Part shown: positions 1 to 64,000 of the stretch, one piece after another
How positions within the stretch are numbered: the stretch's first letter is position 1
Layout of the letters: each line of letters starts with the position of its first letter
Origin: a virus
Reading direction: 5' to 3' (one strand)
Virus record (IMG/VR): IMGVR_UViG_3300031231_000003
Location: 1 to 64,000 of that record
DNA length: 64,000 bases
Made by a program: the position numbers and the translations under genes
The notes under the pieces: model-generated
Seen by the model: the letters and a program-made list of their open reading frames with translations, nothing else
Told to the model about the DNA's origin: nothing
Database searches by the model: none

Positions 1-41
1 AGTGTTTTTTTCCAATAATTAGTGATACGATGTCATCGTTA

Positions 42-113
42 GGTCCCATCGTCTAACGGTCAGGACGCTGGTTTTTCACACCGGTAATACGAGTTCAAAT
101 CTCGTTGGGATCA
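42..113 (+). tRNA. tRNA-Glu (anticodon UUC)
   Basis: A full cloverleaf can be folded by hand. The 7-bp acceptor stem (42-48 with 106-112) has one G-U pair, the anticodon stem CTGGT/ACCGG encloses loop TTTTCAC with anticodon TTC, and the T arm carries GTTCAAATC. The discriminator is A113, and a 3' CCA is not encoded, so the host enzyme must add it. It lies 11 nt before the nucleotidyltransferase gene. Confidence 0.93.
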
Positions 114-124
114 CTAAAATTTTT

Positions 125-1072
125 ATGAACTTTGATCTAGAATCTCGTACGATCCTGAAGGTGATTCACGGTTCGCAGTGCTACGGTTTAGCGACCCCAG
201 AATCGGACATCGATTTCAAAGGTGTCGCGATCGAACCTCTCAACCACCACTTCGGGTTCCTGCATCACTTCGAAAACCACGTTGAAGAAGCGTCGAAGGG
301 GGCACCGCACGACCTGGTGATCTACAGCTTAAAGAAGTTCTCAAAGCTCGCCGCGGACGGAAATCCCAGCATCATCGAGGTGCTTTTCGTCGAGAACAGT
401 GACATCGTCAAGATCGATTCGTTCGGTGAAGAGCTTCGTGCGTTTCGTCAGAACTTCGTCTCAAAGAAGATGCATCACACGTTCTCTGGATTCGCGCATT
501 CACAGTTGAAACGAATCAAGTCTCACAGGGGTTGGTTGCTAAATCCTCCCAAGAAGAAACCCGTACGATCAGACTTTGGTCTGTCAGAAGGTGTTGGAAT
601 CTCGAAATCCGAATTGGGAGCTTACGAAGCCTTGTCGAAATCGGGGAGGATGATTGATCTTTCGAAGGAAGCTCAAGTGATCTTCACTCGTGAACAAGCC
701 TACAAGACAAAGCTTCGAGAATGGTCACAGTACCAGGAGTGGTTGAGAAAACGCAATCCGAAACGAGCTGAGCTCGAAGCGAAGTTCGGGTACGATACGA
801 AGCACGCTTCACACGTTTTCAGGTTGATGAGAATGTGCGGGGAGATCCTTGAAACGGGAAATGTCAACGTCAAGAGATACCATGACCGCGAGGAACTCCT
901 CAGCATCAAGCAAGGTGCTCTATCATACGATGAGTTGATCTCCGTCGCAGAATCGCTTGAAAATCAATCGCAAGAAGCTTACGAAACATTGAACGTGATC
1001 CCACACTCGCCAGATTTAAAGAAGATTGATGAATTTGTCGTTGATCTGACAAGGCGATTCATAAAATTTTAA
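125..1072 (+). CDS. RlaP-type predicted nucleotidyltransferase
   Basis: This 315-residue protein has the pol-beta-type nucleotidyltransferase signature near its N-terminus: GSQCYG at residues 16-21 followed by SDIDFKG (27-33), where the two Asp residues would bind metal. This matches the predicted nucleotidyltransferase (RlaP, COG3541-like) family often seen in large phages, whose substrate is unknown; RNA, tRNA ends or nucleotides are possible. The start is the ATG just after tRNA-Glu, so the two may share a transcript. The rest is basic and helical with no further motif that I recognise. The family call is fairly secure; the function is inference. Confidence 0.8.
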   Translation: MNFDLESRTILKVIHGSQCYGLATPESDIDFKGVAIEPLNHHFGFLHHFENHVEEASKGAPHDLVIYSLKKFSKLAADGNPSIIEVLFVENSDIVKIDSFGEELRAFRQNFVSKKMHHTFSGFAHSQLKRIKSHRGWLLNPPKKKPVRSDFGLSEGVGISKSELGAYEALSKSGRMIDLSKEAQVIFTREQAYKTKLREWSQYQEWLRKRNPKRAELEAKFGYDTKHASHVFRLMRMCGEILETGNVNVKRYHDREELLSIKQGALSYDELISVAESLENQSQEAYETLNVIPHSPDLKKIDEFVVDLTRRFIKF

Positions 1073-1092
1073 CTTCAACGATAGTTAGCAAG

Positions 1093-1365
1093 ATGAAGAT
1101 CACACTCAAGCAACTGAAACAAATCATCAAGGAAGAGATCACCCACTTGAACGAAGGCTGGAACAACGGAAAATGGGTGTCACCCGATGAGGAACAAACT
1201 AGTCAAGATGCACTGGCACGAAAGAACATCAAGTGTTGGGGTTGTGACACGGTGATGAAGGTTGGTGATCTTGTCAGCACTGGAAATTCGCACCTTCATG
1301 GAGGTGATCCAGGTAAATGTCCAAAGTGCGGCGATGTAGTGAGCATGCAAAACCGCCTAGATTAA
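1093..1365 (+). CDS. small leader-bearing protein with CxxC pairs
   Basis: The 90-residue product starts with MKITLKQLKQIIKEE, a leader shared by four tandem genes at 7555-9244. The leader is basic and amphipathic and ends in Glu residues, resembling the N-terminal capsid-targeting leaders of T4-type internal head proteins; that parallel is inference. The remainder holds two CxxC pairs (CWGC and CPKC), consistent with a small zinc ribbon. It follows the nucleotidyltransferase by 20 nt. Function unknown; a packaged protein cleaved by the prohead protease is one hypothesis. Confidence 0.75.
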   Translation: MKITLKQLKQIIKEEITHLNEGWNNGKWVSPDEEQTSQDALARKNIKCWGCDTVMKVGDLVSTGNSHLHGGDPGKCPKCGDVVSMQNRLD

Positions 1366-1383
1366 CATATCGCGCCTTTAAAA

Positions 1384-1731
1384 ATGAAAATCGTTCCCGG
1401 TTCCATTGCACGAATGCACAACCTTTACAAACCAGAGGATGAGCTCGTGATGATCGTATCAATGGTTCCAAAATTATCGGGTGATCAGAGCTTCATTAAA
1501 ACAATTGATAGGATCCGTGATTGGCACGATGAAGGTCACATCACTTGCTTCGATGTGACGATCCATAGGATCGAGAGTGGAAAATTACGAAATTACATCG
1601 TCTTCAGAACCGAATTGAAGGAGACGATGATGAAAAGATCACAGCCCAGGAGCCAAGATTACAGATGGGCACACAGTTTTCACTCGTTAGATGAATCGTT
1701 CACGTTGAACCTCATTGACGACGTCGTGTAA
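1384..1731 (+). CDS. hypothetical protein, VPGS-type small beta protein
   Basis: 115 residues beginning MKIVPGSIARMH. The early PG followed by alternating hydrophobic strands recalls several other small proteins in this window that begin with a PGD-type turn (17785, 20428, 21603, 37946, 63467). It is followed directly, without a spacer, by the next gene. No catalytic motif is visible. The relationship to the PGD set is weak and by eye only. Confidence 0.65.
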   Translation: MKIVPGSIARMHNLYKPEDELVMIVSMVPKLSGDQSFIKTIDRIRDWHDEGHITCFDVTIHRIESGKLRNYIVFRTELKETMMKRSQPRSQDYRWAHSFHSLDESFTLNLIDDVV

Positions 1732-1980
1732 TTGAAGGTGTCAATTATTCAGGATCATGATACGATCTTGATAATGAACTTCAATCGCTACTGGATCTCC
1801 GACAAGTCTGGGATGGGTCGTGAGAAATGGGTCTACTTCGGCGGACAATTCGACTCACCATATGAAGCGTTTGAACACGTAAGGGATCGATACGAGAGTT
1901 GGGCTCAAGATCCCGATGACTATCGTTTTCGTATCGAATTGAACGTTGCGTTGCCGCCGGGAATGGATGTCAAATGTTAG
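1732..1980 (+). CDS. hypothetical protein (82 aa)
   Basis: Starts with TTG immediately after the TAA of the preceding gene (TAATTG), which suggests translational coupling. The product is rich in aromatic residues (YW, WVYFGG, YESW) and has a pattern of short strands and one helix. Not recognised. Its last codons overlap the start of the next gene by 7 nt. Confidence 0.6.
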   Translation: MKVSIIQDHDTILIMNFNRYWISDKSGMGREKWVYFGGQFDSPYEAFEHVRDRYESWAQDPDDYRFRIELNVALPPGMDVKC

Positions 1981-2201
1981 CATCGGTTTTCAAGGACGCC
2001 ATTCCCGGCGAGTTCCTCGCTTGGAAGAACGGTGCTATCAAACCTGATCTTCTGACGATAGCCGTTCACGGTGAGTACACGTGGTACCTGAAGAACGGTT
2101 TTTTGATCAAAACTGTCATGTCTGACGACGGCCAAAGGATAATCAAGGCTTGTATTACGGCGGATATCATCGTCCATAAAATTTTAGCTTCTACGAACTG
2201 A
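1974..2201 (+). CDS. hypothetical protein (75 aa)
   Basis: ATG at 1974 overlaps the end of the upstream gene by 7 nt. The product is a small beta-rich polypeptide with no motif that I recognise. Its last codons are inside the first copy of a 47-bp direct repeat; there the same DNA, read in another frame, spells the C-terminus of the 2217 gene. The natural end of this gene may therefore have been replaced during a duplication. Confidence 0.55.
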   Translation: MLASVFKDAIPGEFLAWKNGAIKPDLLTIAVHGEYTWYLKNGFLIKTVMSDDGQRIIKACITADIIVHKILASTN

Positions 2202-2232
2202 GCGTGGTCGAATAACATGAAAATCATCTACA
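2186..2232 (+). repeat. 47-bp direct repeat, copy 1
   Basis: Matches 2796-2842 with one mismatch (G2194 versus A2804). In copy 2 the first part encodes the C-terminus FYKLSVVE plus stop of the 2217 gene and the last part is the start of the next gene. In copy 1 the same coding potential (FYELSVVE, stop) precedes the 2217 gene without an upstream gene body, so it looks like the leftover 3' end of a lost tandem copy. Confidence 0.9.
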
Positions 2233-2825
2233 TCATCAAGAACGTTGGCGGAGAGTACGATGACAGAACCGAACGATCACTCTGTGCGGTCACGACGAAG
2301 GAAAAGGCTGAGATCCTCGTCGGACAATTCAGCGATCTGAACGCTTTCAACTGCGCATTCAACGAACGCATTCACAACGAATTCCTGCCAGCGTGGAAGG
2401 AAAAGAATCCCCCGCAGGGAGATCGACCAGTGAGACCGAGACCTCCCGAGGGTTTTCACGACCTGCAATTGAAGATCACGGAAAAGAAATCTGAGATCAG
2501 CTTCTTGGACAATACAATTGATTCAATTTCAATAACACTTCGAGAAACGAAGACGAAGGAACTTGAGAATCTCAAGAAATCATTCGCGGTTCTTCAAGAT
2601 CAGCACCATGAAAGTCTCGTTACCTTCAAAGAAGCAGAGACAGAATGGTATTCCTTGAACGATGCGTACAACGAACGAATGAGAACGGATCAAGGACGAT
2701 GGTTCATTGCGAACTACAGCATACCGGGACACATGACCAAGGTCGCTGAGATCGCGGCGGAACAACAACATTTGGCGTATCCTGAGAACGAGTACAGCTT
2801 CTACAAACTGAGCGTGGTCGAATAA
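2217..2825 (+). CDS. hypothetical coiled-coil protein
   Basis: 202 residues starting MKIIYIIKNVGGEYDD. The N-terminal ~50 residues look like a small alpha/beta module; a proline-rich PPQGDRPVRPRPPEG linker follows, then a long Lys/Glu-rich coiled coil (roughly 80-150). The C-terminus FYKLSVVE lies in the second copy of the 47-bp repeat. The MKIIY start is shared with the next gene. Function unknown; local amplification of this region is likely. Confidence 0.7.
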   Translation: MKIIYIIKNVGGEYDDRTERSLCAVTTKEKAEILVGQFSDLNAFNCAFNERIHNEFLPAWKEKNPPQGDRPVRPRPPEGFHDLQLKITEKKSEISFLDNTIDSISITLRETKTKELENLKKSFAVLQDQHHESLVTFKEAETEWYSLNDAYNERMRTDQGRWFIANYSIPGHMTKVAEIAAEQQHLAYPENEYSFYKLSVVE

Positions 2826-2842
2826 CATGAAAATCATCTACA
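2796..2842 (+). repeat. 47-bp direct repeat, copy 2
   Basis: Second copy of the repeat at 2186-2232. It spans the stop of the 2217 gene, the 1-nt spacer and the first codons (MKIIY) of the 2827 gene. Because both copies join the end of one reading frame to a MKIIY start, unequal crossing-over at these junctions is the simplest origin. Confidence 0.9.
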
Positions 2843-3423
2843 ATGAAAATCCACTTCGAACCGTCGTCGAGCTTGACGAGAACGATCGTAGGATCCTTTG
2901 GTTCAAGATAAAGGTCGAAGAGCTTCAGAACAAGCTGTTCGACGTCCACTTCAACCTCACCGAAGGGGAATACTTCAACCTTGAACGTGCTAGGAAGGAT
3001 GCCGATCCCGTAGCGTACCTCCAAGAGGTTGATCAAGAAAAGACGGCGATCGATGAACGTGTTGACATGCTGCTCGAACATTACGTTCAGGAACTTTCAG
3101 GTGTCCACGTTGGTGATTGCACGTGTCAACCATGTTCATGCTCGAAGTGCCGAGCAGAGGAGATCCTGGGAATCAATACCTTGGGCTCGTCACCGGGAAA
3201 CCATGAACTCGCTAAGATCGACAGCGCGTTCTCGAAGGATCGCTCGTTGAGCGAAGCACTTTCGTACCTGAAGGATCATAAGATCTCTCGTGAGAAGCCG
3301 GAATCATGGAAGAGCTTCACACAAGAAGATTACGAGAGTCACATCCCCCGGTGGGAGAGCGAACAAGCGAGGGCGTACGAGTACCTCCGAGATTACGCGA
3401 ACGAGAGATTGAACGTTAAGTGA
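2827..3423 (+). CDS. hypothetical protein with Cys cluster
   Basis: 198 residues beginning MKIIYNENPLRTVVEL. A helical middle region is followed by a tight cysteine cluster, CTCQPCSCSKC (about residues 98-108), that could bind a metal. The C-terminal half is Glu/Arg/Tyr-rich. It shares its first five residues with the upstream gene through the direct repeat. Not recognised. Confidence 0.7.
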   Translation: MKIIYNENPLRTVVELDENDRRILWFKIKVEELQNKLFDVHFNLTEGEYFNLERARKDADPVAYLQEVDQEKTAIDERVDMLLEHYVQELSGVHVGDCTCQPCSCSKCRAEEILGINTLGSSPGNHELAKIDSAFSKDRSLSEALSYLKDHKISREKPESWKSFTQEDYESHIPRWESEQARAYEYLRDYANERLNVK

Positions 3424-3426
3424 TGA

Positions 3427-4059
3427 TTAGGTTCCGTAACTCTTGTAACCATCACTTTTTCGTGATGCTTTTGCAATCTTCTTGATGTTTTCTATCATTC
3501 GATCACACACATCCGTCCAAGGAATCTTTGATCGTTCTTGACCTTTACCCGTGAACTTATAATTGAATTCTCGGGCATCAAAACCCCTTTCTCCGCAACT
3601 TCCATCAACGTAAACCTTGAAGATGATCGTGTCATTGAATGCATCTGCTAGAATGCTGACTCGACGACCTCGTGATGCTACGTTGTGGGCGATCTCATTG
3701 ATCGAGGGGGTGATGTCGTTCATGCGCTTCTTGCCCATCCTTTGACCGAATTGCTTTATGATCTCGTACTTGATCAGCTCCCGTTCTTCGGGAGGAGGTG
3801 AAGAAGAAATTGAAGGATCGTGACTTCCTTTATTGAGCAACATGTCACGTGCAACGTTGAGATCCTTCATCACTTGCAATGCACCGGGATCTCTGTTGCG
3901 ATCAGGATGCATTTCCTTCGCTTTGATCCTGTACGCAACCTTGATATCGTCATCCGTTGCATCGCGAGGAATACCGAGGACGGCATAGGGATCGATCATC
4001 TCCCGAATCAAGGCACGTAAAAGAGCTTCAGCATTCATTTGTTCTAAGTATGACATCAT
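3427..4059 (-). CDS. J-domain (DnaJ-like) co-chaperone
   Basis: An N-terminal J domain is clear: DPYAVLGIPRDATDDDIK leads into a helix and the invariant HPD at residues 51-53, then helix III. J domains stimulate host DnaK ATPase. The remaining ~120 residues are not a classical DnaJ Gly/Phe or zinc region, so it is a J-domain fusion that probably brings DnaK to a phage target. The first residues (EALLRALIREMI) resemble the leader family at 1093/7555 but more weakly. Convergent with the 2827 gene, with 3 nt between stops. ATG at 4059 or 4056 is possible. Confidence 0.85.
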   Translation of the reverse strand: MMSYLEQMNAEALLRALIREMIDPYAVLGIPRDATDDDIKVAYRIKAKEMHPDRNRDPGALQVMKDLNVARDMLLNKGSHDPSISSSPPPEERELIKYEIIKQFGQRMGKKRMNDITPSINEIAHNVASRGRRVSILADAFNDTIIFKVYVDGSCGERGFDAREFNYKFTGKGQERSKIPWTDVCDRMIENIKKIAKASRKSDGYKSYGT

Positions 4060-4114
4060 TGTTGATCAGTGCTACCCCTTAGGTACATCATCTTTCTTAG
4101 AAACTTTCTCCACT

Positions 4115-4684
4115 TTATCTTTTTTCTTTAACTAATTGAACATCGTTATGAATTTTTAAATGTTGTTCAATAAATGAATACAATGTATTACACGATATAG
4201 TAAACCCGCCATCATCGAATTGGTTTTGAATTTCAATATCTGAGGCAAAAGATTCTTTCGATCTCTCAGCATCAATAACTTCACGTGCAGAAGACCTACT
4301 ATGATATCCATTTCCAGATGGGATAATCTTTACTACGAGTACCGTGAAACCTTTATTGCGGAAATTTTTAACACCCTCTTCAACTAAAGGTCGGATGGCA
4401 CATTTTCCATTGTTGAAGATTGCTTCAACATCACTTCGAATATCACCATATAATTGCCCATTATATGGAATCCATTGAACTAGTGCATCTGATGCAATTA
4501 GATTTTCAAACTCTTCTTTTGAGATGAAACGATTTGCCGAATCATCTTCAGCGTTTCGTTTGGGTCGAGTGGTAACTGAACTCATTACCTTTAAATGATT
4601 AGGGAATCGTCGTACCATCTCATCAACTAGTGCGCTTTTACCCGAACCACTAGGACCAATAATTGCAAAAATCAAACCTGACAT
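4115..4684 (-). CDS. gmk: guanylate kinase
   Basis: 189 residues with P-loop GPSGSGKS (10-17), the GMP-binding SSVTTRPKR segment, and the later Tyr-containing GQLYGDI region typical of guanylate kinases (GMP to GDP). Length fits the family. It would work with thyA and MazG in supplying DNA precursors. The gene is clearly more AT-rich than the J-domain gene beside it, which hints at separate acquisition. Confidence 0.88.
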   Translation of the reverse strand: MSGLIFAIIGPSGSGKSALVDEMVRRFPNHLKVMSSVTTRPKRNAEDDSANRFISKEEFENLIASDALVQWIPYNGQLYGDIRSDVEAIFNNGKCAIRPLVEEGVKNFRNKGFTVLVVKIIPSGNGYHSRSSAREVIDAERSKESFASDIEIQNQFDDGGFTISCNTLYSFIEQHLKIHNDVQLVKEKR

Positions 4685-4818
4685 TTGTATTTACTTTCTT
4701 AATTTACAAGCGATGCTAGAAACAGCGCTGCATATATCATTTTATTACTTTAATATCCGCTTCTACAAGCGAAACAGCATATGGATAGAACTCCAAACAT
4801 TTTATACAGTCACAACCA

Positions 4819-5046
4819 TTACTGGGTGCGCACACGGGGTCGGCTGCCGCGGAAGCTACCGATATCAGCACGTTGCTTCATGATCTTCCCGTCGTGGAGG
4901 TAAAACGCATGATGGTGGGGTTCGCCATGAGCCTGAAAGAAGTTGCCGGGGAGAAGAGGGGTCACGGACGATAACTTCGAATTCCATACTTTGTTTGAAG
5001 ATTTTTTGTAGGATTCATGATCCCCTGCACGTTTTGCATCGATTTT
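4819..5046 (-). pseudogene. GC-rich gene remnant without ATG
   Basis: A 75-codon open frame on the minus strand, bounded by TAA at 5047-5049 and ending at TAA 4819-4821. It is not a random frame: residues such as LLPGNFFQAHGEPHHHAFY and the basic tail RGSRPRVRTQ look like a genuine C-terminal domain. GC content is far above the flanking AT-rich genes. There is no ATG; a GTG at 4963-4965 could start 48 residues. It overlaps the end of the 5015 gene. Best read as the 3' end of an older gene cut off by insertion of the 5015 gene, or as a short GTG-initiated gene. Confidence 0.45.
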
Positions 5047-5653
5047 TTAGAGGATTCAGAAATTCGCTCCATTCTGGAAATGATAGTTTCACGATTTCAA
5101 ACTCTGTAGTAACATTGTTCCCTATAAAAATTTCAAATTTCAAATTCAATACAACAATGCGATAATGATGAAATCCTTCTTTCTTAGAAACCAAATAAGC
5201 TGGTATTAGGAAACCTTGATTTGCGTCAAATGATCCAAAGCCCGTATGTACTACAACTCCTTTTGGGGGATTCAAATTCAGCAAATATGAACGAATTTCC
5301 TCACCATACTTACCCAAGTTGATTTTGGATTTTGATTGAGATTGATTCGCATCTCTCCATAAAAGCGAAAGGGCAAAATATTTAAAATCATCAATGTTAG
5401 ATTCATGAATCTTGTATTCACGCGCTCCCAACAATTTTTGAACGATAGTTTCTTTTAGTCCAAAACGATGTTCGCAACCTTTACACAACATTGGTTCTTT
5501 TAGTTGTTTATGTACTTGAACCGCACAATGTTGTGTAACCTTGACAGGTGCCGATTTATCACGAGGATCTCGTAAAAACTTATAGATGAATTTTGAATAA
5601 ATGTGACTAAGTTGAAGCTCATCTTCATGTAAACACAATTTGCAAACCTGCAT
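5015..5653 (-). CDS. HNH-like zinc protein, probable endonuclease
   Basis: 212 residues with paired cysteines CKLC (4-7), CKGC in the middle and CKTC at the C-terminus, plus an SHIYSKF segment resembling the His core of HNH-type proteins whose N-termini read CxxC...SHIIPKF. This family is often annotated as HNH endonuclease but lacks a confirmed activity. AT-rich, unlike the GC-rich remnant directly downstream, which suggests an inserted gene. Confidence 0.55.
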   Translation of the reverse strand: MQVCKLCLHEDELQLSHIYSKFIYKFLRDPRDKSAPVKVTQHCAVQVHKQLKEPMLCKGCEHRFGLKETIVQKLLGAREYKIHESNIDDFKYFALSLLWRDANQSQSKSKINLGKYGEEIRSYLLNLNPPKGVVVHTGFGSFDANQGFLIPAYLVSKKEGFHHYRIVVLNLKFEIFIGNNVTTEFEIVKLSFPEWSEFLNPLKNRCKTCRGS

Positions 5654-5739
5654 AAATAATCTTACATCTTTTCAACACATCGTAATCTCTCAAGTGGTTC
5701 GAGAAGTCTTTTCGAACATCTTCTTAGGTTTCCACCACA

Positions 5740-6486
5740 TCAGGATGATGATTCATCTGAGTGTCGTTTCGGACATGTTGACTTGTAATGTCCCGTTTCG
5801 CCGCAACTACCGCACTTCTTGGGATTGCTGACGGAATTCTTCTTCCCCTTACGAGAAGCAGCGGCCTTGAGTTGATTTGCGCGCATTTGTTCGATCGTGG
5901 GCTTCTTACGATTTGGATTTTGAAAATGTTTTTTCCAACGTTCACTCATCATCGTAAATTTTTCTTCGGGGGATCGTTTTGCCCAAACGGCGCGCTGAAT
6001 GTCGCCGCCCGTGAATGGAGAATTTTTACACGCATCTTCGGTCCATCGTCTTTGTGAACCGATCTTCATTTGATCAATCATGTATTTGCGATCATCTTCG
6101 GTCATATTGTTCCAACGATCACCGTTTTGCCACGCATGACGACCTTCAGCAATCAATTTCTGTGAATTTCGACTTGCAGTTTCAGAATCAAATCCCTCAC
6201 CACCTTTGGTTAGGTTATAACCACCAGGATGACGTGAATTGAGTTCCTCGATCAATTCAGATTCACGAGTACCAGCGTCGTTTCGATTGTCATATTCCTC
6301 TTCGAGGATCTGAATTGAAAAGTTTTCTTGACCATGTTTACGAATCGCTAAACCGATCTTGTACTTCGAGTCGCAGTGAGCGATGAATCGTTTCTCAGGA
6401 TTGTTGCTGAATCCTACGTACTGTTTCCCGTTCACTTTGTTCGTCAAGATGTAGATCTTGATCTTCTTCTTTTCTTGTTGTGTCAT
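5740..6486 (-). CDS. GIY-YIG homing endonuclease with zinc knuckle
   Basis: An N-terminal GIY-YIG nuclease domain is visible: IYILTNKVNGKQYVGFSNN (11-29), the catalytic Arg region (EKRF), a Glu (RESELIEEL) and the closing GGYNLTKGGEG. The middle is a basic DNA-binding region with repeated HAWQNGD/WKKHFQNPN-like elements. The C-terminus carries a perfect CX2CX4HX4C zinc knuckle (C225, C228, H233, C238), rare in phage homing enzymes. Selfish gene lying between other minus-strand genes. Confidence 0.85.
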   Translation of the reverse strand: MTQQEKKKIKIYILTNKVNGKQYVGFSNNPEKRFIAHCDSKYKIGLAIRKHGQENFSIQILEEEYDNRNDAGTRESELIEELNSRHPGGYNLTKGGEGFDSETASRNSQKLIAEGRHAWQNGDRWNNMTEDDRKYMIDQMKIGSQRRWTEDACKNSPFTGGDIQRAVWAKRSPEEKFTMMSERWKKHFQNPNRKKPTIEQMRANQLKAAASRKGKKNSVSNPKKCGSCGETGHYKSTCPKRHSDESSS

Positions 6487-6514
6487 GTTGTTCGTATTGT
6501 GTTAGAAAGAACAT

Positions 6515-6536
6515 CGGCAGAGCGTTAACTCTGCCG
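6515..6536 (+). repeat. 8-bp perfect hairpin
   Basis: CGGCAGAG and CTCTGCCG pair perfectly around a 6-nt loop. It lies 3-10 nt before an AAAGGAG ribosome-binding site and a short plus-strand ORF, so it could protect the 5' end or control that ORF. There is no U-run, so it is not a terminator. Confidence 0.6.
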
Positions 6537-6551
6537 AGAAAGGAGATTTGT

Positions 6552-6617
6552 ATGCAATTACAAATCATTCACGTATTGACTTACGTGAATGATTCTCTTG
6601 ATCCAGTGAAGATCTAG
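6552..6617 (+). CDS. 21-residue plus-strand ORF with strong RBS
   Basis: An AAAGGAGA site sits 6 nt before ATG 6552, one of the best ribosome-binding sites in the window. The 21-residue product (MQLQIIHVLTYVND...) resembles nothing known to me. Codons 4-14 contain a perfect 13-bp hairpin (6563-6575 with 6582-6594), so ribosome movement and RNA folding would interfere, as in leader peptides. A plus-strand terminator follows at 6632. It lies between two minus-strand genes. Could be a leader peptide, small regulatory RNA or chance. Confidence 0.4.
   Translation: MQLQIIHVLTYVNDSLDPVKI
6563..6594 (+). repeat. 13-bp perfect inverted repeat
   Basis: AATCATTCACGTA and TACGTGAATGATT pair fully around the 6-nt loop TTGACT. 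It lies inside the 21-codon ORF at 6552. As DNA it could be an operator; as RNA it is a strong hairpin. Confidence 0.8.
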
Positions 6618-6631
6618 AAACCTCATCCAAG

Positions 6632-6670
6632 GAGACGTGACTCGTTACAAGCGGGTTACGTCTCTTTTTT
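6632..6670 (+). terminator. intrinsic terminator, plus strand
   Basis: A 13-bp stem with two G-U pairs (6632-6644 with 6652-6664) and a 7-nt loop is followed directly by TTTTTT. This is a textbook Rho-independent terminator reading rightward, although the nearest large genes on both sides are on the minus strand. It implies a short plus-strand transcript over 6.5-6.67 kb. Confidence 0.75.
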
Positions 6671-6747
6671 ATATGTATCACAAAATACTTTCGAGTACAA
6701 AATTTCTTTTAAGTGAGTCATAACTGGCTTGCTGAGTCATTACTCCT

Positions 6748-7488
6748 TTAAAAGAAGAACTCAGCGTCGTTATCCCCTTTTAGTTTCTTGTACTGCCGCT
6801 TCACGCTTTGCAAAGCCGTCGTAAGTTGCTTCGATGTGAGTCCAGATAACTCTCTTAGGTAGAGCATGACAGCTGATTTGTTACAAAGATCCAACTGATC
6901 GATTGATTCGAACACAGTAATGATCGAGTTTACACAGACTAGCTCGTTCTCCGATTTGACCTTTGAACGAACTTCGTAGAGGACATCTATGATGTTATTT
7001 GCCACCATTGCATTCTCTAAAAGCACCTCTTGAGACGGGACAATACATTGATCCTCAATCATTGATGAGTCATTGCTCGACATTGACTCGGGATCGTCTA
7101 AAGAGACGGATCTTTTCGTCATTTGAGCTTTTTTCTTCGTCTTGATTATTAGATAGTTTTTGGAAACCACGTTATAGTACGAGAAAGCTGCAGTTCCCCT
7201 CGAAACATCGTACTTCATCAAGGTATCAAACAGGAAGCTCACGCAGTCGTTCTTCAAATCATCAAACGAATCGTACATAGACGAGAACTTGTGTATGTTC
7301 AGCAAATTCTCCACCAGCTTGGTGAAAGCGGGTTCAATATCTTTCGTGTAGATCCTATTCCGTTCCTCAGTATCCTGGCAATTCTGGTAGTCGACGATGG
7401 CAGCTTGCGTCCCCGCGTGGAAGTACATCCTTAGCGGGTTGGGCGTCTTGCTCCTTTTCTTACGGGGTTTGCGTGATGTCATTATCAT
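6748..7488 (-). CDS. late transcription sigma factor, T4 gp55-like
   Basis: 246 residues. The central region (helices around residues 50-130: DIEPAFTKLVENLLN, then a KYDVSRGTAAFSYYNVVSKN segment and a KK-rich stretch) follows the region-2-like core of T4 gp55: a cluster of phage cells' structured helices, an F-D-x-S-R-G/A-Y turn, then basic helices contacting promoter DNA. The extreme C-terminus NDAEFFF is an acidic-hydrophobic tail of the kind gp55 uses to bind the sliding clamp. Predicted role: redirect host RNA polymerase to late promoters in a replication-coupled way. Fold assignment is by eye and moderately confident. Confidence 0.65.
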   Translation of the reverse strand: MIMTSRKPRKKRSKTPNPLRMYFHAGTQAAIVDYQNCQDTEERNRIYTKDIEPAFTKLVENLLNIHKFSSMYDSFDDLKNDCVSFLFDTLMKYDVSRGTAAFSYYNVVSKNYLIIKTKKKAQMTKRSVSLDDPESMSSNDSSMIEDQCIVPSQEVLLENAMVANNIIDVLYEVRSKVKSENELVCVNSIITVFESIDQLDLCNKSAVMLYLRELSGLTSKQLTTALQSVKRQYKKLKGDNDAEFFF

Positions 7489-7502
7489 GTAGATAAATCT
7501 AC
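7489..7502. promoter_or_regulatory. 14-bp palindrome before sigma gene
   Basis: GTAGATAAATCTAC, an almost perfect palindrome, touches the start codon of the minus-strand sigma gene (ATG at 7486-7488) and lies 52 bp before the plus-strand leader-family genes. It may be an operator for the divergent pair or part of an RNA hairpin. The GATAAAT core also resembles a late-promoter box. No direct proof. Confidence 0.35.
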
Positions 7503-7554
7503 AACAAATTTAGATTTTTGCTCTTTTCACCGCTATGCGAGGATACGTATCCGA

Positions 7555-7734
7555 ATGAAGATCACGCTAAAGCAACTGAAACGAGTCATTAAGGAAGAGA
7601 TTACGCGATTGACCCTTCTCAAGGAAGCAAATTGTCCTGAATGCGGTACCGATGTTAAACCTCAAGGTAAAAGCAGCGATGGACACGGTGAATCTTTTAC
7701 GTGTCCAACCTGTGATCATGGATGGGAAACATAA
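7555..7734 (+). CDS. 59-aa leader-family zinc-ribbon protein
   Basis: Starts MKITLKQLKRVIKEE, the shared leader, followed by a compact domain with CPEC and CPTC pairs separated by 25 residues: a classical zinc ribbon. The first 42 nt are nearly identical to those of the next gene at 7736, so duplication is recent. The stop TAA is followed by 1 nt and the ATG of that gene. Function unknown; may be a small head-packaged or nucleic-acid-binding protein. Confidence 0.75.
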   Translation: MKITLKQLKRVIKEEITRLTLLKEANCPECGTDVKPQGKSSDGHGESFTCPTCDHGWET

Positions 7735-7735
7735 T

Positions 7736-8182
7736 ATGAAGATCACGCTAAAGCAACTGAAACGAGTCATCAAGGAAGAGGTTCAACGAATCAACGAGAG
7801 CTTTGGACGAGCTCAAGTAGCAACTCAACCTCAACCGCGTCATCTAACATTCGATCAATTGGGTGATGAATTTCCCAGTGCCGCCCAAGAATGGCAAACA
7901 CTTGCTGCGAACACGCTTGACGATGAAGACGAGGTCATTCAAGATCTCATCGACAATTCCTACTTTAGCGTTACCAATGATGGAAAAATAACCGCGGACG
8001 GAATCGAACCAGGGACAAAGTACGTTTGGAACGATCTTGGTCTTGTTTGGGACGACATGGACGGTGATGGTTCAGAGTCCGACGGAGAGTGCGAAATCTG
8101 TGGTGATCCTTGTCCGGTTGACTGGAATTTATGCGGTGATGATGAATGCTTGAATGATGAAGAGGAAGAAGGGGGATTTTGA
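7736..8182 (+). CDS. leader-family protein, acidic with CxxC motif
   Basis: 148 residues. ATG 7736 is preferred to an upstream in-frame ATG at 7652 because it gives the conserved leader MKITLKQLKRVIKEE and sits 1 nt after the 7555 gene. The body is acidic, with CEICGDPC, a further CGDDEC and a DDEEEEGGF-type tail. The two Cys groups may form a zinc site. It ends TTGA, overlapping the TTG start of the next gene. Confidence 0.7.
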   Translation: MKITLKQLKRVIKEEVQRINESFGRAQVATQPQPRHLTFDQLGDEFPSAAQEWQTLAANTLDDEDEVIQDLIDNSYFSVTNDGKITADGIEPGTKYVWNDLGLVWDDMDGDGSESDGECEICGDPCPVDWNLCGDDECLNDEEEEGGF

Positions 8183-8369
8183 AAATCTCTCTTTCCCAAC
8201 TCAGATCACTCATCAAGGAGGAGATCGAGAAACGTCGTGATAGCGTGAACATCAACAGGAAATGGGACATGATGCCCGCTCAGAACAAACGACGTCGAGT
8301 GGGAGTTCAATGTCAGCATCGCATTGTCCTTCATGTGACACAGAATTCAACGAAAGAGAAAGTAAATGA
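8179..8369 (+). CDS. leader-family zinc-ribbon gene with frame break
   Basis: TTG 8179 begins MKISLSQLRSLIKEE, the shared leader. The open frame runs on to 8427, but after ~8264 the better coding frame is the -1 frame, which gives HCPSCDTEFNERESK and stops at 8369, overlapping the ATG of the next gene. Restoring one G in GGG 8264-8266 joins the two into a ~62-residue protein much like the 7555 product. Either a sequencing error or a decayed paralogue. Confidence 0.5.
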
Positions 8370-9244
8370 AGATCACCCTACGACAGCTCAGAAACATCAT
8401 CAACGAAGAGGTCAAACGCCTCTCTGAATCCAGTCCCGTCAATCACGATAGCGACATCAACGTCGTCGAGGTCGGTGACATGGTCGATGTCGACACCGAG
8501 TACATGGGAACCTTACCCGTTCGTGTGACCGAGCTCGTCGATGACGTGAATGCCGTCGCTGGTTCCAACGAGGACGATCCTACTGGTGTACCGGGTAACT
8601 TTTCCGGCCCCGGTTTCGTCGGAGAGATCGATCCGGATTCCGGCGAAGGTGGAGAGCTCGTGTTCTCTCTGAACCAGGTCGTTCCGGGAAGCAAGGCCAA
8701 GTACTACTTTCCAAAGCTTGGTACTGAACTCGAGAACGGTCGTACATCCGACTGGGATGAGTACGGACGTGATGTTCCCAATCCGTACCGCAGAATGGCC
8801 CAACGACAGATCACGAAGTCACGCGAACCAAGTAATTCGTACGCATCTGGACTCGATGATGACTTCAATGAGGATGTTCATGGCCGAAAGAATGTGTTAG
8901 AATCTAACATGAACGATGTAACACTAGCTAGTTCACTCAGGGCGGCATTCAGCGACTTTGGAAAAACAAGAATTCAGCCTTATTATCCCGCACCGGGGAA
9001 GGTCGTTGATCTTCGTCTTTCAGAACCGGGATCAGTGAGTAAACACGAGATCATCAACACACTGGAACACGTGTTCGCACAAAACATGAATTTGGATTTG
9101 GAGCGGGAAGAAAGTATCAACGTTGATCGGTTCAACGCTGGCCAGTTTCACGTGATCGTCCAAGCGATGACAAAAGGTGGAAAACGAGCGAAATCAGATA
9201 CGGATACGATTCGTTTCGTAGTATGTTTGATTCCGAAACGCTAA
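8366..9244 (+). CDS. leader-family protein (292 aa)
   Basis: Starts MKITLRQLRNIINEE, the fifth copy of the leader. Residues 25-130 are acidic and Gly-rich with strands ending in VGDMVDVDTEY and GPGFVGEIDPDSGE, suggestive of an SH3/KOW-like barrel. The C-terminal half (from ~185) is a separate alpha/beta domain. Last and longest gene of the tandem leader set (start overlaps the preceding stop by 3 nt). Function unknown; packaged virion protein is a reasonable guess. Confidence 0.72.
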   Translation: MKITLRQLRNIINEEVKRLSESSPVNHDSDINVVEVGDMVDVDTEYMGTLPVRVTELVDDVNAVAGSNEDDPTGVPGNFSGPGFVGEIDPDSGEGGELVFSLNQVVPGSKAKYYFPKLGTELENGRTSDWDEYGRDVPNPYRRMAQRQITKSREPSNSYASGLDDDFNEDVHGRKNVLESNMNDVTLASSLRAAFSDFGKTRIQPYYPAPGKVVDLRLSEPGSVSKHEIINTLEHVFAQNMNLDLEREESINVDRFNAGQFHVIVQAMTKGGKRAKSDTDTIRFVVCLIPKR

Positions 9245-9284
9245 TGAAACATTCCCCATTAGAACCTTCATCAAGGAGACGATC

Positions 9285-9335
9285 ATGAATCCTGACATTG
9301 AACACGAGATCGTATCAATGATCGAACGTCATTAG
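9285..9335 (+). CDS. 16-residue ORF with good RBS
   Basis: AAGGAG lies 8 nt before ATG 9285, and the ORF encodes MNPDIEHEIVSMIERH. The upstream text TCATCAAGGAGACG nearly repeats 6623-6636. The ORF stop overlaps the 3' end of the minus-strand lipoprotein gene. May be translated or the remains of a truncated gene. Confidence 0.3.
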   Translation: MNPDIEHEIVSMIERH

Positions 9336-9514
9336 CATTGATCCTTCGAGATCCACTGGCAATGACCACCTTCGAAACATACCAAGCACGCTTCGTTCGT
9401 GCATCCCATTGCGACAACGTTAGCCTGAAACTGGCAACCTCCCTGCGTTTCTGGGTAGTTACGACCGCATGCGAACAACGCTAGAATCACAATAATTGAT
9501 TTATTCATTTTCAT
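9332..9514 (-). CDS. small lipoprotein
   Basis: 60 residues with a short basic start, a hydrophobic stretch IIVILALFA and then Cys16: a lipobox (LFAC) for signal peptidase II. The mature part is ~45 residues with five more cysteines, so disulfides are likely. Phage lipoproteins of this size often act in superinfection exclusion or outer-membrane effects; that role is inferred only. ATG 9514 is preferred to the TTG just before it, and overlaps the upstream gene's end by 14 nt. Confidence 0.65.
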   Translation of the reverse strand: MKMNKSIIVILALFACGRNYPETQGGCQFQANVVAMGCTNEACLVCFEGGHCQWISKDQC

Positions 9515-9830
9515 CAACCTGATTCGTCATCATTCCAACTGATTCTTGGGCTCGCAGGATCGAGTTGTGAGCTTCAACGACCGCTGCTACGACCCTCTTC
9601 ACGTAGGGTTCGTTCGACACGACCTCGTATCCTGCGACCTCGTTAACGATGTTCGCTTGACGTTCGAGGTTCAGCTTGAGCGTTTCAAGCGTATCAAAGA
9701 TACTTTCGTTGGTTTGGTTCGCTTCGTCCTCGTGTTTAACCAAGCGTTTGTAGAGTACAACGTTAATGTAGATTGAGACGAACAGCAAGGCCGTTACTGC
9801 GATCAGCAAGATTAGAGTTCCCATTTTCAA
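9501..9830 (-). CDS. membrane-anchored coiled-coil protein
   Basis: 109 residues. One N-terminal transmembrane helix (about residues 4-26: LILLIAVTALLFVSIYINVV) is followed by a charged coiled coil. No lysis motif is evident, but the topology (N-in, long periplasmic or cytoplasmic helix) would fit a spanin-like or structural membrane protein. It overlaps the lipoprotein gene by 14 nt, and membrane protein plus lipoprotein resembles a two-component spanin, although the order and size are not diagnostic. Confidence 0.6.
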   Translation of the reverse strand: MKMGTLILLIAVTALLFVSIYINVVLYKRLVKHEDEANQTNESIFDTLETLKLNLERQANIVNEVAGYEVVSNEPYVKRVVAAVVEAHNSILRAQESVGMMTNQVDENE

Positions 9831-9842
9831 ATTTTACTCTAT

Positions 9843-10100
9843 TCAATGTCGAGTGATTTCAAGCAGAATCATCTTGATGAACCTACGAAGTGATTCTGAA
9901 AATGTCCCGGCTGTCATGACAAGCAATTCATCTTCTGCGTGAATGTCTACGCCGTACGACCAAAGAACGTGAACGAACGTGAGATCATTCGTTTTATCGA
10001 CAAATATGACAATGCCGATCTCGTTTTCTTTAATAAGAGAATTCTGTGTTAAACTACGTGCTTTTTTCGTTAGCTTGACTGAGTTTCCGTTCAAAATCAT
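9843..10100 (-). CDS. cassette protein 1, copy A
   Basis: 85 residues, paralogous to the 19624-19866 product: both have [20 protein letters not shown], then VLWSYG/VLWSHG, then a C-terminal LRxFIxxIL helix. The pattern suggests a small beta barrel plus a helix. It overlaps its upstream partner (10097) by 4 nt (ATGA), as the other copy does. Function unknown; the conserved pairing suggests the two proteins work together. Confidence 0.7.
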   Translation of the reverse strand: MILNGNSVKLTKKARSLTQNSLIKENEIGIVIFVDKTNDLTFVHVLWSYGVDIHAEDELLVMTAGTFSESLRRFIKMILLEITRH

Positions 10101-10375
10101 AATGATTCAATGAACCCCCGCAACCCATCAACGTCAATTTGATTTGGATCAATCAAGCAACTCATTGATTCGTTCAAATACAATGTGAACATTTCAGGTT
10201 TAGTTTCACATGGTTCAAGTTGGAGATCATGCAATTTACAAGTTTGAACAATGTCGATAACTGAATTGCCTCGTGAAGGTTCAAAAGTAAAATACACACA
10301 TTTCGATAGAATCTCAATCAAGGATGTTCGTTGTTCGTTCGTCAGTTCTTGGTTCTTGAATTCATTGATTCTCAT
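10097..10375 (-). CDS. cassette protein 2, copy A
   Basis: 92 residues, paralogous to the 19863-20150 product. Shared features are a starting MxxxEF, an LTxxQ..(F/L)(I/V)EILS helix near residue 20, an LID.N.ID motif and an ending helix with L..I.SL. The gene is the upstream member of a coupled pair (4-nt overlap) and follows the 10377 glycosyltransferase by 1 nt. No known domain. Confidence 0.7.
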   Translation of the reverse strand: MRINEFKNQELTNEQRTSLIEILSKCVYFTFEPSRGNSVIDIVQTCKLHDLQLEPCETKPEMFTLYLNESMSCLIDPNQIDVDGLRGFIESL

Positions 10376-10376
10376 G

Positions 10377-11540
10377 TTAAAAATTCAGTTCCTTCACGAC
10401 ATTATCGTATTGCACATTGATAGCATCCTGCGAATGCGTTACCCTGAGCTTCTCGCTCAGATCCTTCGCCCATTGACGAGGAATCTCGCTGCCCTTGTAG
10501 AACTTGCGACACTTCGCCTTGAAATCAGTCTCAGATACCTCTGCCCATCTCGCATCCGGCATGAACATGATGTTATCAACGCGTGACTGATGAACCTGTT
10601 GGAGTTGATGGAATAACTGAACGAACTTTCCTTTGCCCAAGAAATCCATGTGACCCGACCAGGGGGTTGCGATGATCGGGAGCCCCGCGACTGCCGCCTC
10701 TAAAAGGGGCAATCCAAATCCCTCGCCTCGTGTAGCTGAGACGAGAGCCTTCATCGTGGGATGCTTGTACAATGCGGTGACTTCATCGTTCGTCAGATCA
10801 CCGTGAACCAAGTGCAATCGCGGGTACGTACCCGAACGTGTCTCCTTGATCAACTTTTGAAGCGTCTCCACCGTGTTGTTCTTATCGACGATGGTATTCC
10901 TGCTCATGTTCGTCTTGATGATGACACCAACATCGGGATCGTTCTTGAACTCCTCGAACAACCACTTCAGGGTGAAGAACACGTTCTTGCGGTCGTTGAA
11001 AGCGTTGGTACCTGTCACCTGACCGAACACGAGAAAGTTGAATCTCGTTGAGAACTCACCGATTGACGGGAGGGAACTCGCATCCTTGAGCATCTCAACT
11101 GGATACGATTCCGGGACGACGAACATCGGACATGTCACTTGCTTCGGATTCAAACTTTGTTTTGCATGTTCGGAAGGAACGATGATCGCATTCATCTTGT
11201 TGCAAGCTTGAGTCCACGTGGGGTTGCACTTATCTGTCTCGATACCTGCCGTGAGTCCGACGTTGAATCGAGAGAGGTTCGCATCCCATTCATTAGGTAA
11301 TATCAATTGGAAAGAAAGATCGAATCCTGAGTCTGTGAATGGTACTGAGTTATCCAAGATCTTTCCGATCAAGCCTTCTTCACGATTTCGGTCGATAATC
11401 CACGGCGTCGAACCCCATTGTACCGGTTGGAACTTAACGTTGAAATCTTCTCGTGTGAGCAACCAACGAACGACCATACGACTGTGTTGTCCGTACCCTG
11501 AACTTGTCAAACAGGGACCTCTAAAAATGACGTTCTTCAT
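10377..11540 (-). CDS. GT4-family glycosyltransferase
   Basis: 387 residues of GT-B fold. The C-terminal nucleotide-sugar site is clear: ATRGEGFGLPLLEAAVAG followed by PIIATPWSG, the EX7E pattern of GT4 enzymes. The N-terminus begins with a strand and SSGYGQHSR glycine loop. Overlaps the next glycosyltransferase by 4 nt, and the two probably act in sequence on one glycan. Confidence 0.88.
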   Translation of the reverse strand: MKNVIFRGPCLTSSGYGQHSRMVVRWLLTREDFNVKFQPVQWGSTPWIIDRNREEGLIGKILDNSVPFTDSGFDLSFQLILPNEWDANLSRFNVGLTAGIETDKCNPTWTQACNKMNAIIVPSEHAKQSLNPKQVTCPMFVVPESYPVEMLKDASSLPSIGEFSTRFNFLVFGQVTGTNAFNDRKNVFFTLKWLFEEFKNDPDVGVIIKTNMSRNTIVDKNNTVETLQKLIKETRSGTYPRLHLVHGDLTNDEVTALYKHPTMKALVSATRGEGFGLPLLEAAVAGLPIIATPWSGHMDFLGKGKFVQLFHQLQQVHQSRVDNIMFMPDARWAEVSETDFKAKCRKFYKGSEIPRQWAKDLSEKLRVTHSQDAINVQYDNVVKELNF

Positions 11541-12793
11541 AGTTCCACCACTCGTCGCCCTCGTACAGAATCAGGAGTCCATTCCTTGAACAACTTCTGC
11601 AACGATTCGTCCCAATTCTTGATCATGTTCTCCATCGAGTAGTTCTTCAAAGCGTGGATCCTCGCGTTCTTTCCGATCTCTTCACGCTCAGCCTTCGTCA
11701 TGTTGAACATCTTTGTGAACGCTCGTGCAATTGTTTCATTGGTCACAAAGTCCTCACCGATGTAGGGGACGCCTTGGTTACCAACACATGTCACAAGGTC
11801 GGGTGGCATTGCGACCCCGTACTCGTATCCCGTTTCATGGTCCTTCACCTGACGGATCAAACCACCGGTCATCACAGCAATCACGGGTAGCTCGGTCATC
11901 TTTGCTTCGAGAACGGGTAGACCGAATCCTTCGTTCACGGATGCATTGACCAACACGTCCGCGGAATTGTAAACCCCGTTCATTTGATCGAAATCGATCA
12001 TTTGATTAGAAAACATCACGTTGTCGTGAAGCTTCAGGAAGTCAAGAACGTGAATGAGGTTCGGGCCTTCGGGATCGTGAGGATTGCAATGCATCACGAG
12101 GGTCGCGTTGGTGTGATCGTATTTCGCTTTCAGATCATCGATGAAGATCTTCCATGCGACCATGATGTCGCTTGAACGCTTCCTACGAGCATTGCGACCG
12201 ACGAACAAAGCTACGAAGTGATCCTTTCGTTTGTCACCGAGAACTTTCATGCGCCATGATTTACGTTCAGAATCTGACAACGGACGATAGACGTCCGATG
12301 GAACAGCATGGGGGATGTAGTTCGTCTTTTGGGGAACAAGGTTGGTAGCGAACTCGTATGTCGGCCAGTTGATGCAATTGAAGAGATCGCAGATCTCGTA
12401 GATGGGTTTGTTGAAGTGAGGGGGAAATGACCCCGAGTCATCCCAGAGGTGGTTCCATATGATTGGACAAACCTGATGAATCTCATCATGCATTGCGAAG
12501 ATGTGTTGATAGAACCTGGGATCCGTGAAAAGCATGAGGGCGTCAGGTTTCTCTTGATAGAGAAGTTGACGAATCATTTCTTGGTTACCAAAACCATCGA
12601 TCGGTTTGATTAGAAGATCATCGGAAACTTTCACCAACGAGTAATCTTGATGTTTCATCGCCGAACCTAACTGGCGGAACGTATAACGACCTGTTTGAAC
12701 AAGGCCATGCATGAGAAATCTTGATTGGCAACCTACCCCGCTCGTCGAAAGACAGTGGTCCGAAATCATGACGATCTTTTTCTTTTGATTCAT
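11537..12793 (-). CDS. GT4-family glycosyltransferase
   Basis: 418 residues. GT-B fold with an N-terminal STSGVGCQSR acceptor-domain loop and the donor-site signature NEGFGLPVLEAKMTELPVI. It is related to the 10377 protein in its N-terminal loop (TSSGYG/STSGVG), so the pair may derive from duplication. First gene of this minus-strand group. Confidence 0.88.
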   Translation of the reverse strand: MNQKKKIVMISDHCLSTSGVGCQSRFLMHGLVQTGRYTFRQLGSAMKHQDYSLVKVSDDLLIKPIDGFGNQEMIRQLLYQEKPDALMLFTDPRFYQHIFAMHDEIHQVCPIIWNHLWDDSGSFPPHFNKPIYEICDLFNCINWPTYEFATNLVPQKTNYIPHAVPSDVYRPLSDSERKSWRMKVLGDKRKDHFVALFVGRNARRKRSSDIMVAWKIFIDDLKAKYDHTNATLVMHCNPHDPEGPNLIHVLDFLKLHDNVMFSNQMIDFDQMNGVYNSADVLVNASVNEGFGLPVLEAKMTELPVIAVMTGGLIRQVKDHETGYEYGVAMPPDLVTCVGNQGVPYIGEDFVTNETIARAFTKMFNMTKAEREEIGKNARIHALKNYSMENMIKNWDESLQKLFKEWTPDSVRGRRVVEL

Positions 12794-12868
12794 GTGAAAT
12801 TTTTCGTTACGAAACTGCGCAGTCGCTGTTCAATAACAAAATTATACACACTATCTATCGTTCGTATC

Positions 12869-13786
12869 CTACAACACGTTGTCTAATTCGTGAACGTACA
12901 CACCCTCTGAACCTCTTTTCTTTGCGTGAGGAATACTATATCTTTTACTTACGTTAGTGGTTCCAACGATACGATACGTTCGGTTGTTTTCATTGGCCTC
13001 AATCACAATCTGAACGTCCGATTTTAAGTCGTAGCTTGTCATGTAGACGTGTCGATTTCCGGGAACGATAGTTTTGAACCCAATCTTCATTCCGTTTTTA
13101 TGATCAAGATCTGTACCACCGTCACCCACGTTCGCATGTTCATTCAATTTTGATATATTACGTTGACGTTTGTACCATTGATTCATGACTTCAAGATGCG
13201 TCATTGAAGATTGCACGAAAAACGATCCCACGATCTCACCCACCAATCCACGAAGTCGATCGTTAATATCTCCTGTCGGAGGGGGACCGTAAAATTTCGC
13301 ACTTTTAGCCAGTTTCACACAACGTTCATGATCACTTTCGGTGAGTTGCAAGGTACGAACCTTTTCGAGCAATTTCTTAGCGTATTTTTCAACGTTCGGG
13401 TTGATTTTGAATTCCATGTCGTATGTCAATGCATTCGCACAAACAACGTTCGTTGCAACGATGATCGCCCACTCGAAAGTGGGAACCTGACCGCTCGACT
13501 CAAATGCAACATGAAGAAGTCGTTGATGACATTCCTGCACATTGTCTCGTAATAGTTCCACCCCATACGTTGTCGATAAAGCTTGAACGGGTGTTGATGA
13601 TCCATTCTCGATCTTTCTCTTGATCACTTCAACGAGAAAATTACCTGAACCACATCCCGTGACATCTCCAATGACTTTCGTGGGATCCACAAAGGTTTCA
13701 TTTGGAAGTTTGTCAAGCATCTCTCGAACCAACGTGGGCGGTGTGAAGACCTCACCAAATTGATCTTTTCGTTCTTGAGATTTCAA
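12869..13786 (-). CDS. half methyltransferase fused to nuclease-like domain
   Basis: 305 residues (TTG start). Residues 8-125 match the first half of a type I/IIG-like adenine methyltransferase: GEVFTPPTLVREML, motif I DVTGCGSGNF (41-50) and GVELL (75-79), then CANALTYD where a NPPY motif should soon follow. It does not follow. Instead residues ~170-250 resemble a PD-(D/E)XK nuclease module: LVGEIVG (E184), GDGGTDL (D226) and KIGFKT (K238). The usual acid before the Lys is Gly236, so activity is doubtful. Downstream of the NPPY-bearing 13896 gene in a likely operon. Confidence 0.65.
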   Translation of the reverse strand: MKSQERKDQFGEVFTPPTLVREMLDKLPNETFVDPTKVIGDVTGCGSGNFLVEVIKRKIENGSSTPVQALSTTYGVELLRDNVQECHQRLLHVAFESSGQVPTFEWAIIVATNVVCANALTYDMEFKINPNVEKYAKKLLEKVRTLQLTESDHERCVKLAKSAKFYGPPPTGDINDRLRGLVGEIVGSFFVQSSMTHLEVMNQWYKRQRNISKLNEHANVGDGGTDLDHKNGMKIGFKTIVPGNRHVYMTSYDLKSDVQIVIEANENNRTYRIVGTTNVSKRYSIPHAKKRGSEGVYVHELDNVL

Positions 13787-13860
13787 TTCAGCTCAGTTGA
13801 AGATTGTTTTAGTTCAACACAAATTTGATCAAACCCAAGATGTATTTCAACAATCTTCAT
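13783..13860 (-). CDS. 25-residue coupled peptide
   Basis: ATG 13858-13860 is preceded by AAAGGATG at a good distance. The 25-residue product (MKIVEIHLGFDQICVELKQS...) ends with TGA overlapping the TTG start of the 12869 gene (TTGA). It fills the only real gap in this operon. It could be a small subunit or simply a device that couples translation to a weak TTG start. Confidence 0.45.
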   Translation of the reverse strand: MKIVEIHLGFDQICVELKQSSTELN

Positions 13861-13895
13861 TTTTCATCCTTTCATATACGTTTTGAATGTAATCT

Positions 13896-15143
13896 CTAAC
13901 AAAAAAAACTTTCTTCAATTGTGAGTCCGAAAACATTTTCAACGTCATCTTCATTTGCTTGATCTTGTAGATCATTCGTTACATCGGGACAAAATCCTTG
14001 TAATGAAGATCCAATGTGAGTAATCGTAAAAATTCGTGAATGATAATAACGAATTAAATTCGATTCCAACAATGCTATATGTCTTGAAGGATGCCTTGAC
14101 GGAACACATAGCAAAGAATCATGAAATGGTTGAGGTTTCACAACGCATTTATGACGCTTGAAAGTATTATACTGCTGGCCTACAAATTCATTGAAAAGAA
14201 TGAACTCAATGTCATTGTGGTTCATGATCGCATCATGTGTTTCTTTATTGGTCGAACATTGACTTTGAATGATTTTAACTTCATCAGAACCTCGATTAAA
14301 TCGAGTAACGTATGATGAGTGTTTGCCATTTTCATCTTCACTCACGCTTCCACGCCAAAATTTAACAGGTTCATGATCTTTCAATTTATCATGAACTTTC
14401 TTCACGATCGATTTTTCGATTTCAGTATCACATCGAAGAATCATTCCTTGAAATGTTTCAACATCATGTTTGACGAATGAATCTTTCTTACATGAAAGAA
14501 CCACACATTCACCCACACCAACCCCTTCAAAGGGTTCATCAAGAAACTGAGTCGATTTAATCGATACATTCGAAAGCAAGTACTCTCGACATTTTGAACC
14601 TTGTTTACCTTTCAAGAATTCACTTGGCGTGATCGTTAACATCGTTCCACCATCGCTCAATGATAACGATGCCTTCTTCAAGAATTGATAGTACGAAGGT
14701 TGTTTTCCAGAATTGTGAACATCCTCGTATCCTACATGTTTTTCAACGCCATTGTAAGGTGGGTTACCTATGATCACATCAAACTTCATCTCAGTTGTTT
14801 CTTGCAAGTATTTTTCACAACGAATATTTCGAACATTCACATCAAGTGATTTAGAGAACTCAGATTGTTCAATTGTATAACACGTGAACAACACGTTTTC
14901 AATCTTAATCGCCGTTCCATCATCTCGTTTTCCGTACTTGAGCAAAGCGACAAGTAAACCAATATCGAATACAACGTTGATCAACAAAGATTCGAGATTG
15001 ATATTTGATGAATTTTTAATGAATCGCTGGATCAACTCTTTACCAAAAGTATCAAAAGGCACAGACGGTCGTTTTAGTGGATCAGAAGCAATTGCACGAG
15101 CAATTTGCTTGTGAAGTTCTTCATTGTCACTTTTTTCTGACAT
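13896..15143 (-). CDS. NPPY adenine methyltransferase-like protein
   Basis: 415 residues. FDVIIGNPPYNG (121-132) is motif IV of an N6-adenine methyltransferase, followed by the expected KKASLSLSDGGTMLTITP and a C-terminal region that would hold the target recognition domain. Upstream, the usual cofactor loop is reduced to VVFDIGLLVALL (58-68), with no DxxxGxGxF, so AdoMet binding may be impaired. This mirrors the 12869 protein, which has motif I but no NPPY. Follows the helicase gene by 20 nt. Confidence 0.75.
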   Translation of the reverse strand: MSEKSDNEELHKQIARAIASDPLKRPSVPFDTFGKELIQRFIKNSSNINLESLLINVVFDIGLLVALLKYGKRDDGTAIKIENVLFTCYTIEQSEFSKSLDVNVRNIRCEKYLQETTEMKFDVIIGNPPYNGVEKHVGYEDVHNSGKQPSYYQFLKKASLSLSDGGTMLTITPSEFLKGKQGSKCREYLLSNVSIKSTQFLDEPFEGVGVGECVVLSCKKDSFVKHDVETFQGMILRCDTEIEKSIVKKVHDKLKDHEPVKFWRGSVSEDENGKHSSYVTRFNRGSDEVKIIQSQCSTNKETHDAIMNHNDIEFILFNEFVGQQYNTFKRHKCVVKPQPFHDSLLCVPSRHPSRHIALLESNLIRYYHSRIFTITHIGSSLQGFCPDVTNDLQDQANEDDVENVFGLTIEESFFC

Positions 15144-15163
15144 GATTTTATTCTAACACGAAA

Positions 15164-17293
15164 TCATGACCCAAACACAAGTTGCTTCAAAGATTTTTTA
15201 CGAGATTTTTCGAGTTCAACTTCGTGTTCTTCTTCCTTTTCAAGTTCATCTTGAATCTCGATACAAAGCTTCTTCGCGTAATCGTTCAATACCTTTTCGT
15301 TGATATCGAACTCATCAGCGATCTTCGTAACCCACCCAAATTCCTCGACTTCTTTACCGTGACGTTCTTCGTTCACCTCCATGAAGTGATAGTCGTTCTC
15401 ACCGAGACCAGCAAACTGAAGCTTCTTGATGAATTCTTTCAACCAGGTATTGAAATCTTCAATCTTTTCATCGTGCATGATGACGTAAACCGTCGCAGAG
15501 TACTTTTTCCAACCTTTTGGATCATCAAGTGAAATCTTTCCAAGACGAAGGTTCTCAGTATCTTCGGGTTCAGCACGAACGATTCTACCGATTCCTTGTT
15601 GGGTTCCAGTCTCCTCAAGTTCACGAGAGAAGATCAGAGAACTGAATGCAGTGATATCAGTTCCTTCTTTGACAATCGAATGTTGTGCTAAAACGGAATC
15701 ATTTGATGTTTTAATTGATTCAAAGATCTTCTTTCGATCGATGCCTTTCGTTCCAGCATGGACGGCTTGCAACAATGTATTACCAGTGATCGAATTTCTC
15801 ATTGCTTTGGAAGTTGCAATTTCCTTGTTAATTTCGGTACTTTTTCCGAACGTCAAGATGTTCGATCTTCCAACGGAAAAGATCTGATCCTTGCGAGCCA
15901 CGAGTATCGCCGCGCCCTCCATATGAGCAACCTTCGCATCGAAATTTCGTTTCTTCGCGTTCTCGATCAATTCTCGTGGGATCGCTTGCATCTTCTCCGC
16001 GGTGAGTCGAAGCGGTTTGATGATGATATTGGGAACGAGAATTCCCTTTTGACGAAGCTCAGAATACGTTACATTTGCGAAGCACTCACCGTAAACATCG
16101 GCATCGGTAAATGAATTCAAAATTCTGCCGCGTTTCTCGCTGGCCGAGAAAAAGAGATTACGTGTTGCAGGAATTGCGAGAAGATATTTTCTGTATTCAT
16201 AACTCTGCTTTACGGTATGATGAAATTCATCCCAAATAACTGTATCAATGACAAAATCATTTCGTCGAAGAATTTCAAAAAATTTTCTCTCCGATTTATA
16301 CGTGAGAAAGATTTGAATTTTCTTATCATGATATTTCTTGAAAAGATCGAGCAGTTCTTCTTCATTCGTCGTTTGTTCGTAATCAATCTGAGTATTATCA
16401 CGTGGATCATCTCCCGTACGAAATCCCAGAGGTTGAACTCCGTCATTGAACATTCCATAATTGTGAAATGTCGTATGATGCTGGATCAACAGATTGATCG
16501 TGGGTGCAACGATGACCTGAATTTTAAGATCATGCTTAAAAAAGCCATCATGAAGAAGTTGGTACTCAACTCGAGTCTTGCCACCGCCGGTCGCACAAAT
16601 GAATTTTCCTCGATTGAATTCCAGCTTCATGATTCTTGATCCCGCATCATGCATTCTAACTTGATGTTCACGCATTTCGGGGATCGAGAACTTTTGAACT
16701 TTCAAAGAACTCTTCAATGATTTCGCGAATTCAGACCAAAAATCTAAATGTCTCTTCTCAAAGAATTCCTGGGCTTCGCGACCAATAACTTGAAATACGC
16801 TTTGAAGAGTTTTCCCATCAAAATCATCGAAAATTCCATTCGAGAATTTTGAAACTTGATGGGAAAGATTCGTAAAAACTACCCTTCGATTCTGATTTTC
16901 GATTGGAATGCCCAAAACGTAACAAACACTCATCAATGATTGAAGCGAACTAAAATTGAACTTGTACGTTGGATCACTGCGATACTTCGATTGAATCACA
17001 CCACGTTCATTATTATGAGTGTAAAAGAAAAAATCGAGACCCCGTTCGAACTTGTTTTGGCTCGTATCGGTAATGTTTCCGACACCTAACGTTGTTTCTT
17101 TACCAAATCGAGCAAAAAAGTACTCGGTGTAAACTTCGAACGATTCGCCAACACGATCATTGTACAATTCATCATCGAACAATTTACCGTATGCAACAAC
17201 GGCCGCTTCGAAATCAACGTAACATCGAAGATTGTCGAACAACCCCGATTTTGCCACATTGTTCGTTGCGAGATGTTTCAACTTGATCGTCAT
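15164..17293 (-). CDS. nuclease-SF2 helicase, restriction-type
   Basis: 709 residues. N-terminal Mrr/PD-(D/E)XK-like nuclease domain: GLDFFF with D87, then QSK at 101-103. Helicase domain: Walker A ATGGGKT (234-240), DEFH (355-358), FSAS (382-385), later KEGTDI and QQGIGRIVR as motifs V and VI. A helical C-terminus follows. This nuclease-helicase order is that of type ISP (LlaGI-like) and some type III-like enzymes, in which a methyltransferase is fused; here methyltransferase parts are separate genes downstream. Acts on DNA in the cytoplasm as an ATP-driven translocating nuclease. Confidence 0.8.
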   Translation of the reverse strand: MTIKLKHLATNNVAKSGLFDNLRCYVDFEAAVVAYGKLFDDELYNDRVGESFEVYTEYFFARFGKETTLGVGNITDTSQNKFERGLDFFFYTHNNERGVIQSKYRSDPTYKFNFSSLQSLMSVCYVLGIPIENQNRRVVFTNLSHQVSKFSNGIFDDFDGKTLQSVFQVIGREAQEFFEKRHLDFWSEFAKSLKSSLKVQKFSIPEMREHQVRMHDAGSRIMKLEFNRGKFICATGGGKTRVEYQLLHDGFFKHDLKIQVIVAPTINLLIQHHTTFHNYGMFNDGVQPLGFRTGDDPRDNTQIDYEQTTNEEELLDLFKKYHDKKIQIFLTYKSERKFFEILRRNDFVIDTVIWDEFHHTVKQSYEYRKYLLAIPATRNLFFSASEKRGRILNSFTDADVYGECFANVTYSELRQKGILVPNIIIKPLRLTAEKMQAIPRELIENAKKRNFDAKVAHMEGAAILVARKDQIFSVGRSNILTFGKSTEINKEIATSKAMRNSITGNTLLQAVHAGTKGIDRKKIFESIKTSNDSVLAQHSIVKEGTDITAFSSLIFSRELEETGTQQGIGRIVRAEPEDTENLRLGKISLDDPKGWKKYSATVYVIMHDEKIEDFNTWLKEFIKKLQFAGLGENDYHFMEVNEERHGKEVEEFGWVTKIADEFDINEKVLNDYAKKLCIEIQDELEKEEEHEVELEKSRKKSLKQLVFGS

Positions 17294-17344
17294 GAACTTA
17301 GTTTATCATTATTCGTGAAAAGAAACACTCAAAAGATCGACGAT

Positions 17345-17773
17345 ATGATCCTTGCGTGCACAAAGCGTGTGGACCAACGCGACATTGTACTTCCTTCTCA
17401 TCGTATGTTATCGTTCACTCGTTCACTCATGGCACAAGTTTCCAAACGAACACAACGCCGACACGACCTCGCGAACGCATTGAAGATCGTGGTCGAGGAA
17501 CTCGTCAAGTGCGACTACGATGATGCGGCGGGACACATTGTCACAGCGCTTGCAATGTCGGAGAGATTGAACAAACGTGATGAGAAGTTCCTGTTGAACC
17601 TGATTGAGGACGGTGAAGTGAGAGAATCTTACGTGCCACGAAGCCTATCAATTCCGATCAAAAATGAATTTGAAAAGAAGCTTCGAAATAAGAATCCTTA
17701 TCCCAAAGGGCACGAACTTCATCACGTGAACTGCGATGACGACTTCTGCGATGCTTGTATCTCTAACGATTGA
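17345..17773 (+). CDS. hypothetical protein (142 aa)
   Basis: The open frame begins at 17273, but an ATG there lies inside the 5' end of the minus-strand helicase gene; ATG 17345 gives a clean start between the two. The product is basic and helical with a C-terminal HELHHVNCDDDFCDAC segment that could bind metal. Divergent from the helicase cassette. Unknown function; a regulator of the cassette is possible because of position only. Confidence 0.6.
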   Translation: MILACTKRVDQRDIVLPSHRMLSFTRSLMAQVSKRTQRRHDLANALKIVVEELVKCDYDDAAGHIVTALAMSERLNKRDEKFLLNLIEDGEVRESYVPRSLSIPIKNEFEKKLRNKNPYPKGHELHHVNCDDDFCDACISND

Positions 17774-17784
17774 CGAGACAATAA

Positions 17785-18087
17785 TCATGCAACGATGCTG
17801 TAGTTCACTGGAACACACATATCGATATCGACTTCGCCGCGAGCACCAGCATTTCTAAACAAGCTTTTTCCCAACGAATCAACCGTTAACCACGTGATCC
17901 TCACGAGATCGTATTCAACACGTGACATTCGCGTGATGGGAGTTACACCATTGACCAGTTGCGGCAACGCTTCAAGTACACCTTTCGACCTTATGACGGA
18001 TACGGCTAACCATAATTGCTGTGATCTTTCATCGAACATCATACTGCCAGGATTGAGATCTCTGAACGTTTTCATAAAAATTTCCAA
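17785..18087 (-). CDS. small PG-turn beta protein
   Basis: 100 residues; an internal ATG at 18075 (MKTFRDLNPGSMMFDE) may be the true start. The KTFRDLNPGSMM opening is very like KLTFRDIRPGDLLLWD of the 37946 protein, and both sit in minus-strand runs. Likely a member of a dispersed family of small beta-barrel proteins. Overlaps the GIY-YIG gene upstream by 16 nt from the first ATG, or 4 nt from the second. Confidence 0.6.
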   Translation of the reverse strand: MEIFMKTFRDLNPGSMMFDERSQQLWLAVSVIRSKGVLEALPQLVNGVTPITRMSRVEYDLVRITWLTVDSLGKSLFRNAGARGEVDIDMCVPVNYSIVA

Positions 18088-18770
18088 TCATCCGGAAATG
18101 GTTTTCGATTATTGTCACGTCTCCATTTTGCATACCTTTTTTTCAAATTATCACTAATCATCTGGTGATGAAGTTTTCGTTCTTCTTCCGTTAGATTTGC
18201 ATAAAACTTTTTAATAGATTCTTTTCTTTTCAATTTCGTTTCTTCTGATTGTTTAAATCCAAGATTACCCCGTTTTCCCTTCATCGCATTACTCAAATTT
18301 TTACGTTGTTCAACGGTATATTTGTAACCTTCACTATTTTTATTTCCTTTGAGTCTCTCACTTTGAGATTTCTTCCATTCGGGTGAATGTCGATATCCAA
18401 CTCCATTTTTATTGCCTTTTAGAGCATCAGATTTTAGTTTACGAGTTTCTTCAGGTGTGTAAGAAAAACAAGAACGAATTCCATTACCACCCGGACGAAG
18501 ATTACAAACATTTCTTGATGCCAAAGGATCTTTATAAAATGTGTGATATTCTTCAATGAGTCGAATTTCTTGTTCATACGCAAATTCTTCATCGTACGTT
18601 CCAAGAACGATCTCACGAATGATACCATATTTCAAGTACTTGCGATTGTATTTCTTGTTTCGCTCAAGACATCGAACACGTCTATCATTTCCCTTGCCAA
18701 TGTAGATAATTTCGTTCGCATTTTTGCCAGTTTCAAGACGATCAATGTAGATATAAAACCTCTTCTTCAT
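18072..18770 (-). CDS. GIY-YIG homing endonuclease with NUMOD3 repeats
   Basis: 232 residues. Nuclease domain: RFYIYIDRLE, then IIYIGKGNDRRV with the catalytic Arg, a Glu in the EQEIRLIEEY helix, and RPGGNG. Three to four NUMOD3-type DNA-binding repeats follow (KGNKNGVGY, KGNKNSEGY, KGKRGNLGF). A 9-bp inverted repeat ends 1 nt before the start codon and could mask it. Inserted between thyA and the 17785 gene. Confidence 0.88.
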   Translation of the reverse strand: MKKRFYIYIDRLETGKNANEIIYIGKGNDRRVRCLERNKKYNRKYLKYGIIREIVLGTYDEEFAYEQEIRLIEEYHTFYKDPLASRNVCNLRPGGNGIRSCFSYTPEETRKLKSDALKGNKNGVGYRHSPEWKKSQSERLKGNKNSEGYKYTVEQRKNLSNAMKGKRGNLGFKQSEETKLKRKESIKKFYANLTEEERKLHHQMISDNLKKRYAKWRRDNNRKPFPDDWKFL

Positions 18771-18771
18771 G

Positions 18772-18803
18772 GATTAAGTATCAAGTAGTTGAATTACTTA
18801 ATC
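18772..18803 (-). promoter_or_regulatory. hairpin abutting endonuclease start
   Basis: GATTAAGTA (18772-18780) and TACTTAATC (18795-18803) form a 9-bp stem with a 14-nt loop. On the minus strand the stem ends one base before the ATG of the GIY-YIG gene, where a ribosome must bind. T4 homing endonuclease genes use similar occluding hairpins to stay silent in early transcripts; here this is inference. Confidence 0.5.
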
Positions 18804-18814
18804 AAAAAAATGTA

Positions 18815-19627
18815 CTACACGGCAATCGGCGCTTTGATACCAGCATGAGGATTGTACCCTTCGATCTTGATATCATCGTACGTGAAGTCATCGATACAAC
18901 GTGCATTCGGGTTCAATTTCAAAATGGGTAGTTGCTTCGGATTTCGCGTCAATTGCAACGTTGCTTGATCAACGTGGTTCTTGTACAGGTGCAAATCCCC
19001 GAAGGTGTGAACAAAATCTCCAACCTGAAGATCACATACTTGGGCGATCATGTGTGTCAATAGAACGTAGCTTGCAATGTTCAGCGGGACACCCAAAAAA
19101 ATATCTCCCGAGCGCTGATATAACTGACAACTCAATTTTCCGTTCATCACCTTGAAATGAAACAAGGAATGACACGGCGGCAGGGCCATGTTCGGAACGT
19201 CGACAGGGTTCCAAGCTGAGACGATGAGTCTACGTGAGGTCGGATTTTTCTTGATCTCCGCGATGACATTCGCGATCTGATCAATGTGACCTTTTTCGTG
19301 ATCAATGGGACCCGTATCGTATTCCCACCTTCGCCATTGCTTTCCATAAACGGGACCCAGATCTCCATTCTCGTCAGCCCACTCGTCCCAGATACGAACA
19401 TCGTTGTCCTGAAGGTACTTCACGTTCGTGTCTCCCTTCAGAAACCAGAGCAACTCGTGCACGACGCCTTTCATGAAGACCTTCTTGGTCGTCAATAGGG
19501 GAAATCCTTTGGAGAGGTCGAAACGCATCTGACGACCGAACACGGACAACGTACCAACACCCGTGCGGTCATCGGTTGGTTCACCGTTCTCAAGGACGTC
19601 GTGTAGGAGATCAAGGTACTGTTTCAT
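18815..19627 (-). CDS. thyA: thymidylate synthase
   Basis: 270 residues covering a complete ThyA: the [12 protein letters not shown] opening with the phosphate-binding Arg, [10 protein letters not shown] with the catalytic Cys, a [16 protein letters not shown] segment and the C-terminal I-A-V end. Converts dUMP to dTMP with methylene-tetrahydrofolate. Overlaps the upstream cassette gene (19624) by 4 nt. Secure. Confidence 0.97.
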
Positions 19628-19866
19628 GATACGAATTCCAAGATCGAACGAATGAATTTTCGTAAGAATCGTTCATCAAGATCATTTAAATGACAGATTT
19701 GATCAACGAAATGATGTTCAATTCCATGGCTCCATAAAACGATCACGATATCTGTATCAGAATACGCAAGAACTAAACCAATTTCATTCTCTTTGATGAA
19801 TTTATTTGAGGTAAGTTCGTATGATTTCTTTTTAAGCCTGACTTGATGATTGGGTAAAAATTTCAT
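19624..19866 (-). CDS. cassette protein 1, copy B
   Basis: 80 residues, paralogue of the 9843-10100 product. Shared blocks: [22 protein letters not shown] with H, and LRKFIRSIL. Here the pair lies upstream of thyA, whereas copy A lies downstream of a glycosyltransferase. The 4-nt overlap with cassette gene 2 is preserved. Confidence 0.72.
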
Positions 19867-20150
19867 AATGAAGAAATCAATTCTTGCAAACGTTTTAGAT
19901 CAATATGGTTTGTATCAATCAACATTAACCCAAAATCATGGTATCGCAATACCCAAACGTTGTTTTGTTTTTCAACGACGACGGTTTCTTTCAAGATTTG
20001 AAAATCATCATTGTTGAATCCCCTGAGGGGTGAAACTCCATCAGACGTCAACATTCTGTAAGGAGGGTATTCACTTAAAATTTCGACGAATGCTTCTTTT
20101 TGTTGTTTTGTCAAAAATTGACTTGTTTGATTGAATTCTTTTAGTTTCAT
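19863..20150 (-). CDS. cassette protein 2, copy B
   Basis: 95 residues, paralogue of the 10097-10375 product; common points are MKLKEF, the FVEILS helix, LIDTNHID and the C-terminal LQELISSL. Gene order, coupling and spacing match copy A, so the two genes were duplicated or acquired together. Overlaps the upstream gene (20147) by 4 nt. Confidence 0.72.
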   Translation of the reverse strand: MKLKEFNQTSQFLTKQQKEAFVEILSEYPPYRMLTSDGVSPLRGFNNDDFQILKETVVVEKQNNVWVLRYHDFGLMLIDTNHIDLKRLQELISSL

Positions 20151-20431
20151 AATACGAACCTTCCTTGTCCGACAATTTTCGAACCTGTTATGAAATCAAA
20201 ATCTTTCTTGGTCTTCGGAAATTCTTCAACGAGAGGCTCGCATCGTAAAAGTGTCCAATTGACGACATCAGCGGTGGGATCATCCGGAATCATTCTGCCT
20301 TCCGTTTGAACGACCAGCGTCCACGCAGAACCATCATCTAGTTTTACGCAAAGTTGGTGCATTTGTTTTTGCCCCTCAATTCCTATGGGAACGAAGAATC
20401 GCATCAATGCGAATCTCGACAATTTTTTCAT
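20147..20431 (-). CDS. hypothetical protein (94 aa)
   Basis: ATG 20431 (MKKLSRFALMRFFVP) is chosen because it overlaps the upstream stop as ATGA; a longer open frame starts at 20464. The product contains VKLDDGSAWTLVV, a strand pair similar to a small beta domain, then a charged C-terminus. Unknown function; part of a tightly coupled chain of small genes before thyA. Confidence 0.55.
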   Translation of the reverse strand: MKKLSRFALMRFFVPIGIEGQKQMHQLCVKLDDGSAWTLVVQTEGRMIPDDPTADVVNWTLLRCEPLVEEFPKTKKDFDFITGSKIVGQGRFVL

Positions 20432-20754
20432 TTGATGTTCTCGTTTCCTATAAGAACGACCCACTCTCTTTCATGGTTCATGAATAATTTTGTAACTCTT
20501 TGTTCGCCATGATAGAACATCCAACCTTTTCCAATGTACGTGTAAATGTACATCGATCTTGTTCGATACGGTAGAGGAACTGCATGACGTCGTGGGGGAT
20601 ATGCAAGATCTTGAATGATTCCTTGCCGTATGACGTTACCGCTCCCACCGGGCCGAGCACTATTGCAAATATGAACCACATCGCCGGGGCGAAGTTCAGT
20701 CGTCGTCTTTATTGGAAAATCCTTGTATCTCACACGCAATTCGTTCCCGTGCAA
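20428..20754 (-). CDS. small RPGD-turn beta protein
   Basis: 108 residues with TTELRPGDVVHICNSARPG near the N-terminus, the same strand-turn-strand opening as the 37946, 21603 and 63467 proteins. The rest alternates hydrophobic strands (SMYIYTYIGKGWMFYH). Starts inside the last 25 nt of the RecB-like nuclease gene. Function unknown. Confidence 0.6.
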   Translation of the reverse strand: MHGNELRVRYKDFPIKTTTELRPGDVVHICNSARPGGSGNVIRQGIIQDLAYPPRRHAVPLPYRTRSMYIYTYIGKGWMFYHGEQRVTKLFMNHEREWVVLIGNENIK

Positions 20755-21578
20755 TGCTCTGTCATCTTGTATGGACAGAACATGCAGCTCGTCTTGTTCT
20801 TCAAGAACATCTTACGATCCATTGAAGCGATCATGTTGTTGATGACGTTCAATGCTCGACCCGTTGTCACATTACCGACTGAAACCGTGATGAGCTCGCA
20901 GTTATTTCCCGGCTTCGCAGTGCGTTTCAGGATCACGAATCCGAGCCTAATGTTCTTTGGATCAGTTCCCGTTTTCTTTGCCCAGTAGTTACGGTACAGG
21001 ATCAGCTGAGCTTTTGTCAGTTCGTCCGAGCGCTTCTCAGCCGACCACCCCCAGCCGGACGTTTTGGCATCGATCATGAAAATAACGCGTTTGCCCCGCC
21101 AGTCACATGAAATGATCGCATCTATGAACCCCTTGAAGAAGTAAGGATGCCCCTCAATTGGCTCATAAAGTTCATGTTCCGCATCGATACATTTCCAATT
21201 TTTGAACGTTTCGTCGTAAAAAGTGGGAATCGTTGAGAGAATGTTTCTTGCTTGTTGCAAGAATACATTGACATCTAACAATTCACCCTCTCGATCCTTG
21301 AATTGTCCTTCTTCGAATGATTTTTTGATCAAATCTAAAGCAATTTCCGGCTTCATCTCATGAGTTCTAATGAAATGTTCATGAGCGGCGTGAATTGCAG
21401 TTCCAAAACTTGAGCCCCAATTCTGTTTATCGAGATCAATCTTATTAACTTGTTTAAGTTTGTGGCTCCATGAACATCCGACCCAGTTAGAAACTTCAGA
21501 GAAACTGACGTGTGCTTTTCCCGTTGGTAACAGATTTACGGTTTCATCAATTTCAGTTCGATTTTCAGCCACCTTCAA
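20730..21578 (-). CDS. RecB/Cas4-like PD-(D/E)XK nuclease with Fe-S cysteines
   Basis: 282 residues. The core GFIDAIISCDW followed by FMIDAKTSG gives the D...DxK triad of PDDEXK_1 exonucleases, and QLILYRNYW resembles the QxxxY motif. The C-terminus CMFCPYKMTEHC with a further Cys, together with Cys in the N-terminal VGCSW segment, matches the 4Fe-4S cluster layout of Cas4/AddB/Dna2. Likely 5' or 3' single-strand exonuclease in phage recombination or replication. No CRISPR array or Cas1 is present. Confidence 0.85.
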   Translation of the reverse strand: MKVAENRTEIDETVNLLPTGKAHVSFSEVSNWVGCSWSHKLKQVNKIDLDKQNWGSSFGTAIHAAHEHFIRTHEMKPEIALDLIKKSFEEGQFKDREGELLDVNVFLQQARNILSTIPTFYDETFKNWKCIDAEHELYEPIEGHPYFFKGFIDAIISCDWRGKRVIFMIDAKTSGWGWSAEKRSDELTKAQLILYRNYWAKKTGTDPKNIRLGFVILKRTAKPGNNCELITVSVGNVTTGRALNVINNMIASMDRKMFLKNKTSCMFCPYKMTEHCTGTNCV

Positions 21579-21602
21579 TCGTATAAACTTACGAACATTA
21601 GT

Positions 21603-21794
21603 TCACCTATGAGCAAAAATGTGATTCACGATGAAAGATTTCTCGGGTATGTGGATCTTGTTCTTAACCATGGAGACGAAGATAACGAGCGATCCACCAT
21701 CGAAATGTTCTGCGGAAAAAACGAGCATTTGTTGCCAATGACCTTTCGTTCCAATTAGAACGTCGCCTCGTTTCAATTCACCGTAGGTCATCAT
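21603..21794 (-). CDS. small KRGD-turn beta protein
   Basis: 63 residues beginning MMTYGELKRGDVLIGTKG. Opening turn and length fit the small PGD/RGD family scattered through the window. Remaining residues alternate between strands (SLVIFVSMVKNKIHIPEKSF). Function unknown. Confidence 0.55.
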   Translation of the reverse strand: MMTYGELKRGDVLIGTKGHWQQMLVFSAEHFDGGSLVIFVSMVKNKIHIPEKSFIVNHIFAHR

Positions 21795-21807
21795 TCCGTG
21801 TCGTTCT

Positions 21808-22080
21808 TCAAAATTTTAATACACCGGAAACACAAAGATCAAAATTTCCGATTGAAAATTGATCTATCAAGTATCGATAAATTCGTTCATGCAATTCATC
21901 GTCGTCTGAACCAGACATTTCTAGAATGCGTTTCGCCTCGTTCAAGCATTCATCAGCGGGAACACCATGCGTTAGGATGAATTGATGCGTGAGGTAATGA
22001 TTCAACTTCTTTTCAAGATCACCATCTCCGTCCATTTCTCTCCAAGAATCTTTCTTGTTGAGATCTTGTACCAATTTCAT
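21808..22080 (-). CDS. hypothetical helical protein (90 aa)
   Basis: A mostly helical, charged protein with DGDGDLE and SGSDDDEL turns and two HQF/DQF helices. The segment LTHQFILTHG and YLIDQFSIGN could represent two related helical repeats. Not recognised. In a run of small minus-strand genes. Confidence 0.55.
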   Translation of the reverse strand: MKLVQDLNKKDSWREMDGDGDLEKKLNHYLTHQFILTHGVPADECLNEAKRILEMSGSDDDELHERIYRYLIDQFSIGNFDLCVSGVLKF

Positions 22081-22090
22081 GATTCTGATC

Positions 22091-22354
22091 CTAGCACTTG
22101 ACGTAACCTTTTACGTTCAAATCATCATGACAATAGATCATTGCATCCGGTTTTTCACCTTTAACACAGGGGCGGAATGTTGCAATAGGTTTACCAAGAT
22201 CGATCATACGGTTCGACTCGGGATCAAGTGAGAACGTGGGGCTGAACAATTGCACGAATCCCTTCTTTTTAGGGTGGGGTTGGTACACTTTTGACGGCGG
22301 TTGACTGTCAATCTGAGCTTGAGCAAGTTCTGGATTGATCTTCTTTTGTAACAT
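22091..22354 (-). CDS. hypothetical protein (87 aa)
   Basis: ATG 22354 (MLQKKINPELAQAQ) is chosen because it forms a TAATG overlap with the upstream stop; the longer open frame to 22489 would overlap that gene heavily in another frame. The product has a proline-rich linker then FVQLFSPTFSLDPES and ends KGYVKC. Not recognised. Confidence 0.55.
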   Translation of the reverse strand: MLQKKINPELAQAQIDSQPPSKVYQPHPKKKGFVQLFSPTFSLDPESNRMIDLGKPIATFRPCVKGEKPDAMIYCHDDLNVKGYVKC

Positions 22355-22707
22355 TAATTCGAATTCCTTGAAGATGTTGCTGGAACTTGCAACATTTGTG
22401 GCACAGTTAGTTCGTCCAATTCTTGGTAAAATGAATTGAATGCCGTCAATGCTTCCGTCACAAATTCTCGACCGTATGAAGCTGCCCAATTACGAAGACA
22501 ATCTAGCATCTCCGCTCGCGTTGAACCTGATTGAAAACTTAATCGACTTAAAAAAGCATCCTGCTTCATTGGACCATCGCTTAATCCGAACACGACTGAT
22601 GACGTGTACGCTTCAATCCAAATGCTATGTTTAAACGTTTTTAGGACAAGCGTGTAACCTTGCATAGTTGGCTTTGAACGAAATTCACTTATTTGTCCTT
22701 CAATCAT
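22354..22707 (-). CDS. hypothetical protein (117 aa)
   Basis: Beta-rich first half (TLVLKTFKHSIWIEAYTSSVVFG) and a helical second half (EMLDCLRNWAASYGREFVTEAL). Shares a stop/start base with the next gene. Not recognised. First gene of this minus-strand run; the ~150 nt upstream separate it from a plus-strand gene. Confidence 0.6.
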   Translation of the reverse strand: MIEGQISEFRSKPTMQGYTLVLKTFKHSIWIEAYTSSVVFGLSDGPMKQDAFLSRLSFQSGSTRAEMLDCLRNWAASYGREFVTEALTAFNSFYQELDELTVPQMLQVPATSSRNSN

Positions 22708-22856
22708 TTTTTGATACTACAATCTTGCAACAACGACGTACAAAATCACCTACTTAGCAAGTGCCTGCTCAGTCGATCAAGAGCGTGAAAGGAAAGGGTT
22801 TTGCGCTTCACGTGAGATCATTAGGTTACGGCTGATTTCCAAGTTCGTGATTTTTT

Positions 22857-23350
22857 TTGAACGTCATTGATGATTGTTTTTATGGAATGATCGTTCTAAG
22901 AAATCCGATCGGTCAAGCGTACGGTGCCAAGGAAGTCGCTAAAAGTGCCGCTAAAAAAGGATACGGGCCGATGCTTTACGACATTGCAATGAACGATGTG
23001 GGAGGGCTCATTCCAGATCGTAGATCGGTGTCAAGGGATGCAAAGAACGTATGGAAGAAGTACATGGAAAGACCCGACATCGATCACAAGAAATTAGATG
23101 ATGTCGATGATCCAAAGACGCCCACCGAATTCGATGACGCGAAAACGTACAATGACGTCGGGCGCAAAATGAAGATGTGCTGAATTACGCGTTCTTTCTT
23201 GATGACTACCCGCCACATGAGCAATTGATCAAGAATGATGAGAATTTTTTCAAGGAGTGTTCAAAATTCATTGAACACACGAAAATAGAAAATTCTCTAG
23301 CCTTAGGATTTCAGATCTTTTTTTCTAGAAAGTATTCACTGATTCAGTGA
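22857..23350 (+). CDS. conserved phage protein with frame break
   Basis: The first frame (22857-23183, TTG start) reads NPIGQAYGAKEVAKSAAKKGYGP, MLYDIAM and PDRRSVS, a pattern I recall from uncharacterised proteins of large phages. It stops at 23183, but the -1 frame continues as NEDVLNYAFFLDDYPPHEQL to a stop at 23350. Adding one G to GGG 23160-23162 joins them. The intact protein would be ~164 residues. Convergent with the 23344 gene (7-nt overlap). Function unknown. Confidence 0.6.
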
Positions 23351-23529
23351 ATGCGCATGTTACCAACGTTTGGTAACAAACCGAATGCTTGAAGAACCCA
23401 AAGAACCAAAGCAACGATTGCGACGACGCGCAAGATCTTACGTACCGTATCATCCATGGGAATTGAACCAATGGCCCACAAAATCAATCCAAAAACAGCA
23501 ATGATGACAAGAATCGTTAAAATAGACAT
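23344..23529 (-). CDS. two-helix membrane protein, Thivi_2564-like
   Basis: 61 residues with two transmembrane helices (about 3-22 and 34-50) linked by IPMDDTVRKIL. This layout closely matches a widespread family of tiny bacterial inner-membrane proteins of unknown function (the Thivi_2564 type), also found in phages. Confidence 0.7.
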   Translation of the reverse strand: MSILTILVIIAVFGLILWAIGSIPMDDTVRKILRVVAIVALVLWVLQAFGLLPNVGNMRIH

Positions 23530-23594
23530 GTGTTAATTATTACTACGACGCCATCTGGGGATCACAATTCCTCAAGAAACTCAAATCAATCAGT

Positions 23595-23987
23595 TCAAAG
23601 TCGTACCTTCGAATTCGTTCTCAAACTAACGATGTTGAATTTTTCTTTCGTTGCTTCACCTAAATCAACATCAAGTGAATCCGCAAGCAGATCCAAGTAC
23701 GCTTGAATGTCACCAATTTCATGACGAATTTTTTCCATCGGAACGTCATCGCCGCGACGCAACTTTTTCAGCTCACTAGCAAGTTCTCCAACCTCCCCCA
23801 CAAGGCACATCAACCATTCAGCGGGTGACCATGCTTTCACCTCATGGTAACTTGATACGCATCTTTCAACGTTCGCTTTTCGAAATTCCGCAAAAGTCAA
23901 TGATCGCGAACATTTAGGGACATCATACAAGTTTGCGTACTCTGAATCGTAAAGTGCTTGTGTTTCTTGATCATCAATCGTATTCAT
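23595..23987 (-). CDS. MazG-like nucleotide pyrophosphohydrolase
   Basis: 130 residues. The MazG motif is present: WSPAEWLMCLVGEVGELASE (the EExxE/D-type acidic helix) and later IRHEIGDIQAYLDLLADSL with the second acidic pair. Such all-alpha NTPases hydrolyse NTP/dNTPs or ppGpp-like signals to monophosphates and are common in phages. Overlaps the upstream kinase gene by 4 nt. Confidence 0.85.
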   Translation of the reverse strand: MNTIDDQETQALYDSEYANLYDVPKCSRSLTFAEFRKANVERCVSSYHEVKAWSPAEWLMCLVGEVGELASELKKLRRGDDVPMEKIRHEIGDIQAYLDLLADSLDVDLGEATKEKFNIVSLRTNSKVRL

Positions 23988-24625
23988 ATTTTCACCTCAT
24001 CAGGTTCAAGAGCCCACTCAGGTTCTTTGGTGAAACATGAATTAAAAGCCTTGAGATGATTTTGTTTCACATCATTGTATTTTTCAATCATCTCGTGATC
24101 AGGATCGACTTGAAGTTGATGGGTGAGCATCTGACTAATGACATCTTCCAGTGTTGAAACTTCTTTCATGTCGGGAAACATTTCTTTCGTAATCTCATCG
24201 ACCTTTCGAGCTGAATCCTCAGATTCGAATCGACCGGCTTGATTGTACGGTTTTATCCTTTTCACGAAAAGATCGAGATGCTTCAGTCCTTCATGAATTT
24301 GTAACTCACGAATTCGTTTACACGTATCAATAAGCAATCCTGAGCCCGAGTAGAAACGATCGTACACGGAACTCATGTTCAAAGGACGATCCGAAATTAT
24401 CCAGTCAACATTTCCATAAAGATTACTTTCTTCTCGTAATTGCTTTGAAAGGATATAGAGCTCATCCCACTTTTTAATCTTATCCCCCCGCCATGCCCAA
24501 GCTTTGACGTATTCACGAACAAGTTCGACTGAATAATTTCGTTTCTTTAGCTCGGCAAAAACTTCAGCGGCAAGTGTAGATTTTCCAGATCCCGGGCCGC
24601 CATACAACGACACAATGATTGTCAC
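23984..24625 (-). CDS. P-loop nucleotide/nucleoside kinase-like ATPase
   Basis: 213 residues (GTG start). Walker A GGPGSGKST at residues 9-17, a YSVELVREYVKAWAW segment and WIISDRPL as the Walker B-like strand place it in the NadR-like AAA_28 kinase group. The substrate is not clear; deoxynucleoside monophosphates or nicotinamide riboside are options. It lies beside MazG, consistent with nucleotide metabolism. Overlaps the HNH gene by 4 nt. Confidence 0.75.
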   Translation of the reverse strand: MTIIVSLYGGPGSGKSTLAAEVFAELKKRNYSVELVREYVKAWAWRGDKIKKWDELYILSKQLREESNLYGNVDWIISDRPLNMSSVYDRFYSGSGLLIDTCKRIRELQIHEGLKHLDLFVKRIKPYNQAGRFESEDSARKVDEITKEMFPDMKEVSTLEDVISQMLTHQLQVDPDHEMIEKYNDVKQNHLKAFNSCFTKEPEWALEPDEVKI

Positions 24626-25401
24626 AAAATCAATCCTTCATTTTTCAAAATATTAACATCCATTTCTGACAACGTTTTTCCTTCATTATAACGTTTTAAT
24701 GCGAATCGTCTCCGTCCTGCGATTGCAATATTTCTAACTCGCCGTTTGTAAAGTTCTGGATTTTTCCAGAGGTTACGTTGAAAGTCACCTCCCAAAAATT
24801 GATGGCGACCTTCTTCAACAAGTTTTTTATTTAATTGTGATGCTCGTTTAGACGACCATTCACGATTTTGAAAATGATGTCTACCTTCACGAACTTTTCT
24901 TAATTGAATTTCTCGAAAATACTTCGATCCCTTCTCGCCTTGAGCATGATGAGTTCCAGCAAGAGCTCGTTTCTTACTCATCGTGAGAAGATGATGCGTG
25001 CCATTTTCAACACGTAATTTTTGCATTTTACGACCAGTATCACCTTGAAACGGATGAACACCATTACTTGATGCTTGCAAATTTTGATCAGTCAAATTTT
25101 TTGAAAAAATTTTACGAGCGATTTCATATTGAAATGATGACACAATTCGCTGTGTTTTACCGCCTTTTCTAATCATTGACCAAAAAGCGTTGATCATCTT
25201 CGATTTATCTTTGCCTTCGAACATTTTTGTCAAAAGCCAATGAACAATGAAATGTTGTCTACACGACAAGCGTACAATGTTATCACTAGCATTCGAACCA
25301 CCCAAACTTTTGGGAATTATGTGATGCTTTTCAATGTAACCCGTTAGTATGTTGTTACGTGGATCATAAATGATCTGATTGTAAATCTTGTGGTAATTCA
25401 T
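24622..25401 (-). CDS. HNH homing endonuclease
   Basis: 259 residues. Residues 20-50 read GYIEKHHIIPKSLGGSNASDN..., the HNH core (EKHHIIP, N, H), then RQHFIVHWLL. The rest contains repeated short DNA-binding elements ending in GVHPFQG, GTHHLLT, GTHHAQG, GRHHFQN and GRHQFLG at ~30-residue spacing. Inserted between two coupled genes with 4-nt overlaps at both ends, so the operon stays readable. Confidence 0.88.
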   Translation of the reverse strand: MNYHKIYNQIIYDPRNNILTGYIEKHHIIPKSLGGSNASDNIVRLSCRQHFIVHWLLTKMFEGKDKSKMINAFWSMIRKGGKTQRIVSSFQYEIARKIFSKNLTDQNLQASSNGVHPFQGDTGRKMQKLRVENGTHHLLTMSKKRALAGTHHAQGEKGSKYFREIQLRKVREGRHHFQNREWSSKRASQLNKKLVEEGRHQFLGGDFQRNLWKNPELYKRRVRNIAIAGRRRFALKRYNEGKTLSEMDVNILKNEGLIL

Positions 25402-25748
25402 AGATCCTCGTCTTGAATCGCATCGTAGTGCGCGTCGTTCAAATCACCGTCAACGACCTCAACATCTTCCCAACCGTGTTTTCTTTTAATATCGTTCCAA
25501 AGATACAAATGATTTCGCCGAACATCTGCAAAACCTCGGGCGAGCGATAAGCATTGTTTGAACGTTAAACGATTCAAAACATCCTTCGTTCCATCATTGA
25601 ATGTGAAAGTTCTTTCGCTGTCGGATTTTTGCTTTTCATTCCACCAAAAACTCACGGCCTCGAATGGAATGAAGAACAACGTTTTGTTTCGCCAAAGCTT
25701 GGTGTACCAAGGTTGGTTTGAATAGAATTTCGAAGATGGTAGAAGCAT
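25398..25748 (-). CDS. hypothetical protein (116 aa)
   Basis: Aromatic-rich N-terminus (WYTKLWRNKTLFFIPFEAVSFWW) followed by a charged helical part and an acidic tail. Not recognised. Its start overlaps the stop of a 27-residue membrane peptide upstream (TAATG). Confidence 0.6.
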   Translation of the reverse strand: MLLPSSKFYSNQPWYTKLWRNKTLFFIPFEAVSFWWNEKQKSDSERTFTFNDGTKDVLNRLTFKQCLSLARGFADVRRNHLYLWNDIKRKHGWEDVEVVDGDLNDAHYDAIQDEDL

Positions 25749-25831
25749 TAACTTTTGGGGGTTCGAAGTGACTTACCAATGATACAACCTACCAACACGC
25801 CACACAAAATTAGAACAATTGATGCGAACAT
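25748..25831 (-). CDS. 27-residue single-helix membrane peptide
   Basis: The ORF MFASIVLILCGVLVGC... continues to a short basic tail and TAA that overlaps the next start as TAATG. It is a single hydrophobic helix with Gly/Cys and a Lys-Arg stop-transfer tail. The ATG sits 1 nt before the end of the UDP-sugar dehydrogenase gene. One of several such micro-membrane genes in the glycan block. Confidence 0.55.
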   Translation of the reverse strand: MFASIVLILCGVLVGCIIGKSLRTPKS

Positions 25832-25832
25832 T

Positions 25833-26807
25833 TTACTTTTCTCCTTTTTCTCTTTTTGAAACTGCACGACCTTGCAAGGCAATCCAGTCAGCTTGTGGAC
25901 GAACTTCTAAATTTTTTTCCCATGTTGCAGCAAGGACCTTTGAATCAACATTCAAAGATTTTGCCAAACACAACAATGTGTTAAGATCCTTGACGAAACA
26001 ACTTCCCCCGAACCCGAGAACCAACTTTCCAGTTCGATCATCAGGCATTGGGCCGGGGACCTGCCAGTGAGAAGTTCCGATTCGTTCATCAAGTGATGCA
26101 ATCTCAATGATTCGATCATAATCAACGTCTTGTCCGTTCAACTTCAACGCTTCACAAATTTGATAAATTTCGTTTGCATATGAAACTTTGGTTGCAAGAA
26201 ACGTGTTGATCACGTACTTGTTCATCTCAGCGTTCACCGCACTAGTCTTCACGATCTTAACTTGTGGAAATGCTTCCTTGTACATGTCACGTACTTTATT
26301 ACAAGCTGGCTTCGGACCGCCCAAAACAATGCGATTCTGATTCTTGAAATCTTCGAGAGCAGAAGCTTCACGCAAAAATTCAGGGTTGAACACAATCTTC
26401 AACCCCGTTCCCTCGAACTCCTTATTCCATCGTTCGGTCGTACCTGGAGGGACCGTAGATTTGATCATCGCAATGCGTGAACCTGGAATCTTTGACATCT
26501 CCAGAAGAACATTCGAGACAATTGTCGTATCACATTCACCATCCTCGAACATCGGAGTCGGTAAACATACGACAAAGATACCAAGAAAATTATCTTGTTT
26601 CTCACATAGTTCAACGAACTCAGTAATTGAACGAGGACGAACGCGAATGCTAGATTCATTCGACTTGGGAATGACATCGATCCCGCCTGGTGCTACCTTT
26701 CCAGCAATATCGTAAACGTAGACATCGAATGCATGCGACATGCCGGTCGTAAATGAACCTCCAACGAATCCTTGACCACAAACTGCCACGCTTTTTTTAT
26801 TTTCCAT
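25833..26807 (-). CDS. UDP-glucose/GDP-mannose-type 6-dehydrogenase
   Basis: 324 residues from ATG 26807 (an in-frame ATG at 26837 gives 334). N-terminal Rossmann loop GQGFVGGSF, STVPPGTT and NPEFLREA, and the catalytic Cys in GFGGSCFVKDL. This family oxidises a nucleotide hexose at C6 to a uronic acid using NAD. It is shorter than typical (~390-430), mainly in the C-terminal dimer/substrate domain, so substrate choice is uncertain. Confidence 0.85.
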   Translation of the reverse strand: MENKKSVAVCGQGFVGGSFTTGMSHAFDVYVYDIAGKVAPGGIDVIPKSNESSIRVRPRSITEFVELCEKQDNFLGIFVVCLPTPMFEDGECDTTIVSNVLLEMSKIPGSRIAMIKSTVPPGTTERWNKEFEGTGLKIVFNPEFLREASALEDFKNQNRIVLGGPKPACNKVRDMYKEAFPQVKIVKTSAVNAEMNKYVINTFLATKVSYANEIYQICEALKLNGQDVDYDRIIEIASLDERIGTSHWQVPGPMPDDRTGKLVLGFGGSCFVKDLNTLLCLAKSLNVDSKVLAATWEKNLEVRPQADWIALQGRAVSKREKGEK

Positions 26808-26829
26808 GGTTTGAAACCTTTCTATCAAT

Positions 26830-27039
26830 TCAATCACATGAATTCAAAAATTTTTGCTTGAATTCAATGAACGGTGAATCGCACCCGTAATGGTTATCAT
26901 GCTTGAACGTAGGTCCTCCACAGATCAGGCACATACCCGTACATCCCGGAATTCCCGCATAGACGTCACGTTTTGAAGGTTGTGGAACAACATTCATTGT
27001 CTTGCACTTTGAAATGCAATTTGAATCAGAACACTTCAT
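26830..27039 (-). CDS. small Cys-rich protein
   Basis: 69 residues from ATG 27039, which overlaps the upstream stop as ATGA; a longer open frame starts at 27105 but overlaps that gene. Eight cysteines occur in pairs (CSDSNC, CTGMCLIC), typical of a small zinc-binding or disulfide protein. Not recognised. Confidence 0.55.
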   Translation of the reverse strand: MKCSDSNCISKCKTMNVVPQPSKRDVYAGIPGCTGMCLICGGPTFKHDNHYGCDSPFIEFKQKFLNSCD

Positions 27040-27215
27040 TTCTTTGCATTCGTTCCTTCGCCCATTCGAATCATCAGATCCGCAAAATCCCACGCATTCC
27101 TGCATGTGATGTTGAAGTAATCGACCTGAAGTTGAGGATTCTCGAGCATGTACTCTTGGCGAGGCATGTGTTTTTGTAGGTATAAGGCAGCAAACGTATC
27201 ACGGGGTGTCATCAT
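27036..27215 (-). CDS. hypothetical protein, TPRDTFAALYLQ type
   Basis: 59 residues from the Met pair at 27215; an in-frame ATG at 27251 overlaps the upstream gene and is less likely. The MTPRDTFAALYLQKHM opening resembles small phage proteins with the TPRxxFAAxAL motif, whose role is unknown. A helical C-terminus (AWDFADLMI) completes it. Confidence 0.6.
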   Translation of the reverse strand: MMTPRDTFAALYLQKHMPRQEYMLENPQLQVDYFNITCRNAWDFADLMIRMGEGTNAKK

Positions 27216-27225
27216 TTTCCAAATA

Positions 27226-27549
27226 TTACTCTTCATCTCTCGTGTGTTCATTCACCCACTCGCAAATGATATCACCGTGACATGCTTTTGGTTTGCAAAA
27301 ACAACCCAACATCTTTCCCTTCAATCCAAGAACGTTCTTTCTGAACTCATGATCAGATTCAACACGACACTCAAAGTACGCTCGGAAACAAACAAGCGTA
27401 CTAGCTCCTTCACAGTGAAGCTCACCACAAAACTCACATACTTGATCGATCTTGACTGGATTACCGAAGTAACCAGATTGTCCATGACCTGGACGGCCGA
27501 TGTAGATGTCGTAAGATGATTTTCGTAAGTTAACGACCGTCGTCTTCAT
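27226..27549 (-). CDS. DUF4326-type protein
   Basis: 107 residues with VVNLRKSSYDIYIGRPG, GYFGNP and LGCFCKPKACHGDII, all features of DUF4326, a small Cys/His-containing family common in phages. Function unknown. Overlaps the glycosyltransferase gene upstream by 4 nt. Confidence 0.82.
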   Translation of the reverse strand: MKTTVVNLRKSSYDIYIGRPGHGQSGYFGNPVKIDQVCEFCGELHCEGASTLVCFRAYFECRVESDHEFRKNVLGLKGKMLGCFCKPKACHGDIICEWVNEHTRDEE

Positions 27550-28466
27550 GTTTGTCTCAGCAAGATGTCAACGAATTTATTCCAGCCATCGTAATCTCGA
27601 ACGAACTTCGCTGAAGCAACGCTGATCTCTCGCTTTTGCTCAAGTGGCATTTTCTCGATCATGTTCAAGATATCAGGAACTTGATCGATCGTCTCGTATG
27701 TGTAGAGTCCTGGAAAATCTTTCACGTACTCCGCGCCTGCACCACCAGCGTTCCTGATACACAGCGCCCCGCGACCCTGGAACTCAGCGACCTTACCCCA
27801 GAGACCGTTACGCATCACGAGTTTTTCGCCACGATACGTGTGAAATCTATCGTCACGATACACGACGGTTTCAATGTCGGAAATTGAATTCATGTACTGC
27901 GTGTAGCTTAACCAAGTGTAGAATTGAATTACAACGTTCTTCGATGACAAGTAATCGAACAATTCTTTTCTATCGGTATGAATCTGTCCGGGAAATCCGA
28001 TCTTCACATTTCGAGGTTGTGACAATTCAGCATGACACATTTGAGGAAGCAACCACATGTCACCGTGGTCGGCATCGTAACCTTGTGATCTAAGCCAGTT
28101 AGCCCACCATGAAGATGTGACGACGTGCTTGACGTTCAACTTTCTTTTGAAATCAGCGTAGCAATCAAGGTACTCTGGCATCTCATCAGCGAACGAATTC
28201 CAGGGATCCTGATCGTAGAAAACTACACGATGACCATTCAACGACTTCGCAACCTGATCAACATGTTTTTGAAGGTAACGTTGACGCATCGTTATGATCA
28301 CTTGATCGTAACAAGAAAGATCGACCTTGTCGATCTCATTGTTGGTGATCAATGAATGGTTCACTTTTGGATGGTTGTGAAGCGAGAATGACAATTGTGA
28401 ATGAAAACAATTCGTGGTCGCGTACTCGATGCTATCACAAACTTGAAGAACGTTGATTTGACTCAT
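27546..28466 (-). CDS. glycosyltransferase (GT-B type)
   Basis: 306 residues. The middle strand block VKIGFPGQIHTDRKELFDYL and the later KVAEFQGRGALCIRNAGGAGAEY fit the donor half of a GT-B enzyme, with ETIDQVPDIL as the end helix. No strict EX7E. It likely acts with the surrounding sugar genes. Overlaps the methyltransferase gene by 4 nt. Confidence 0.65.
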   Translation of the reverse strand: MSQINVLQVCDSIEYATTNCFHSQLSFSLHNHPKVNHSLITNNEIDKVDLSCYDQVIITMRQRYLQKHVDQVAKSLNGHRVVFYDQDPWNSFADEMPEYLDCYADFKRKLNVKHVVTSSWWANWLRSQGYDADHGDMWLLPQMCHAELSQPRNVKIGFPGQIHTDRKELFDYLSSKNVVIQFYTWLSYTQYMNSISDIETVVYRDDRFHTYRGEKLVMRNGLWGKVAEFQGRGALCIRNAGGAGAEYVKDFPGLYTYETIDQVPDILNMIEKMPLEQKREISVASAKFVRDYDGWNKFVDILLRQT

Positions 28467-29161
28467 AATTTGAACTTTACGTAAAATTGTCGACTAGGGC
28501 TCGTTTGCCAAGGTCGCTTCGTTGTGATACCTGATTCAATCACGGTGAATCCATTCTTGGTGATTCGTTCTTTTGCAAATTCTTCAGATACGTGAAGTAT
28601 CATCGGAAAATCTTCGTACGTTGTAGGATTTTCGATGTGAATGTTACCAGCGTTCTTATCATTCCTTCCGAAGTAAATGATACCACAAGAACCTTTTTTC
28701 ATCACACGTGATAGTTCAATGAGATAACCTTCAGCGACCGCCCAACAATCAAAATGTTGGAACACGATGAAGCTGTACACGAAATCAATGCTTTGTTCGG
28801 GAATCTGATTCGTCAAATGATGATACCCGTTGAATAATTCGTAGTTTTTTCGTCCCTGCGATTCAAGAAAAATTCTTGTTCTATGAAAGTCATTATGAAT
28901 GTCGATTCCAACGACTTTCTTGAAAAAGAACGCAGCCGGAAGCATCAATCGGCCGCCACCGAATCCAATTTCGAGCGCGGTACACTTTGATGGATCACCA
29001 ATCAATGGATAAAAATCGTTCGTGAAGATCTTATGAACGAAATCAGTGAATCCTGAACTTATCGATTCATTGATTGAATCGCAATCATTGAACCATTTCT
29101 GAAATTCGAGCTGGGTATTCGCTTTTGATGGACGGCTTGAAAAGTAATCTGAAGGTTTCAT
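28463..29161 (-). CDS. SAM-dependent methyltransferase
   Basis: 232 residues of class I fold: motif I ALEIGFGGGR, then VVGIDIHNDF for ribose binding, and the DFVYSFIVFQHF motif-IV region. Lies in the sugar block, so a sugar O- or N-methyltransferase is likely. Overlaps both neighbours by 4 nt. Confidence 0.85.
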   Translation of the reverse strand: MKPSDYFSSRPSKANTQLEFQKWFNDCDSINESISSGFTDFVHKIFTNDFYPLIGDPSKCTALEIGFGGGRLMLPAAFFFKKVVGIDIHNDFHRTRIFLESQGRKNYELFNGYHHLTNQIPEQSIDFVYSFIVFQHFDCWAVAEGYLIELSRVMKKGSCGIIYFGRNDKNAGNIHIENPTTYEDFPMILHVSEEFAKERITKNGFTVIESGITTKRPWQTSPSRQFYVKFKL

Positions 29162-29811
29162 TTCTTCTCGAATCTCACGCTCTCAAAGAACAGCGTTCCA
29201 GTTTCATCCTCAACGCATGCATTCGGATATGGATCTTCTTTGCAACGCATGAAGTTGTAAAGTTCGATTGCGGTCATCGTTTTCAATTGTTCTCGTGAAA
29301 GGAAACTATCCTTTGGTTTGAACCCCTTCAATGGCTTTTCGTGACCACTCTGCGGTCTTGGATTAACTTCGGGCCAGGCCTTAATGAAATCCACCAACAC
29401 CTCCGACGATGATCTCTCGAGCTCATTAAAGACATCGCTCATGTGACCTTTCAGTGAAAACGAATTCTGTGCATAGATCGCCCCCGCATCCAATTTATGA
29501 GTGATTCGAAACAACGTGACCTTCGATTCTTCTTGTCCATCGATTATCTGGTGTTGGATCGGTGTCCCGCCAGCGTACCTCGGAAGATCCGACGGATGAA
29601 TTCCCAGGATCATGTGTTTCTCACAAAGATCGTTCGGTACAATCCAGCTCCATGCGATCAGGAACACGAGATCGAATGATTTTTTTGTTAACGTGCTCAG
29701 CAATTGTTCTTGCGTATTTACAATCGATAATTCGATATTCTTACATCCAAATTCAACCGCATCAATAACACGGTGCGACCAATCGCGGTATCCCGCAAAT
29801 AGAATCTTCAT
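29158..29811 (-). CDS. sugar formyltransferase-like protein 1
   Basis: 217 residues. HPSDLPRYAGGTPIQHQI contains the conserved His and the folate-loop equivalent of formyltransferases, and KLDAGAIYAQ holds the conserved Asp. The usual preceding Asn is replaced (GIHPS). Best match is the sugar N-formyltransferase/Fmt fold using 10-formyl-tetrahydrofolate. It is downstream of an aminotransferase and a 4,6-dehydratase, as expected for making a formamido sugar. Confidence 0.8.
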   Translation of the reverse strand: MKILFAGYRDWSHRVIDAVEFGCKNIELSIVNTQEQLLSTLTKKSFDLVFLIAWSWIVPNDLCEKHMILGIHPSDLPRYAGGTPIQHQIIDGQEESKVTLFRITHKLDAGAIYAQNSFSLKGHMSDVFNELERSSSEVLVDFIKAWPEVNPRPQSGHEKPLKGFKPKDSFLSREQLKTMTAIELYNFMRCKEDPYPNACVEDETGTLFFESVRFEKK

Positions 29812-30512
29812 TTTGCTTTGAATCCCACGTTCTTAACGTAAAGCGTTCCGTGCTCGTCGGTGATACTTCCGTTAGGATATGGATCCTCCAAGCAACGGAA
29901 AAAATCGTACAATTGCTTCGTTGTCATGTTAGCAACGTTATCCTTTGTCAAAATACTTTCTTCAGGTTTTCTGCGAGGACGATGAACGGTAGATTCAGGC
30001 CATTGTTTCCAGTCAATGTCATGTTCTTTGCCAACACCAGGATGATCATCTAGAAACCTAGTGAATAGATCTATTGATGTGTACGTGCATTGATCAAGAA
30101 TGTCCTTCATGTTTCCAGAAAGGTTCAAATCAACCTCGTGTGACCATTCTCGCAACGAAAGTTCCGGATACCAAACTTTGAAGATTCGGTGTTTGGTGAT
30201 CTTGATACCGTCAAGTATTTGATTCTGAAGCGGTGAACCACCACTGTAAAGATCAGCTTCGGCACAATGAACACCAACGTGAAGGACTCTTTTCACCCAG
30301 TTTTCAAGCGGCTCTTCGCTCCAACCGCAGTAGATAACAAGATCGGGCGTCGAAGTAGTGGAAACAAGACCTTTACCCGTTCCGTAGTACTGAATGAATT
30401 GCTCAGATGACGAAAAACGCTTGATCGTACCGATCTTGGGGTGCTTTTTGACGGCTTCGAAGACGGGATTTGCCCATTCACGGTAAGACAAAAACGCAAC
30501 ATTAAGCGACAT
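29808..30512 (-). CDS. formyltransferase-like protein 2, degenerate site
   Basis: 234 residues, clearly paralogous to the 29158 product: GVHCAEADLYSGGSPLQNQILDG aligns with its active-site loop (the His is kept, SDLP is lost), and the C-terminal LYDFFRCLEDPYPNGS matches LYNFMRCKEDPYPNAC. The conserved Asp block is changed to EVDLNLSG. It may have another acyl donor or be a non-catalytic partner. Overlaps the first copy by 4 nt. Confidence 0.75.
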   Translation of the reverse strand: MSLNVAFLSYREWANPVFEAVKKHPKIGTIKRFSSSEQFIQYYGTGKGLVSTTSTPDLVIYCGWSEEPLENWVKRVLHVGVHCAEADLYSGGSPLQNQILDGIKITKHRIFKVWYPELSLREWSHEVDLNLSGNMKDILDQCTYTSIDLFTRFLDDHPGVGKEHDIDWKQWPESTVHRPRRKPEESILTKDNVANMTTKQLYDFFRCLEDPYPNGSITDEHGTLYVKNVGFKAK

Positions 30513-31674
30513 AAATTTCCTCGCAAATTTGATTGACTCGTTTCACGATGTGAACGATATCGTCGTCATTCAACCACCAACCAACGGGGATTGCAAAGTG
30601 GTTGTTTGAAAAATCTCTGACACCCGGTAGATCAGCTTTGAATTGCTTGAAACAAGAGTACACATCGTTCGCAATGTGAACCATCCCCGTTTCAATACCT
30701 TCTTCGTTCAACCTCTTGCACAACTGTTCACGATTGATGCCTTCTTTTACAAGCATTGAATGTACCCAACATGACGGTTCACTACCAGCGGGCGTCTTAA
30801 GTGACATCACGTACTTTGAATCACGAAACTCATTCTCGTAAATCCCTGCGTTCCATCGATGCTTTGATAGAATCTTGTCAATATGCTTCACCTGTGATAG
30901 TCCCAAGGCGGCGGTCAAGTTGTTCATTGCAAACTTGTATCCCGCATCTTCAATGTCAATCTCCCAGCGTTGCCCCTTCCAGTTTCCTTCAACATCCTTT
31001 GTGCCATCACGATCAATACCAAACCATTTCAATTTCTTTGCCTGAAGGTGCTTTTCTTGGTCACTGCAAATCAACATACCGCCATCACCGGTCGTGAAAT
31101 GCTTGATAGCTTGAAAACTGTAGCAAGTGTAATCTGCAAACTCATGAACGTGCTTCCCGTTGAACCTTGCATCGTAAGCATGGGCTGCGTCGAGGATCAA
31201 AGGAACGTTGAATTTCTTGCACAGGTCGTAAAGTCGTTCAAGCTCTGGCGGAATTCCTGCCCAGGCGACGACGATCACAGCTTTGATCAAATCTGAGCCT
31301 TCAAGTTTTCGTTGCAAATCATTAACGTCCATGCAACCTGTTTGGGCATCGATATCAACCCATGTGATGTTCGATTTTTCGTTCAAAATAGGGCAGTTTG
31401 AGGCTACACATGTCATCGGCGACGTAGCAACGTCGTATCGTACTTCCGCATGTCCCTTTGATTCACGAATATCGCACAACCTCAATGCAAGAGTTATTGC
31501 AGAAGTGCAGGAGTTCAGCAAGACTAAGTTTTGGGTTTCAAAACGCCGTTGAAGTTCCTCTTGCAATTCGGTTACTTGCTTCCCCTCGTTAATGAATCCT
31601 GATTGCAACACCTTCTTGATGTTTTTCATTGCACTTGCAACGTTGATATGAACCTTGAAAAGGGGGTACTTCAT
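30502..31674 (-). CDS. DegT/DnrJ/EryC1 sugar aminotransferase
   Basis: 390 residues from ATG 31674. Pyridoxal-phosphate fold: GFINEGKQVTELQ at the start, LDAAHAYDA with the cofactor-binding Asp, and YSFQAIKHFTTGDGGML with the Schiff-base Lys. Enzymes of this type turn 4-keto (or 3-keto) nucleotide sugars into amino sugars. It lies directly downstream of a PseB/FlaA1-like dehydratase, so a PseC-like 4-amination is the best guess. Confidence 0.9.
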   Translation of the reverse strand: MKYPLFKVHINVASAMKNIKKVLQSGFINEGKQVTELQEELQRRFETQNLVLLNSCTSAITLALRLCDIRESKGHAEVRYDVATSPMTCVASNCPILNEKSNITWVDIDAQTGCMDVNDLQRKLEGSDLIKAVIVVAWAGIPPELERLYDLCKKFNVPLILDAAHAYDARFNGKHVHEFADYTCYSFQAIKHFTTGDGGMLICSDQEKHLQAKKLKWFGIDRDGTKDVEGNWKGQRWEIDIEDAGYKFAMNNLTAALGLSQVKHIDKILSKHRWNAGIYENEFRDSKYVMSLKTPAGSEPSCWVHSMLVKEGINREQLCKRLNEEGIETGMVHIANDVYSCFKQFKADLPGVRDFSNNHFAIPVGWWLNDDDIVHIVKRVNQICEEIYVA

Positions 31675-31780
31675 ACGATATTCAAGCACATTTTGGGATC
31701 ATTGATAAATTCACTAATTTTAACACGAATCAATTTCAAATTTTGTTTTTCAAACCAAACATCTTGTTTAACCTCAAGAA

Positions 31781-32809
31781 TCAATTTGAAATTTCCTCAA
31801 TTGTTCTTCCTACGAAAGAAGCAAGAGAAGCATCTAAAATGCCTAACGTTGAAAGTCTTTGCCGCAAGTCATCCTTTGAAAGAACATTTTGATCACTAGA
31901 ATAACCAAAAGGTAAATTTGATTTTTCACTAAGCGCCGCATCAATTACATAATGAGTTAGCTCATTCAACGAGTTTAATTTCACGGTGGTTCGTGATGCT
32001 TCACTTTCATTTACCAATTCTTCATGCAATTTCTCTCCAGGTCTTGATCCCACTATTTTGATGGGTTTGTTTTCACGTAATTCAGAAAAAATTTCAACTA
32101 AATCACCAATTTTCATTGCTGGAAGAATTGGTATCCACGTCTCTCCGTTCTCACCTCGAGCGAGAGTTGTTTGAATCAATGAAACACTTTCATCAAGTGT
32201 CATGATAAATCGTGTCATTAATGGATTTGTCACGGTCAAAAATTCCGCATGTTCTAATTGATACTTAAAAAGCGGAATTATGCTACCACGACTTTCAAGT
32301 ACATTTCCATACCTAGTACATAAGAATTTTGTTCCCCCGTTCGCTGCTACGGAACCATATTTTTGACTTGTGACAACTCGTTCAGATATCGCTTTACACA
32401 TTCCATAAGAATTTACGGGCGAACAGCTTTTATCGGTCGATACAAATAACACCTTCTTGGGAAAGAACCTGCAATTATTGACGGCACGAATGACGTTCTG
32501 AGTGCCAGTCAAGTTTGTCGCTATGCTTTCGCCGGGAGATATTTCGCATGTATCAACCTGTTTCAAGGCCGCCGCAATGATGACATTATCGGGACGTTCC
32601 TCATTCAATGTTTGCAAAATCTTGTCGTAATCACGAACGTCACCAACAATGAACTTAACGTTCGTAATGTTCCTAACTTTGAGTTCGTTTCTCAACGTCC
32701 AATGCTTACTTTCATCACGTGAATAAACAATGACATCGTTATCACTTTGTAGGCGATCAATGAGTTTCTTACCCAATGATCCCGTACCGCCAATTATCAG
32801 GTACTTCAT
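31781..32809 (-). CDS. UDP-GlcNAc 4,6-dehydratase, PseB/CapD-like
   Basis: 342 residues, an extended SDR: GGTGSLGKKL (8-17), then STDKSCSPVNSYGMCK with the DK...Y..K catalytic set typical of FlaA1/PseB rather than the usual S-Y-K, and later RYGNVLESRGS. Makes a 4-keto-6-deoxy HexNAc nucleotide. First gene of this minus-strand run; the promoter should lie in the ~50-bp gap to the plus-strand 32861 gene. Confidence 0.92.
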   Translation of the reverse strand: MKYLIIGGTGSLGKKLIDRLQSDNDVIVYSRDESKHWTLRNELKVRNITNVKFIVGDVRDYDKILQTLNEERPDNVIIAAALKQVDTCEISPGESIATNLTGTQNVIRAVNNCRFFPKKVLFVSTDKSCSPVNSYGMCKAISERVVTSQKYGSVAANGGTKFLCTRYGNVLESRGSIIPLFKYQLEHAEFLTVTNPLMTRFIMTLDESVSLIQTTLARGENGETWIPILPAMKIGDLVEIFSELRENKPIKIVGSRPGEKLHEELVNESEASRTTVKLNSLNELTHYVIDAALSEKSNLPFGYSSDQNVLSKDDLRQRLSTLGILDASLASFVGRTIEEISN

Positions 32810-32860
32810 CTCAATTCATTTTATTCAAGAGAAACGAGTTGTATATTTGAGATGGTTTAA

Positions 32861-33463
32861 ATGGCAAAATTCAACAGATCAGAAATGCTTCAATTCGCAC
32901 TCGATAGCATCGTAACGAGTGAAGATCGTTCCTACCTTGAGATCGGGTGTAAGAATGATAGCACGTTCGCGAACATTCGGGCTGCGAAGAAAATTGGTGT
33001 CGATCCTGTTTCAGGTGGTACACATAGAATGCTATCAGATGATTTCTTTGCAACCAACAAAGAAACGTTTGATTTAGTGTTCATTGACGGTGATCATACG
33101 GCAGAACAGGTACTCACTGATTTTTTGAACGCGTGGAATGTTTTGAACAAGGGTGGCATCATTGCAATGCACGATTGTAATCCAGCAACTAGGGAACTCG
33201 AAGAACGAGAAGCTTGTGGAACCGCTTGGAAAACCGCATACACATTAAAAGATGTAGGACTTGACATGTTGATCGGTAATTTCGATCACGGACTAACGTT
33301 CGTAAAGATCAAACATCAACCAACCGATGGAATGACTCAAATCATCGGTGAGACATTCAATGAATTCATTCAAATGACGTACGACGATCTAGAAAAGATC
33401 AGAGAAACGAGCACGGTCGATGAAATCAAGGACTGGTTGATTCCAAAAGGATATGCTTTGTGA
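32861..33463 (+). CDS. SAM-dependent methyltransferase
   Basis: 200 residues: YLEIGCKNDSTFANI (motif I), IGVDPVSGG, and LVFIDGDHTAEQVLTDF, a pattern of the Methyltransf_24 group. Probably acts on a sugar or glycolipid. Starts a three-gene plus-strand group inside the minus-strand glycan block. Confidence 0.85.
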   Translation: MAKFNRSEMLQFALDSIVTSEDRSYLEIGCKNDSTFANIRAAKKIGVDPVSGGTHRMLSDDFFATNKETFDLVFIDGDHTAEQVLTDFLNAWNVLNKGGIIAMHDCNPATRELEEREACGTAWKTAYTLKDVGLDMLIGNFDHGLTFVKIKHQPTDGMTQIIGETFNEFIQMTYDDLEKIRETSTVDEIKDWLIPKGYAL

Positions 33464-34266
33464 TTCACTACCACACATTTTGCTGTGATCTAACGTACAA
33501 ACATGCGATACGTTGCATTGAACTTGCAAAGTACCTATCGGATACGTCAATCAAGTACGTTGCCTGGACTCTGAACATGTCGGATGACAACATCAAAAAG
33601 TTGTCTGACGCGGGATGGGAAATTCATCGTGTCAAGAAAACGTCATGGAACGGAATGGGAGGAAGTGTTCAACATGGTGAGGGGATGCTTGAATGTTTTC
33701 GTTCTCTAGATTGTTCTACCACGAATATCATTTCCGATAGTGACATTTACCTGATGTTCGACGGTTGGGATTCAAGCGTTCTAGAAAGACTTGATCAAGT
33801 AGATTGCATCGGTATTGGCTACGAAGACAGTTCAATTCGTGTTGGTAAACAATTTCCCATCAACGCATTTAGATCGCAGCCGGGAATTATGTGGTTAGCA
33901 TTAAAACGTGATCTACCCTGGAATCAATTCGACCCTCGACCGAACAAGTCAGATACAACACCTCTCACGGTTGGTGAACGAAAATTGTACGGTCTTCCAG
34001 CAGGTGTCGAACTTCTCAGAGACACGGGATGGCAAATTCCACAATTCCTGAAAGATAATTCGTTGACTGGAGAAAAATTCGGAGGCCCGTATTGGAATTC
34101 TAGCACGACGGACGTCAAACCTCGAATCAAGGTTGATGGCGATGATTACTACGATGAATACCACATTGACAACGATCCATTTCTTGTACATGTCAAGTCG
34201 GGACGCCGTCGAGATGGGGATGAAATCTTTGTAAAGGTCAATAAATTGATCGGGAGAACCTCCTGA
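33460..34266 (+). CDS. putative GT-A glycosyltransferase
   Basis: 268 residues, GTG start overlapping the upstream stop (GTGA). NIISDSDIYLMFDGWD contains the DxD motif of a GT-A enzyme; no further family features are recognised. Position between a methyltransferase and another DxD protein supports a sugar-transfer role. Overlaps the next gene by 1 nt. Confidence 0.6.
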   Translation: MIHYHTFCCDLTYKHAIRCIELAKYLSDTSIKYVAWTLNMSDDNIKKLSDAGWEIHRVKKTSWNGMGGSVQHGEGMLECFRSLDCSTTNIISDSDIYLMFDGWDSSVLERLDQVDCIGIGYEDSSIRVGKQFPINAFRSQPGIMWLALKRDLPWNQFDPRPNKSDTTPLTVGERKLYGLPAGVELLRDTGWQIPQFLKDNSLTGEKFGGPYWNSSTTDVKPRIKVDGDDYYDEYHIDNDPFLVHVKSGRRRDGDEIFVKVNKLIGRTS

Positions 34267-35021
34267 TGCAAAAAATCGTGATCGCTACAATGTTCCAGGG
34301 GGAAGAAATCATTCGTACGTGCCTCAATACGATTCGTTTACAACAAAACGTAAAGATCGTCGAGCATCATTTGATTTCACAACCTGAATCACAAAATGAC
34401 GCCCATAAGGAACTTTATGAATTCTTCAACAATGCTCCGTCAGATTGCATTCGATTCAAGGTCGATGCAGACATCGTGCTTGCAACCGAACATGTTCTCG
34501 ATCGGATGTGTAAATCAATGAAGGGTGATCCTTTGGGACAATGCGATCCACCCGTAATTGACTTCCTGTCAAATCTCACGATCAAAGCGGGATTGACAAG
34601 CTATGGACAAGCAGTTAAATTCTCTCCTTTCGATCACAACCTTTGGTCGGATAGAAACGTTACCGTGACCAAAACGAATGTCTACGACCTTCAATTCATT
34701 GCCGGAAGCCATGCAAGAATGTCGGATGAAAGAAACGCATTTCAATACGGGCTGCGACGCGGTCTAAAATCGCAATTAGCAATCTACGCCGCTATTGCAA
34801 ATGCGAATTCCATGGAACCGAATCGAACTCGTGAAATTGCGATGAAAGGTTTTGATCTAGCACAATCCGACATGTTCAAGGACTGGCACATGATTGGTAG
34901 TGCTAGAAAGAACGAAGATGCGGGGCCGATTTGTGCGGACAGATCAACGAACGAGTTCGAACGATTGTTTCAAGAATTCATTGTCAAGAATGTAAACGTT
35001 CCAGAACGCACTTGGAGATAA
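34266..35021 (+). CDS. putative GT-A glycosyltransferase
   Basis: 251 residues beginning with the GT2-like strand IVIATMFQGEEIIRTCLN; RFKVDADIVLA supplies the DxD motif. The segment FQYGLRRGLKSQLAIYAAIA is a later helical part. It ends a few bases before the convergent tRNA-Ile. Confidence 0.7.
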   Translation: MQKIVIATMFQGEEIIRTCLNTIRLQQNVKIVEHHLISQPESQNDAHKELYEFFNNAPSDCIRFKVDADIVLATEHVLDRMCKSMKGDPLGQCDPPVIDFLSNLTIKAGLTSYGQAVKFSPFDHNLWSDRNVTVTKTNVYDLQFIAGSHARMSDERNAFQYGLRRGLKSQLAIYAAIANANSMEPNRTREIAMKGFDLAQSDMFKDWHMIGSARKNEDAGPICADRSTNEFERLFQEFIVKNVNVPERTWR

Positions 35022-35024
35022 AGT

Positions 35025-35100
35025 TGGTCCGCCCGGTGCGAGTCGAACGCACATCTTTAGCCTTATAAGGACCGACTCTGACCAGTTGAGTTACGAGCGG
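35025..35100 (-). tRNA. tRNA-Ile (anticodon UAU), CCA encoded
   Basis: The minus strand folds as a tRNA: acceptor CCGCTCG with CGGGCGG (one G-U), D stem ACTC/GAGT, loop CTTATAA with anticodon TAT, T arm GTGCG-TTCGACT-CGCAC, discriminator A and encoded CCA (35027-35025). The anticodon stem is weak (C-A mismatch and two G-U). It would read AUA codons. It sits between convergent glycan genes. Confidence 0.85.
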
Positions 35101-35106
35101 GAAATT

Positions 35107-35928
35107 TTAAAGTTCTCGTATCATTTGATCGAACGTCGGGATGTTCAATCGTTCGTTCAGATCATGGATCGTTGAAAGTGATCGATCAACACGAATTTCA
35201 TTCTCAATTGGACGAATCTTCATTCGAAGATCGTACCTTTCGTTGAACTTACATAGCATTTCATGCTTTGACAATGTGCTTGAAAACACATGGCGCTTGA
35301 CGTTGTCGTAAAGATCATTCTTGATAATATCATGACAAACATGAGCAAATTCAACATTGGTGATTCCATTCCAGAGATGGTTGGTGAAACCATCAACCTG
35401 TTTTCCTCGTTGAGAAATTGCCCATTCCAGCAAGCTGTGACTTGAATTCAACTCTCGACCGATGATGCTCGTTCTCAAAACCATGCAATTCGAGGGTTCG
35501 CCGAACTTCTTTGAATGTCCATAATCTGTATCGGGATCAAAAATATCCGTCTCAACGTAGGAACCCTTCTTTCCCGAGAATACACAATCAGTCGTAGGAT
35601 GGATCATCTTGATTTCGCGATCCTGACAAACATCAGCGAGATGTAACGGAAACGAAGCATTCAATGAAATGTATGAAGTCTTTGAATATTGCTTTTGAAC
35701 GATTGCACCAATGCAATTGATCAAAAAATCACAATCGGGAATCTGTTTGCCACCTTTTTCATGGTAAAATTCATGAGAAATATTGAATTCGAACGTACCA
35801 TCAAGACGGTCATTCGTTAACTTTCTTACCGATGGTAGGATTTCATATCCTTTCTCTCGAAGAACACGACAGACCGCGTGTCCTAACATTCCGGTTGACC
35901 CGAGGACAACCACACGTTTATTCTTCAT
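35107..35928 (-). CDS. RmlD-like NAD-dependent reductase/epimerase
   Basis: 273 residues from ATG 35928. Rossmann loop LGSTGMLGHAV, IHPTTDCVFSGKKG and DYGHSKKFGE (Tyr/Lys pair) are those of dTDP-4-dehydrorhamnose reductase-like SDRs. It reduces a 4-keto nucleotide sugar, or acts like CapF-type reductases on UDP-HexNAc. No RmlA-C genes are in the window. The 5' end overlaps a 34-residue membrane gene. Confidence 0.82.
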   Translation of the reverse strand: MKNKRVVVLGSTGMLGHAVCRVLREKGYEILPSVRKLTNDRLDGTFEFNISHEFYHEKGGKQIPDCDFLINCIGAIVQKQYSKTSYISLNASFPLHLADVCQDREIKMIHPTTDCVFSGKKGSYVETDIFDPDTDYGHSKKFGEPSNCMVLRTSIIGRELNSSHSLLEWAISQRGKQVDGFTNHLWNGITNVEFAHVCHDIIKNDLYDNVKRHVFSSTLSKHEMLCKFNERYDLRMKIRPIENEIRVDRSLSTIHDLNERLNIPTFDQMIREL

Positions 35929-36022
35929 CGTCACTCATTCGCTTGATCAAATCGCGTGTCAGGGGCCACAGCAACGTCTTGATAATGATCACAACGACCA
36001 AGATCCAAAAAATGCCTTTCAC
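35918..36022 (-). CDS. 34-residue single-helix membrane protein
   Basis: GTG start at 36020-36022 overlaps the upstream TGA (GTGA). The product has one strong helix (GIFWILVVVIIIKTLLW) and a charged tail RDLIKRMSDDEE, predicted N-out/C-in. It is wedged between two sugar genes and overlaps the next one. Confidence 0.6.
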   Translation of the reverse strand: MKGIFWILVVVIIIKTLLWPLTRDLIKRMSDDEE

Positions 36023-36855
36023 AGCTTTTCAACCCGATCGTACTTGATGATTCGATCAACACGAGTTGGCTTGTAACCCGTTCCAGCGAGATTAGTTGAC
36101 CAGCTACCAGTTACAACGCCGGGATTCGTTTCATGGTGTCCTAATTTTCCATGGTACAACCCCCCGTCAAGTAGACCGATTCGTGGATACCATGAATGGT
36201 ACATCCGCTGAAAATCATTTTCTGTGAACTGCTTGAGTTTTGAAAGTTCTTGAAAGATCTCACACATCGTGTCAAGCTGATTCAGCGAACATAACTTCGT
36301 TAAAAAATTTGTATCGTAAATCTCACCTTCGAGAGGGTTAATTCGAATCTTTTCTTGCGTGACATGGTTGACATGAGCCTCCCAAGCGTACCTTCGACCA
36401 AGAGGATGTTGCAACGTTTTATCGTAAAGATGCTGCGACTTAACATCGTATTCCTGTAACCGAATTGAACCAATATCAGAATTGTTGTTCAACGCGTTTT
36501 CGCAAGCATCGAACTTCTCGATGTCATAGTAGATCAAATCAGATTCCATGACATGGATGTACTTGAAACGTTCTTGATCATCGATCATCGTCTCAAAATT
36601 ATTCAACACGTGATCGATGGCTGACCAATATCCATTGTTCGTGCTTGAACGGTACATGTTTGCAAAATTCTTTTTCAGCATCGAGATCGCACCATCAACC
36701 GTTGAACCGTTGTCGAATACGATGAGATCTCGTTCAATGTTGAAGTTCTTTTTCGCTTGTTCGTTCTTGAGGTTTTCAATCACCTTCACGGAAATATCAT
36801 GACGAGATTTCTCCATTGAACAATTCACGAACAGGTACAAAGTATTCGATGTCAT
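36019..36855 (-). CDS. glycosyltransferase (GT2-like)
   Basis: 278 residues. DLIVFDNGSTVDGAISML, then NGYWSAIDHVLN and YIHVMESDLIYYDIEKF resemble a GT-A fold with ESD in place of DxD. The C-terminal region (YHGKLGHHETNPG) is unfamiliar. Overlaps micro-membrane genes at both ends by 4 nt. Confidence 0.65.
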   Translation of the reverse strand: MTSNTLYLFVNCSMEKSRHDISVKVIENLKNEQAKKNFNIERDLIVFDNGSTVDGAISMLKKNFANMYRSSTNNGYWSAIDHVLNNFETMIDDQERFKYIHVMESDLIYYDIEKFDACENALNNNSDIGSIRLQEYDVKSQHLYDKTLQHPLGRRYAWEAHVNHVTQEKIRINPLEGEIYDTNFLTKLCSLNQLDTMCEIFQELSKLKQFTENDFQRMYHSWYPRIGLLDGGLYHGKLGHHETNPGVVTGSWSTNLAGTGYKPTRVDRIIKYDRVEKL

Positions 36856-36938
36856 GATTTATAGATCCAATCCTTCGTCCTGAAAATGATCGCTAATACT
36901 ACCACGGGCAGAATGACACAACTCAACGTGTAAAACAT
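36852..36938 (-). CDS. 28-residue single-helix membrane peptide
   Basis: ORF MFYTLSCVILPVVVLAIIF followed by a basic tail RTKDWIYKS. Its ATG overlaps the stop of the 36938 glycosyltransferase (TAATG) and its stop overlaps the next start (ATGA). Hydrophobicity and perfect coupling make it a likely real gene. Confidence 0.6.
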   Translation of the reverse strand: MFYTLSCVILPVVVLAIIFRTKDWIYKS

Positions 36939-37855
36939 TACAAACTAGCAATCAGTCTACGATAAGGCTCGTATCCACCAGGCAATTTCATGTGTTCAAC
37001 GTTCGGAATTGTGGCGAGAGCTCGTGTAACATCAAAATTGATCGCCGATTGCGGAAGAACTTGTTCCGAAATTCCAACAGGTGTAGATACAACTGGAACA
37101 TTCAACAATGCTGCTTCAATCAGACTTTGTGGACCGCCTTCGCATCGAGATGCAACTATGTAAAGATCGGCACATTGCATTAGTTCACAGAGATCTTCGT
37201 GTTTTGGAAGTTCAAAGTAACTGTATGGAATTTTTGCTTTTATCAACCTCTGAATTGCATATTGCCTTCTCCACGCCAGTAAAAGACAATGCAGGTTTGG
37301 ATGCGTTGACGCTTTCATCTTTTCAATCGCGTCAACGAACAAATCTGCACCCTTTTCAAGTTTTGGCAAAAAATTACCCGATTGAATCGAATCTCCTTCA
37401 GTGTCCCGCTGCGCTGAGATCACGATAAAAGCATCCTGAGGCAAGCCATGTTTATCACGCAGTTTTTGCTTCGAAAATGTTGAAGGTTTGTACAAATTTT
37501 GGTTTGCCCAATAATGGATCAGCTCGATCGGTTTGTCCGTCAAAGTTTTCACAAAATCAAGAACACGCTCATTGAACACGTGGTAAACATCCGTGATCTC
37601 ATCACGTGTTGCAAAATCATGACGTTCTTCAACACCGAATTTTTCCTCAACAATATGATGAATAGTGGTGATCACCTTACGTTGTTTCAATAATTCATAG
37701 GGAATTCTTTTGTAACACCAGTCACCCAACAGCCAGATCACATCGGCATCGATGGGATGTTGAACGCTGATGTCGATATTATCCTGATCCCATTCTTTTT
37801 TGAACCTATCAACGATCCAATTCTCTTGAGGGGCTAAAACGAATACTTTGTTCAC
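36938..37855 (-). CDS. GT4-family glycosyltransferase
   Basis: 305 residues (GTG start overlapping the stop of a small membrane gene). GT-B fold: ELIHYWANQNLYKPS, IVISAQRDTEG, and the donor motif ASRCEGGPQSLIEAALLNVPVVSTP. Clear GT4 signature. Confidence 0.88.
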   Translation of the reverse strand: MNKVFVLAPQENWIVDRFKKEWDQDNIDISVQHPIDADVIWLLGDWCYKRIPYELLKQRKVITTIHHIVEEKFGVEERHDFATRDEITDVYHVFNERVLDFVKTLTDKPIELIHYWANQNLYKPSTFSKQKLRDKHGLPQDAFIVISAQRDTEGDSIQSGNFLPKLEKGADLFVDAIEKMKASTHPNLHCLLLAWRRQYAIQRLIKAKIPYSYFELPKHEDLCELMQCADLYIVASRCEGGPQSLIEAALLNVPVVSTPVGISEQVLPQSAINFDVTRALATIPNVEHMKLPGGYEPYRRLIASL

Positions 37856-37962
37856 TTAACATCCCAGATCTCTGAAACTTCAATGATTTTTTTTGCTAAC
37901 TTGTAGACAACAACACACCCGATCACGAATGCAACTCGTTTCCCATTAATCAATTTTTTCAT
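37852..37962 (-). CDS. 36-residue single-helix membrane peptide
   Basis: MKKLINGKRVAFVIGCVVVY continues with a Lys-rich tail. Positive N-terminus, one short helix, then LAKKIIEVSEIWDVK. Stop overlaps the GTG of the glycosyltransferase (GTGA); the start lies inside the last codons of the 37946 gene. Confidence 0.55.
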   Translation of the reverse strand: MKKLINGKRVAFVIGCVVVYKLAKKIIEVSEIWDVK

Positions 37963-38179
37963 TTCTAATGATTCTCACGTTCCTTGTGTAATCAGCATTC
38001 AACGAATACGATGAAAGTCTTTGACGACAATTATGTAGTTCTAAACAATCGTATTCCACTGACGTTCCATAGGATGATACAAATTTCATAGAAACGATCA
38101 ACTCAACTCGATCAATGGATCCCATTGTGTCCCACAACAACAGATCACCCGGCCGAATGTCTCTAAAGGTTAACTTCAT
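37946..38179 (-). CDS. small RPGD-turn beta protein
   Basis: 77 residues beginning MKLTFRDIRPGDLLLWDT, then VELIVSMKFVS and more strands. The opening is nearly the same as in the 17785 protein. Overlaps the 38163 gene by 17 nt. Function unknown; a small SH3/KOW-like fold is suggested. Confidence 0.65.
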   Translation of the reverse strand: MKLTFRDIRPGDLLLWDTMGSIDRVELIVSMKFVSSYGTSVEYDCLELHNCRQRLSSYSLNADYTRNVRIIRNEKID

Positions 38180-39107
38180 TGATCAACGATTCAAAGATTG
38201 AAATGTACTTTTTCACGACGTTCTTGATATCGATATCGAGATGTTTTCCCAGAGATGATGTTTCGGGGAGTAGAGATATTTGATTGACATCAATGAGAGG
38301 AGGATTTTCGTAATCAATCAACTCGTAAGAGTAGTCTTTTGGTTCCAATAATTGGACACCAAATCCTTGAACGAGTTCTTTCGTTCCACCGAGATTCGAA
38401 CAAATCACGGGAGTTCCCTGCATCAGTGATTCAATCACCGTATTGGGGCAATGATCGAGGTACGCGAGATGGATCATCCAGTCTGACACAGCAAATACCT
38501 GTTCGCAAATTTCATGTGGAAGATTGCCAGTGTAAAAAAGATCATTACCCGAAATTTGTTCGGCATTGTTACCCATAATGATCATGCAGGAGTTTTGATA
38601 GAGGCCGTTCTTCAGATGCCGAAACAGTTCAACGTTTTGTCGTAACCGTTTTTGACCGTGCCAATTAGCGGAACAACAAAAAATCTTGTCGTACGTTTGA
38701 CGTAGTTTGAGAATTTCAGAAGCGATGTCGGATTCATTCTTGATTGGATCAATGTAGATTCCGTTATGGACGACAGAACCTGATCGATTTCCCCACCAAT
38801 GAGTGACCATGTTCTTGTCGAATTCCGATTGCCAGATGACATGATCAACGAACTCATAGCTTCTCTTGATTCCTCGATTCTTGATCTTGAATTCATTCTC
38901 ATCCTTGAACCAAATTCCGTCCAAACGAAGGACGACGGGGGCTTTGTAATCACGAAACGATGTTTCAATGAATGCAAGGACTACATCGTAGTCATTATCA
39001 TCCGCAATGACGTGTCCTTGATTCAATAATTCGGTCGCTAAACGTTGAGCGAAACTATTGGGACCTGTTCGACTTTGAAAATCGCATCCATCGAAAAGAA
39101 CTTTCAT
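38163..39107 (-). CDS. glycosyltransferase (GT-B)
   Basis: 314 residues from ATG 39107, which gives a normal GT-B start (MKVLFDGCDFQSRTGPNSFA) and a 4-nt overlap; the longer frame to 39323 is antisense-like. GNDLFYTGNLPHEICEQVF, then DHCPNTVIESLMQGTPVICS is the donor site. Family GT4-like. Confidence 0.85.
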   Translation of the reverse strand: MKVLFDGCDFQSRTGPNSFAQRLATELLNQGHVIADDNDYDVVLAFIETSFRDYKAPVVLRLDGIWFKDENEFKIKNRGIKRSYEFVDHVIWQSEFDKNMVTHWWGNRSGSVVHNGIYIDPIKNESDIASEILKLRQTYDKIFCCSANWHGQKRLRQNVELFRHLKNGLYQNSCMIIMGNNAEQISGNDLFYTGNLPHEICEQVFAVSDWMIHLAYLDHCPNTVIESLMQGTPVICSNLGGTKELVQGFGVQLLEPKDYSYELIDYENPPLIDVNQISLLPETSSLGKHLDIDIKNVVKKYISIFESLINEVNL

Positions 39108-39256
39108 CGAAAGTACCGAGCGACGCCAAAAGCACAGGCGGCGAAGAAGCAAGCAGTGAATTCGTTCCCTCGGCCGTATACGAATAGACAAATTGTGCAT
39201 CCAGCACAAGCTACGAAAAACCCGAGACCCGTAAAAAACATTCGTGGGGATTTCAT
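39104..39256 (-). CDS. 50-residue two-helix membrane protein
   Basis: ATG 39256 overlaps the upstream stop (TGATG) and the stop overlaps the glycosyltransferase start (ATGA). Sequence MKSPRMFFTGLGFFVACAGC is followed by a second helix TACFFAACAFGVA: two short membrane spans with several cysteines. An in-frame ATG at 39343 is less likely. Confidence 0.6.
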   Translation of the reverse strand: MKSPRMFFTGLGFFVACAGCTICLFVYGRGNEFTACFFAACAFGVARYFR

Positions 39257-39453
39257 CAACGTGTCCCCAACAAACGAGCACGGAGCGAAAGGATGCTCGA
39301 CGTGAACACAACGACGTTGACAATCACGCACATAGTATAGCAAATTTGATATGCTACCTTGTCAAAATGAACATCGAGCGCCTTACCGCCGCAAAGACAC
39401 ACAACGATCAAACAGAACAAACAAAAAAGATCATAGATGATTCTCTTCTTCAC
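39256..39453 (-). CDS. 65-residue membrane protein
   Basis: GTG 39453 (MKKRIIYDLFCLFCLIVV) is preferred to longer starts that run deep into the upstream gene. Two hydrophobic spans (about 6-20 and 35-55). Overlaps the 39431 gene by 23 nt and the 39104 gene by 1 nt. Confidence 0.55.
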   Translation of the reverse strand: MKKRIIYDLFCLFCLIVVCLCGGKALDVHFDKVAYQICYTMCVIVNVVVFTSSILSLRARLLGTR

Positions 39454-39658
39454 TGTGACCTCCGTATGAAACGTACTTGTCGTACAATCGTCTTGCTTGA
39501 ATCGCAACAATCGTCATGAAACAACCAAAGAACAACGACCACAATGCTTTGCTAGTTGATTCAGAAATCAAAAAGTAAAAGAGGGGTGGTAAAGCACACA
39601 CGATGTAAATCATGATTCGATTCATATCGTTAATTACATCTTCCACGCGAATTTTCAT
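39431..39658 (-). CDS. 75-residue membrane protein
   Basis: A strong AAAGGAGG site precedes ATG 39658. The product has two membrane spans (RIMIYIVCALPPLFYFLI and ALWSLFFGCFMTIVAI) and a charged tail. Part of the chain of small membrane genes among glycosyltransferases. Unknown function. Confidence 0.65.
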   Translation of the reverse strand: MKIRVEDVINDMNRIMIYIVCALPPLFYFLISESTSKALWSLFFGCFMTIVAIQARRLYDKYVSYGGHSEEENHL

Positions 39659-40023
39659 CAATTCCTCCTTTTAAGGGCTTCGATCACTTCGATCTTGAAA
39701 TCGGTGCCTTCGAACAATGCAAGCATCGTCACAAGATCCTTGTTGTTGATATTCTCGAGCCTTGCTCGTTTATCAAAAATGTTGGGATCGAGCTCTTGAT
39801 TATTGTTAATCAAAATTCCGTCATAGAATTGTTGAGCAACATAATTGCAACATTCGTTCGAGATCTTCAATTCTGCATTCTCAGCGATGAGTTGAACGGT
39901 TCCAAATACGGTTTCGTAGATCGCTAAACACGTTGTTTTGTCAAGAGGTCGACCATCAGTGAACTTCGTTAAATTCTGTGAAAGAAGTCTCGAGAAGGAT
40001 TCGTAAAACGTTTGTTTCACCAT
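39658..40023 (-). CDS. hypothetical helical protein (121 aa)
   Basis: All-helical, soluble, with KFTDGRPLDKTTCLAIYETVFG and NNKDLVTMLALFEGTDFKIEV. The C-terminal third (TMLALFEGTD) recalls YELLEMLMDETN of the 41230 product and may be related. Not recognised. Overlaps the next gene by 1 nt. Confidence 0.6.
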   Translation of the reverse strand: MVKQTFYESFSRLLSQNLTKFTDGRPLDKTTCLAIYETVFGTVQLIAENAELKISNECCNYVAQQFYDGILINNNQELDPNIFDKRARLENINNKDLVTMLALFEGTDFKIEVIEALKRRN

Positions 40024-40034
40024 ACAAATGGATC

Positions 40035-40307
40035 TTACTTCTTTCTTTCAATGCATGTTTGAGAAAGAAGCGAGACATTTGCACGATTCAACAAATCACG
40101 AGCATTCTTCACTTCATGGTAGCAATCAAGCTCAAGTGAGCCGCAAAATTCACCGATGGACGTTTGTGAACACCATTGGTGAGTTTTAATGTATTGTTCA
40201 CGAAGATGAATGGCGTCGAATGCATGCCAGAATGCCCATACTCCAAACACAACTATTCCCAATACCGCTAACCAACCACAAAATCCCACGATTGCTTTTG
40301 CAAACAT
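40035..40307 (-). CDS. 90-residue membrane-anchored Cys protein
   Basis: ATG 40307 overlaps the glycosyltransferase stop (TGATG). One N-terminal span (AIVGFCGWLAVLGIVVFGVWAF is split by a Trp) and an exported or cytosolic tail with four cysteines and YHEVKNARDLLNRA. Unknown function. Confidence 0.6.
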   Translation of the reverse strand: MFAKAIVGFCGWLAVLGIVVFGVWAFWHAFDAIHLREQYIKTHQWCSQTSIGEFCGSLELDCYHEVKNARDLLNRANVSLLSQTCIERKK

Positions 40308-41233
40308 CAAACTTTCTCCATGAATTTCACGTATTCATCAATACAAGAATCCCAGGATTGAAAGTGAGTTGGGTTCTTGGTGAATTTCCTCTCAAGCAAG
40401 ATTTGTTCTAGCTGGTTGAAGCTCTTGAACATGTGATCGGCGCCTGCAAATTCGACCGAACCGCCTCCATCAGAATGGACGTACGTTGGAAGTTCACAGG
40501 TCACGGCTTCGATGATCGAATTCGGACCGGGATCGAACAATGATTCAGAAAAGTAAACATCGTGTTTTCCAAGCTCCTCGCCCAGTTTCTGCCCGCTCAA
40601 CGGGCGAACGATCGTCGAATGCTTGAGATTGCATTGAGTGCGACCAATGAACGTGAACTGGTATTCATCCTTTCGCTTGGCTATGAAGTCCTTGTCGAGC
40701 CACTCAGTGATGTTCCCTGACTTACGACGATTATCACTCCAGTGGTGGGAAACGATGTTCACCTTCCCGTTGTTCAACTTTTCTTGAGGTTTGAAGATGT
40801 CCCTGTCAACCCCGTTGACAATGACCGTATTGTTCTTGCATTTCCATCCTCGATCATCGAAATACCCTCGCAACCATTCAGAAACGAACACTGTTGCATC
40901 GATCATTCCTGAAACCTTGATCAACTTGTCATCTACGTCGGTGGTTCCCTTCCGAGCGTCATTCTCATTCACTCGAAGAACGATCTTCAGCTTATGATTG
41001 TACGTCATCTTGTACATCAAAGCCTGATCGATGCTTATTCCCGTTCCATCGTTATCGAGACCCACGATCAACATTGCATCGGGATTCGCCTTGGGATCAG
41101 TTGGCATGCAAAGAACATGAGATTTATCACCGGCTTTTTCACGTGCTTCAAAGTGGTTGAAAAAGCCGCGCACAAAATTATTTCCCCCGCCGAACGGCCC
41201 AGAACGGTATTGACGATTGATGTAAAGTTTCAT
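40307..41233 (-). CDS. GT4-family glycosyltransferase
   Basis: 308 residues from ATG 41233 (ATGA overlap). SGPFGGGNNFVRGFF is the N-terminal GT-B loop; VIVNGVDRDIFKP, FTFIGRTQ and SESLFDPGPNSIIEAVTCELPTY mark the donor half. Clear member of the GT-B superfamily. Confidence 0.87.
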   Translation of the reverse strand: MKLYINRQYRSGPFGGGNNFVRGFFNHFEAREKAGDKSHVLCMPTDPKANPDAMLIVGLDNDGTGISIDQALMYKMTYNHKLKIVLRVNENDARKGTTDVDDKLIKVSGMIDATVFVSEWLRGYFDDRGWKCKNNTVIVNGVDRDIFKPQEKLNNGKVNIVSHHWSDNRRKSGNITEWLDKDFIAKRKDEYQFTFIGRTQCNLKHSTIVRPLSGQKLGEELGKHDVYFSESLFDPGPNSIIEAVTCELPTYVHSDGGGSVEFAGADHMFKSFNQLEQILLERKFTKNPTHFQSWDSCIDEYVKFMEKV

Positions 41234-41460
41234 TTCCAATCCTTAATCGTTTTCTCGATCTCAAGAAGCGTCAGATCACGTTCTTCAACGTTCGTTTCAT
41301 CCATCAACATTTCGAGCAATTCGTACATTCCTTGATCAAAGGTTGCAATACAATAAACGTTCGTGAGAAATTCATCATTGAATGAACCTTCGTTCGTCAA
41401 ATTTTCGATTATTGTCTGAAGTTTAACGAATTGATCGACCGTTGTTCTAAACGGGATCAT
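41230..41460 (-). CDS. hypothetical helical protein (76 aa)
   Basis: Helical, with DQFVKLQTIIENLTNEG and MYELLEMLMDETNVEERDLTLLEIE. Possibly related at its C-terminus to the 39658 protein. Overlaps the lipoprotein gene upstream by 14 nt and the glycosyltransferase by 4 nt. Confidence 0.55.
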   Translation of the reverse strand: MIPFRTTVDQFVKLQTIIENLTNEGSFNDEFLTNVYCIATFDQGMYELLEMLMDETNVEERDLTLLEIEKTIKDWK

Positions 41461-41662
41461 TGATGACCCACTTCATGCAAGCTGCACACGCCTTCGTAGA
41501 GTTCTCGGCTTTACCTATGAACCATTTGACACATTCGTTAGTGTCACACCGAAAAACGTTTCCGTCCAGGTGGCTCCATTCTTCGGACGCAATTTCACAA
41601 GGTGTCGGAATGTAGGGCTTAATCTCGCAGGCGAGAATGCAAAATAAAAACAAGAATTTCAT
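41447..41662 (-). CDS. small lipoprotein
   Basis: 71 residues with the signal peptide MKFLFLFCILAC, lipobox ILAC and acylated Cys12. The mature part has five Cys residues (including CDTNEC and CAAC). Second lipoprotein of the window, again small and Cys-rich. Exclusion or surface function is possible but unproven. Confidence 0.65.
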   Translation of the reverse strand: MKFLFLFCILACEIKPYIPTPCEIASEEWSHLDGNVFRCDTNECVKWFIGKAENSTKACAACMKWVINDPV

Positions 41663-41793
41663 CGTATTTCACTTGAGATAAATTCACTCGGATGTTCGTG
41701 AATGTACTTTGTATTGCGATTCAGTATGTACACAAAGCTAATCAACGAAAGACAAACATACACCGTTGCTAGCTTCTTTAGATGGATCATCAT
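41659..41793 (-). CDS. 44-residue single-helix membrane protein
   Basis: MMIHLKKLATVYVCLSLISF starts the product: basic N-terminus, one helix to FVYIL, then a polar tail. The stop overlaps the lipoprotein start (ATGA). ATG 41793 or 41790. Another of the coupled micro-membrane genes. Confidence 0.6.
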   Translation of the reverse strand: MMIHLKKLATVYVCLSLISFVYILNRNTKYIHEHPSEFISSEIR

Positions 41794-41810
41794 GACAACG
41801 ATAACACACT

Positions 41811-42041
41811 TCAAGGGCGTATGAAACTTATTTGTCTCGAACCGTGTTCTTTGTCACTAACGTTAAATTCTACACGATCAATCAAGGATCCTGCCACAAA
41901 GATCAACAATGAAATGTAGTCGTACTTTGAAAACTTGTTGTGCTTGAATTCTATCGAACGATCCTGTAAAATGAACTTGTAATCGTATTCCGCAATCAAC
42001 ATTCCGTTAATGAACAACATCGTGCTGATGGGAGATTTCAT
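41811..42041 (-). CDS. hypothetical protein (76 aa)
   Basis: Beta-rich: TMLFINGMLIAEYDYKFIL and YISLLIFVAGSLIDRVEFNVS. ATG overlaps the upstream stop by 4 nt. The GSLIDRVEFNVS stretch resembles GSIDRVELIVS in the 37946 protein, possibly the same family. Not recognised otherwise. Confidence 0.6.
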   Translation of the reverse strand: MKSPISTMLFINGMLIAEYDYKFILQDRSIEFKHNKFSKYDYISLLIFVAGSLIDRVEFNVSDKEHGSRQISFIRP

Positions 42042-42799
42042 TCGATGTAACCACGTGATCTTAGGTAGATTGCCTCATCACGCTGGTATTTCGCATCATC
42101 CGTTTGAAAGTTCTCAGGATTCATGGGACAAAAGTAACTGTACATCACCATTGGTACGTACACGTTCTTCTTTGAATTACGAAGGACTGGTAGATGAAAG
42201 GTTTGATCACCGATTCTCTTGAAATACTCACCATTCACATCACGATAATTCTCATCCTTCACGTTGTTCAACAATCGTTTACGAAACGTCTTGAGATGAG
42301 ATGTCACCCAAGGAGTTTTGTACGGATCGGAACCCGATGGAAATTCGCTTGAAATATTTTGAAATGATACTTGATGATCATCGTGCCATCGATGCGCAGT
42401 GTGAAGTGATTCACAGCCCGTTCGTTCGTACACGTTATCAATGATCCTGAACGCATCAAGATCTGTTAAAAAATCGTCTGCATCAATGCGAACAACGATA
42501 TCGTCATCATTGCAAGACTTGAGTCCTTGTAAAACATTCGCAACTTCCCATTTTTTCTCAGAATTCCAGATCACGTGAATTCTTGGTTGGTTAAATTCTT
42601 CATGTCGTAAGAATTCGATTGATTGAAATCCGCTCAAAATTTCTTGAATTTTAACTCGATCATCACTGGATGAAACATCATCGATCAAGATCAATTTCCA
42701 GTTTTCGTACGATTGTCCAACGATCGAATGTAACATGCGAGAAAGTGTTTTCGTCGCATTGAACATGGGTGAGATAATGATGAATTTATTTTTCACCAT
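42038..42799 (-). CDS. GT2-family glycosyltransferase
   Basis: 253 residues of GT-A fold: IIISPMFNATKTLSRMLHSI, LILIDDVSSSDD, and the DxD in DIVVRIDADDFLT. Clear GT2 member. Overlaps the 42793 methyltransferase gene by 7 nt. Confidence 0.9.
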   Translation of the reverse strand: MVKNKFIIISPMFNATKTLSRMLHSIVGQSYENWKLILIDDVSSSDDRVKIQEILSGFQSIEFLRHEEFNQPRIHVIWNSEKKWEVANVLQGLKSCNDDDIVVRIDADDFLTDLDAFRIIDNVYERTGCESLHTAHRWHDDHQVSFQNISSEFPSGSDPYKTPWVTSHLKTFRKRLLNNVKDENYRDVNGEYFKRIGDQTFHLPVLRNSKKNVYVPMVMYSYFCPMNPENFQTDDAKYQRDEAIYLRSRGYIE

Positions 42800-43536
42800 G
42801 TTTCCTTCAAAAGTTGTTCCTTTGAAAACAGAATTTGGCCATAATCAATTTGTTCATCCGTATAACATCTATCGTCAAAAAAGATCCTACGATCCGCACG
42901 AATGAATTCGGGTTCAACGTAACCATTTGCCTTCCAGTCGAATTCATCAATTGCCTTTCGACATTGAATTCCCGGATCGTTCTTTGAAGGAAGATGGTAA
43001 TCATCACAAAGGATCAAACCATCACAAAGTTTATTCGAAGAATCAAGATCATTTTTCACATCAATGTAGTCGTGAGAACCATCGATGTAGATAAGATCGA
43101 ACCTTTGATTGTTCAACATCGGAAACACTGAGTTAGATGTTCCCTTCACGAAGTTGATCATTGAAAACCATTCTTGCGGAAACACCGTTCGACATTGTCC
43201 AAAGAATTGTTCATTAGGATTCGGATCAATTGTCACGATCTTTCCTTGAATTCCCATATCATGAAAAGCTTTGGCCGCGCAGAACGATGTGAACCCACGG
43301 CCGGTTCCGATCTCGAGCATTGATTTCAAGCTGTACGCACGAATCAACGAGTAGACAAGAATACCCCTCTCGTAATTGGGACGAAACAGCGCCCCCACTC
43401 GAGAATAGAGCGGATCCGAAGGTTCACGCATCTTTTGCGCTGTCATTGAACCAATTTTGTCGAAGTCTCCCAACGAGAGATTTTCGAGCTCAATTCCAAT
43501 GTCTTTTAACTTTTGCTTGATATGAACGATCTTCAT
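42793..43536 (-). CDS. class I SAM methyltransferase
   Basis: 247 residues. SMLEIGTGRGFTSFCAAKAF (motif I), IVTIDPNPNEQFFG, DLIYIDGSHDYIDVKNDL and CDGLILCDDYHLP follow the Methyltransf_24 pattern. Sugar methylation is plausible from context. Overlaps both neighbours. Confidence 0.88.
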   Translation of the reverse strand: MKIVHIKQKLKDIGIELENLSLGDFDKIGSMTAQKMREPSDPLYSRVGALFRPNYERGILVYSLIRAYSLKSMLEIGTGRGFTSFCAAKAFHDMGIQGKIVTIDPNPNEQFFGQCRTVFPQEWFSMINFVKGTSNSVFPMLNNQRFDLIYIDGSHDYIDVKNDLDSSNKLCDGLILCDDYHLPSKNDPGIQCRKAIDEFDWKANGYVEPEFIRADRRIFFDDRCYTDEQIDYGQILFSKEQLLKETW

Positions 43537-45470
43537 GGTACCTTTGATTCTACATTTTGCATGATCTTGGGTTCATCACGTCGTATTGAAACGTGAGGTA
43601 AAAATTCACCATTGAACTTGGTGTGAAATACATGTCCAGAAGTTTTCTCAAGTTCAACTACTAAATTCTTGATCATTTCGTCCGTAACCTCCGACCACGG
43701 ACAATCAAAGAACATGTTATTCTCTTTCGTGTCCTCAATGTTCAGGTTCCAAAGGCTCAACCAGTGCTTTTGCCACGTATCACGGTACAACCTGATCTTT
43801 CGTTCAAAATCAACCCAAGAGTAGTGGAAAACTGTGGGAAGTTGTTCGATCACGGCATTGAACCACTCATTGTATTGTTCAACAGATTCCTTGTGTTCGA
43901 TCATTGCATTTCGTCGAATGACATCAACATCCTGTGAATAAAAATTCATGCAAGGTATGATTTCAAGCGTTGATTTTGAAATGTAATCACAACCATCGGA
44001 ACCTCGTAATGAATACATTTTTCCTTGATCATCAAACGCTCGAAGTGGGCCGGGAATTCCATGTGTGATATCATGATCATTACGAGACACCCTCCATTTC
44101 CAGGGACCGATGTCGAGACGAACCTTCTTCTTTTCTTTTCCCCAGAATTCAATGACGGGTAAAGCGAGTAAATCCGCGGCCTTTGGAAATTTCACACAAA
44201 TATCAATGATCTTTTGACCATCACCGTCACCCATGACCTCATCAGCGTCCATTTGAACGCAAAATTCCTTCGTACACATCTCACGGGCTAGTGCCTTTTG
44301 TTCACCATCAAACACTGACGCTCGAAGATCCGTCCAATCACGAAGTGTCTGCTTAATCTTTACTTTTGATTCACTTTGAGAGATCTTTTGCAAAAATTCC
44401 CAGGTTCCATCATTACTTCCACCATCTAGAATGCAAACTTCATCACAGAAACTTAGCAATGATTCAATGCATTGCTTGTACGGATACTTTTGCTTTTCGC
44501 AATTGTACGTTGTGAGGTAGCCGCTCACAGCAGGAACATGATCAATCGACCTCTTGATACCGTTCCAAAAAATGCCCGGGGCCGCATAAAGATAACTTTC
44601 AATCAACGAAAGATCCTTCGTATCAAACCATTCTTCGTTTGCATGAAGAACGTTTTCGTTCAGCTCCAGTTCACAACCCAATAACTTGGCTTCAATTACT
44701 TGACGAGGACAAGTATCCGATCCAGGAGGAAGATAAACGTAACCCTTTGATTCAGCAAAAATCTCCAACATCTTATCGTAAGGAACGTTCCAGATCACCT
44801 GATGATTCAGGTTCCTCTCTTTACAGAATTCAACAGCTTTTTCAGCGCCCTTGATCCAAGAATTGGAACCGCAAGTGATCCAGGAATCGTTCTTAGTCCA
44901 GCTACCCGTGTTAGCGATCTGGTTCCTTAAGAGCTTGAACTTGAGCAACGTTTGCTTATCGAACACACTAGATAGAACAAAGTTATCGTTGCGAGCCAGG
45001 AATGGGAACAAATCGATGTACTTGTCCATCTGTTTCTCGCTCATCCACCACAACGATTGTGCTCCGTGGTAGAATGCACTGACGACCTTTCCATTCAATT
45101 CCTGATGACATTGACACGGAGAGTGAGTGACGGATTCATGTTTCTCGGGTGATCTGAACCTGCAGTACTTGAAATCGTATTCAAGGATCGAGTATCGCAT
45201 GTTTGCGATGATCGTGGGAATCAGATTTGAATTGAGCTCAGAGAAGTTACCAAAGATCCAGAACAACTTGTGGTGTTGTTCGAGCATCTCAATTGTAACA
45301 TCCTTCGAGTGAACCTTCGCGACCTTGTAGGGACTCTCATTGATCAGAGCTTGACTCGTGAGCTCAGCTCCTCCAACGTAATCTTCAATGAAATAATCAG
45401 ATACGAAGATTATCTGCGTCAAAGGATCTATCTTTGTACCAGTTTCTGCGAAGAGCGACTCAGTGAACAT
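43533..45470 (-). CDS. bifunctional glycosyltransferase (GT-B plus GT2)
   Basis: 645 residues with two modules. Residues ~15-300: GT-B-like, with VGGAELTSQ, SWITCGSNSWIKGAEKAVEF and LPPGSDTCPRQVIEAKLLG as donor site. Residues ~310-600: GT2-like, VSGYLTTYNCEKQKYPYKQC, ILDGGSNDGTWEFL and the DxD of VQMDADEVMGDG. Two transferases in one chain probably add consecutive sugars. First gene of the long minus-strand run; the promoter should be in 45471-45856. Confidence 0.85.
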   Translation of the reverse strand: MFTESLFAETGTKIDPLTQIIFVSDYFIEDYVGGAELTSQALINESPYKVAKVHSKDVTIEMLEQHHKLFWIFGNFSELNSNLIPTIIANMRYSILEYDFKYCRFRSPEKHESVTHSPCQCHQELNGKVVSAFYHGAQSLWWMSEKQMDKYIDLFPFLARNDNFVLSSVFDKQTLLKFKLLRNQIANTGSWTKNDSWITCGSNSWIKGAEKAVEFCKERNLNHQVIWNVPYDKMLEIFAESKGYVYLPPGSDTCPRQVIEAKLLGCELELNENVLHANEEWFDTKDLSLIESYLYAAPGIFWNGIKRSIDHVPAVSGYLTTYNCEKQKYPYKQCIESLLSFCDEVCILDGGSNDGTWEFLQKISQSESKVKIKQTLRDWTDLRASVFDGEQKALAREMCTKEFCVQMDADEVMGDGDGQKIIDICVKFPKAADLLALPVIEFWGKEKKKVRLDIGPWKWRVSRNDHDITHGIPGPLRAFDDQGKMYSLRGSDGCDYISKSTLEIIPCMNFYSQDVDVIRRNAMIEHKESVEQYNEWFNAVIEQLPTVFHYSWVDFERKIRLYRDTWQKHWLSLWNLNIEDTKENNMFFDCPWSEVTDEMIKNLVVELEKTSGHVFHTKFNGEFLPHVSIRRDEPKIMQNVESKVP

Positions 45471-45856
45471 GATTGTTGATCATACAAATATCCTGAACAT
45501 TGTATTTGAAATCCTGATCTGTTCACTTCAATTGTTATATACTTACAAACACTCTTGCACGCTGATCAGAATCACTCAGAAACGACGACTAACGCCGCAC
45601 TGAATTCAACTGAATATCGTACTGGAACTACTCACAACGAAACTATCTTCGAACACAATCAATCAACGAACATACTGTAACTCAGCTTAACGACGACAAA
45701 CGACGCTTGCTTTGATCTGGATCTTGGTGCTCGCGCATCGACACGGAATTGAAGGGAACTATTCTAATCCACCTGTTCGGGTACAGATTCAGTGTACGAC
45801 TTGACGAACAGTGAGTTCATGGTAACCATCGTTTTGTCAAATTGGAAGGCCTTGAG
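45471..45856. other. 386-bp region without a convincing gene
   Basis: The largest non-coding gap in the window. It holds only short frames without good start sites; the longest plausible one is a 21-codon minus-strand ORF near 45765-45827. TTGACA occurs on the minus strand at 45834-45839 but no good -10 box follows at 17 bp. As the leader of the 43533 operon it should carry its promoter. No repeat or strong hairpin was seen. Confidence 0.5.
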
Positions 45857-46294
45857 TTAAATATTTTCTTTATGTTTTCGTTCCAACATCATAAGTGTGA
45901 TGTATCTTTTGCGAAGCAATTTTAGTAATTTTCTACGTTGTTTTCTAATTGGAATAGGTACATATTTTCTTTTTTGATGGCTAGTTGATGACGGTATTTG
46001 AGGATGATAACCGCCTTCATGGACGTTTAAGCACCCACCCATTTCAGTTTTAAATTTTTTGATCAATTTTGTTTCAAGATTGGCACAATCATTCAATGAG
46101 CCTTCGTAAATTACTTTGAATTCAAATGATTCACATTTTCTCCAAAAGTGGTATATACGATTCGTATCGTGGTTTTTCATGTTTGTGATATGTTGTAGCA
46201 ATCGAGATTTCCAATCATTGGTGATACCGATATAAATTGCGGGATATTTGAGTGGTTTGCTCAATTTAAGTTTGATTGCATAAACATGTGGCAT
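45857..46294 (-). CDS. GIY-YIG endonuclease
   Basis: 145 residues from ATG 46294 (MPHVYAIKLKLSKP); the frame is open to 46348. AIYIGITNDWKSRLLQH gives YIG and the catalytic Arg, LETKLIKKF the Glu, and GGCLNVHEGG the closing Asn. A basic tail replaces the usual NUMOD repeats. The start codon lies within a perfect inverted repeat, so its translation may be controlled by a hairpin. Confidence 0.8.
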   Translation of the reverse strand: MPHVYAIKLKLSKPLKYPAIYIGITNDWKSRLLQHITNMKNHDTNRIYHFWRKCESFEFKVIYEGSLNDCANLETKLIKKFKTEMGGCLNVHEGGYHPQIPSSTSHQKRKYVPIPIRKQRRKLLKLLRKRYITLMMLERKHKENI

Positions 46295-46305
46295 ACATGC
46301 CACAT
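46286..46305. promoter_or_regulatory. palindrome over endonuclease start
   Basis: ATGTGGCAT-AC-ATGCCACAT is a perfect 9-bp inverted repeat. On the minus strand it contains the ATG of the 45857 gene, so a hairpin would bury the start codon. It also lies ~50 bp upstream of the plus-strand 46352 gene and could be an operator. Confidence 0.5.
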
Positions 46306-46351
46306 AACATAAGTTTGTACAAAGAACATTACAAAATTTAAAATTCATTCA

Positions 46352-47593
46352 ATGAAAGTTTACAACGTTTCAAGCATGAATGAATCGCTTGAACGTGTTC
46401 GAACGAAGTTCGATGAATTGTTCAAATCAACGTTGACGATGCGATCAACGGACGAGAGAAACGTTCTCAACACTCAGTTGCAGGTTGTGTCCGATTACAG
46501 GTTCGCTATCGACATTGATAGGACGATCCATGATCTCGTTGTGATTCATGCGTTAAAAGCAGAGGCCGCCTCCCCTGGATCATTTCGTGAATGCATTGAG
46601 TTGACGATCGATGAATTGTCGTCGATCAATTGGGGTAATCAAGATTCAACTGTTGATGATTCATCACGTGACAACGTCGAGCTTTTGACGACGGCCCCAC
46701 GAGTTAGTGACATCGATTGGATCATTTCAATTTTTTGTGATCGAAGCATGATCGATCTCGTTCGATCGATCCTTGATATGACGGGATTTTCCGGTCGAGT
46801 ATCGATCGAACGATCAAGCGCGAACATTGATATCGTTGAACAATTCGACGGTCATTCGTTCGATTTCAATGTTGCGTTCAACGTAAAGAAAACGATCTTG
46901 ACCTCCCCGAAGGTTCTTTTGATCGATGGTTACGTTGAAAGCGTGTCAGAAATTCACCACTTTCTAACACTGGCAAACGATACGAAGGAAACGATCTTGA
47001 TGTTCTCACGAGGAATGTCAAATGATGTCGTTCACACGTTGAAGACGAATTTTGACCGAAAAACGTTGAACGTGATTCCGATTCTCGTTGACTTCGATTT
47101 CGATGGTATCAATTCGCTTGCTGACTTGAGCGTGATCTCGGGTGTGGATGTTGTCTCTGCTTTGAGGGGAGATTTACTGAGCTCCATCGAATTGAACTCG
47201 CTGCGATCGATAGATTCAGCCATCATTGAACAGAAACACGTTGTGATGAAGACGAACGCATCGGCCCGGATCCTTGATCATGTTAATTCATTGAAAAAGA
47301 AACGAGATGATTCAGAAAACGATATCGTGAAAGCATCGTTCGACTCGAGGATCAAGTCAATGTTGAGCAATCACGTGATCGTTAGGTTGCGAAACGATAG
47401 CAACATCGTGTACAGGACGCAGTGCATCGATCACGTGTTACGAGCCTACAAATCATTGATGTCTAACGGGACAATCGTTCGCGATGGCGAGAAGATGCTA
47501 GCAATGTCGGTCACGTCTGCAAAATTGCACGCAAAAAATTGCGTGAATTCAATCAGGAACTTGGGAGCGATAGTGATCAAATCTCAGAAATGA
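46352..47593 (+). CDS. divergent chaperonin (GroEL/Hsp60)-like protein
   Basis: 413 residues. By eye, 145-275 follow the GroEL apical domain: GRVSIERSSANIDIVEQFDG (like GVITVEDG...VVEGMQFD), PKVLLIDGYVESVSEIHHFL, TILMFSRGMSNDVVHTL, then VIPILVD and LSVISGVDVVS. Residues 285-385 follow the intermediate segment (KHVVMKTNASARILDHV..., HVIVRLRNDSNIVYRTQC). D360 could match GroEL D398. The N-terminal equatorial part is short and has no GDGTTT, and the C-terminal equatorial half is missing. So it may bind substrate without normal ATPase ring function. The assignment rests on pattern, not a search. Confidence 0.6.
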   Translation: MKVYNVSSMNESLERVRTKFDELFKSTLTMRSTDERNVLNTQLQVVSDYRFAIDIDRTIHDLVVIHALKAEAASPGSFRECIELTIDELSSINWGNQDSTVDDSSRDNVELLTTAPRVSDIDWIISIFCDRSMIDLVRSILDMTGFSGRVSIERSSANIDIVEQFDGHSFDFNVAFNVKKTILTSPKVLLIDGYVESVSEIHHFLTLANDTKETILMFSRGMSNDVVHTLKTNFDRKTLNVIPILVDFDFDGINSLADLSVISGVDVVSALRGDLLSSIELNSLRSIDSAIIEQKHVVMKTNASARILDHVNSLKKKRDDSENDIVKASFDSRIKSMLSNHVIVRLRNDSNIVYRTQCIDHVLRAYKSLMSNGTIVRDGEKMLAMSVTSAKLHAKNCVNSIRNLGAIVIKSQK

Positions 47594-47696
47594 GGTAAAT
47601 ATTTCCCCATGAAAACGGAACGTATGGTATTGAATACGTGATGTGACCGTTTTCAACTGAAATGTCGACTGAGAAACGTGAAAAATTTCGACTAAG

Positions 47697-47813
47697 ATGA
47701 GCGAAAGTCATACAAAACGTTGGGCGAACATGACGATCGAACAACGTGAAGCAATTCGTTTAAAAATGAGAAAACCGAAACGACCTCGAACGAAACGAAG
47801 TTTTATATTTTGA
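47697..47813 (+). pseudogene. NUMOD-like remnant or 38-aa basic ORF
   Basis: MSESHTKRWANMTIEQREAI and a KPKRPRTKR tail closely resemble DNA-binding repeats at the C-terminus of homing endonucleases. Directly upstream in another frame is a similar fragment (MSTEKREKFRLR). No nuclease domain precedes it, so it looks like the decayed end of a lost endonuclease gene. Confidence 0.4.
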
Positions 47814-48177
47814 TATTATCGTGCCAGGCAAGGACCGCGATAATTTTGCGAACCGTCTCAGAATCAATGTTTCCGAATTTATCTTCCATCGATGCGTAAA
47901 GTTCGTTCGCCGTCTTCACCGCCTGTTTCTTTGAAGCGCTTAGCTTATTTACGACATCGTCCGCGCCAGCGGTCGCTTTACTTGATGAGGGATCCGAAAT
48001 GTTGCTCGAGCCCGTGGGTTGTGAGACGTTAGTTTGTTCAGTTCCTGAAGTCTGAAACGTTTGCTTCGCAGCAGTGTTTTGTGCCCCAGTGAGAGATTTT
48101 GCAATTTCCGATACGTTGCTCAATTTTTCAACGATCTCCTTCGAGATCTCTTCGATCTTGCCCACGTTCGCATTCAT
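47803..48177 (-). CDS. hypothetical protein (124 aa)
   Basis: A helical N-terminus (IEEISKEIVEKLSNVSEIA), a Ser/Thr/Gln-rich low-complexity linker and a C-terminal helical domain (AVKTANELYASMEDKF). Follows the 48197 gene. Possibly a structural or scaffold-like protein; not recognised. Confidence 0.6.
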   Translation of the reverse strand: MNANVGKIEEISKEIVEKLSNVSEIAKSLTGAQNTAAKQTFQTSGTEQTNVSQPTGSSNISDPSSSKATAGADDVVNKLSASKKQAVKTANELYASMEDKFGNIDSETVRKIIAVLAWHDNIKI

Positions 48178-48196
48178 CAGATCTTTTGCAATCTCG

Positions 48197-48756
48197 CTAA
48201 AGTTGCTCTTGATGTACTTTTTTTGCTAATTCTTTGAAAGCTTCTTCATCGCACCGTCGGGCTGAAATCCCTTGATGATCAGATCACGCAAATTTTCGCT
48301 TCGGAGACGGTCGTCCGTGATCCCGCTGATCGTCGTTTGATCGGTTGAACCAACGATGAGTTCCTTCAACGTTTTGTCTTCAGGATTGTCGACACCCGTC
48401 TTCTTCGCCTCAATGTACGTTGAAAAGTCCTCAAAAAAGTTCTTGAGTGCGTCACAGAACGCAAAAGCGTCGATCAGAGGATTCTGTGATTGCTTGAACA
48501 AGCTGATGAACTTTTTGATCAATCCCGTATCCGACTTGCTTGAAAGGACGGAATCAACATCGTGAACCGCGGAATCTCTCGCTGCCGCCAACGACTTCAA
48601 TCCTGCTTGAGAGAACTTGATTGATTGCAACGATTTGAAAATTTCAGTCGCTTGTTTCATCAAATCCTTACTGAAGGCTTCAAGGATCGTTCTTTCGAAC
48701 AGGATCTCTTTCTTACGAAGATAAGATTCCTTCAATGATACGTTTGATTTGTACAT
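48197..48756 (-). CDS. hypothetical helical protein with frame break
   Basis: The open frame 48226-48756 gives 176 residues ending KKLSKN. One base more in CCC 48269-48271 (GGG in the gene) moves it to the frame reading DEEAFKELAKKVHQEQL and ending at TAG 48197, which is far more protein-like. I therefore give the composite end; the unbroken frame would end at 48226. Helical throughout; unknown function. Confidence 0.5.
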
Positions 48757-48770
48757 TATGAACGATAAAT

Positions 48771-49025
48771 ATGTACGATCATTTCATGAGTTTACTTAAT
48801 AAGATCAACGTTGCGATTCACGATCAATTCACTCGAACCGCTGACGAAGCTGAACACATTCTCGTCACTGCGAAGCAAACGAACGTGCTGAAGATCGATG
48901 ATGCTGCGTTTCAAACTGTTTTAACGCTCGTGCGGCAATCCATCGAATCAACGTTCATCAAGACGAACGTGACGTTTTCAAGGCAATTTGAGTCCATTTT
49001 GGACGCACTCGAAAAAAAGAAGTAA
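48771..49025 (+). CDS. hypothetical protein (84 aa)
   Basis: Starts at ATG 48771 or 48786. A helical small protein (INVAIHDQFTRTADEAEHIL) ending in EKKK. Divergent from the 48197 gene with 14 bp between starts. It leads a plus-strand run of four genes to the helicase. Not recognised. Confidence 0.55.
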   Translation: MYDHFMSLLNKINVAIHDQFTRTADEAEHILVTAKQTNVLKIDDAAFQTVLTLVRQSIESTFIKTNVTFSRQFESILDALEKKK

Positions 49026-49028
49026 TTC

Positions 49029-49493
49029 ATGCAGGGAATTCGTCATCTCGTACGTTGTCGGTGCATTCTTTCGCAATTCAAGAACCTCAAGGATCCTCCG
49101 AACCATCAATTCGTCGTTTTTTCGGTGATTGATGACAGTGATAACGTTCGTGTGAAATTCGCTCAGTGCGACAATTGTGGTATCATTCACAAGGTATTCG
49201 AAATTGGTAAATCTGACGTGATCTCCAACAAGGAGACGATGGGTTCGATCACGACGATCGATGACCTGAAAAATAGCATGCCCGAAAAAATGGTGACATT
49301 GCTCGAGAAGAATGACGTGGCCGATGTTTCTTCATGGGAGGAAGCAAAATTCATCATTGAGAACGAAAAATGGGGTAACTTCATCGTTCTCTCGAAGGAT
49401 TCATCCGAAAGTGACACGAACGTGAAACTTCTCAGGATCGTTTCTAAGAACATTTTTATCGTTGAAAACGAAGTTCGAACCGAAAGAATTTAG
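49029..49493 (+). CDS. conserved phage protein (154 aa)
   Basis: Segments such as VRCRCILSQFKNLKDPP, FVVFSVIDDSDNVRVKFAQC and CDNCGIIHKVFEIGKS, then ITTIDDLKNSMPEKM, look like an uncharacterised protein shared by large T4-like phages. A CxxC pair (CDNC) may bind zinc. Function unknown. Confidence 0.7.
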   Translation: MQGIRHLVRCRCILSQFKNLKDPPNHQFVVFSVIDDSDNVRVKFAQCDNCGIIHKVFEIGKSDVISNKETMGSITTIDDLKNSMPEKMVTLLEKNDVADVSSWEEAKFIIENEKWGNFIVLSKDSSESDTNVKLLRIVSKNIFIVENEVRTERI

Positions 49494-49496
49494 ACT

Positions 49497-49730
49497 ATGA
49501 ATGACGTGAAATTTGGTGAGCTTGAAAGTGAAAAGCTCACAAAAGAAAAGCTAGCTTGTCGGCAAATACTCGCGGAGATCAACAACTTCGGGATTTCAGA
49601 TCGACAAAAATTATTCCTGATCTACCTGTTGTCACTTGAACTTGAAGATGGCGAAGCAAGCTCCGATCTTGCGACAGTTTCGAAGGAATTATGTTCTCGT
49701 GCTGAAGGTATGCTTAGCGGGGGCGAATGA
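49497..49730 (+). CDS. hypothetical protein (77 aa)
   Basis: Helical, with LGELESEKLTKEKL-type charged repeats at the start (FGELESEKLTKEKLACRQ) and LFLIYLLSLELEDG in the middle. Overlaps the helicase gene by 4 nt, so it may be a small partner of the helicase. Confidence 0.6.
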   Translation: MNDVKFGELESEKLTKEKLACRQILAEINNFGISDRQKLFLIYLLSLELEDGEASSDLATVSKELCSRAEGMLSGGE

Positions 49731-51373
49731 TAACAAAGAATGATTGGTTGAAATTCTTCCCGTTCAAAGATCCTCGAGAGGAGCAAACTAAAGCGATCGA
49801 TTTCATTTTGAATTCGTTCATTTCGGGAAAGAAGTACGTGATTGCTGAACTCGGTACGGGGCTCGGAAAAAGCGCAATAGGGATCACGATCAGCAAGTAC
49901 ATGCAGTCTCGCCCCCCGCGATCGTTGGTTCCGAACGCAACTTGGTACTTGACGACGCAAAAGACGTTGCAAGCACAATACATTTCTGACTTTGGAAACG
50001 AACCAACGAATCTAAAGACGATTAAATCATCGAACAACTACACGTGTCAAATGTTCGATTCATCGGCATTGTCGATGTCGTGTGCAGAGATACAGCGTTT
50101 GATGGATGCCCATAAGTTCTTCAAGGTGATTTATAAGACGTGTGTTTGTTCGTGTCGATACCGTGAAGAGAAAGAGAAATTCATCGAAGCGAACGACAGT
50201 CTCACGAATTACTCGTACTTTCTAGCTGAATCGACGTATGCTAAAGGAATTCAACCTCGACAATTGGTCGTTTGTGATGAGGCTCATACCCTAGAATCAG
50301 TTTTTAGCAATTTTATCGAGATTGTCTTGAGTGAGAACTTCTCAAAGAACCGGTTGAAGCTTAAAAAGTTTCCAAAGAGTGACGACAATGTCGACGAGGT
50401 GGTCAAATGGATCAAGACCAAGTACAAAAAAGCCTTGGTTGCTCGACTTGATGAGGTGAAGACGTACTTGAACGATGATGTTCGTGAGGACACCGAGAAG
50501 GTGAAATCACTCACGGCATTCGTTAAAGAGTACGAGATACTTGACAAGCATGTTTGCAAGGTGAATAGGTTCATCAACCAGTACGATTCCAAGAATTGGG
50601 TCTTAACGTACGAAAAAGGCGAAGGAAAATCGCTTAACAAGCTCGTGTTCAAACCTATTGATGTTTCCGTGTATTCTCACGAGAAGTTGTTTAATTTCGG
50701 TGAGAAAATCTTGCTGATGTCGGCAACGATACTCGATAAGGACACGTTTTGTAAGACGTTGGGAATTCCCCAGTCCGATGCTGAATTCATCAGGATGCCT
50801 TCTCCGTTTCCAGCAGAGAACCGTCCGATTCACGTTCTTTCCGTCGGTAGCATGGCACGAGGTAAGATCGATGAAACGCTACCCATGATTGCCTCCGTCG
50901 TCAAGGAGTTGTTGGAACTTCACCCAGACGTGAAGGGTGTGATACACTGCGGCACATTTCGCATTGCTAATTACATCTACGATAACGTTAAAAGTAATCG
51001 ATTGCTGATTCATGATTCAACGAATAGAGAACAGATCATTGATTATCACTGTTCAAACGAACGACCCACGGTGATCTTGTCGCCTTCGATGCTCGAAGGC
51101 ATCGATCTCAAGGACGATAGAAGTCGATTTCAAATCCTGTGCAAGTTACCTTGGCCATTCTTGGGCGACGAGGTCGTCAAGAAGAGGATGACAAACAATC
51201 CGAACTGGTACATAATAGAGACGATAAAGTTGATCGTCCAAGGTCTGGGTAGGTCAATCAGGAACGAAAATGACCATGCCGTGTCGTACATTCTTGATTC
51301 TGATTGGAATCGTCTTGTGAAACAACATCGTGACAAATTTCCCAAAGAGATCATTGATTGCATCGTTTCGTAA
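49727..51373 (+). CDS. DinG/XPD-family DNA helicase
   Basis: 548 residues. Walker A GTGLGKS (43-49), DEAH (184-187), MSATIL as motif III, ILSPSMLEGIDLKDD as motif V and QGLGRSIRNENDH as motif VI. Cys 107, 119, 139, 141 and 143 lie between motifs I and II where XPD/DinG helicases bind a 4Fe-4S cluster. 5'-3' superfamily 2 helicase for phage DNA replication or repair. Confidence 0.9.
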   Translation: MITKNDWLKFFPFKDPREEQTKAIDFILNSFISGKKYVIAELGTGLGKSAIGITISKYMQSRPPRSLVPNATWYLTTQKTLQAQYISDFGNEPTNLKTIKSSNNYTCQMFDSSALSMSCAEIQRLMDAHKFFKVIYKTCVCSCRYREEKEKFIEANDSLTNYSYFLAESTYAKGIQPRQLVVCDEAHTLESVFSNFIEIVLSENFSKNRLKLKKFPKSDDNVDEVVKWIKTKYKKALVARLDEVKTYLNDDVREDTEKVKSLTAFVKEYEILDKHVCKVNRFINQYDSKNWVLTYEKGEGKSLNKLVFKPIDVSVYSHEKLFNFGEKILLMSATILDKDTFCKTLGIPQSDAEFIRMPSPFPAENRPIHVLSVGSMARGKIDETLPMIASVVKELLELHPDVKGVIHCGTFRIANYIYDNVKSNRLLIHDSTNREQIIDYHCSNERPTVILSPSMLEGIDLKDDRSRFQILCKLPWPFLGDEVVKKRMTNNPNWYIIETIKLIVQGLGRSIRNENDHAVSYILDSDWNRLVKQHRDKFPKEIIDCIVS

Positions 51374-51378
51374 AAAGG

Positions 51379-51407
51379 TTAAACAACGAACAATCACAAC
51401 GTATAAT
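51379..51407 (+). promoter_or_regulatory. sigma-70-type promoter candidate
   Basis: TATAAT (51402-51407) lies 17 bp after TTAAAC (51379-51384). The -10 is a perfect consensus, the -35 weak. It sits ~43 bp before the H1-like gene; a 13-bp palindrome GAATGAATCATTC (51422-51434) lies between and could be an operator. Confidence 0.5.
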
Positions 51408-51449
51408 GACATTCAGATGTGAATGAATCATTCATACTTGGAGAAAAAT

Positions 51450-51668
51450 ATGAGTCAATTTGTACAAAACTGGAAAGAAATCAAGGACCTGGTTGATGCT
51501 CTCGAGCTGGACGTCGTGAAGAACGGCGAGCGCGGCAACCGTGCTGCAGGCGTTCGAGTTCGCAAGGGACTTCGTCACGTCAAGTCACTCGCAGGTGCCT
51601 TGGTGAAGCTATCGGTCACGCTTGATAAGGAAGCTAAGGCTGATCCAACGCCCGAGCCAACCGTCTAA
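51450..51668 (+). CDS. histone H1-like (Hc1-type) basic protein
   Basis: 72 residues; ATG 51450 has GGAG at a good distance and is preferred to 51423. The pattern KEIKDLVDALELDVVKNGE, RGNRAAGVRVRKGLRHVKS and ALVKLS is the same as the small Hc1/H1-like proteins of Bacteroidetes (LKDLIASLEADxxKFxEKGNKAAGTRVRKGLQELK). Predicted to bind DNA as a nucleoid or genome-packing protein. It has its own promoter candidate. Confidence 0.7.
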   Translation: MSQFVQNWKEIKDLVDALELDVVKNGERGNRAAGVRVRKGLRHVKSLAGALVKLSVTLDKEAKADPTPEPTV

Positions 51669-51692
51669 TTTTTATTGACGTAATGCTCGTCA

Positions 51693-51743
51693 GTCGGCAT
51701 GTGGTGGATCATATTTAAACGTATGAGCATGCCACATGCCGAC
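51693..51743. repeat. 12-bp inverted repeat between convergent genes
   Basis: GTCGGCATGTGG (51693-51704) pairs perfectly with CCACATGCCGAC (51732-51743) around a 27-nt loop. It lies between the converging H1-like and HTH genes and could end transcription of both or be a protein-binding site. No U-run on either strand. Confidence 0.7.
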
Positions 51744-51752
51744 GTCCATCAA

Positions 51753-52070
51753 TCAATCTTGGTCGGCGAGAATCTTCTGATTCTCGCTTTTGATTTTTGT
51801 CATGATGTCATGTTCAATCTGACAAGTTCTCATTCTTGTTACACCAAAAATTTCACCGATCTCTTGCAGGGTATGTGAACCTTTTTGCTTAGCTGCGATT
51901 ATCGTACAGTTATTACTTTTCGCGTGATCAATCCATTGATCACACGATTTTCTATTGCAATTGACGTTGCATTGTGCATGAATAGAAAAACATGTAGTAC
52001 GATTAATTACAGTAAGATTGCGCATTAATGATTCAACTTTATTAACAATTGAAATCTCCGTACAAATCAT
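51753..52070 (-). CDS. sigma region 4-like HTH protein
   Basis: 105 residues from ATG 52070; the frame opens further to 52226 but this is antisense to phoH. CNVNCNRKSC may bind a metal. HTLQEIGEIFGVTRMRTCQI is a sigma-70 region-4-type helix-turn-helix, the part that reads -35 DNA. It may be a transcription regulator or a truncated sigma. Its start codon overlaps that of phoH on the other strand. Confidence 0.65.
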   Translation of the reverse strand: MICTEISIVNKVESLMRNLTVINRTTCFSIHAQCNVNCNRKSCDQWIDHAKSNNCTIIAAKQKGSHTLQEIGEIFGVTRMRTCQIEHDIMTKIKSENQKILADQD

Positions 52071-53416
52071 GAAAAAGAAAAACTTACGTCCTTGACACGA
52101 ACGTTCTTTTGTTTGATCCCAGTGCTCTTGAACAATTTGATGACAATGAAATCGTTGTACCGCTAGTTGTCTTTGAAGAGCTTGATAGAAACAAGGGACG
52201 TTTTGACGAAGTTGGCAGGAACGCAAGAAAGTTCAGTCGTTCGTTGGACGAGCTTCGATCAAACGGTAATTTGTTCACGGGAATCACGCTTCGTAATGGG
52301 GGCATCTTTCGTGTTGCATCGATTGACACTTCTTGCGAGCTCCCTCGTGAGCTTAAGAATTCGTCAGTTGATAACACGATCGTCCTTTACATGCTTCAGC
52401 TCAAGCAAGCAGGCGTCGATGCAAAGTTGATCTCGAAGGACATCAACCTTCGATTGAAGTGCGATGCGCTTGATCTAAAAGCTGAAGATTACCTGAAAAG
52501 TAGCATCAATAAGAACATCGACGAGCTGTATTCGGGCGTCGAATCGCTCGTGCTCGATGATGAACAACTGAACGATTTCCATTCCACCGATGAACTTTTG
52601 ATCGAGTCGGAGAAGGTGTTGTATCCCAATCAAATCATCATTCTAAGGGATCACCTCAACAAATCATCCGGATTTGCACGATGCGTGAATCAAAATGACG
52701 AGAAATGCTATAGGCTTGTTTCCGTGAAGACTCATGCGAACGTTTACGGTCTGAAACCCCGAAACAAGGAACAGAACTTTTCGTTGGATCTTTTGTTGAA
52801 TCCAGACATCAAGTTGATCACATTGACTGGTAAAGCGGGTGGTGGTAAGACACTGATCGCTCTAGCATCTGCGATGGCACAATTGAAGATGCCAGGAAAC
52901 GATACGGGACATTACGAAAAGCTCGTCATCACTCGCCCAATCCAACCCGTCGGCAAGGATCTGGGATTCCTTCCGGGAACGCTGGACGAAAAACTGGATC
53001 CTTGGATCGCGCCCATCAAGGATAACATCAACTTCCTTGTCAAGAACAAGAGGACAAAGAAGGCGAATGAAGCCAAGGAATCGTTTTTGACAATGCTTCA
53101 GGAACGTGGATTGATCGAAATTGAAGCGATCGCTTACATCAGGGGTCGTTCAATTCCGAATGCATTCCTGATCGTTGACGAGGCTCAGAATCTTTCGATT
53201 CACGAACTCAAGACGATCGTTACTCGAGCTGGTGAAGGAACAAAGATTCTCTTGACGGGTGACATTGAACAGATCGATAATTCGAATGTGGATGTCCACA
53301 CGAACGCATTGACGTATGCTATCGAAAAGTTCAAGGATTACCCGCTCGCTGCTCATATGACGCTGCTCAAGGGTGAAAGAAGCGAGTTAGCAACTCTCGC
53401 CTCTCAGATCTTGTAA
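52069..53416 (+). CDS. phoH: PIN-PhoH ATPase/ribonuclease, start region frame-broken
   Basis: Open frame 52109-53416 (435 aa, TTG). Walker A GKAGGGKT and VDEAQN mark a PhoH ATPase fused to an N-terminal PIN RNase domain, as in PhoH2. Upstream in the same frame is YVLDTNVLL with the catalytic Asp of PIN, but no start codon. ATG 52069 becomes in-frame if one A is removed from either A5 run (52072-52076 or 52078-52082), giving MK(K/R)KTYVLDTN. So the true gene probably starts at 52069. Ends GERSELATLASQIL; that tail is repeated after the GIY-YIG gene. Confidence 0.85.
53378..53416 (+). repeat. phoH 3' tail, upstream copy
   Basis: Codes RSELATLASQIL and TAA. The same 12-residue tail (RNDLSTLASQIL) recurs at 54052-54090 with many silent changes. 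This copy ends the present phoH and seems to have arrived with the inserted endonuclease. Confidence 0.75.
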
Positions 53417-53443
53417 TTTCTGTCTGAACTAGCTATTTATGGA

Positions 53444-54090
53444 ATGAAATTTAAGGTTTACGTTGATTACACTACGGAAGAAATTCCGCGACCATTTTAT
53501 GTTGGAAAGGGTTCCCAACAAAGACTTCAACGAAAAACACGTAATAATTTACACACGAGAATTAGTTTGAAATATGGGTACGATCGTCAAGTTTTTTTAG
53601 AAACGGACGATGAAGAATTAGCATTTGAAAAGGAACGTGAATTAATAAAAGAATTTGATACGTTTCTTTGTGGGGGAGGTTGGGGGGCTAATTTTACGAT
53701 GGGAGGGGAAGGTGTTTCGGGAATTCCGAATCCGCGGTGTAGGGGTGAAACCCACCCTATGTACGGTAAAAAACATTCCGATGAATCAAAACGCAAAAAC
53801 AGTGAATCAAATAAAATTGCTACTTCGGGAGAAAAGAATGGCATGTTTGGTAAACATCATAATGAAACTACTCGAAAAAAATTGGAGACACCCAGCGAGG
53901 GTGGAATCACACAGAAGAATCTAAGATAAAGATTGGTAAAACCATTAGCACTCGTCAAAAAGGAAGAAAACATTCTGAAGAAACAAAGCGAAAAATTGGT
54001 GAATCTCATCGAGGAAAAATACCGTGGAACAAAGGATTGAAAAAAAATGCACGTAACGATCTTTCAACCCTTGCTTCTCAGATTCTATGA
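53444..54090 (+). CDS. GIY-YIG homing endonuclease inserted at phoH end, -1 shift
   Basis: The unbroken frame 53444-53929 gives 161 residues: FKVYVDYTTEE, RPFYVGKGSQQRLQ (YVG, Arg), LAFEKERELIKEF (Glu), TMGGEGVSG, then NUMOD3 repeats. At A7 53875-53881 (A AAA AAA in the correct phase) a -1 shift moves to IGDTQRGWNHTEESK, then QKGRKHSEETKRKIGESHRG and KIPWNKGLKK and finally NDLSTLASQIL at 54090. The extended part completes the NUMOD3 array, so the composite is probably the functional enzyme. The final 12 residues equal the phoH tail. Confidence 0.7.
54052..54090 (+). repeat. phoH 3' tail, downstream (ancestral) copy
   Basis: Codes RNDLSTLASQIL and TGA. Its TGA overlaps the ATG of the 54087 gene as ATGA, the usual spacing between native genes here, so this copy is probably the original end of phoH, separated from it by the endonuclease insertion. 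Confidence 0.75.
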
Positions 54091-54272
54091 AGTGTTGGAA
54101 ACCATGCACGAAATTCAAACTAGTGAACTTTAATGGTCGCTCTGAGCGATGCATGGAATTCAAAAAGAAATGGCGTGCAAACTTGAAACCATGTCGTGAT
54201 CCAAAAAATTGCGGATGTTATCCACTTTTTGAAGAGAGGATCGCTTGGTTGAAGAGTACACAAAAATGCTAG
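54087..54272 (+). CDS. small Cys-rich protein (61 aa)
   Basis: MKCWKPCTKFKLVNFNGRSE opens a 61-residue basic protein with seven cysteines, including CxxxxxCGCYP. Likely metal-binding. ATG overlaps the displaced phoH stop (ATGA), so it was once coupled to phoH. Function unknown. Confidence 0.6.
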   Translation: MKCWKPCTKFKLVNFNGRSERCMEFKKKWRANLKPCRDPKNCGCYPLFEERIAWLKSTQKC

Positions 54273-54341
54273 GGAACTTACGTTCCCGTTATGTGAGACG
54301 TTAGAGTTCGTCCAACCGCTTAACCGTCGGGCTAATAACGG
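54272..54341 (+). other. structured intergenic RNA-like segment
   Basis: GGGAAC-TTAC-GTTCCC (54272-54287) is a 6-bp hairpin starting at the stop of the previous gene. CCGTTAT (54286-54292) pairs with ATAACGG (54335-54341) and encloses smaller helices. It recalls a tRNA outline, but no T arm or standard anticodon arm can be formed on either strand. It sits just before the structural genes. Confidence 0.35.
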
Positions 54342-54373
54342 TCGTACCCCAGCAGAGGTTAGTTACTTATGAC

Positions 54374-55306
54374 GTGAGCGGTATACTAGATTCAAAAAAG
54401 AGAATCCTCGACGTCGTATTGACCGAAGAAGGGCGAAAACAAGTTGCTCGTGGTGATCTGAGAATTGATTCTTATTCATTTTCTGACGCGGGTACGTATT
54501 ACAGGGGCGACATTGCGAGTGGTAGCGCGGATGCAACGGTTCGTTTGCAATTCGAGTCGTCGAACCTTCCACAGGATTCGATAACGTTTGAATCCAACGA
54601 CGACGGTCGTCTCTTGTCTTTCAAGAATTCTGCTGGAATCCAATTAAATGATGGGTCGATAATTGAATTCACAACATCAGTTACTTCTTCGGCCACTTTC
54701 TTGAAAGGAAGCGAGTTCACGGATTCCGTTGATGAACTTCTCGTATCATCGATCGGAAATTTCAACAAACTTCAACTGTTGGCAACTCGAGATAACTTGT
54801 TCGATGATTCTGCGTTCGGTTTGAGTAGTTCCGCCGTGGAATTTCTCATTAAGGATGATTCACCGATCGAGGATCGATCATTGTGGACTGCGAACGTGAA
54901 CAACGAAGAAAGTCTATTCAACGATCCACGTCTTGCTCGTTCATTGAACTTTAGGTACCTACCTCCCTCGAACGGTGGTGGATCCGACCTGGGAACGTAT
55001 CCACCTCTCGGCACGACCAACGGGAACTTAGTTACGTATGAACAATTGAAGGTCGAACTTGATGCGTTCGAACAACTCGGTCTCTCTAAGACGATCAAGT
55101 TCGATCCGACATCACGAGAAAATAACTTATTCATGCAATTCTTTGAACAAAACTACAATCAACTCTCTAAGTTGAGGATCATTGATTTTGGAAAGTTCAG
55201 AACGTCAACGAATTCGCTTGTACACGTATTTTTTGCTGGAAATTTATTCGTTGATGACAAACAAAGCCACACATTTTCGCATGTATTCACCATGGTATTT
55301 TCGTAA
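54374..55306 (+). CDS. virion structural protein, baseplate/tail type
   Basis: 310 residues (GTG start). The SGILDSKKRILDVVLTEEGR opening and YSFSDAGTYYRG are features I recall from uncharacterised structural proteins of large marine phages. The ending VHVFFAGNLFVDDKQSHTF is also typical of these. First gene of the structural block. Specific part unknown. Confidence 0.7.
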   Translation: MSGILDSKKRILDVVLTEEGRKQVARGDLRIDSYSFSDAGTYYRGDIASGSADATVRLQFESSNLPQDSITFESNDDGRLLSFKNSAGIQLNDGSIIEFTTSVTSSATFLKGSEFTDSVDELLVSSIGNFNKLQLLATRDNLFDDSAFGLSSSAVEFLIKDDSPIEDRSLWTANVNNEESLFNDPRLARSLNFRYLPPSNGGGSDLGTYPPLGTTNGNLVTYEQLKVELDAFEQLGLSKTIKFDPTSRENNLFMQFFEQNYNQLSKLRIIDFGKFRTSTNSLVHVFFAGNLFVDDKQSHTFSHVFTMVFS

Positions 55307-57766
55307 TGTTCTACCGTATTCAAAGGAAAACCAACCTCTTAAAGGTAGATCCGTTCTTCGCAACGTTGCAGAACATATCGACGCAAGGTGATTTGAAATT
55401 CGAGTTCAGGTACGTTGTCAACCAACTGAAGATGCTCGATCTGGGTTCGACCGTCGTTCGCGTCAGAATCCTGAACAAGATCGTGACAAAAAATCCTACG
55501 TTCGTGAATTCACGAATTGGATTCGATGATTCGAAACAAGCAGTGAAGAATATTCTTCAACAATCACAGGATTCGAAGAAGGCTCAAAACCAGCAAGAAA
55601 CTGAGATCATTGCCACAAAATTGAGTGATTTTTCATCAAAAATAAGTAAAGAAGTTGTCACTGCGATCAAAGCGGGTGTACCCACTGAAGATATTCCCGC
55701 GTTGAGAAAGAACGTACTGAGAACTGTTTCAGTCAACGAGATCAATCAAAATAATGATCTGAAGCCGATCTTACAATTCATCTCTCACGAGAATTTCACC
55801 AATGTTTCCTCGTCTTTCAGCACCGTCGATGAACAAAGTATGATGTACAGAATGGTCACTGAAGAGGGAGTCGATCCTTCGAGCATCGTTGATCTATCTC
55901 ACAGGAGCGTTACGGCAAAAAAACTCATTTGAAGGAATCTTGAGAAGGACTAAATCTCGTGAAACCGTCATCGATTCCGTGAGTCAATTGTTGAACATGC
56001 ATCTCGTGGGACAAGTTCAATCTCTAGAATTCGATAGAACATCATCTTCGGATTTCAACGATGACTCACAAAAAATTCAGATTCAAGATTCAGTTTTCTC
56101 TGATGAGATTGAAATACCCACTTCGATGGTGATATTGAATCGCGTCAGAAAGCGTTTAGGAACGAATGGTTCACAATTCATCGTTCAATTCGAATTGATC
56201 GATCGAAAGACAAAAGCAAGCATTCAAATTGTTTCTAAGCAATTGAATGTTTCAGAGCACATTCAACAATTTCAATTACCCGTAAAAGCACCCGATGTCA
56301 ACATTACGTCATCAAGTTCGTCTCGGGTCAATCTTGAGGTCAAGCAAATTGATCGCAATTCTTCATTGATCGATGTTTACAAAAAAGTGATCAACGTGAT
56401 CAACGTTGATAATGATGAGTACAAGCACGTAAAAACTCTCACCGTGAATCCCGATCAATTCATCAAATTTCCCGTTGATAAACCGTTGACATCAACGATT
56501 CTGTACAGATTCATTCCCCGTGGGAAGAACGACAGGCTGGGTTCAAGTTACACGAACATCATACTGAAAACTGACAGGGCGGTTCAAGATAAGTCTCTCT
56601 CACTTGTAACTCGTTTAGTTGAAACCGGCATCGAGATCGAAGCATCCTCATTTCCTCCCGGGTTGGTTTCAATCGAGTTTTTGGGCAGAAATCTATCGAC
56701 GTTTGAAAAATCGTACAGAAACATTGGAACGGATAATTTTTCAATCACTGAATCGATAAGAACCCTTGATTCAGTTTCCGTGATTGATACGTTGACATTG
56801 AATGGTGACGTTTATGAGTACGTCGCTAGAATGCATTTCAAGTCAGGAATTCCCGAGTATTCACAAAGTTCCGTGATCGAAAAAATTGAATTCAAACGAG
56901 ATGAACTTGACATCATTGTTTCACAGTTAAGCGTCGTGAATGATTTGAACAATCCAAACGTGACATTCACGATCAACGTTAGGCTCGTTGATAATGATTC
57001 AGACATCACTCGAAAATTGCTCGAACGTTCGGGACTGAAGAATTTGTTCGAGAACGAGTTATTGAATGAACGTGATCTGATAAAAGATCTTGTTTCATTT
57101 AACGTTCAAAGGATCAATTTGACTACAGGAGAACGAGAAAATTTTGGAACATTGACGAACAACATTTTTAATGATGCAAATCTACAAAAGAACAATTCCG
57201 TAAAACCGTTGAAATTCGATCAAAAATACCAGTACGAAGTGTATGCAATGCTTCGCTCGGCCGAGACATTGTTTGAAACATTGTTAAAAACGAAGGTTGA
57301 TCCTACAACGGGTAAGTCATACCAGTTTAAACCATCGAATAAGTACCATCCTCTAGCCTTGATTGAAGGGATTGTAACTACCTCACAAGGTCTAAAAACA
57401 AAGCCCAAAAATGCATTTGAATACGGAAGATTAGGCATGTACGAGGTTGTGAACGTTTCATTTGATGAGAACACCGTCGAAATAAGCAACGTAAAGGCGA
57501 GCAGGTTTGACAATGAAAGAAATGTCATATCATGGGATGTCAACGGTTCGATCAATAAGATTGATCATTTCTTGATCATGAAAGATGTTCATGGTGTAAG
57601 GACAATGATTGGCAAGTCACATGCAAATTCAAAGTTCCAAACAATCCAACACTTTCATTTTTTGAACGAACATGATCGTGGTGAATTCAAGTACGTTATT
57701 GTATTTGTGAGGAACAATTACACGATTAGTTCAGAGTTCGTTTCAAACTCGATTGAGGTAGAATAA
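55306..57766 (+). CDS. large structural protein, frame broken at A7
   Basis: Two open frames, 55306-55932 (208 aa) and 55889-57766 (TTG, 625 aa), become one 819-residue protein if one A is removed from A7 at 55917-55923: SVTAK then NSFEGILRRTKSRETVIDSV. The second frame has no good start and the first ends abruptly, so one gene is favoured. Beta-rich; the C-terminus (SWDVNGSINKIDHFLIMKD) resembles a fibronectin III-like domain. Probably a tail/baseplate protein. Shares 1 nt with the neighbours. Confidence 0.65.
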
Positions 57767-60700
57767 TGGCAATTTTTAAGTCTTTATCAATTCTTGCACA
57801 GACTGTGACAAGAACGGGTGGTATTGAGATTCAATCACCATCTAAACCACTAAGCGCCGCGTCAATTCTTAAATCTCCCGCACGTCCCGCCTTGAATTCA
57901 TCAACGATCACTAACGTTTCAAAATTATTCGTGAAAGAACCCCAGAAGAATGTGAACGTTATTGTACAAAGAGGTACTTCGTTCACGACATTGACGAATA
58001 CTAATTTGGAAGATCTGATTTCAAATGCTACGAACTCGAATCGTCAAGCATTTCCGCCCGTTATCAAGATCCCTAACCTTATTTTGCCTTCTTATCGTCC
58101 AGGTCCCAATCGAAACAAGTCAATAAATGACCTGATCGTCCCAACGAGGAAACTTGAAGCCTACGAAAATCTAACTGGAATCTCACAAGATCGGCCCGAA
58201 ATACTTTTGTTGACACCGTTCAAGCCGCTGTTTCAGGGAACGTCAATATTGAATAAAAAACAGAATTACACGACATTAATGACGAACGAAGGAATCTTTG
58301 TTGAATCTCGAATTCAACTTATGAACCTACAATTCATCAACATGATAAACATGCTGAAGACATTGTCTGACTCTGATCAAGACTTGAAGGAAAATCTAAA
58401 GATCAGAAGTTTTGAGATCAACAGTTCTTTGAATTCTCTGCACTCGACATCAAAGTTTCTGTTGAATCTGATCATCAAGACGAAACACGTCAAAGATCAA
58501 CTTGATCTGAGAAATTCGTTGTACAACATTGATACGAAAAAAATATCGTTCGAACATCAAATCAATTTTTCAACGGGCAACAATGACACGAATTCGAAAT
58601 TCGATCAACTTTCGGTTGGAAAATTCATCTCAAAGACATTCACGTTCGTTGATATCCTGGAATCACAGGGGTTCGATCGTAAGGTTCTAGAGAATATTTT
58701 TACATCTACTAAGTTGTGGATGCAAATGCTTTACGAGTACAAAAGGATCATTAAAAATCAATCAGATCAATTCTTGAACGTGAAGACGAAAAAGAAGACG
58801 GATCAAAATTCTACGAACATTTTCAAGGATTCAATAAAAATTTTCAATGTTTCGACGATAGATCCTCCCGGCTTACAAGGTATCGCTGACCTAGCAAAAA
58901 AACAAGTTCAAGATGTTGCTGACGTCGTAAACATTACAGCCAACGCGTTTGACTCAATCTATTCACAGAGTTCATTTGAGAGCGATGAATCGAAGGTGGC
59001 ATTACTTTCGAACGCGCTGTGTAAGGAGTATTCGTATTCAAGGGGGTTGCTAGATCCTAGCTTGATTGAATTATTGAGAAATTCTTATCAATACACGGTT
59101 TCGAACGGTAATGGTGGCAATTTGAACGTGTTCGATAATGTTTTAGGACAATTTCCTTCGAACGTTTTATCGATCCCTCTAAGCAATCTAAATTCTCTCG
59201 TTTCTCTTTCTCAGGTTTCCATTTCACAGAACGTCGCGGTATTACCGTTCGAATCAAAGTACCTCGATGGTGATTCGGGATTCGTTACACCTGGTGCTAG
59301 TTGGTATATTGATCAAATCTTTCAACTAACGAACGGAAAATTCGATGTCAAGAATCTTGATGAGTTGTTAAGCATGTTAAAAACCGCGTACAAAAACTAC
59401 AATCTTGTGCTTGATCGAATGAACATTAACATGATTGAGAACTCGGGAACGAACATGGGAAATGTAATGTTAAATCCCACCAAGTTCGTTCAAAGGGCGA
59501 TTGATCTATTTTCTGACAAGCAAGGAAATACGTTCGGATACATTCAAGATGATCCCATGACGAACGTGTTCGTCATGGCGTTGCAATCAAAACAATTGAA
59601 AGCGCTTCTGTTTTTGTTTTCGATCAATCAAATTTCACGTTCTTACAATTCAGATTTGAGATTTCCAAATGCGTTACAAGAACTCGATAGTTCACCCTTT
59701 ACGGATGAACTTGTGAATCAAATCGGAAAGCTTTTGGTCTCACTGACTCGACCCACATCGACAAATTTGAGTGAAGCTAGAACTTCAACCGTTTCACTAG
59801 TAGCAATCAAAAAACTCATCAGAAAAGGTACGCTTGTTTCAACGTTGATCAATAGCACGATGCTTCAGGTGTATCATGAATTCAAACATATCAATGCAAT
59901 CAATCTATCGGGGCGAACGGTGTACAGCGGTCATCTTGATACCATCATGATGATGGTCGTCTTTGATACTATGATCACCTCTTTGGCGATGACGACATCA
60001 ACGAGAATCACGGGACGATTGTTTCAACCTCGCATTCAAGCTTCGCACGATGAAACATTCATCGTACATGTTGAAAAAAGAAACGTTCGTGAACGTGCAT
60101 CATCAATCACGAATAAGCTTCAGGTTGAATTGGGTACGATTCAGAGTTTTTCATGGTTAATTCTTGAAACGATTCGTCGTTTATCAGATTCATTAACGAC
60201 GTTCTACAATTTCTTAAATTCGCCACAAGCAATTACAAACATGGCATCGATTACAACGACAATTAACAACCCCGAACAAATGAAGTTCTTGCTTAGTGAA
60301 CAACAGATCATGTTATTGAATTCGAATGTAGATGACATACTTGCTAAATTCAAAACTTCACAGTTAGATATGACTCGAACTAACACTCAGAACGATGAAA
60401 TTAAAATTTTGGACGATGTGAACGTGCCATTGAATGTTAAGAACGTTCTATACGAAACACTGATTCAACCAGAATTCTCAACGAAAAAAGCATTGAACAA
60501 AAAAATTCTGACCGTCGGATTACCACTAGATTTTTCACGAAGATTGTCACAAAAGGGGAAAATTTCAACACAAGCGACCGACAAATTGAAGAGCAAACAA
60601 CTTGATATTGTCAAGATTTTTGTTTACAGGATCGACACGCTGAATCAGGACATCGTCTTTAAACCACAGAAGCTGTTGTTCGAGCTATCGAGATTTCCGG

Positions 60701-61590
60701 TTAGAAATTTTGACACTATGAACGACGTTTCTCGAGGAGCAAGCATTCAAAGTATCATTGGATCCGTTGCATTGCGTGACTTTGGGGAGTCACTTGACGA
60801 GAATTCATCATCAGCGGTATCGTATTACCTCGAAGGCGATGCAAACAGTGCATTCAATTCGCCCAGTTATGAATTTCTATCGTTGCAACAAAAACGAGAA
60901 CTAGCACGAAATCATGTGCTTAGTTACATGCTCGAGATCTACATCAAATTATTGACTGGCATTTCAACATCGGATCATTCATTCACAATGGATGCGAACG
61001 ATGAAAAAACGATCAAAATGTTCGAAAGCACGTTCATCAAATTGTTGATTGAAAAGAACACAGCCGTTGTTACGAACGGTATTGCAAATACGATCAAACA
61101 AAGTCAGATTTCTTCGATTGGAACATTCTTTTCATCGAATAGATCGACGGCGTCATCACGAATGGTTGGTATTGCTGGAAGCAACAAGAACCTCACTTTC
61201 ACGGCTGCCACAAGTTTAGCCTCGTTACCTCGTCAAGGTATCAAACCTCTGATGAATCTCGTGAAGCTCGTTTCAAAGGTTTCAAATTTGAAAACAACGA
61301 TCAGCGATGGAGTTTTAATGTCAAAGAACATCATTCGTCCACGACAATTTGATCGAGTATTCAACGTCATCATTGACCCTGATGATTTTGAAATCAATTA
61401 TGAGGCGACGATCAAGACAGAGTACGGTAAAAAATCATTCGAACAACTGATCAAGAAACGCATCGTCATCCCCGTAGATTCAAACGATCAACGACGTAGA
61501 GCGTACAAGTTCCGTGAAAACGATATTTCTCAAGGTTCCGCTTCGTTCGATAAGTACTTTGTAACGCTTGGAACGTTTGACGAGGAATAA
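57766..61590 (+). CDS. very large structural protein (1274 aa)
   Basis: A 1274-residue, Ser/Thr/Asn-rich protein without recognised catalytic motif. Long helical stretches (FINMINMLKTLSDSDQDL) and repeated short disordered parts fit a baseplate hub/wedge or tape-like protein, although hydrophobic runs typical of tape measures are few. The C-terminus FDRVFNVIIDPDDFEINYE recalls proteins that attach to tail tubes. One-nt overlaps on both sides join it to the structural operon. Confidence 0.65.
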   Translation: MAIFKSLSILAQTVTRTGGIEIQSPSKPLSAASILKSPARPALNSSTITNVSKLFVKEPQKNVNVIVQRGTSFTTLTNTNLEDLISNATNSNRQAFPPVIKIPNLILPSYRPGPNRNKSINDLIVPTRKLEAYENLTGISQDRPEILLLTPFKPLFQGTSILNKKQNYTTLMTNEGIFVESRIQLMNLQFINMINMLKTLSDSDQDLKENLKIRSFEINSSLNSLHSTSKFLLNLIIKTKHVKDQLDLRNSLYNIDTKKISFEHQINFSTGNNDTNSKFDQLSVGKFISKTFTFVDILESQGFDRKVLENIFTSTKLWMQMLYEYKRIIKNQSDQFLNVKTKKKTDQNSTNIFKDSIKIFNVSTIDPPGLQGIADLAKKQVQDVADVVNITANAFDSIYSQSSFESDESKVALLSNALCKEYSYSRGLLDPSLIELLRNSYQYTVSNGNGGNLNVFDNVLGQFPSNVLSIPLSNLNSLVSLSQVSISQNVAVLPFESKYLDGDSGFVTPGASWYIDQIFQLTNGKFDVKNLDELLSMLKTAYKNYNLVLDRMNINMIENSGTNMGNVMLNPTKFVQRAIDLFSDKQGNTFGYIQDDPMTNVFVMALQSKQLKALLFLFSINQISRSYNSDLRFPNALQELDSSPFTDELVNQIGKLLVSLTRPTSTNLSEARTSTVSLVAIKKLIRKGTLVSTLINSTMLQVYHEFKHINAINLSGRTVYSGHLDTIMMMVVFDTMITSLAMTTSTRITGRLFQPRIQASHDETFIVHVEKRNVRERASSITNKLQVELGTIQSFSWLILETIRRLSDSLTTFYNFLNSPQAITNMASITTTINNPEQMKFLLSEQQIMLLNSNVDDILAKFKTSQLDMTRTNTQNDEIKILDDVNVPLNVKNVLYETLIQPEFSTKKALNKKILTVGLPLDFSRRLSQKGKISTQATDKLKSKQLDIVKIFVYRIDTLNQDIVFKPQKLLFELSRFPVRNFDTMNDVSRGASIQSIIGSVALRDFGESLDENSSSAVSYYLEGDANSAFNSPSYEFLSLQQKRELARNHVLSYMLEIYIKLLTGISTSDHSFTMDANDEKTIKMFESTFIKLLIEKNTAVVTNGIANTIKQSQISSIGTFFSSNRSTASSRMVGIAGSNKNLTFTAATSLASLPRQGIKPLMNLVKLVSKVSNLKTTISDGVLMSKNIIRPRQFDRVFNVIIDPDDFEINYEATIKTEYGKKSFEQLIKKRIVIPVDSNDQRRRAYKFRENDISQGSASFDKYFVTLGTFDEE

Positions 61591-63470
61591 TGACACAATC
61601 TTTACCATCGAACGAAGCATGTACCATTGACGTCAAAGAGGTTGAAAGATTCACAGCAAAGTTCTTTTATCAACACTTTGTTAAAGATGAATGCACGAAT
61701 GACTCGGGAGAGTCAATTGACGTTGACATAAAAAACGTCTCTGGTACAGATGGATCAAACGTTCCTTTGAAAAAGGTTCCTCGATACATTGAACTAAAGT
61801 TCATTCCTGTCGCAGTTTCTAGTGAGAATGTTGACAATCAAGTGATCAAACGAGATCAGGCTTCTCAATTAATCAGCGATCATTTTGATTCGATAGTGAC
61901 TGAGGATCAATTTTCGTCGAATTCGTTCATAAGCATCAATTTTCACGACGGATCGATGGATGACAAGATTTATGAAGTTGTCAGTGGTTCCCTTCAACAA
62001 TTCATGTTGAATACTGAGAAGAATTCCAACGTTAGTAATAATAAGCTTTCAAAGCAATTCAATTCATTGTTATCAGATGATGTCGATGCTGATTTTTTAT
62101 CATCAAAGTTTTCATCATTGACTCGATCATCGGGCGCGTCATTTCATTCACTTTCTGAAGGAACCGATAGGATCAAGACCGCGGAAGCGATCGATGCGAT
62201 CAGTTCTGGTCGAGGTGACAAGGTTGCAATCATTGAAAGACCTTCTCGAGGAACGAACGTTAGCGTGCAACTGAATGCTAAGATCATCAATGACGTGTTA
62301 AAAACACAAATTGACGATCCCACTTCACCCTATTCAAGCGACTTGCAAGACCTTTTGAATTCGACACAAAGCACGCAAAGAACTGCAAAGCAACGAAATC
62401 AAATACCGTCGGACGAGGACTACATGACAATGATTCCATTCATTGACCTCGACGTTCAAAATTCTTCAACAAAGCATGATGAATCTTCAAGACGCGTCGT
62501 TGGTTACGTCATTGATAAATTTGAGATCGATCAAAACCAGAACACGATTGAAAAGGAAAGGTTGATCATCGAAAATCCATTCGCGACACGGATCATCGAT
62601 TCACGCGTAAAGTACGGTTCGACGTACAGGTACCAGATCAGGACGATCGTCCTATTCATTCTTCCCGCCGTCGATGCCGACACGGGCGAACTTGCAATGG
62701 TGAAAGCATTGATCAGTTCAAAACCATCAAGGCCTGAGTACGTTGAGTGTACGGAGAATCAGGCTCCACCCGTACCAAACGATGTCAACTTCATTTGGGA
62801 TTACGAGACAGAAAAATTGATGGTCACTTGGAATTTACCCACGAACCCTCAAAGGGATATCAAACAATTTCAGGTGTTCAAAAGAACGTCGCTTGAGTCA
62901 TCGTACGACCTTGTGAAGCAATTCAACTTCAACGATAGCGACTCGCCCATCGAACAAAACGAAAATCCCGATCCTTCCGTGCTTGAAGTGACAAATTCAC
63001 CTCGAACGTTCTGGATTGATGAAAAATTCAAGAAAAATAGCAAGTACATCTACTCGGTGTGTTCGATAGATGCTCATGGCCTCTCAAGCGGTTACTCGGC
63101 CCAATTCGAGGTCGGATTTGATATCTTTAAGAACAAACTAACGAAATCACTCGTCAGTCACTCAGGTGCCCCGAAACCCTATCCGAACATGTACGTAGAG
63201 AACCAATTGTTCGTTGATTCAATCAGGACGTCACGCGGCTCGAGAATGAAGCTCTACTTCAATCCCGAGTACTACTCGCTCGTCAATAATCAGAAAAAGG
63301 TCATCAAGACGCTTTCAACGAAGCAAGACGGGGGGAGATACTTGTTGCAAGTACTGAACCTCGATAATCAGAAGGTTGAAAATTTAACGATCACGATCGA
63401 TGATCAAACGAAGCAATCGAAAACGAACACAAAATCAACGAAAGTTCTAACAAAGAATCGAACGAAGTGA
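61590..63470 (+). CDS. structural protein with fibronectin III-like domain
   Basis: 626 residues. Residues ~390-510 look like an Fn3 domain: APPVPNDVNFIWDYETEKLM, VTWNLPTNPQRDIKQFQVF, KYIYSVCSIDAHGLSS. N-terminal region is acidic and Ser-rich. Such domains are common on phage tail and baseplate proteins and may bind carbohydrate. Similar in style to the C-terminus of the 55306 protein. Confidence 0.7.
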   Translation: MTQSLPSNEACTIDVKEVERFTAKFFYQHFVKDECTNDSGESIDVDIKNVSGTDGSNVPLKKVPRYIELKFIPVAVSSENVDNQVIKRDQASQLISDHFDSIVTEDQFSSNSFISINFHDGSMDDKIYEVVSGSLQQFMLNTEKNSNVSNNKLSKQFNSLLSDDVDADFLSSKFSSLTRSSGASFHSLSEGTDRIKTAEAIDAISSGRGDKVAIIERPSRGTNVSVQLNAKIINDVLKTQIDDPTSPYSSDLQDLLNSTQSTQRTAKQRNQIPSDEDYMTMIPFIDLDVQNSSTKHDESSRRVVGYVIDKFEIDQNQNTIEKERLIIENPFATRIIDSRVKYGSTYRYQIRTIVLFILPAVDADTGELAMVKALISSKPSRPEYVECTENQAPPVPNDVNFIWDYETEKLMVTWNLPTNPQRDIKQFQVFKRTSLESSYDLVKQFNFNDSDSPIEQNENPDPSVLEVTNSPRTFWIDEKFKKNSKYIYSVCSIDAHGLSSGYSAQFEVGFDIFKNKLTKSLVSHSGAPKPYPNMYVENQLFVDSIRTSRGSRMKLYFNPEYYSLVNNQKKVIKTLSTKQDGGRYLLQVLNLDNQKVENLTITIDDQTKQSKTNTKSTKVLTKNRTK

Positions 63471-63709
63471 ACTCAGTACCCGACGATCAATTTCTACCGG
63501 GAGATTCAATCATCGTGTTCAAGGGTTCGTATGACATCGTCGCAAGCGATTGGCCATTCGTTGAATCGTTCGAGGATGATTCGTTCGGAATGATCTTGGG
63601 AGCGAGAAGTAACATGTTGTCGGAACAGGATTTCATCGTCCTTGTGAACCAGAAATTGCTGTACGTTCAAGGATATCGGATGGTGAGATCTAATGAACAT
63701 CAATCTTGA
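63467..63709 (+). CDS. small PGD-turn beta protein
   Basis: 80 residues (GTG start in aaGTGAac, 4-nt overlap). DQFLPGDSIIVFKGSYDI, then GMILGARSNM and FIVLVNQKLLYVQGYRMV: a small beta barrel of the same kind as 37946 and 20428. It follows structural genes, so it might be a virion component. Confidence 0.6.
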   Translation: MNSVPDDQFLPGDSIIVFKGSYDIVASDWPFVESFEDDSFGMILGARSNMLSEQDFIVLVNQKLLYVQGYRMVRSNEHQS

Positions 63710-63728
63710 TTCGATTTAGAATTGATTG

Positions 63729-64000
63729 ATGTACTTGGGTGTAGAAAAAATCGTAAAGAAGGATTCTTGGAATAGGACATCAACGAAGCACGTTCATAAA
63801 TTTCAATGTGATGAATGCGGTAAATCGTACGACTTGTACAGAAATCGAAAAAGAAGGTTGCATTTTTGTTCTAAGTCATGTAAAAATGCATCAAAATTGC
63901 TTCAAAGGTTGATCACTGATGTTTGCATTGAACGTTATGGTGGAAGAGGTAATGCGTCCATTGAATTGAAATTGAAGAACCAGACGACGTGTCTTAAAAT
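63729..64000 (+). CDS. partial homing endonuclease (EDxHD/Vsr-like type)
   Basis: The frame from ATG 63729 is open to the edge (90 codons). FQCDECGKSYDLYRNRKRR, LHFCSKSCKN and CIERYGGRGNASIE are the zinc finger plus YG-repeat features of phage homing endonucleases whose later nuclease domain resembles Vsr. The nuclease domain itself lies outside the window. Confidence 0.6.
   Translation, partial: MYLGVEKIVKKDSWNRTSTKHVHKFQCDECGKSYDLYRNRKRRLHFCSKSCKNASKLLQRLITDVCIERYGGRGNASIELKLKNQTTCLK

What the first reader, a model, noticed from the sequence alone, without database searches (positions are those of the whole stretch)
12869..17293. Split, type ISP-like restriction cassette carried by a phage
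A nuclease-SF2 helicase (709 aa) is followed by an NPPY methyltransferase-like gene and then by a motif-I methyltransferase half fused to a PD-(D/E)XK-like domain. Known type ISP enzymes hold nuclease, helicase, methyltransferase and recognition in one chain. Here they are split into three, plus a tiny coupled ORF, with an odd division of motifs. It could be a novel phage-borne defence or inter-phage competition system.
Basis: partly seen in the sequence, partly recalled or inferred. Interest (0 to 1): 0.75.

Follow-up and report, generated by a model that had tools for sequence, protein, structure and literature searches.

The report
Phage restriction system with split methyltransferase
A phage carries a DNA-cutting and DNA-marking system related to bacterial Type ISP enzymes, but cut into separate proteins, with the part that should hold the methyl donor moved onto a small second subunit that many other phages keep and appear to share between interchangeable partners.

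Summary
The three genes are real and belong together, and "split, Type ISP-like" is largely right. The helicase family's best solved relatives are the Type ISP enzymes LlaGI and LlaBIII (E about 1e-28); its N-terminal nuclease family keeps the Mrr-type E...GxD...QxK residues, with LlaBIII as its best solved match (E=0.003). The "tiny coupled ORF" is not a gene: a sibling contig has one T fewer in a poly-T run, which extends the NPPY protein (M) to 431 aa.

The new part is the methyltransferase. M has the catalytic NPPY but a ruined SAM-binding motif I. The next gene (S) has motifs X, I, II and III intact and stops before motif IV. Among 37 non-redundant nuclease+helicase+M+S cassettes, 36 M lack motif I and 36 S have it. 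Elsewhere M starts directly at motif IV. In Synechococcus phage ACG-2014f such an M lies 100 kb from the phage's only S, and S is kept when the nuclease-M-helicase block is absent. In S-CAM7, two unrelated nuclease/helicase/M blocks replace each other upstream of the same S.

Best reading: a phage-borne restriction-modification system in which S lends its SAM half in trans to exchangeable M subunits. No activity or complex was tested.

The parts
15164..17293 (-). Mrr-like nuclease fused to SF2 helicase/translocase (709 aa); nuclease about 16694-17293, helicase about 15374-16696
   Evidence: Pfam ResIII 1.9e-11; nuclease family invariant E53, E57, G85-x-D87, Q101-x-K103 in 13 members; helicase profile best PDB hits LlaGI 3.9e-28 and LlaBIII 8.6e-28; nuclease profile hits LlaBIII 0.003
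13896..15143 (-). M: adenine methyltransferase catalytic and presumed target-recognition subunit, NPPY at 14754-14765, degenerate motif I at 14952-14975; in the sibling contig the reading frame runs on (431 aa, stop equivalent to about 13847)
   Evidence: Eco57I 2.5e-17; profile hits CamA and M.BseCI; AlphaFold model matches CamA and M.TaqI; frame extension in L008; motifs
13847..13975 (-). NOT a gene: out-of-frame copy of M's C-terminal tail, produced by a one-base difference in the poly-T run at 13901-13908
   Evidence: L008 has 7 T, window 8; sequence
13397..13786 (-). S domain: separate SAM-binding half of a gamma-class methyltransferase; motif X 13739-13756, motif I 13643-13666, motif III 13418-13435; TTG start
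   Evidence: half-Rossmann model, block means of pLDDT 91-97 over residues 21-120; profile hits CamA and M.BseCI residues around motif X/I; relatives; motif positions
12869..13396 (-). C-terminal extension of S (about 175 aa), weakly PD-(D/E)XK-like (GDGGTDL...IGFKT); seen only in this phage and its sibling contig
   Evidence: no Pfam, PDB or phage match; low-confidence alpha/beta model; CTD profile hit 5 ORFs in fetched loci, those of the sibling contig and the window's own genome

Best explanation
This is a phage-borne, ATP-dependent restriction-modification cassette related to Type ISP enzymes but divided over three proteins. Shown by sequence: an Mrr-like nuclease plus SF2 motor in one chain; an NPPY methyltransferase M without a usable SAM-binding motif; and a small protein S carrying that SAM-binding half. 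Inferred: S binds SAM and docks on M to rebuild the active site in trans, so that M+S methylates the phage's own DNA at M's target; M (with or without S) guides the nuclease-motor to unmethylated copies of the target, where it translocates and cuts. S is the constant subunit, and the nuclease/helicase/M block is the exchangeable specificity part. The biological target (rival phages or the host chromosome) is inferred only.
For: Helicase and nuclease profiles match Type ISP enzymes, and the nuclease has the QxK form described for Type ISP (PMC3874165). Nuclease signature intact in 37/37 cassettes and Walker A in 35/37. M lacks canonical motif I in 36/37 such cassettes while S has it in 36/37; S has it in 117/118 unfiltered viral ORFs. 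M begins at motif IV in about 10 non-redundant M-S pairs. M and S genes usually overlap by 1-30 bases, suggesting translational coupling. Several M can share one S: five tandem M with near-identical N-halves and divergent C-halves; two nuclease-helicase-M units and one S (L128). ACG-2014f: an M starting at motif IV lies 100 kb from the only S that the profile finds in isolate C12, and both are present in all 26 records. S-CAM7: unrelated blocks are exchanged right up to the S start codon, with S 95.5% identical.
Against: In the M model the degenerate N-half is still folded (low confidence), so S would have to displace it or bind another way. In about 17 of 59 pairs without nuclease/helicase, M has its own canonical motif I yet S is still present, so S may have another role there. 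The window M keeps motif IV but its target-recognition domain is inferred from position only.
Confidence: 0.68

Rival explanations
1. S is not a catalytic half but a regulator: a SAM-binding sensor or switch that associates with M (or with the nuclease-helicase) and decides between methylation and restriction, while M works by some unusual SAM-binding mode of its own.
For: S accompanies M proteins that still have canonical or near-canonical motif I (17 canonical and 21 variant of 59 pairs without nuclease-helicase), including the bacterial S-M-GIY-YIG/helicase cassettes with DPACKSGVFL in M. M's N-half is kept and predicted folded.
Against: Where M lacks the N-half altogether there is no other visible source of motif I. 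The complementary loss in M and retention in S is what a catalytic division of labour predicts.
Confidence: 0.2
2. The system acts mainly on the host: a lytic phage methylates its own DNA and uses the nuclease-motor to break up unmethylated host chromosome, rather than to exclude other phages.
For: The relatives with known names are tailed phages with T4-type genomes such as Synechococcus phages Bellamy, ACG-2014f and S-CAM7. Any restriction system expressed by the phage would also meet unmethylated host DNA (inference).
Against: T4-type phages usually have other host-DNA nucleases (general knowledge). Rapid exchange of blocks between close isolates looks more like an arms race over specificity.
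Confidence: 0.3
3. Only the methyltransferase matters: it protects phage DNA from host restriction, and nuclease and helicase are relics or do recombination work (UvsW-like).
For: M-S pairs without any nuclease or helicase are common. The helicase is distantly related to UvsW.
Against: UvsW-like helicases (about 400 aa) form a separate set without nuclease, M or S (29 of 76 loci), and phages such as Bellamy carry one next to the cassette helicase. Nuclease residues are conserved in all 37 cassettes. The nuclease-M-helicase block is present or absent as one unit.
Confidence: 0.12
4. The separate genes are a broken single Type ISP gene or an assembly artefact.
For: One homopolymer difference exists between sibling contigs.
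Against: The same division recurs in dozens of unrelated contigs and in several named phage records, with different gene orders. S is a paralogue of M's N-half rather than its continuation.
Confidence: 0.02

Closest known systems
Type ISP restriction-modification enzymes LlaGI and LlaBIII (PDB 5ffj, 4xqk)
   Same: Mrr-like nuclease with QxK, SF2 motor whose best solved relatives are these two enzymes, gamma-class NPPY methyltransferase, presumed C-terminal target recognition
   Different: Type ISP is one chain with its own motif I; here nuclease-motor, catalytic methyltransferase half and SAM-binding half are separate genes and M's motif I is degenerate
CamA, M.BseCI, M.TaqI (gamma-class N6-adenine methyltransferases)
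   Same: S matches their motif X/I region and M their motif IV and downstream region; the M model superposes on them
   Different: those are single chains in the order X-I-III-IV-VIII-TRD; here IV-VIII-TRD and X-I-III are different genes, with M first in the window
Two-polypeptide C5 methyltransferases M.AquI and M.EcoHK31I (PMC3404938)
   Same: one methyltransferase made of two gene products
   Different: C5 class, and motifs I-VIII stay together on the large subunit; here SAM motif I and catalytic motif IV are on different chains
Bacterial S-M-GIY-YIG/SF2 three-gene cassette (e.g. Riemerella columbina DSM 16469, L163); PADLOC Type IIG PDLC03626 and MTase_II PDLC03375
   Same: same S and M families side by side with a nuclease-helicase
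   Different: GIY-YIG instead of Mrr-like nuclease; M keeps a near-intact motif I (DPACKSG); order S-M-R
Cyanophage genes annotated 'type II restriction-modification system restriction subunit', 'DNA methyltransferase', 'hypothetical protein' (S-CAM7 CC49, Bellamy, ACG-2014f)
   Same: same modules in sequenced phages
   Different: annotated gene by gene, with S and the nuclease as 'hypothetical'; nuclease unfused; window S has an extra C-terminal domain
Non-catalytic/catalytic methyltransferase pairs such as Gcd10p/Gcd14p (PMC1282579)
   Same: paralogous pair, one member unable to bind SAM
   Different: there SAM binding and catalysis stay on the same subunit

Membership tests
Type ISP restriction-modification enzyme | Mrr-like nuclease, PD-QXK | tested here: met
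   GxD...QxK and E residues invariant in 13 family members; relatives hit Pfam Mrr_cat_2; profile hits LlaBIII nuclease at E=0.003. The window sequence alone gives no Pfam hit.
Type ISP restriction-modification enzyme | SF2 translocase related to LlaGI/LlaBIII | tested here: met
   profile best hits 5ffj 3.9e-28 and 4xqk 8.6e-28, ahead of UvsW 1.6e-16
Type ISP restriction-modification enzyme | all domains in one polypeptide | tested here: not met
   three genes in the window, four in most relatives
Type ISP restriction-modification enzyme | gamma-class methyltransferase with motif I and IV in order in one chain | tested here: not met
   motif IV in M, motif I in S, M's own motif I degenerate
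Type ISP restriction-modification enzyme | coupler domain and C-terminal target-recognition domain | tested here: inconclusive
   M model beyond the catalytic domain is mostly low confidence
Type ISP restriction-modification enzyme | ATP-driven translocation and cleavage between head-to-head sites | not testable with these tools
   needs biochemistry
gamma-class N6-adenine DNA methyltransferase (M plus S together) | motifs X, I-III, IV (NPPY) and Rossmann fold | tested here: met
   only when M and S are taken together
UvsW-type phage recombination helicase | stand-alone about 400-500 aa helicase without nuclease/methyltransferase neighbours | tested here: not met
   window helicase belongs to the set linked to NUC, M and S; UvsW-like loci form a separate set
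PD-(D/E)XK nuclease (C-terminal domain of S) | recognisable family match or complete D...(E/Q)xK site | tested here: inconclusive
   no family, PDB or phage hit; GGTD...GFK; low-confidence model

The most novel reading that the evidence does not exclude
S is a general-purpose SAM-binding subunit used in trans: one small protein supplies the cofactor half to several interchangeable, even unlinked, catalytic/specificity subunits, and thereby to restriction systems with different nucleases (Mrr-like or GIY-YIG-like). Phages can swap or stack specificities by exchanging only the upstream block. The decay of M's own half shows an adenine methyltransferase being divided between motif III and motif IV, with the catalytic-half gene placed before the SAM-half gene as in the beta-class motif order.
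Probability: 0.5. Interest if true: 0.85.

Novelty: new variant of a known kind. Interest (0 to 1): 0.72.

Why it matters
SAM-binding motif I and the catalytic NPPY form one active site; I found no described DNA adenine methyltransferase that puts them on different proteins (10 full-text searches, open-licence papers only). If S works in trans, it makes a testable model for how methyltransferases are split and permuted, explains a widespread 'hypothetical' phage gene, and shows phages carrying exchangeable restriction systems in which one cofactor subunit serves several specificities. Bellamy, ACG-2014f and S-CAM7 already offer natural present, absent and swapped alleles for the test.

Tried and rejected
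Single-protein IMG/VR scans with M or S found only the sibling contig. The nuclease alignment was too divergent to scan with, so I used the helicase. The idea that the three genes are a broken single gene was rejected because the division recurs. The idea that the helicase is UvsW was rejected by separate clustering and PDB ranking. The tiny ORF was rejected as a gene. The C-terminal domain of S could not be identified. The PDB fold search with the whole S model gave only weak hits (DrdV 0.022, BsaXI 0.068, LlaGI 0.2). Regex classes of M motif I have errors: the six 'variant' calls among the 37 cassettes were judged degenerate or unreadable by eye, and non-redundant counts are not phylogenetically independent (Fisher p=0.001 for motif I loss with versus without nuclease-helicase, should be read with that caution). 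The S used for counts were pre-filtered on motif I; the unfiltered count is. Literature searches found no description of this split, but subscription papers and REBASE were not available.

Full report
WHAT WAS CHECKED. The window is part of a 124,421-base virus record. On the minus strand, 17293-15164 encodes a 709-aa nuclease-helicase, 15143-13896 an NPPY methyltransferase (M, 415 aa) and 13786-12869 a 305-aa protein (S). The 'tiny coupled ORF' is not a gene. A sibling contig (IMGVR_UViG_3300030846_000109, L008) is identical over 4.8 kb except for one T fewer in a poly-T run (window 13901-13908). In it M continues to 431 aa with exactly the residues that the tiny ORF encodes out of frame. I cannot say which contig is right.

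NUCLEASE AND HELICASE. The first protein matches ResIII (1.9e-11). An alignment of the helicase family used as a profile finds LlaGI (3.9e-28) and LlaBIII (8.6e-28), the Type ISP enzymes, as its best solved relatives, ahead of XPB-type enzymes and UvsW (1.6e-16). The N-terminal domain of the window protein, encoded as a separate gene in most relatives, keeps E53, E57, GxD 85-87 and QxK 101-103 in all 13 aligned members. Four members hit Mrr_cat_2 and the profile's best PDB match is LlaBIII (0.003). Type ISP nucleases are described as Mrr-like with PD-QXK (PMC3874165).

THE METHYLTRANSFERASE IS DIVIDED IN AN UNUSUAL WAY. A profile of S matches CamA and M.BseCI around motifs X and I, and a profile of M matches the same proteins from around motif IV onwards. 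S residues 11-123 carry GEVFTP (X), DVTGCGSG (I), YGVEL (II) and NALTYD (III) and no motif IV. Its model is a half-Rossmann fold with block means of pLDDT 91-97 over residues 21-120. M carries NPPY at 127, preceded by a degenerate copy of the N-half (VVFDIGLLVALL where DPxxGxG is expected). Its model is a low-confidence full fold that matches CamA and M.TaqI (E about 1e-8). S profiles hit the N-half of many M proteins, so S and M's N-half are paralogues.

CONSERVATION. An S-based scan of IMG/VR gave 457 relatives (80 loci kept), and M-based and helicase-based scans gave 50 and 76 loci. The helicase-based scan is blind to M and S: 38 of 76 loci have all four modules, while 29 are UvsW-like helicases with none of the others. 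Pooling gives 159 S loci, 108 non-redundant. Thirty-seven have nuclease, helicase, M and S, in at least six gene orders (H-M-N-S 19, H-N-M-S 6, N-H-M-S 4 and others). In these 37, the nuclease signature is intact in 37, Walker A in 35, motif I of S in 36, and canonical motif I of M in 1. In pairs without nuclease and helicase, M has canonical motif I in 17, a variant in 21, a degenerate one in 11, and starts at motif IV in 10. M and S usually overlap by a few bases. The window's closest relatives are L219/L128 (49% in the helicase, also fused nuclease-helicase) and L218 (47%).

EVIDENCE THAT S IS A SHARED SUBUNIT. (1) In L037 five tandem M genes precede one S. Their first ~100 residues are 79-98% identical and the rest mostly 18-39%, and the spacers carry a remnant of the 5' end of S. 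(2) L128 has two nuclease-helicase-M units and one S. (3) In Synechococcus phage ACG-2014f, isolate C90 has S followed by nuclease, M and helicase. Isolates C12 and US4 lack exactly that block, with flanks 98-99% identical, and S is 100% identical between C90 and C12. C12 has one other M of this family, 100 kb away, that starts at motif IV (MKFDVVIGNPPY...), and no other S that the profile finds. This M and S are both present in all 26 ACG-2014f records. (4) S-CAM7 isolates CC49 and SB42 have flanks 99.5% identical. The right-hand identity begins one base before the S start codon. CC49 carries a helicase with a GIY-YIG-like N-terminus (by eye) and an M; SB42 carries nuclease, M and helicase. 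The two M and the two helicases show no BLAST similarity, while S is 95.5% identical.

BEYOND PHAGES. The same S and M families occur in bacterial genomes as S-M-(GIY-YIG+SF2) in more than 50 of 80 fetched loci, with a variant motif I (DPACKSG) in M. PADLOC knows the M and R parts as Type II/IIG proteins.

MECHANISM. Shown: composition, conserved catalytic residues, complementary motif loss, coupling of genes, exchange of blocks with a constant S. Inferred: S binds SAM and completes M's active site in trans; M+S marks self DNA; the nuclease-motor cuts unmarked DNA. How S fits an M that keeps a degenerate N-half is unresolved: displacement, or another interface. In pairs where M keeps motif I, a regulatory role for S cannot be excluded. 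Whether the target is rival phages or the host is unknown.

KNOWN OR NEW. It works like a Type ISP system and is related to it, but fails two tested defining features (single chain; ordered motifs in one chain), so I call it a split relative, not a member. Natural two-chain methyltransferases exist (M.AquI, M.EcoHK31I; PMC3404938), but there motifs I-VIII stay together. A jumbo-phage survey mentions circularly permuted M.EcoKI-like adenine methylases (PMC7824862); I did not find the M/S split or its nuclease-helicase partners described in the passages read or in ten literature searches. I rate it a new variant of a known kind.

Noticed in passing
L037:1421-8459 (also L091): Array of five tandem methyltransferase genes with near-identical N-halves and divergent catalytic/recognition halves, sharing one S gene; spacers carry remnants of the S 5' end. 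Looks like a specificity-diversifying array.
   Followed up: partly
L003 versus L287 (S-CAM7 CC49 and SB42): Exchange of two unrelated restriction/methylation blocks with the junction at the S start codon, flanks 99.5% identical.
   Followed up: partly
L163, L144, L158 and about 50 other bacterial loci: Widespread bacterial three-gene cassette S-M-(GIY-YIG + SF2 helicase); M has lysine in place of the first motif I glycine (DPACKSGVFL).
   Followed up: partly
L128:2796-11207: Two complete nuclease-helicase-M units in tandem followed by a single S whose motif I is altered (DNSCGNAAFL).
   Followed up: no
window 9843-10375 and 19624-20150: A two-gene pair appears duplicated (KENEIG...VLWS and MK..EF...EIL proteins) on both sides of the stretch holding glycosyltransferases, this cassette, a homing endonuclease and a thymidylate synthase.
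   Followed up: no
window 18072-18770: NUMOD3 homing endonuclease (Pfam and PHROG hits, GIY-YIG-like N-terminus by eye) about 0.8 kb from the cassette; a possible mover of the region.
   Followed up: no
window 7652-9244: Three neighbouring ORFs begin with the same MKI(T/S)L(x)QL(x)(x)(x)I(x)EE(V/I) segment, like a repeated targeting or propeptide signal.
   Followed up: no
window 12869-13396: About 175-aa C-terminal extension of S with no detectable relatives outside the sibling contig.
   Followed up: partly
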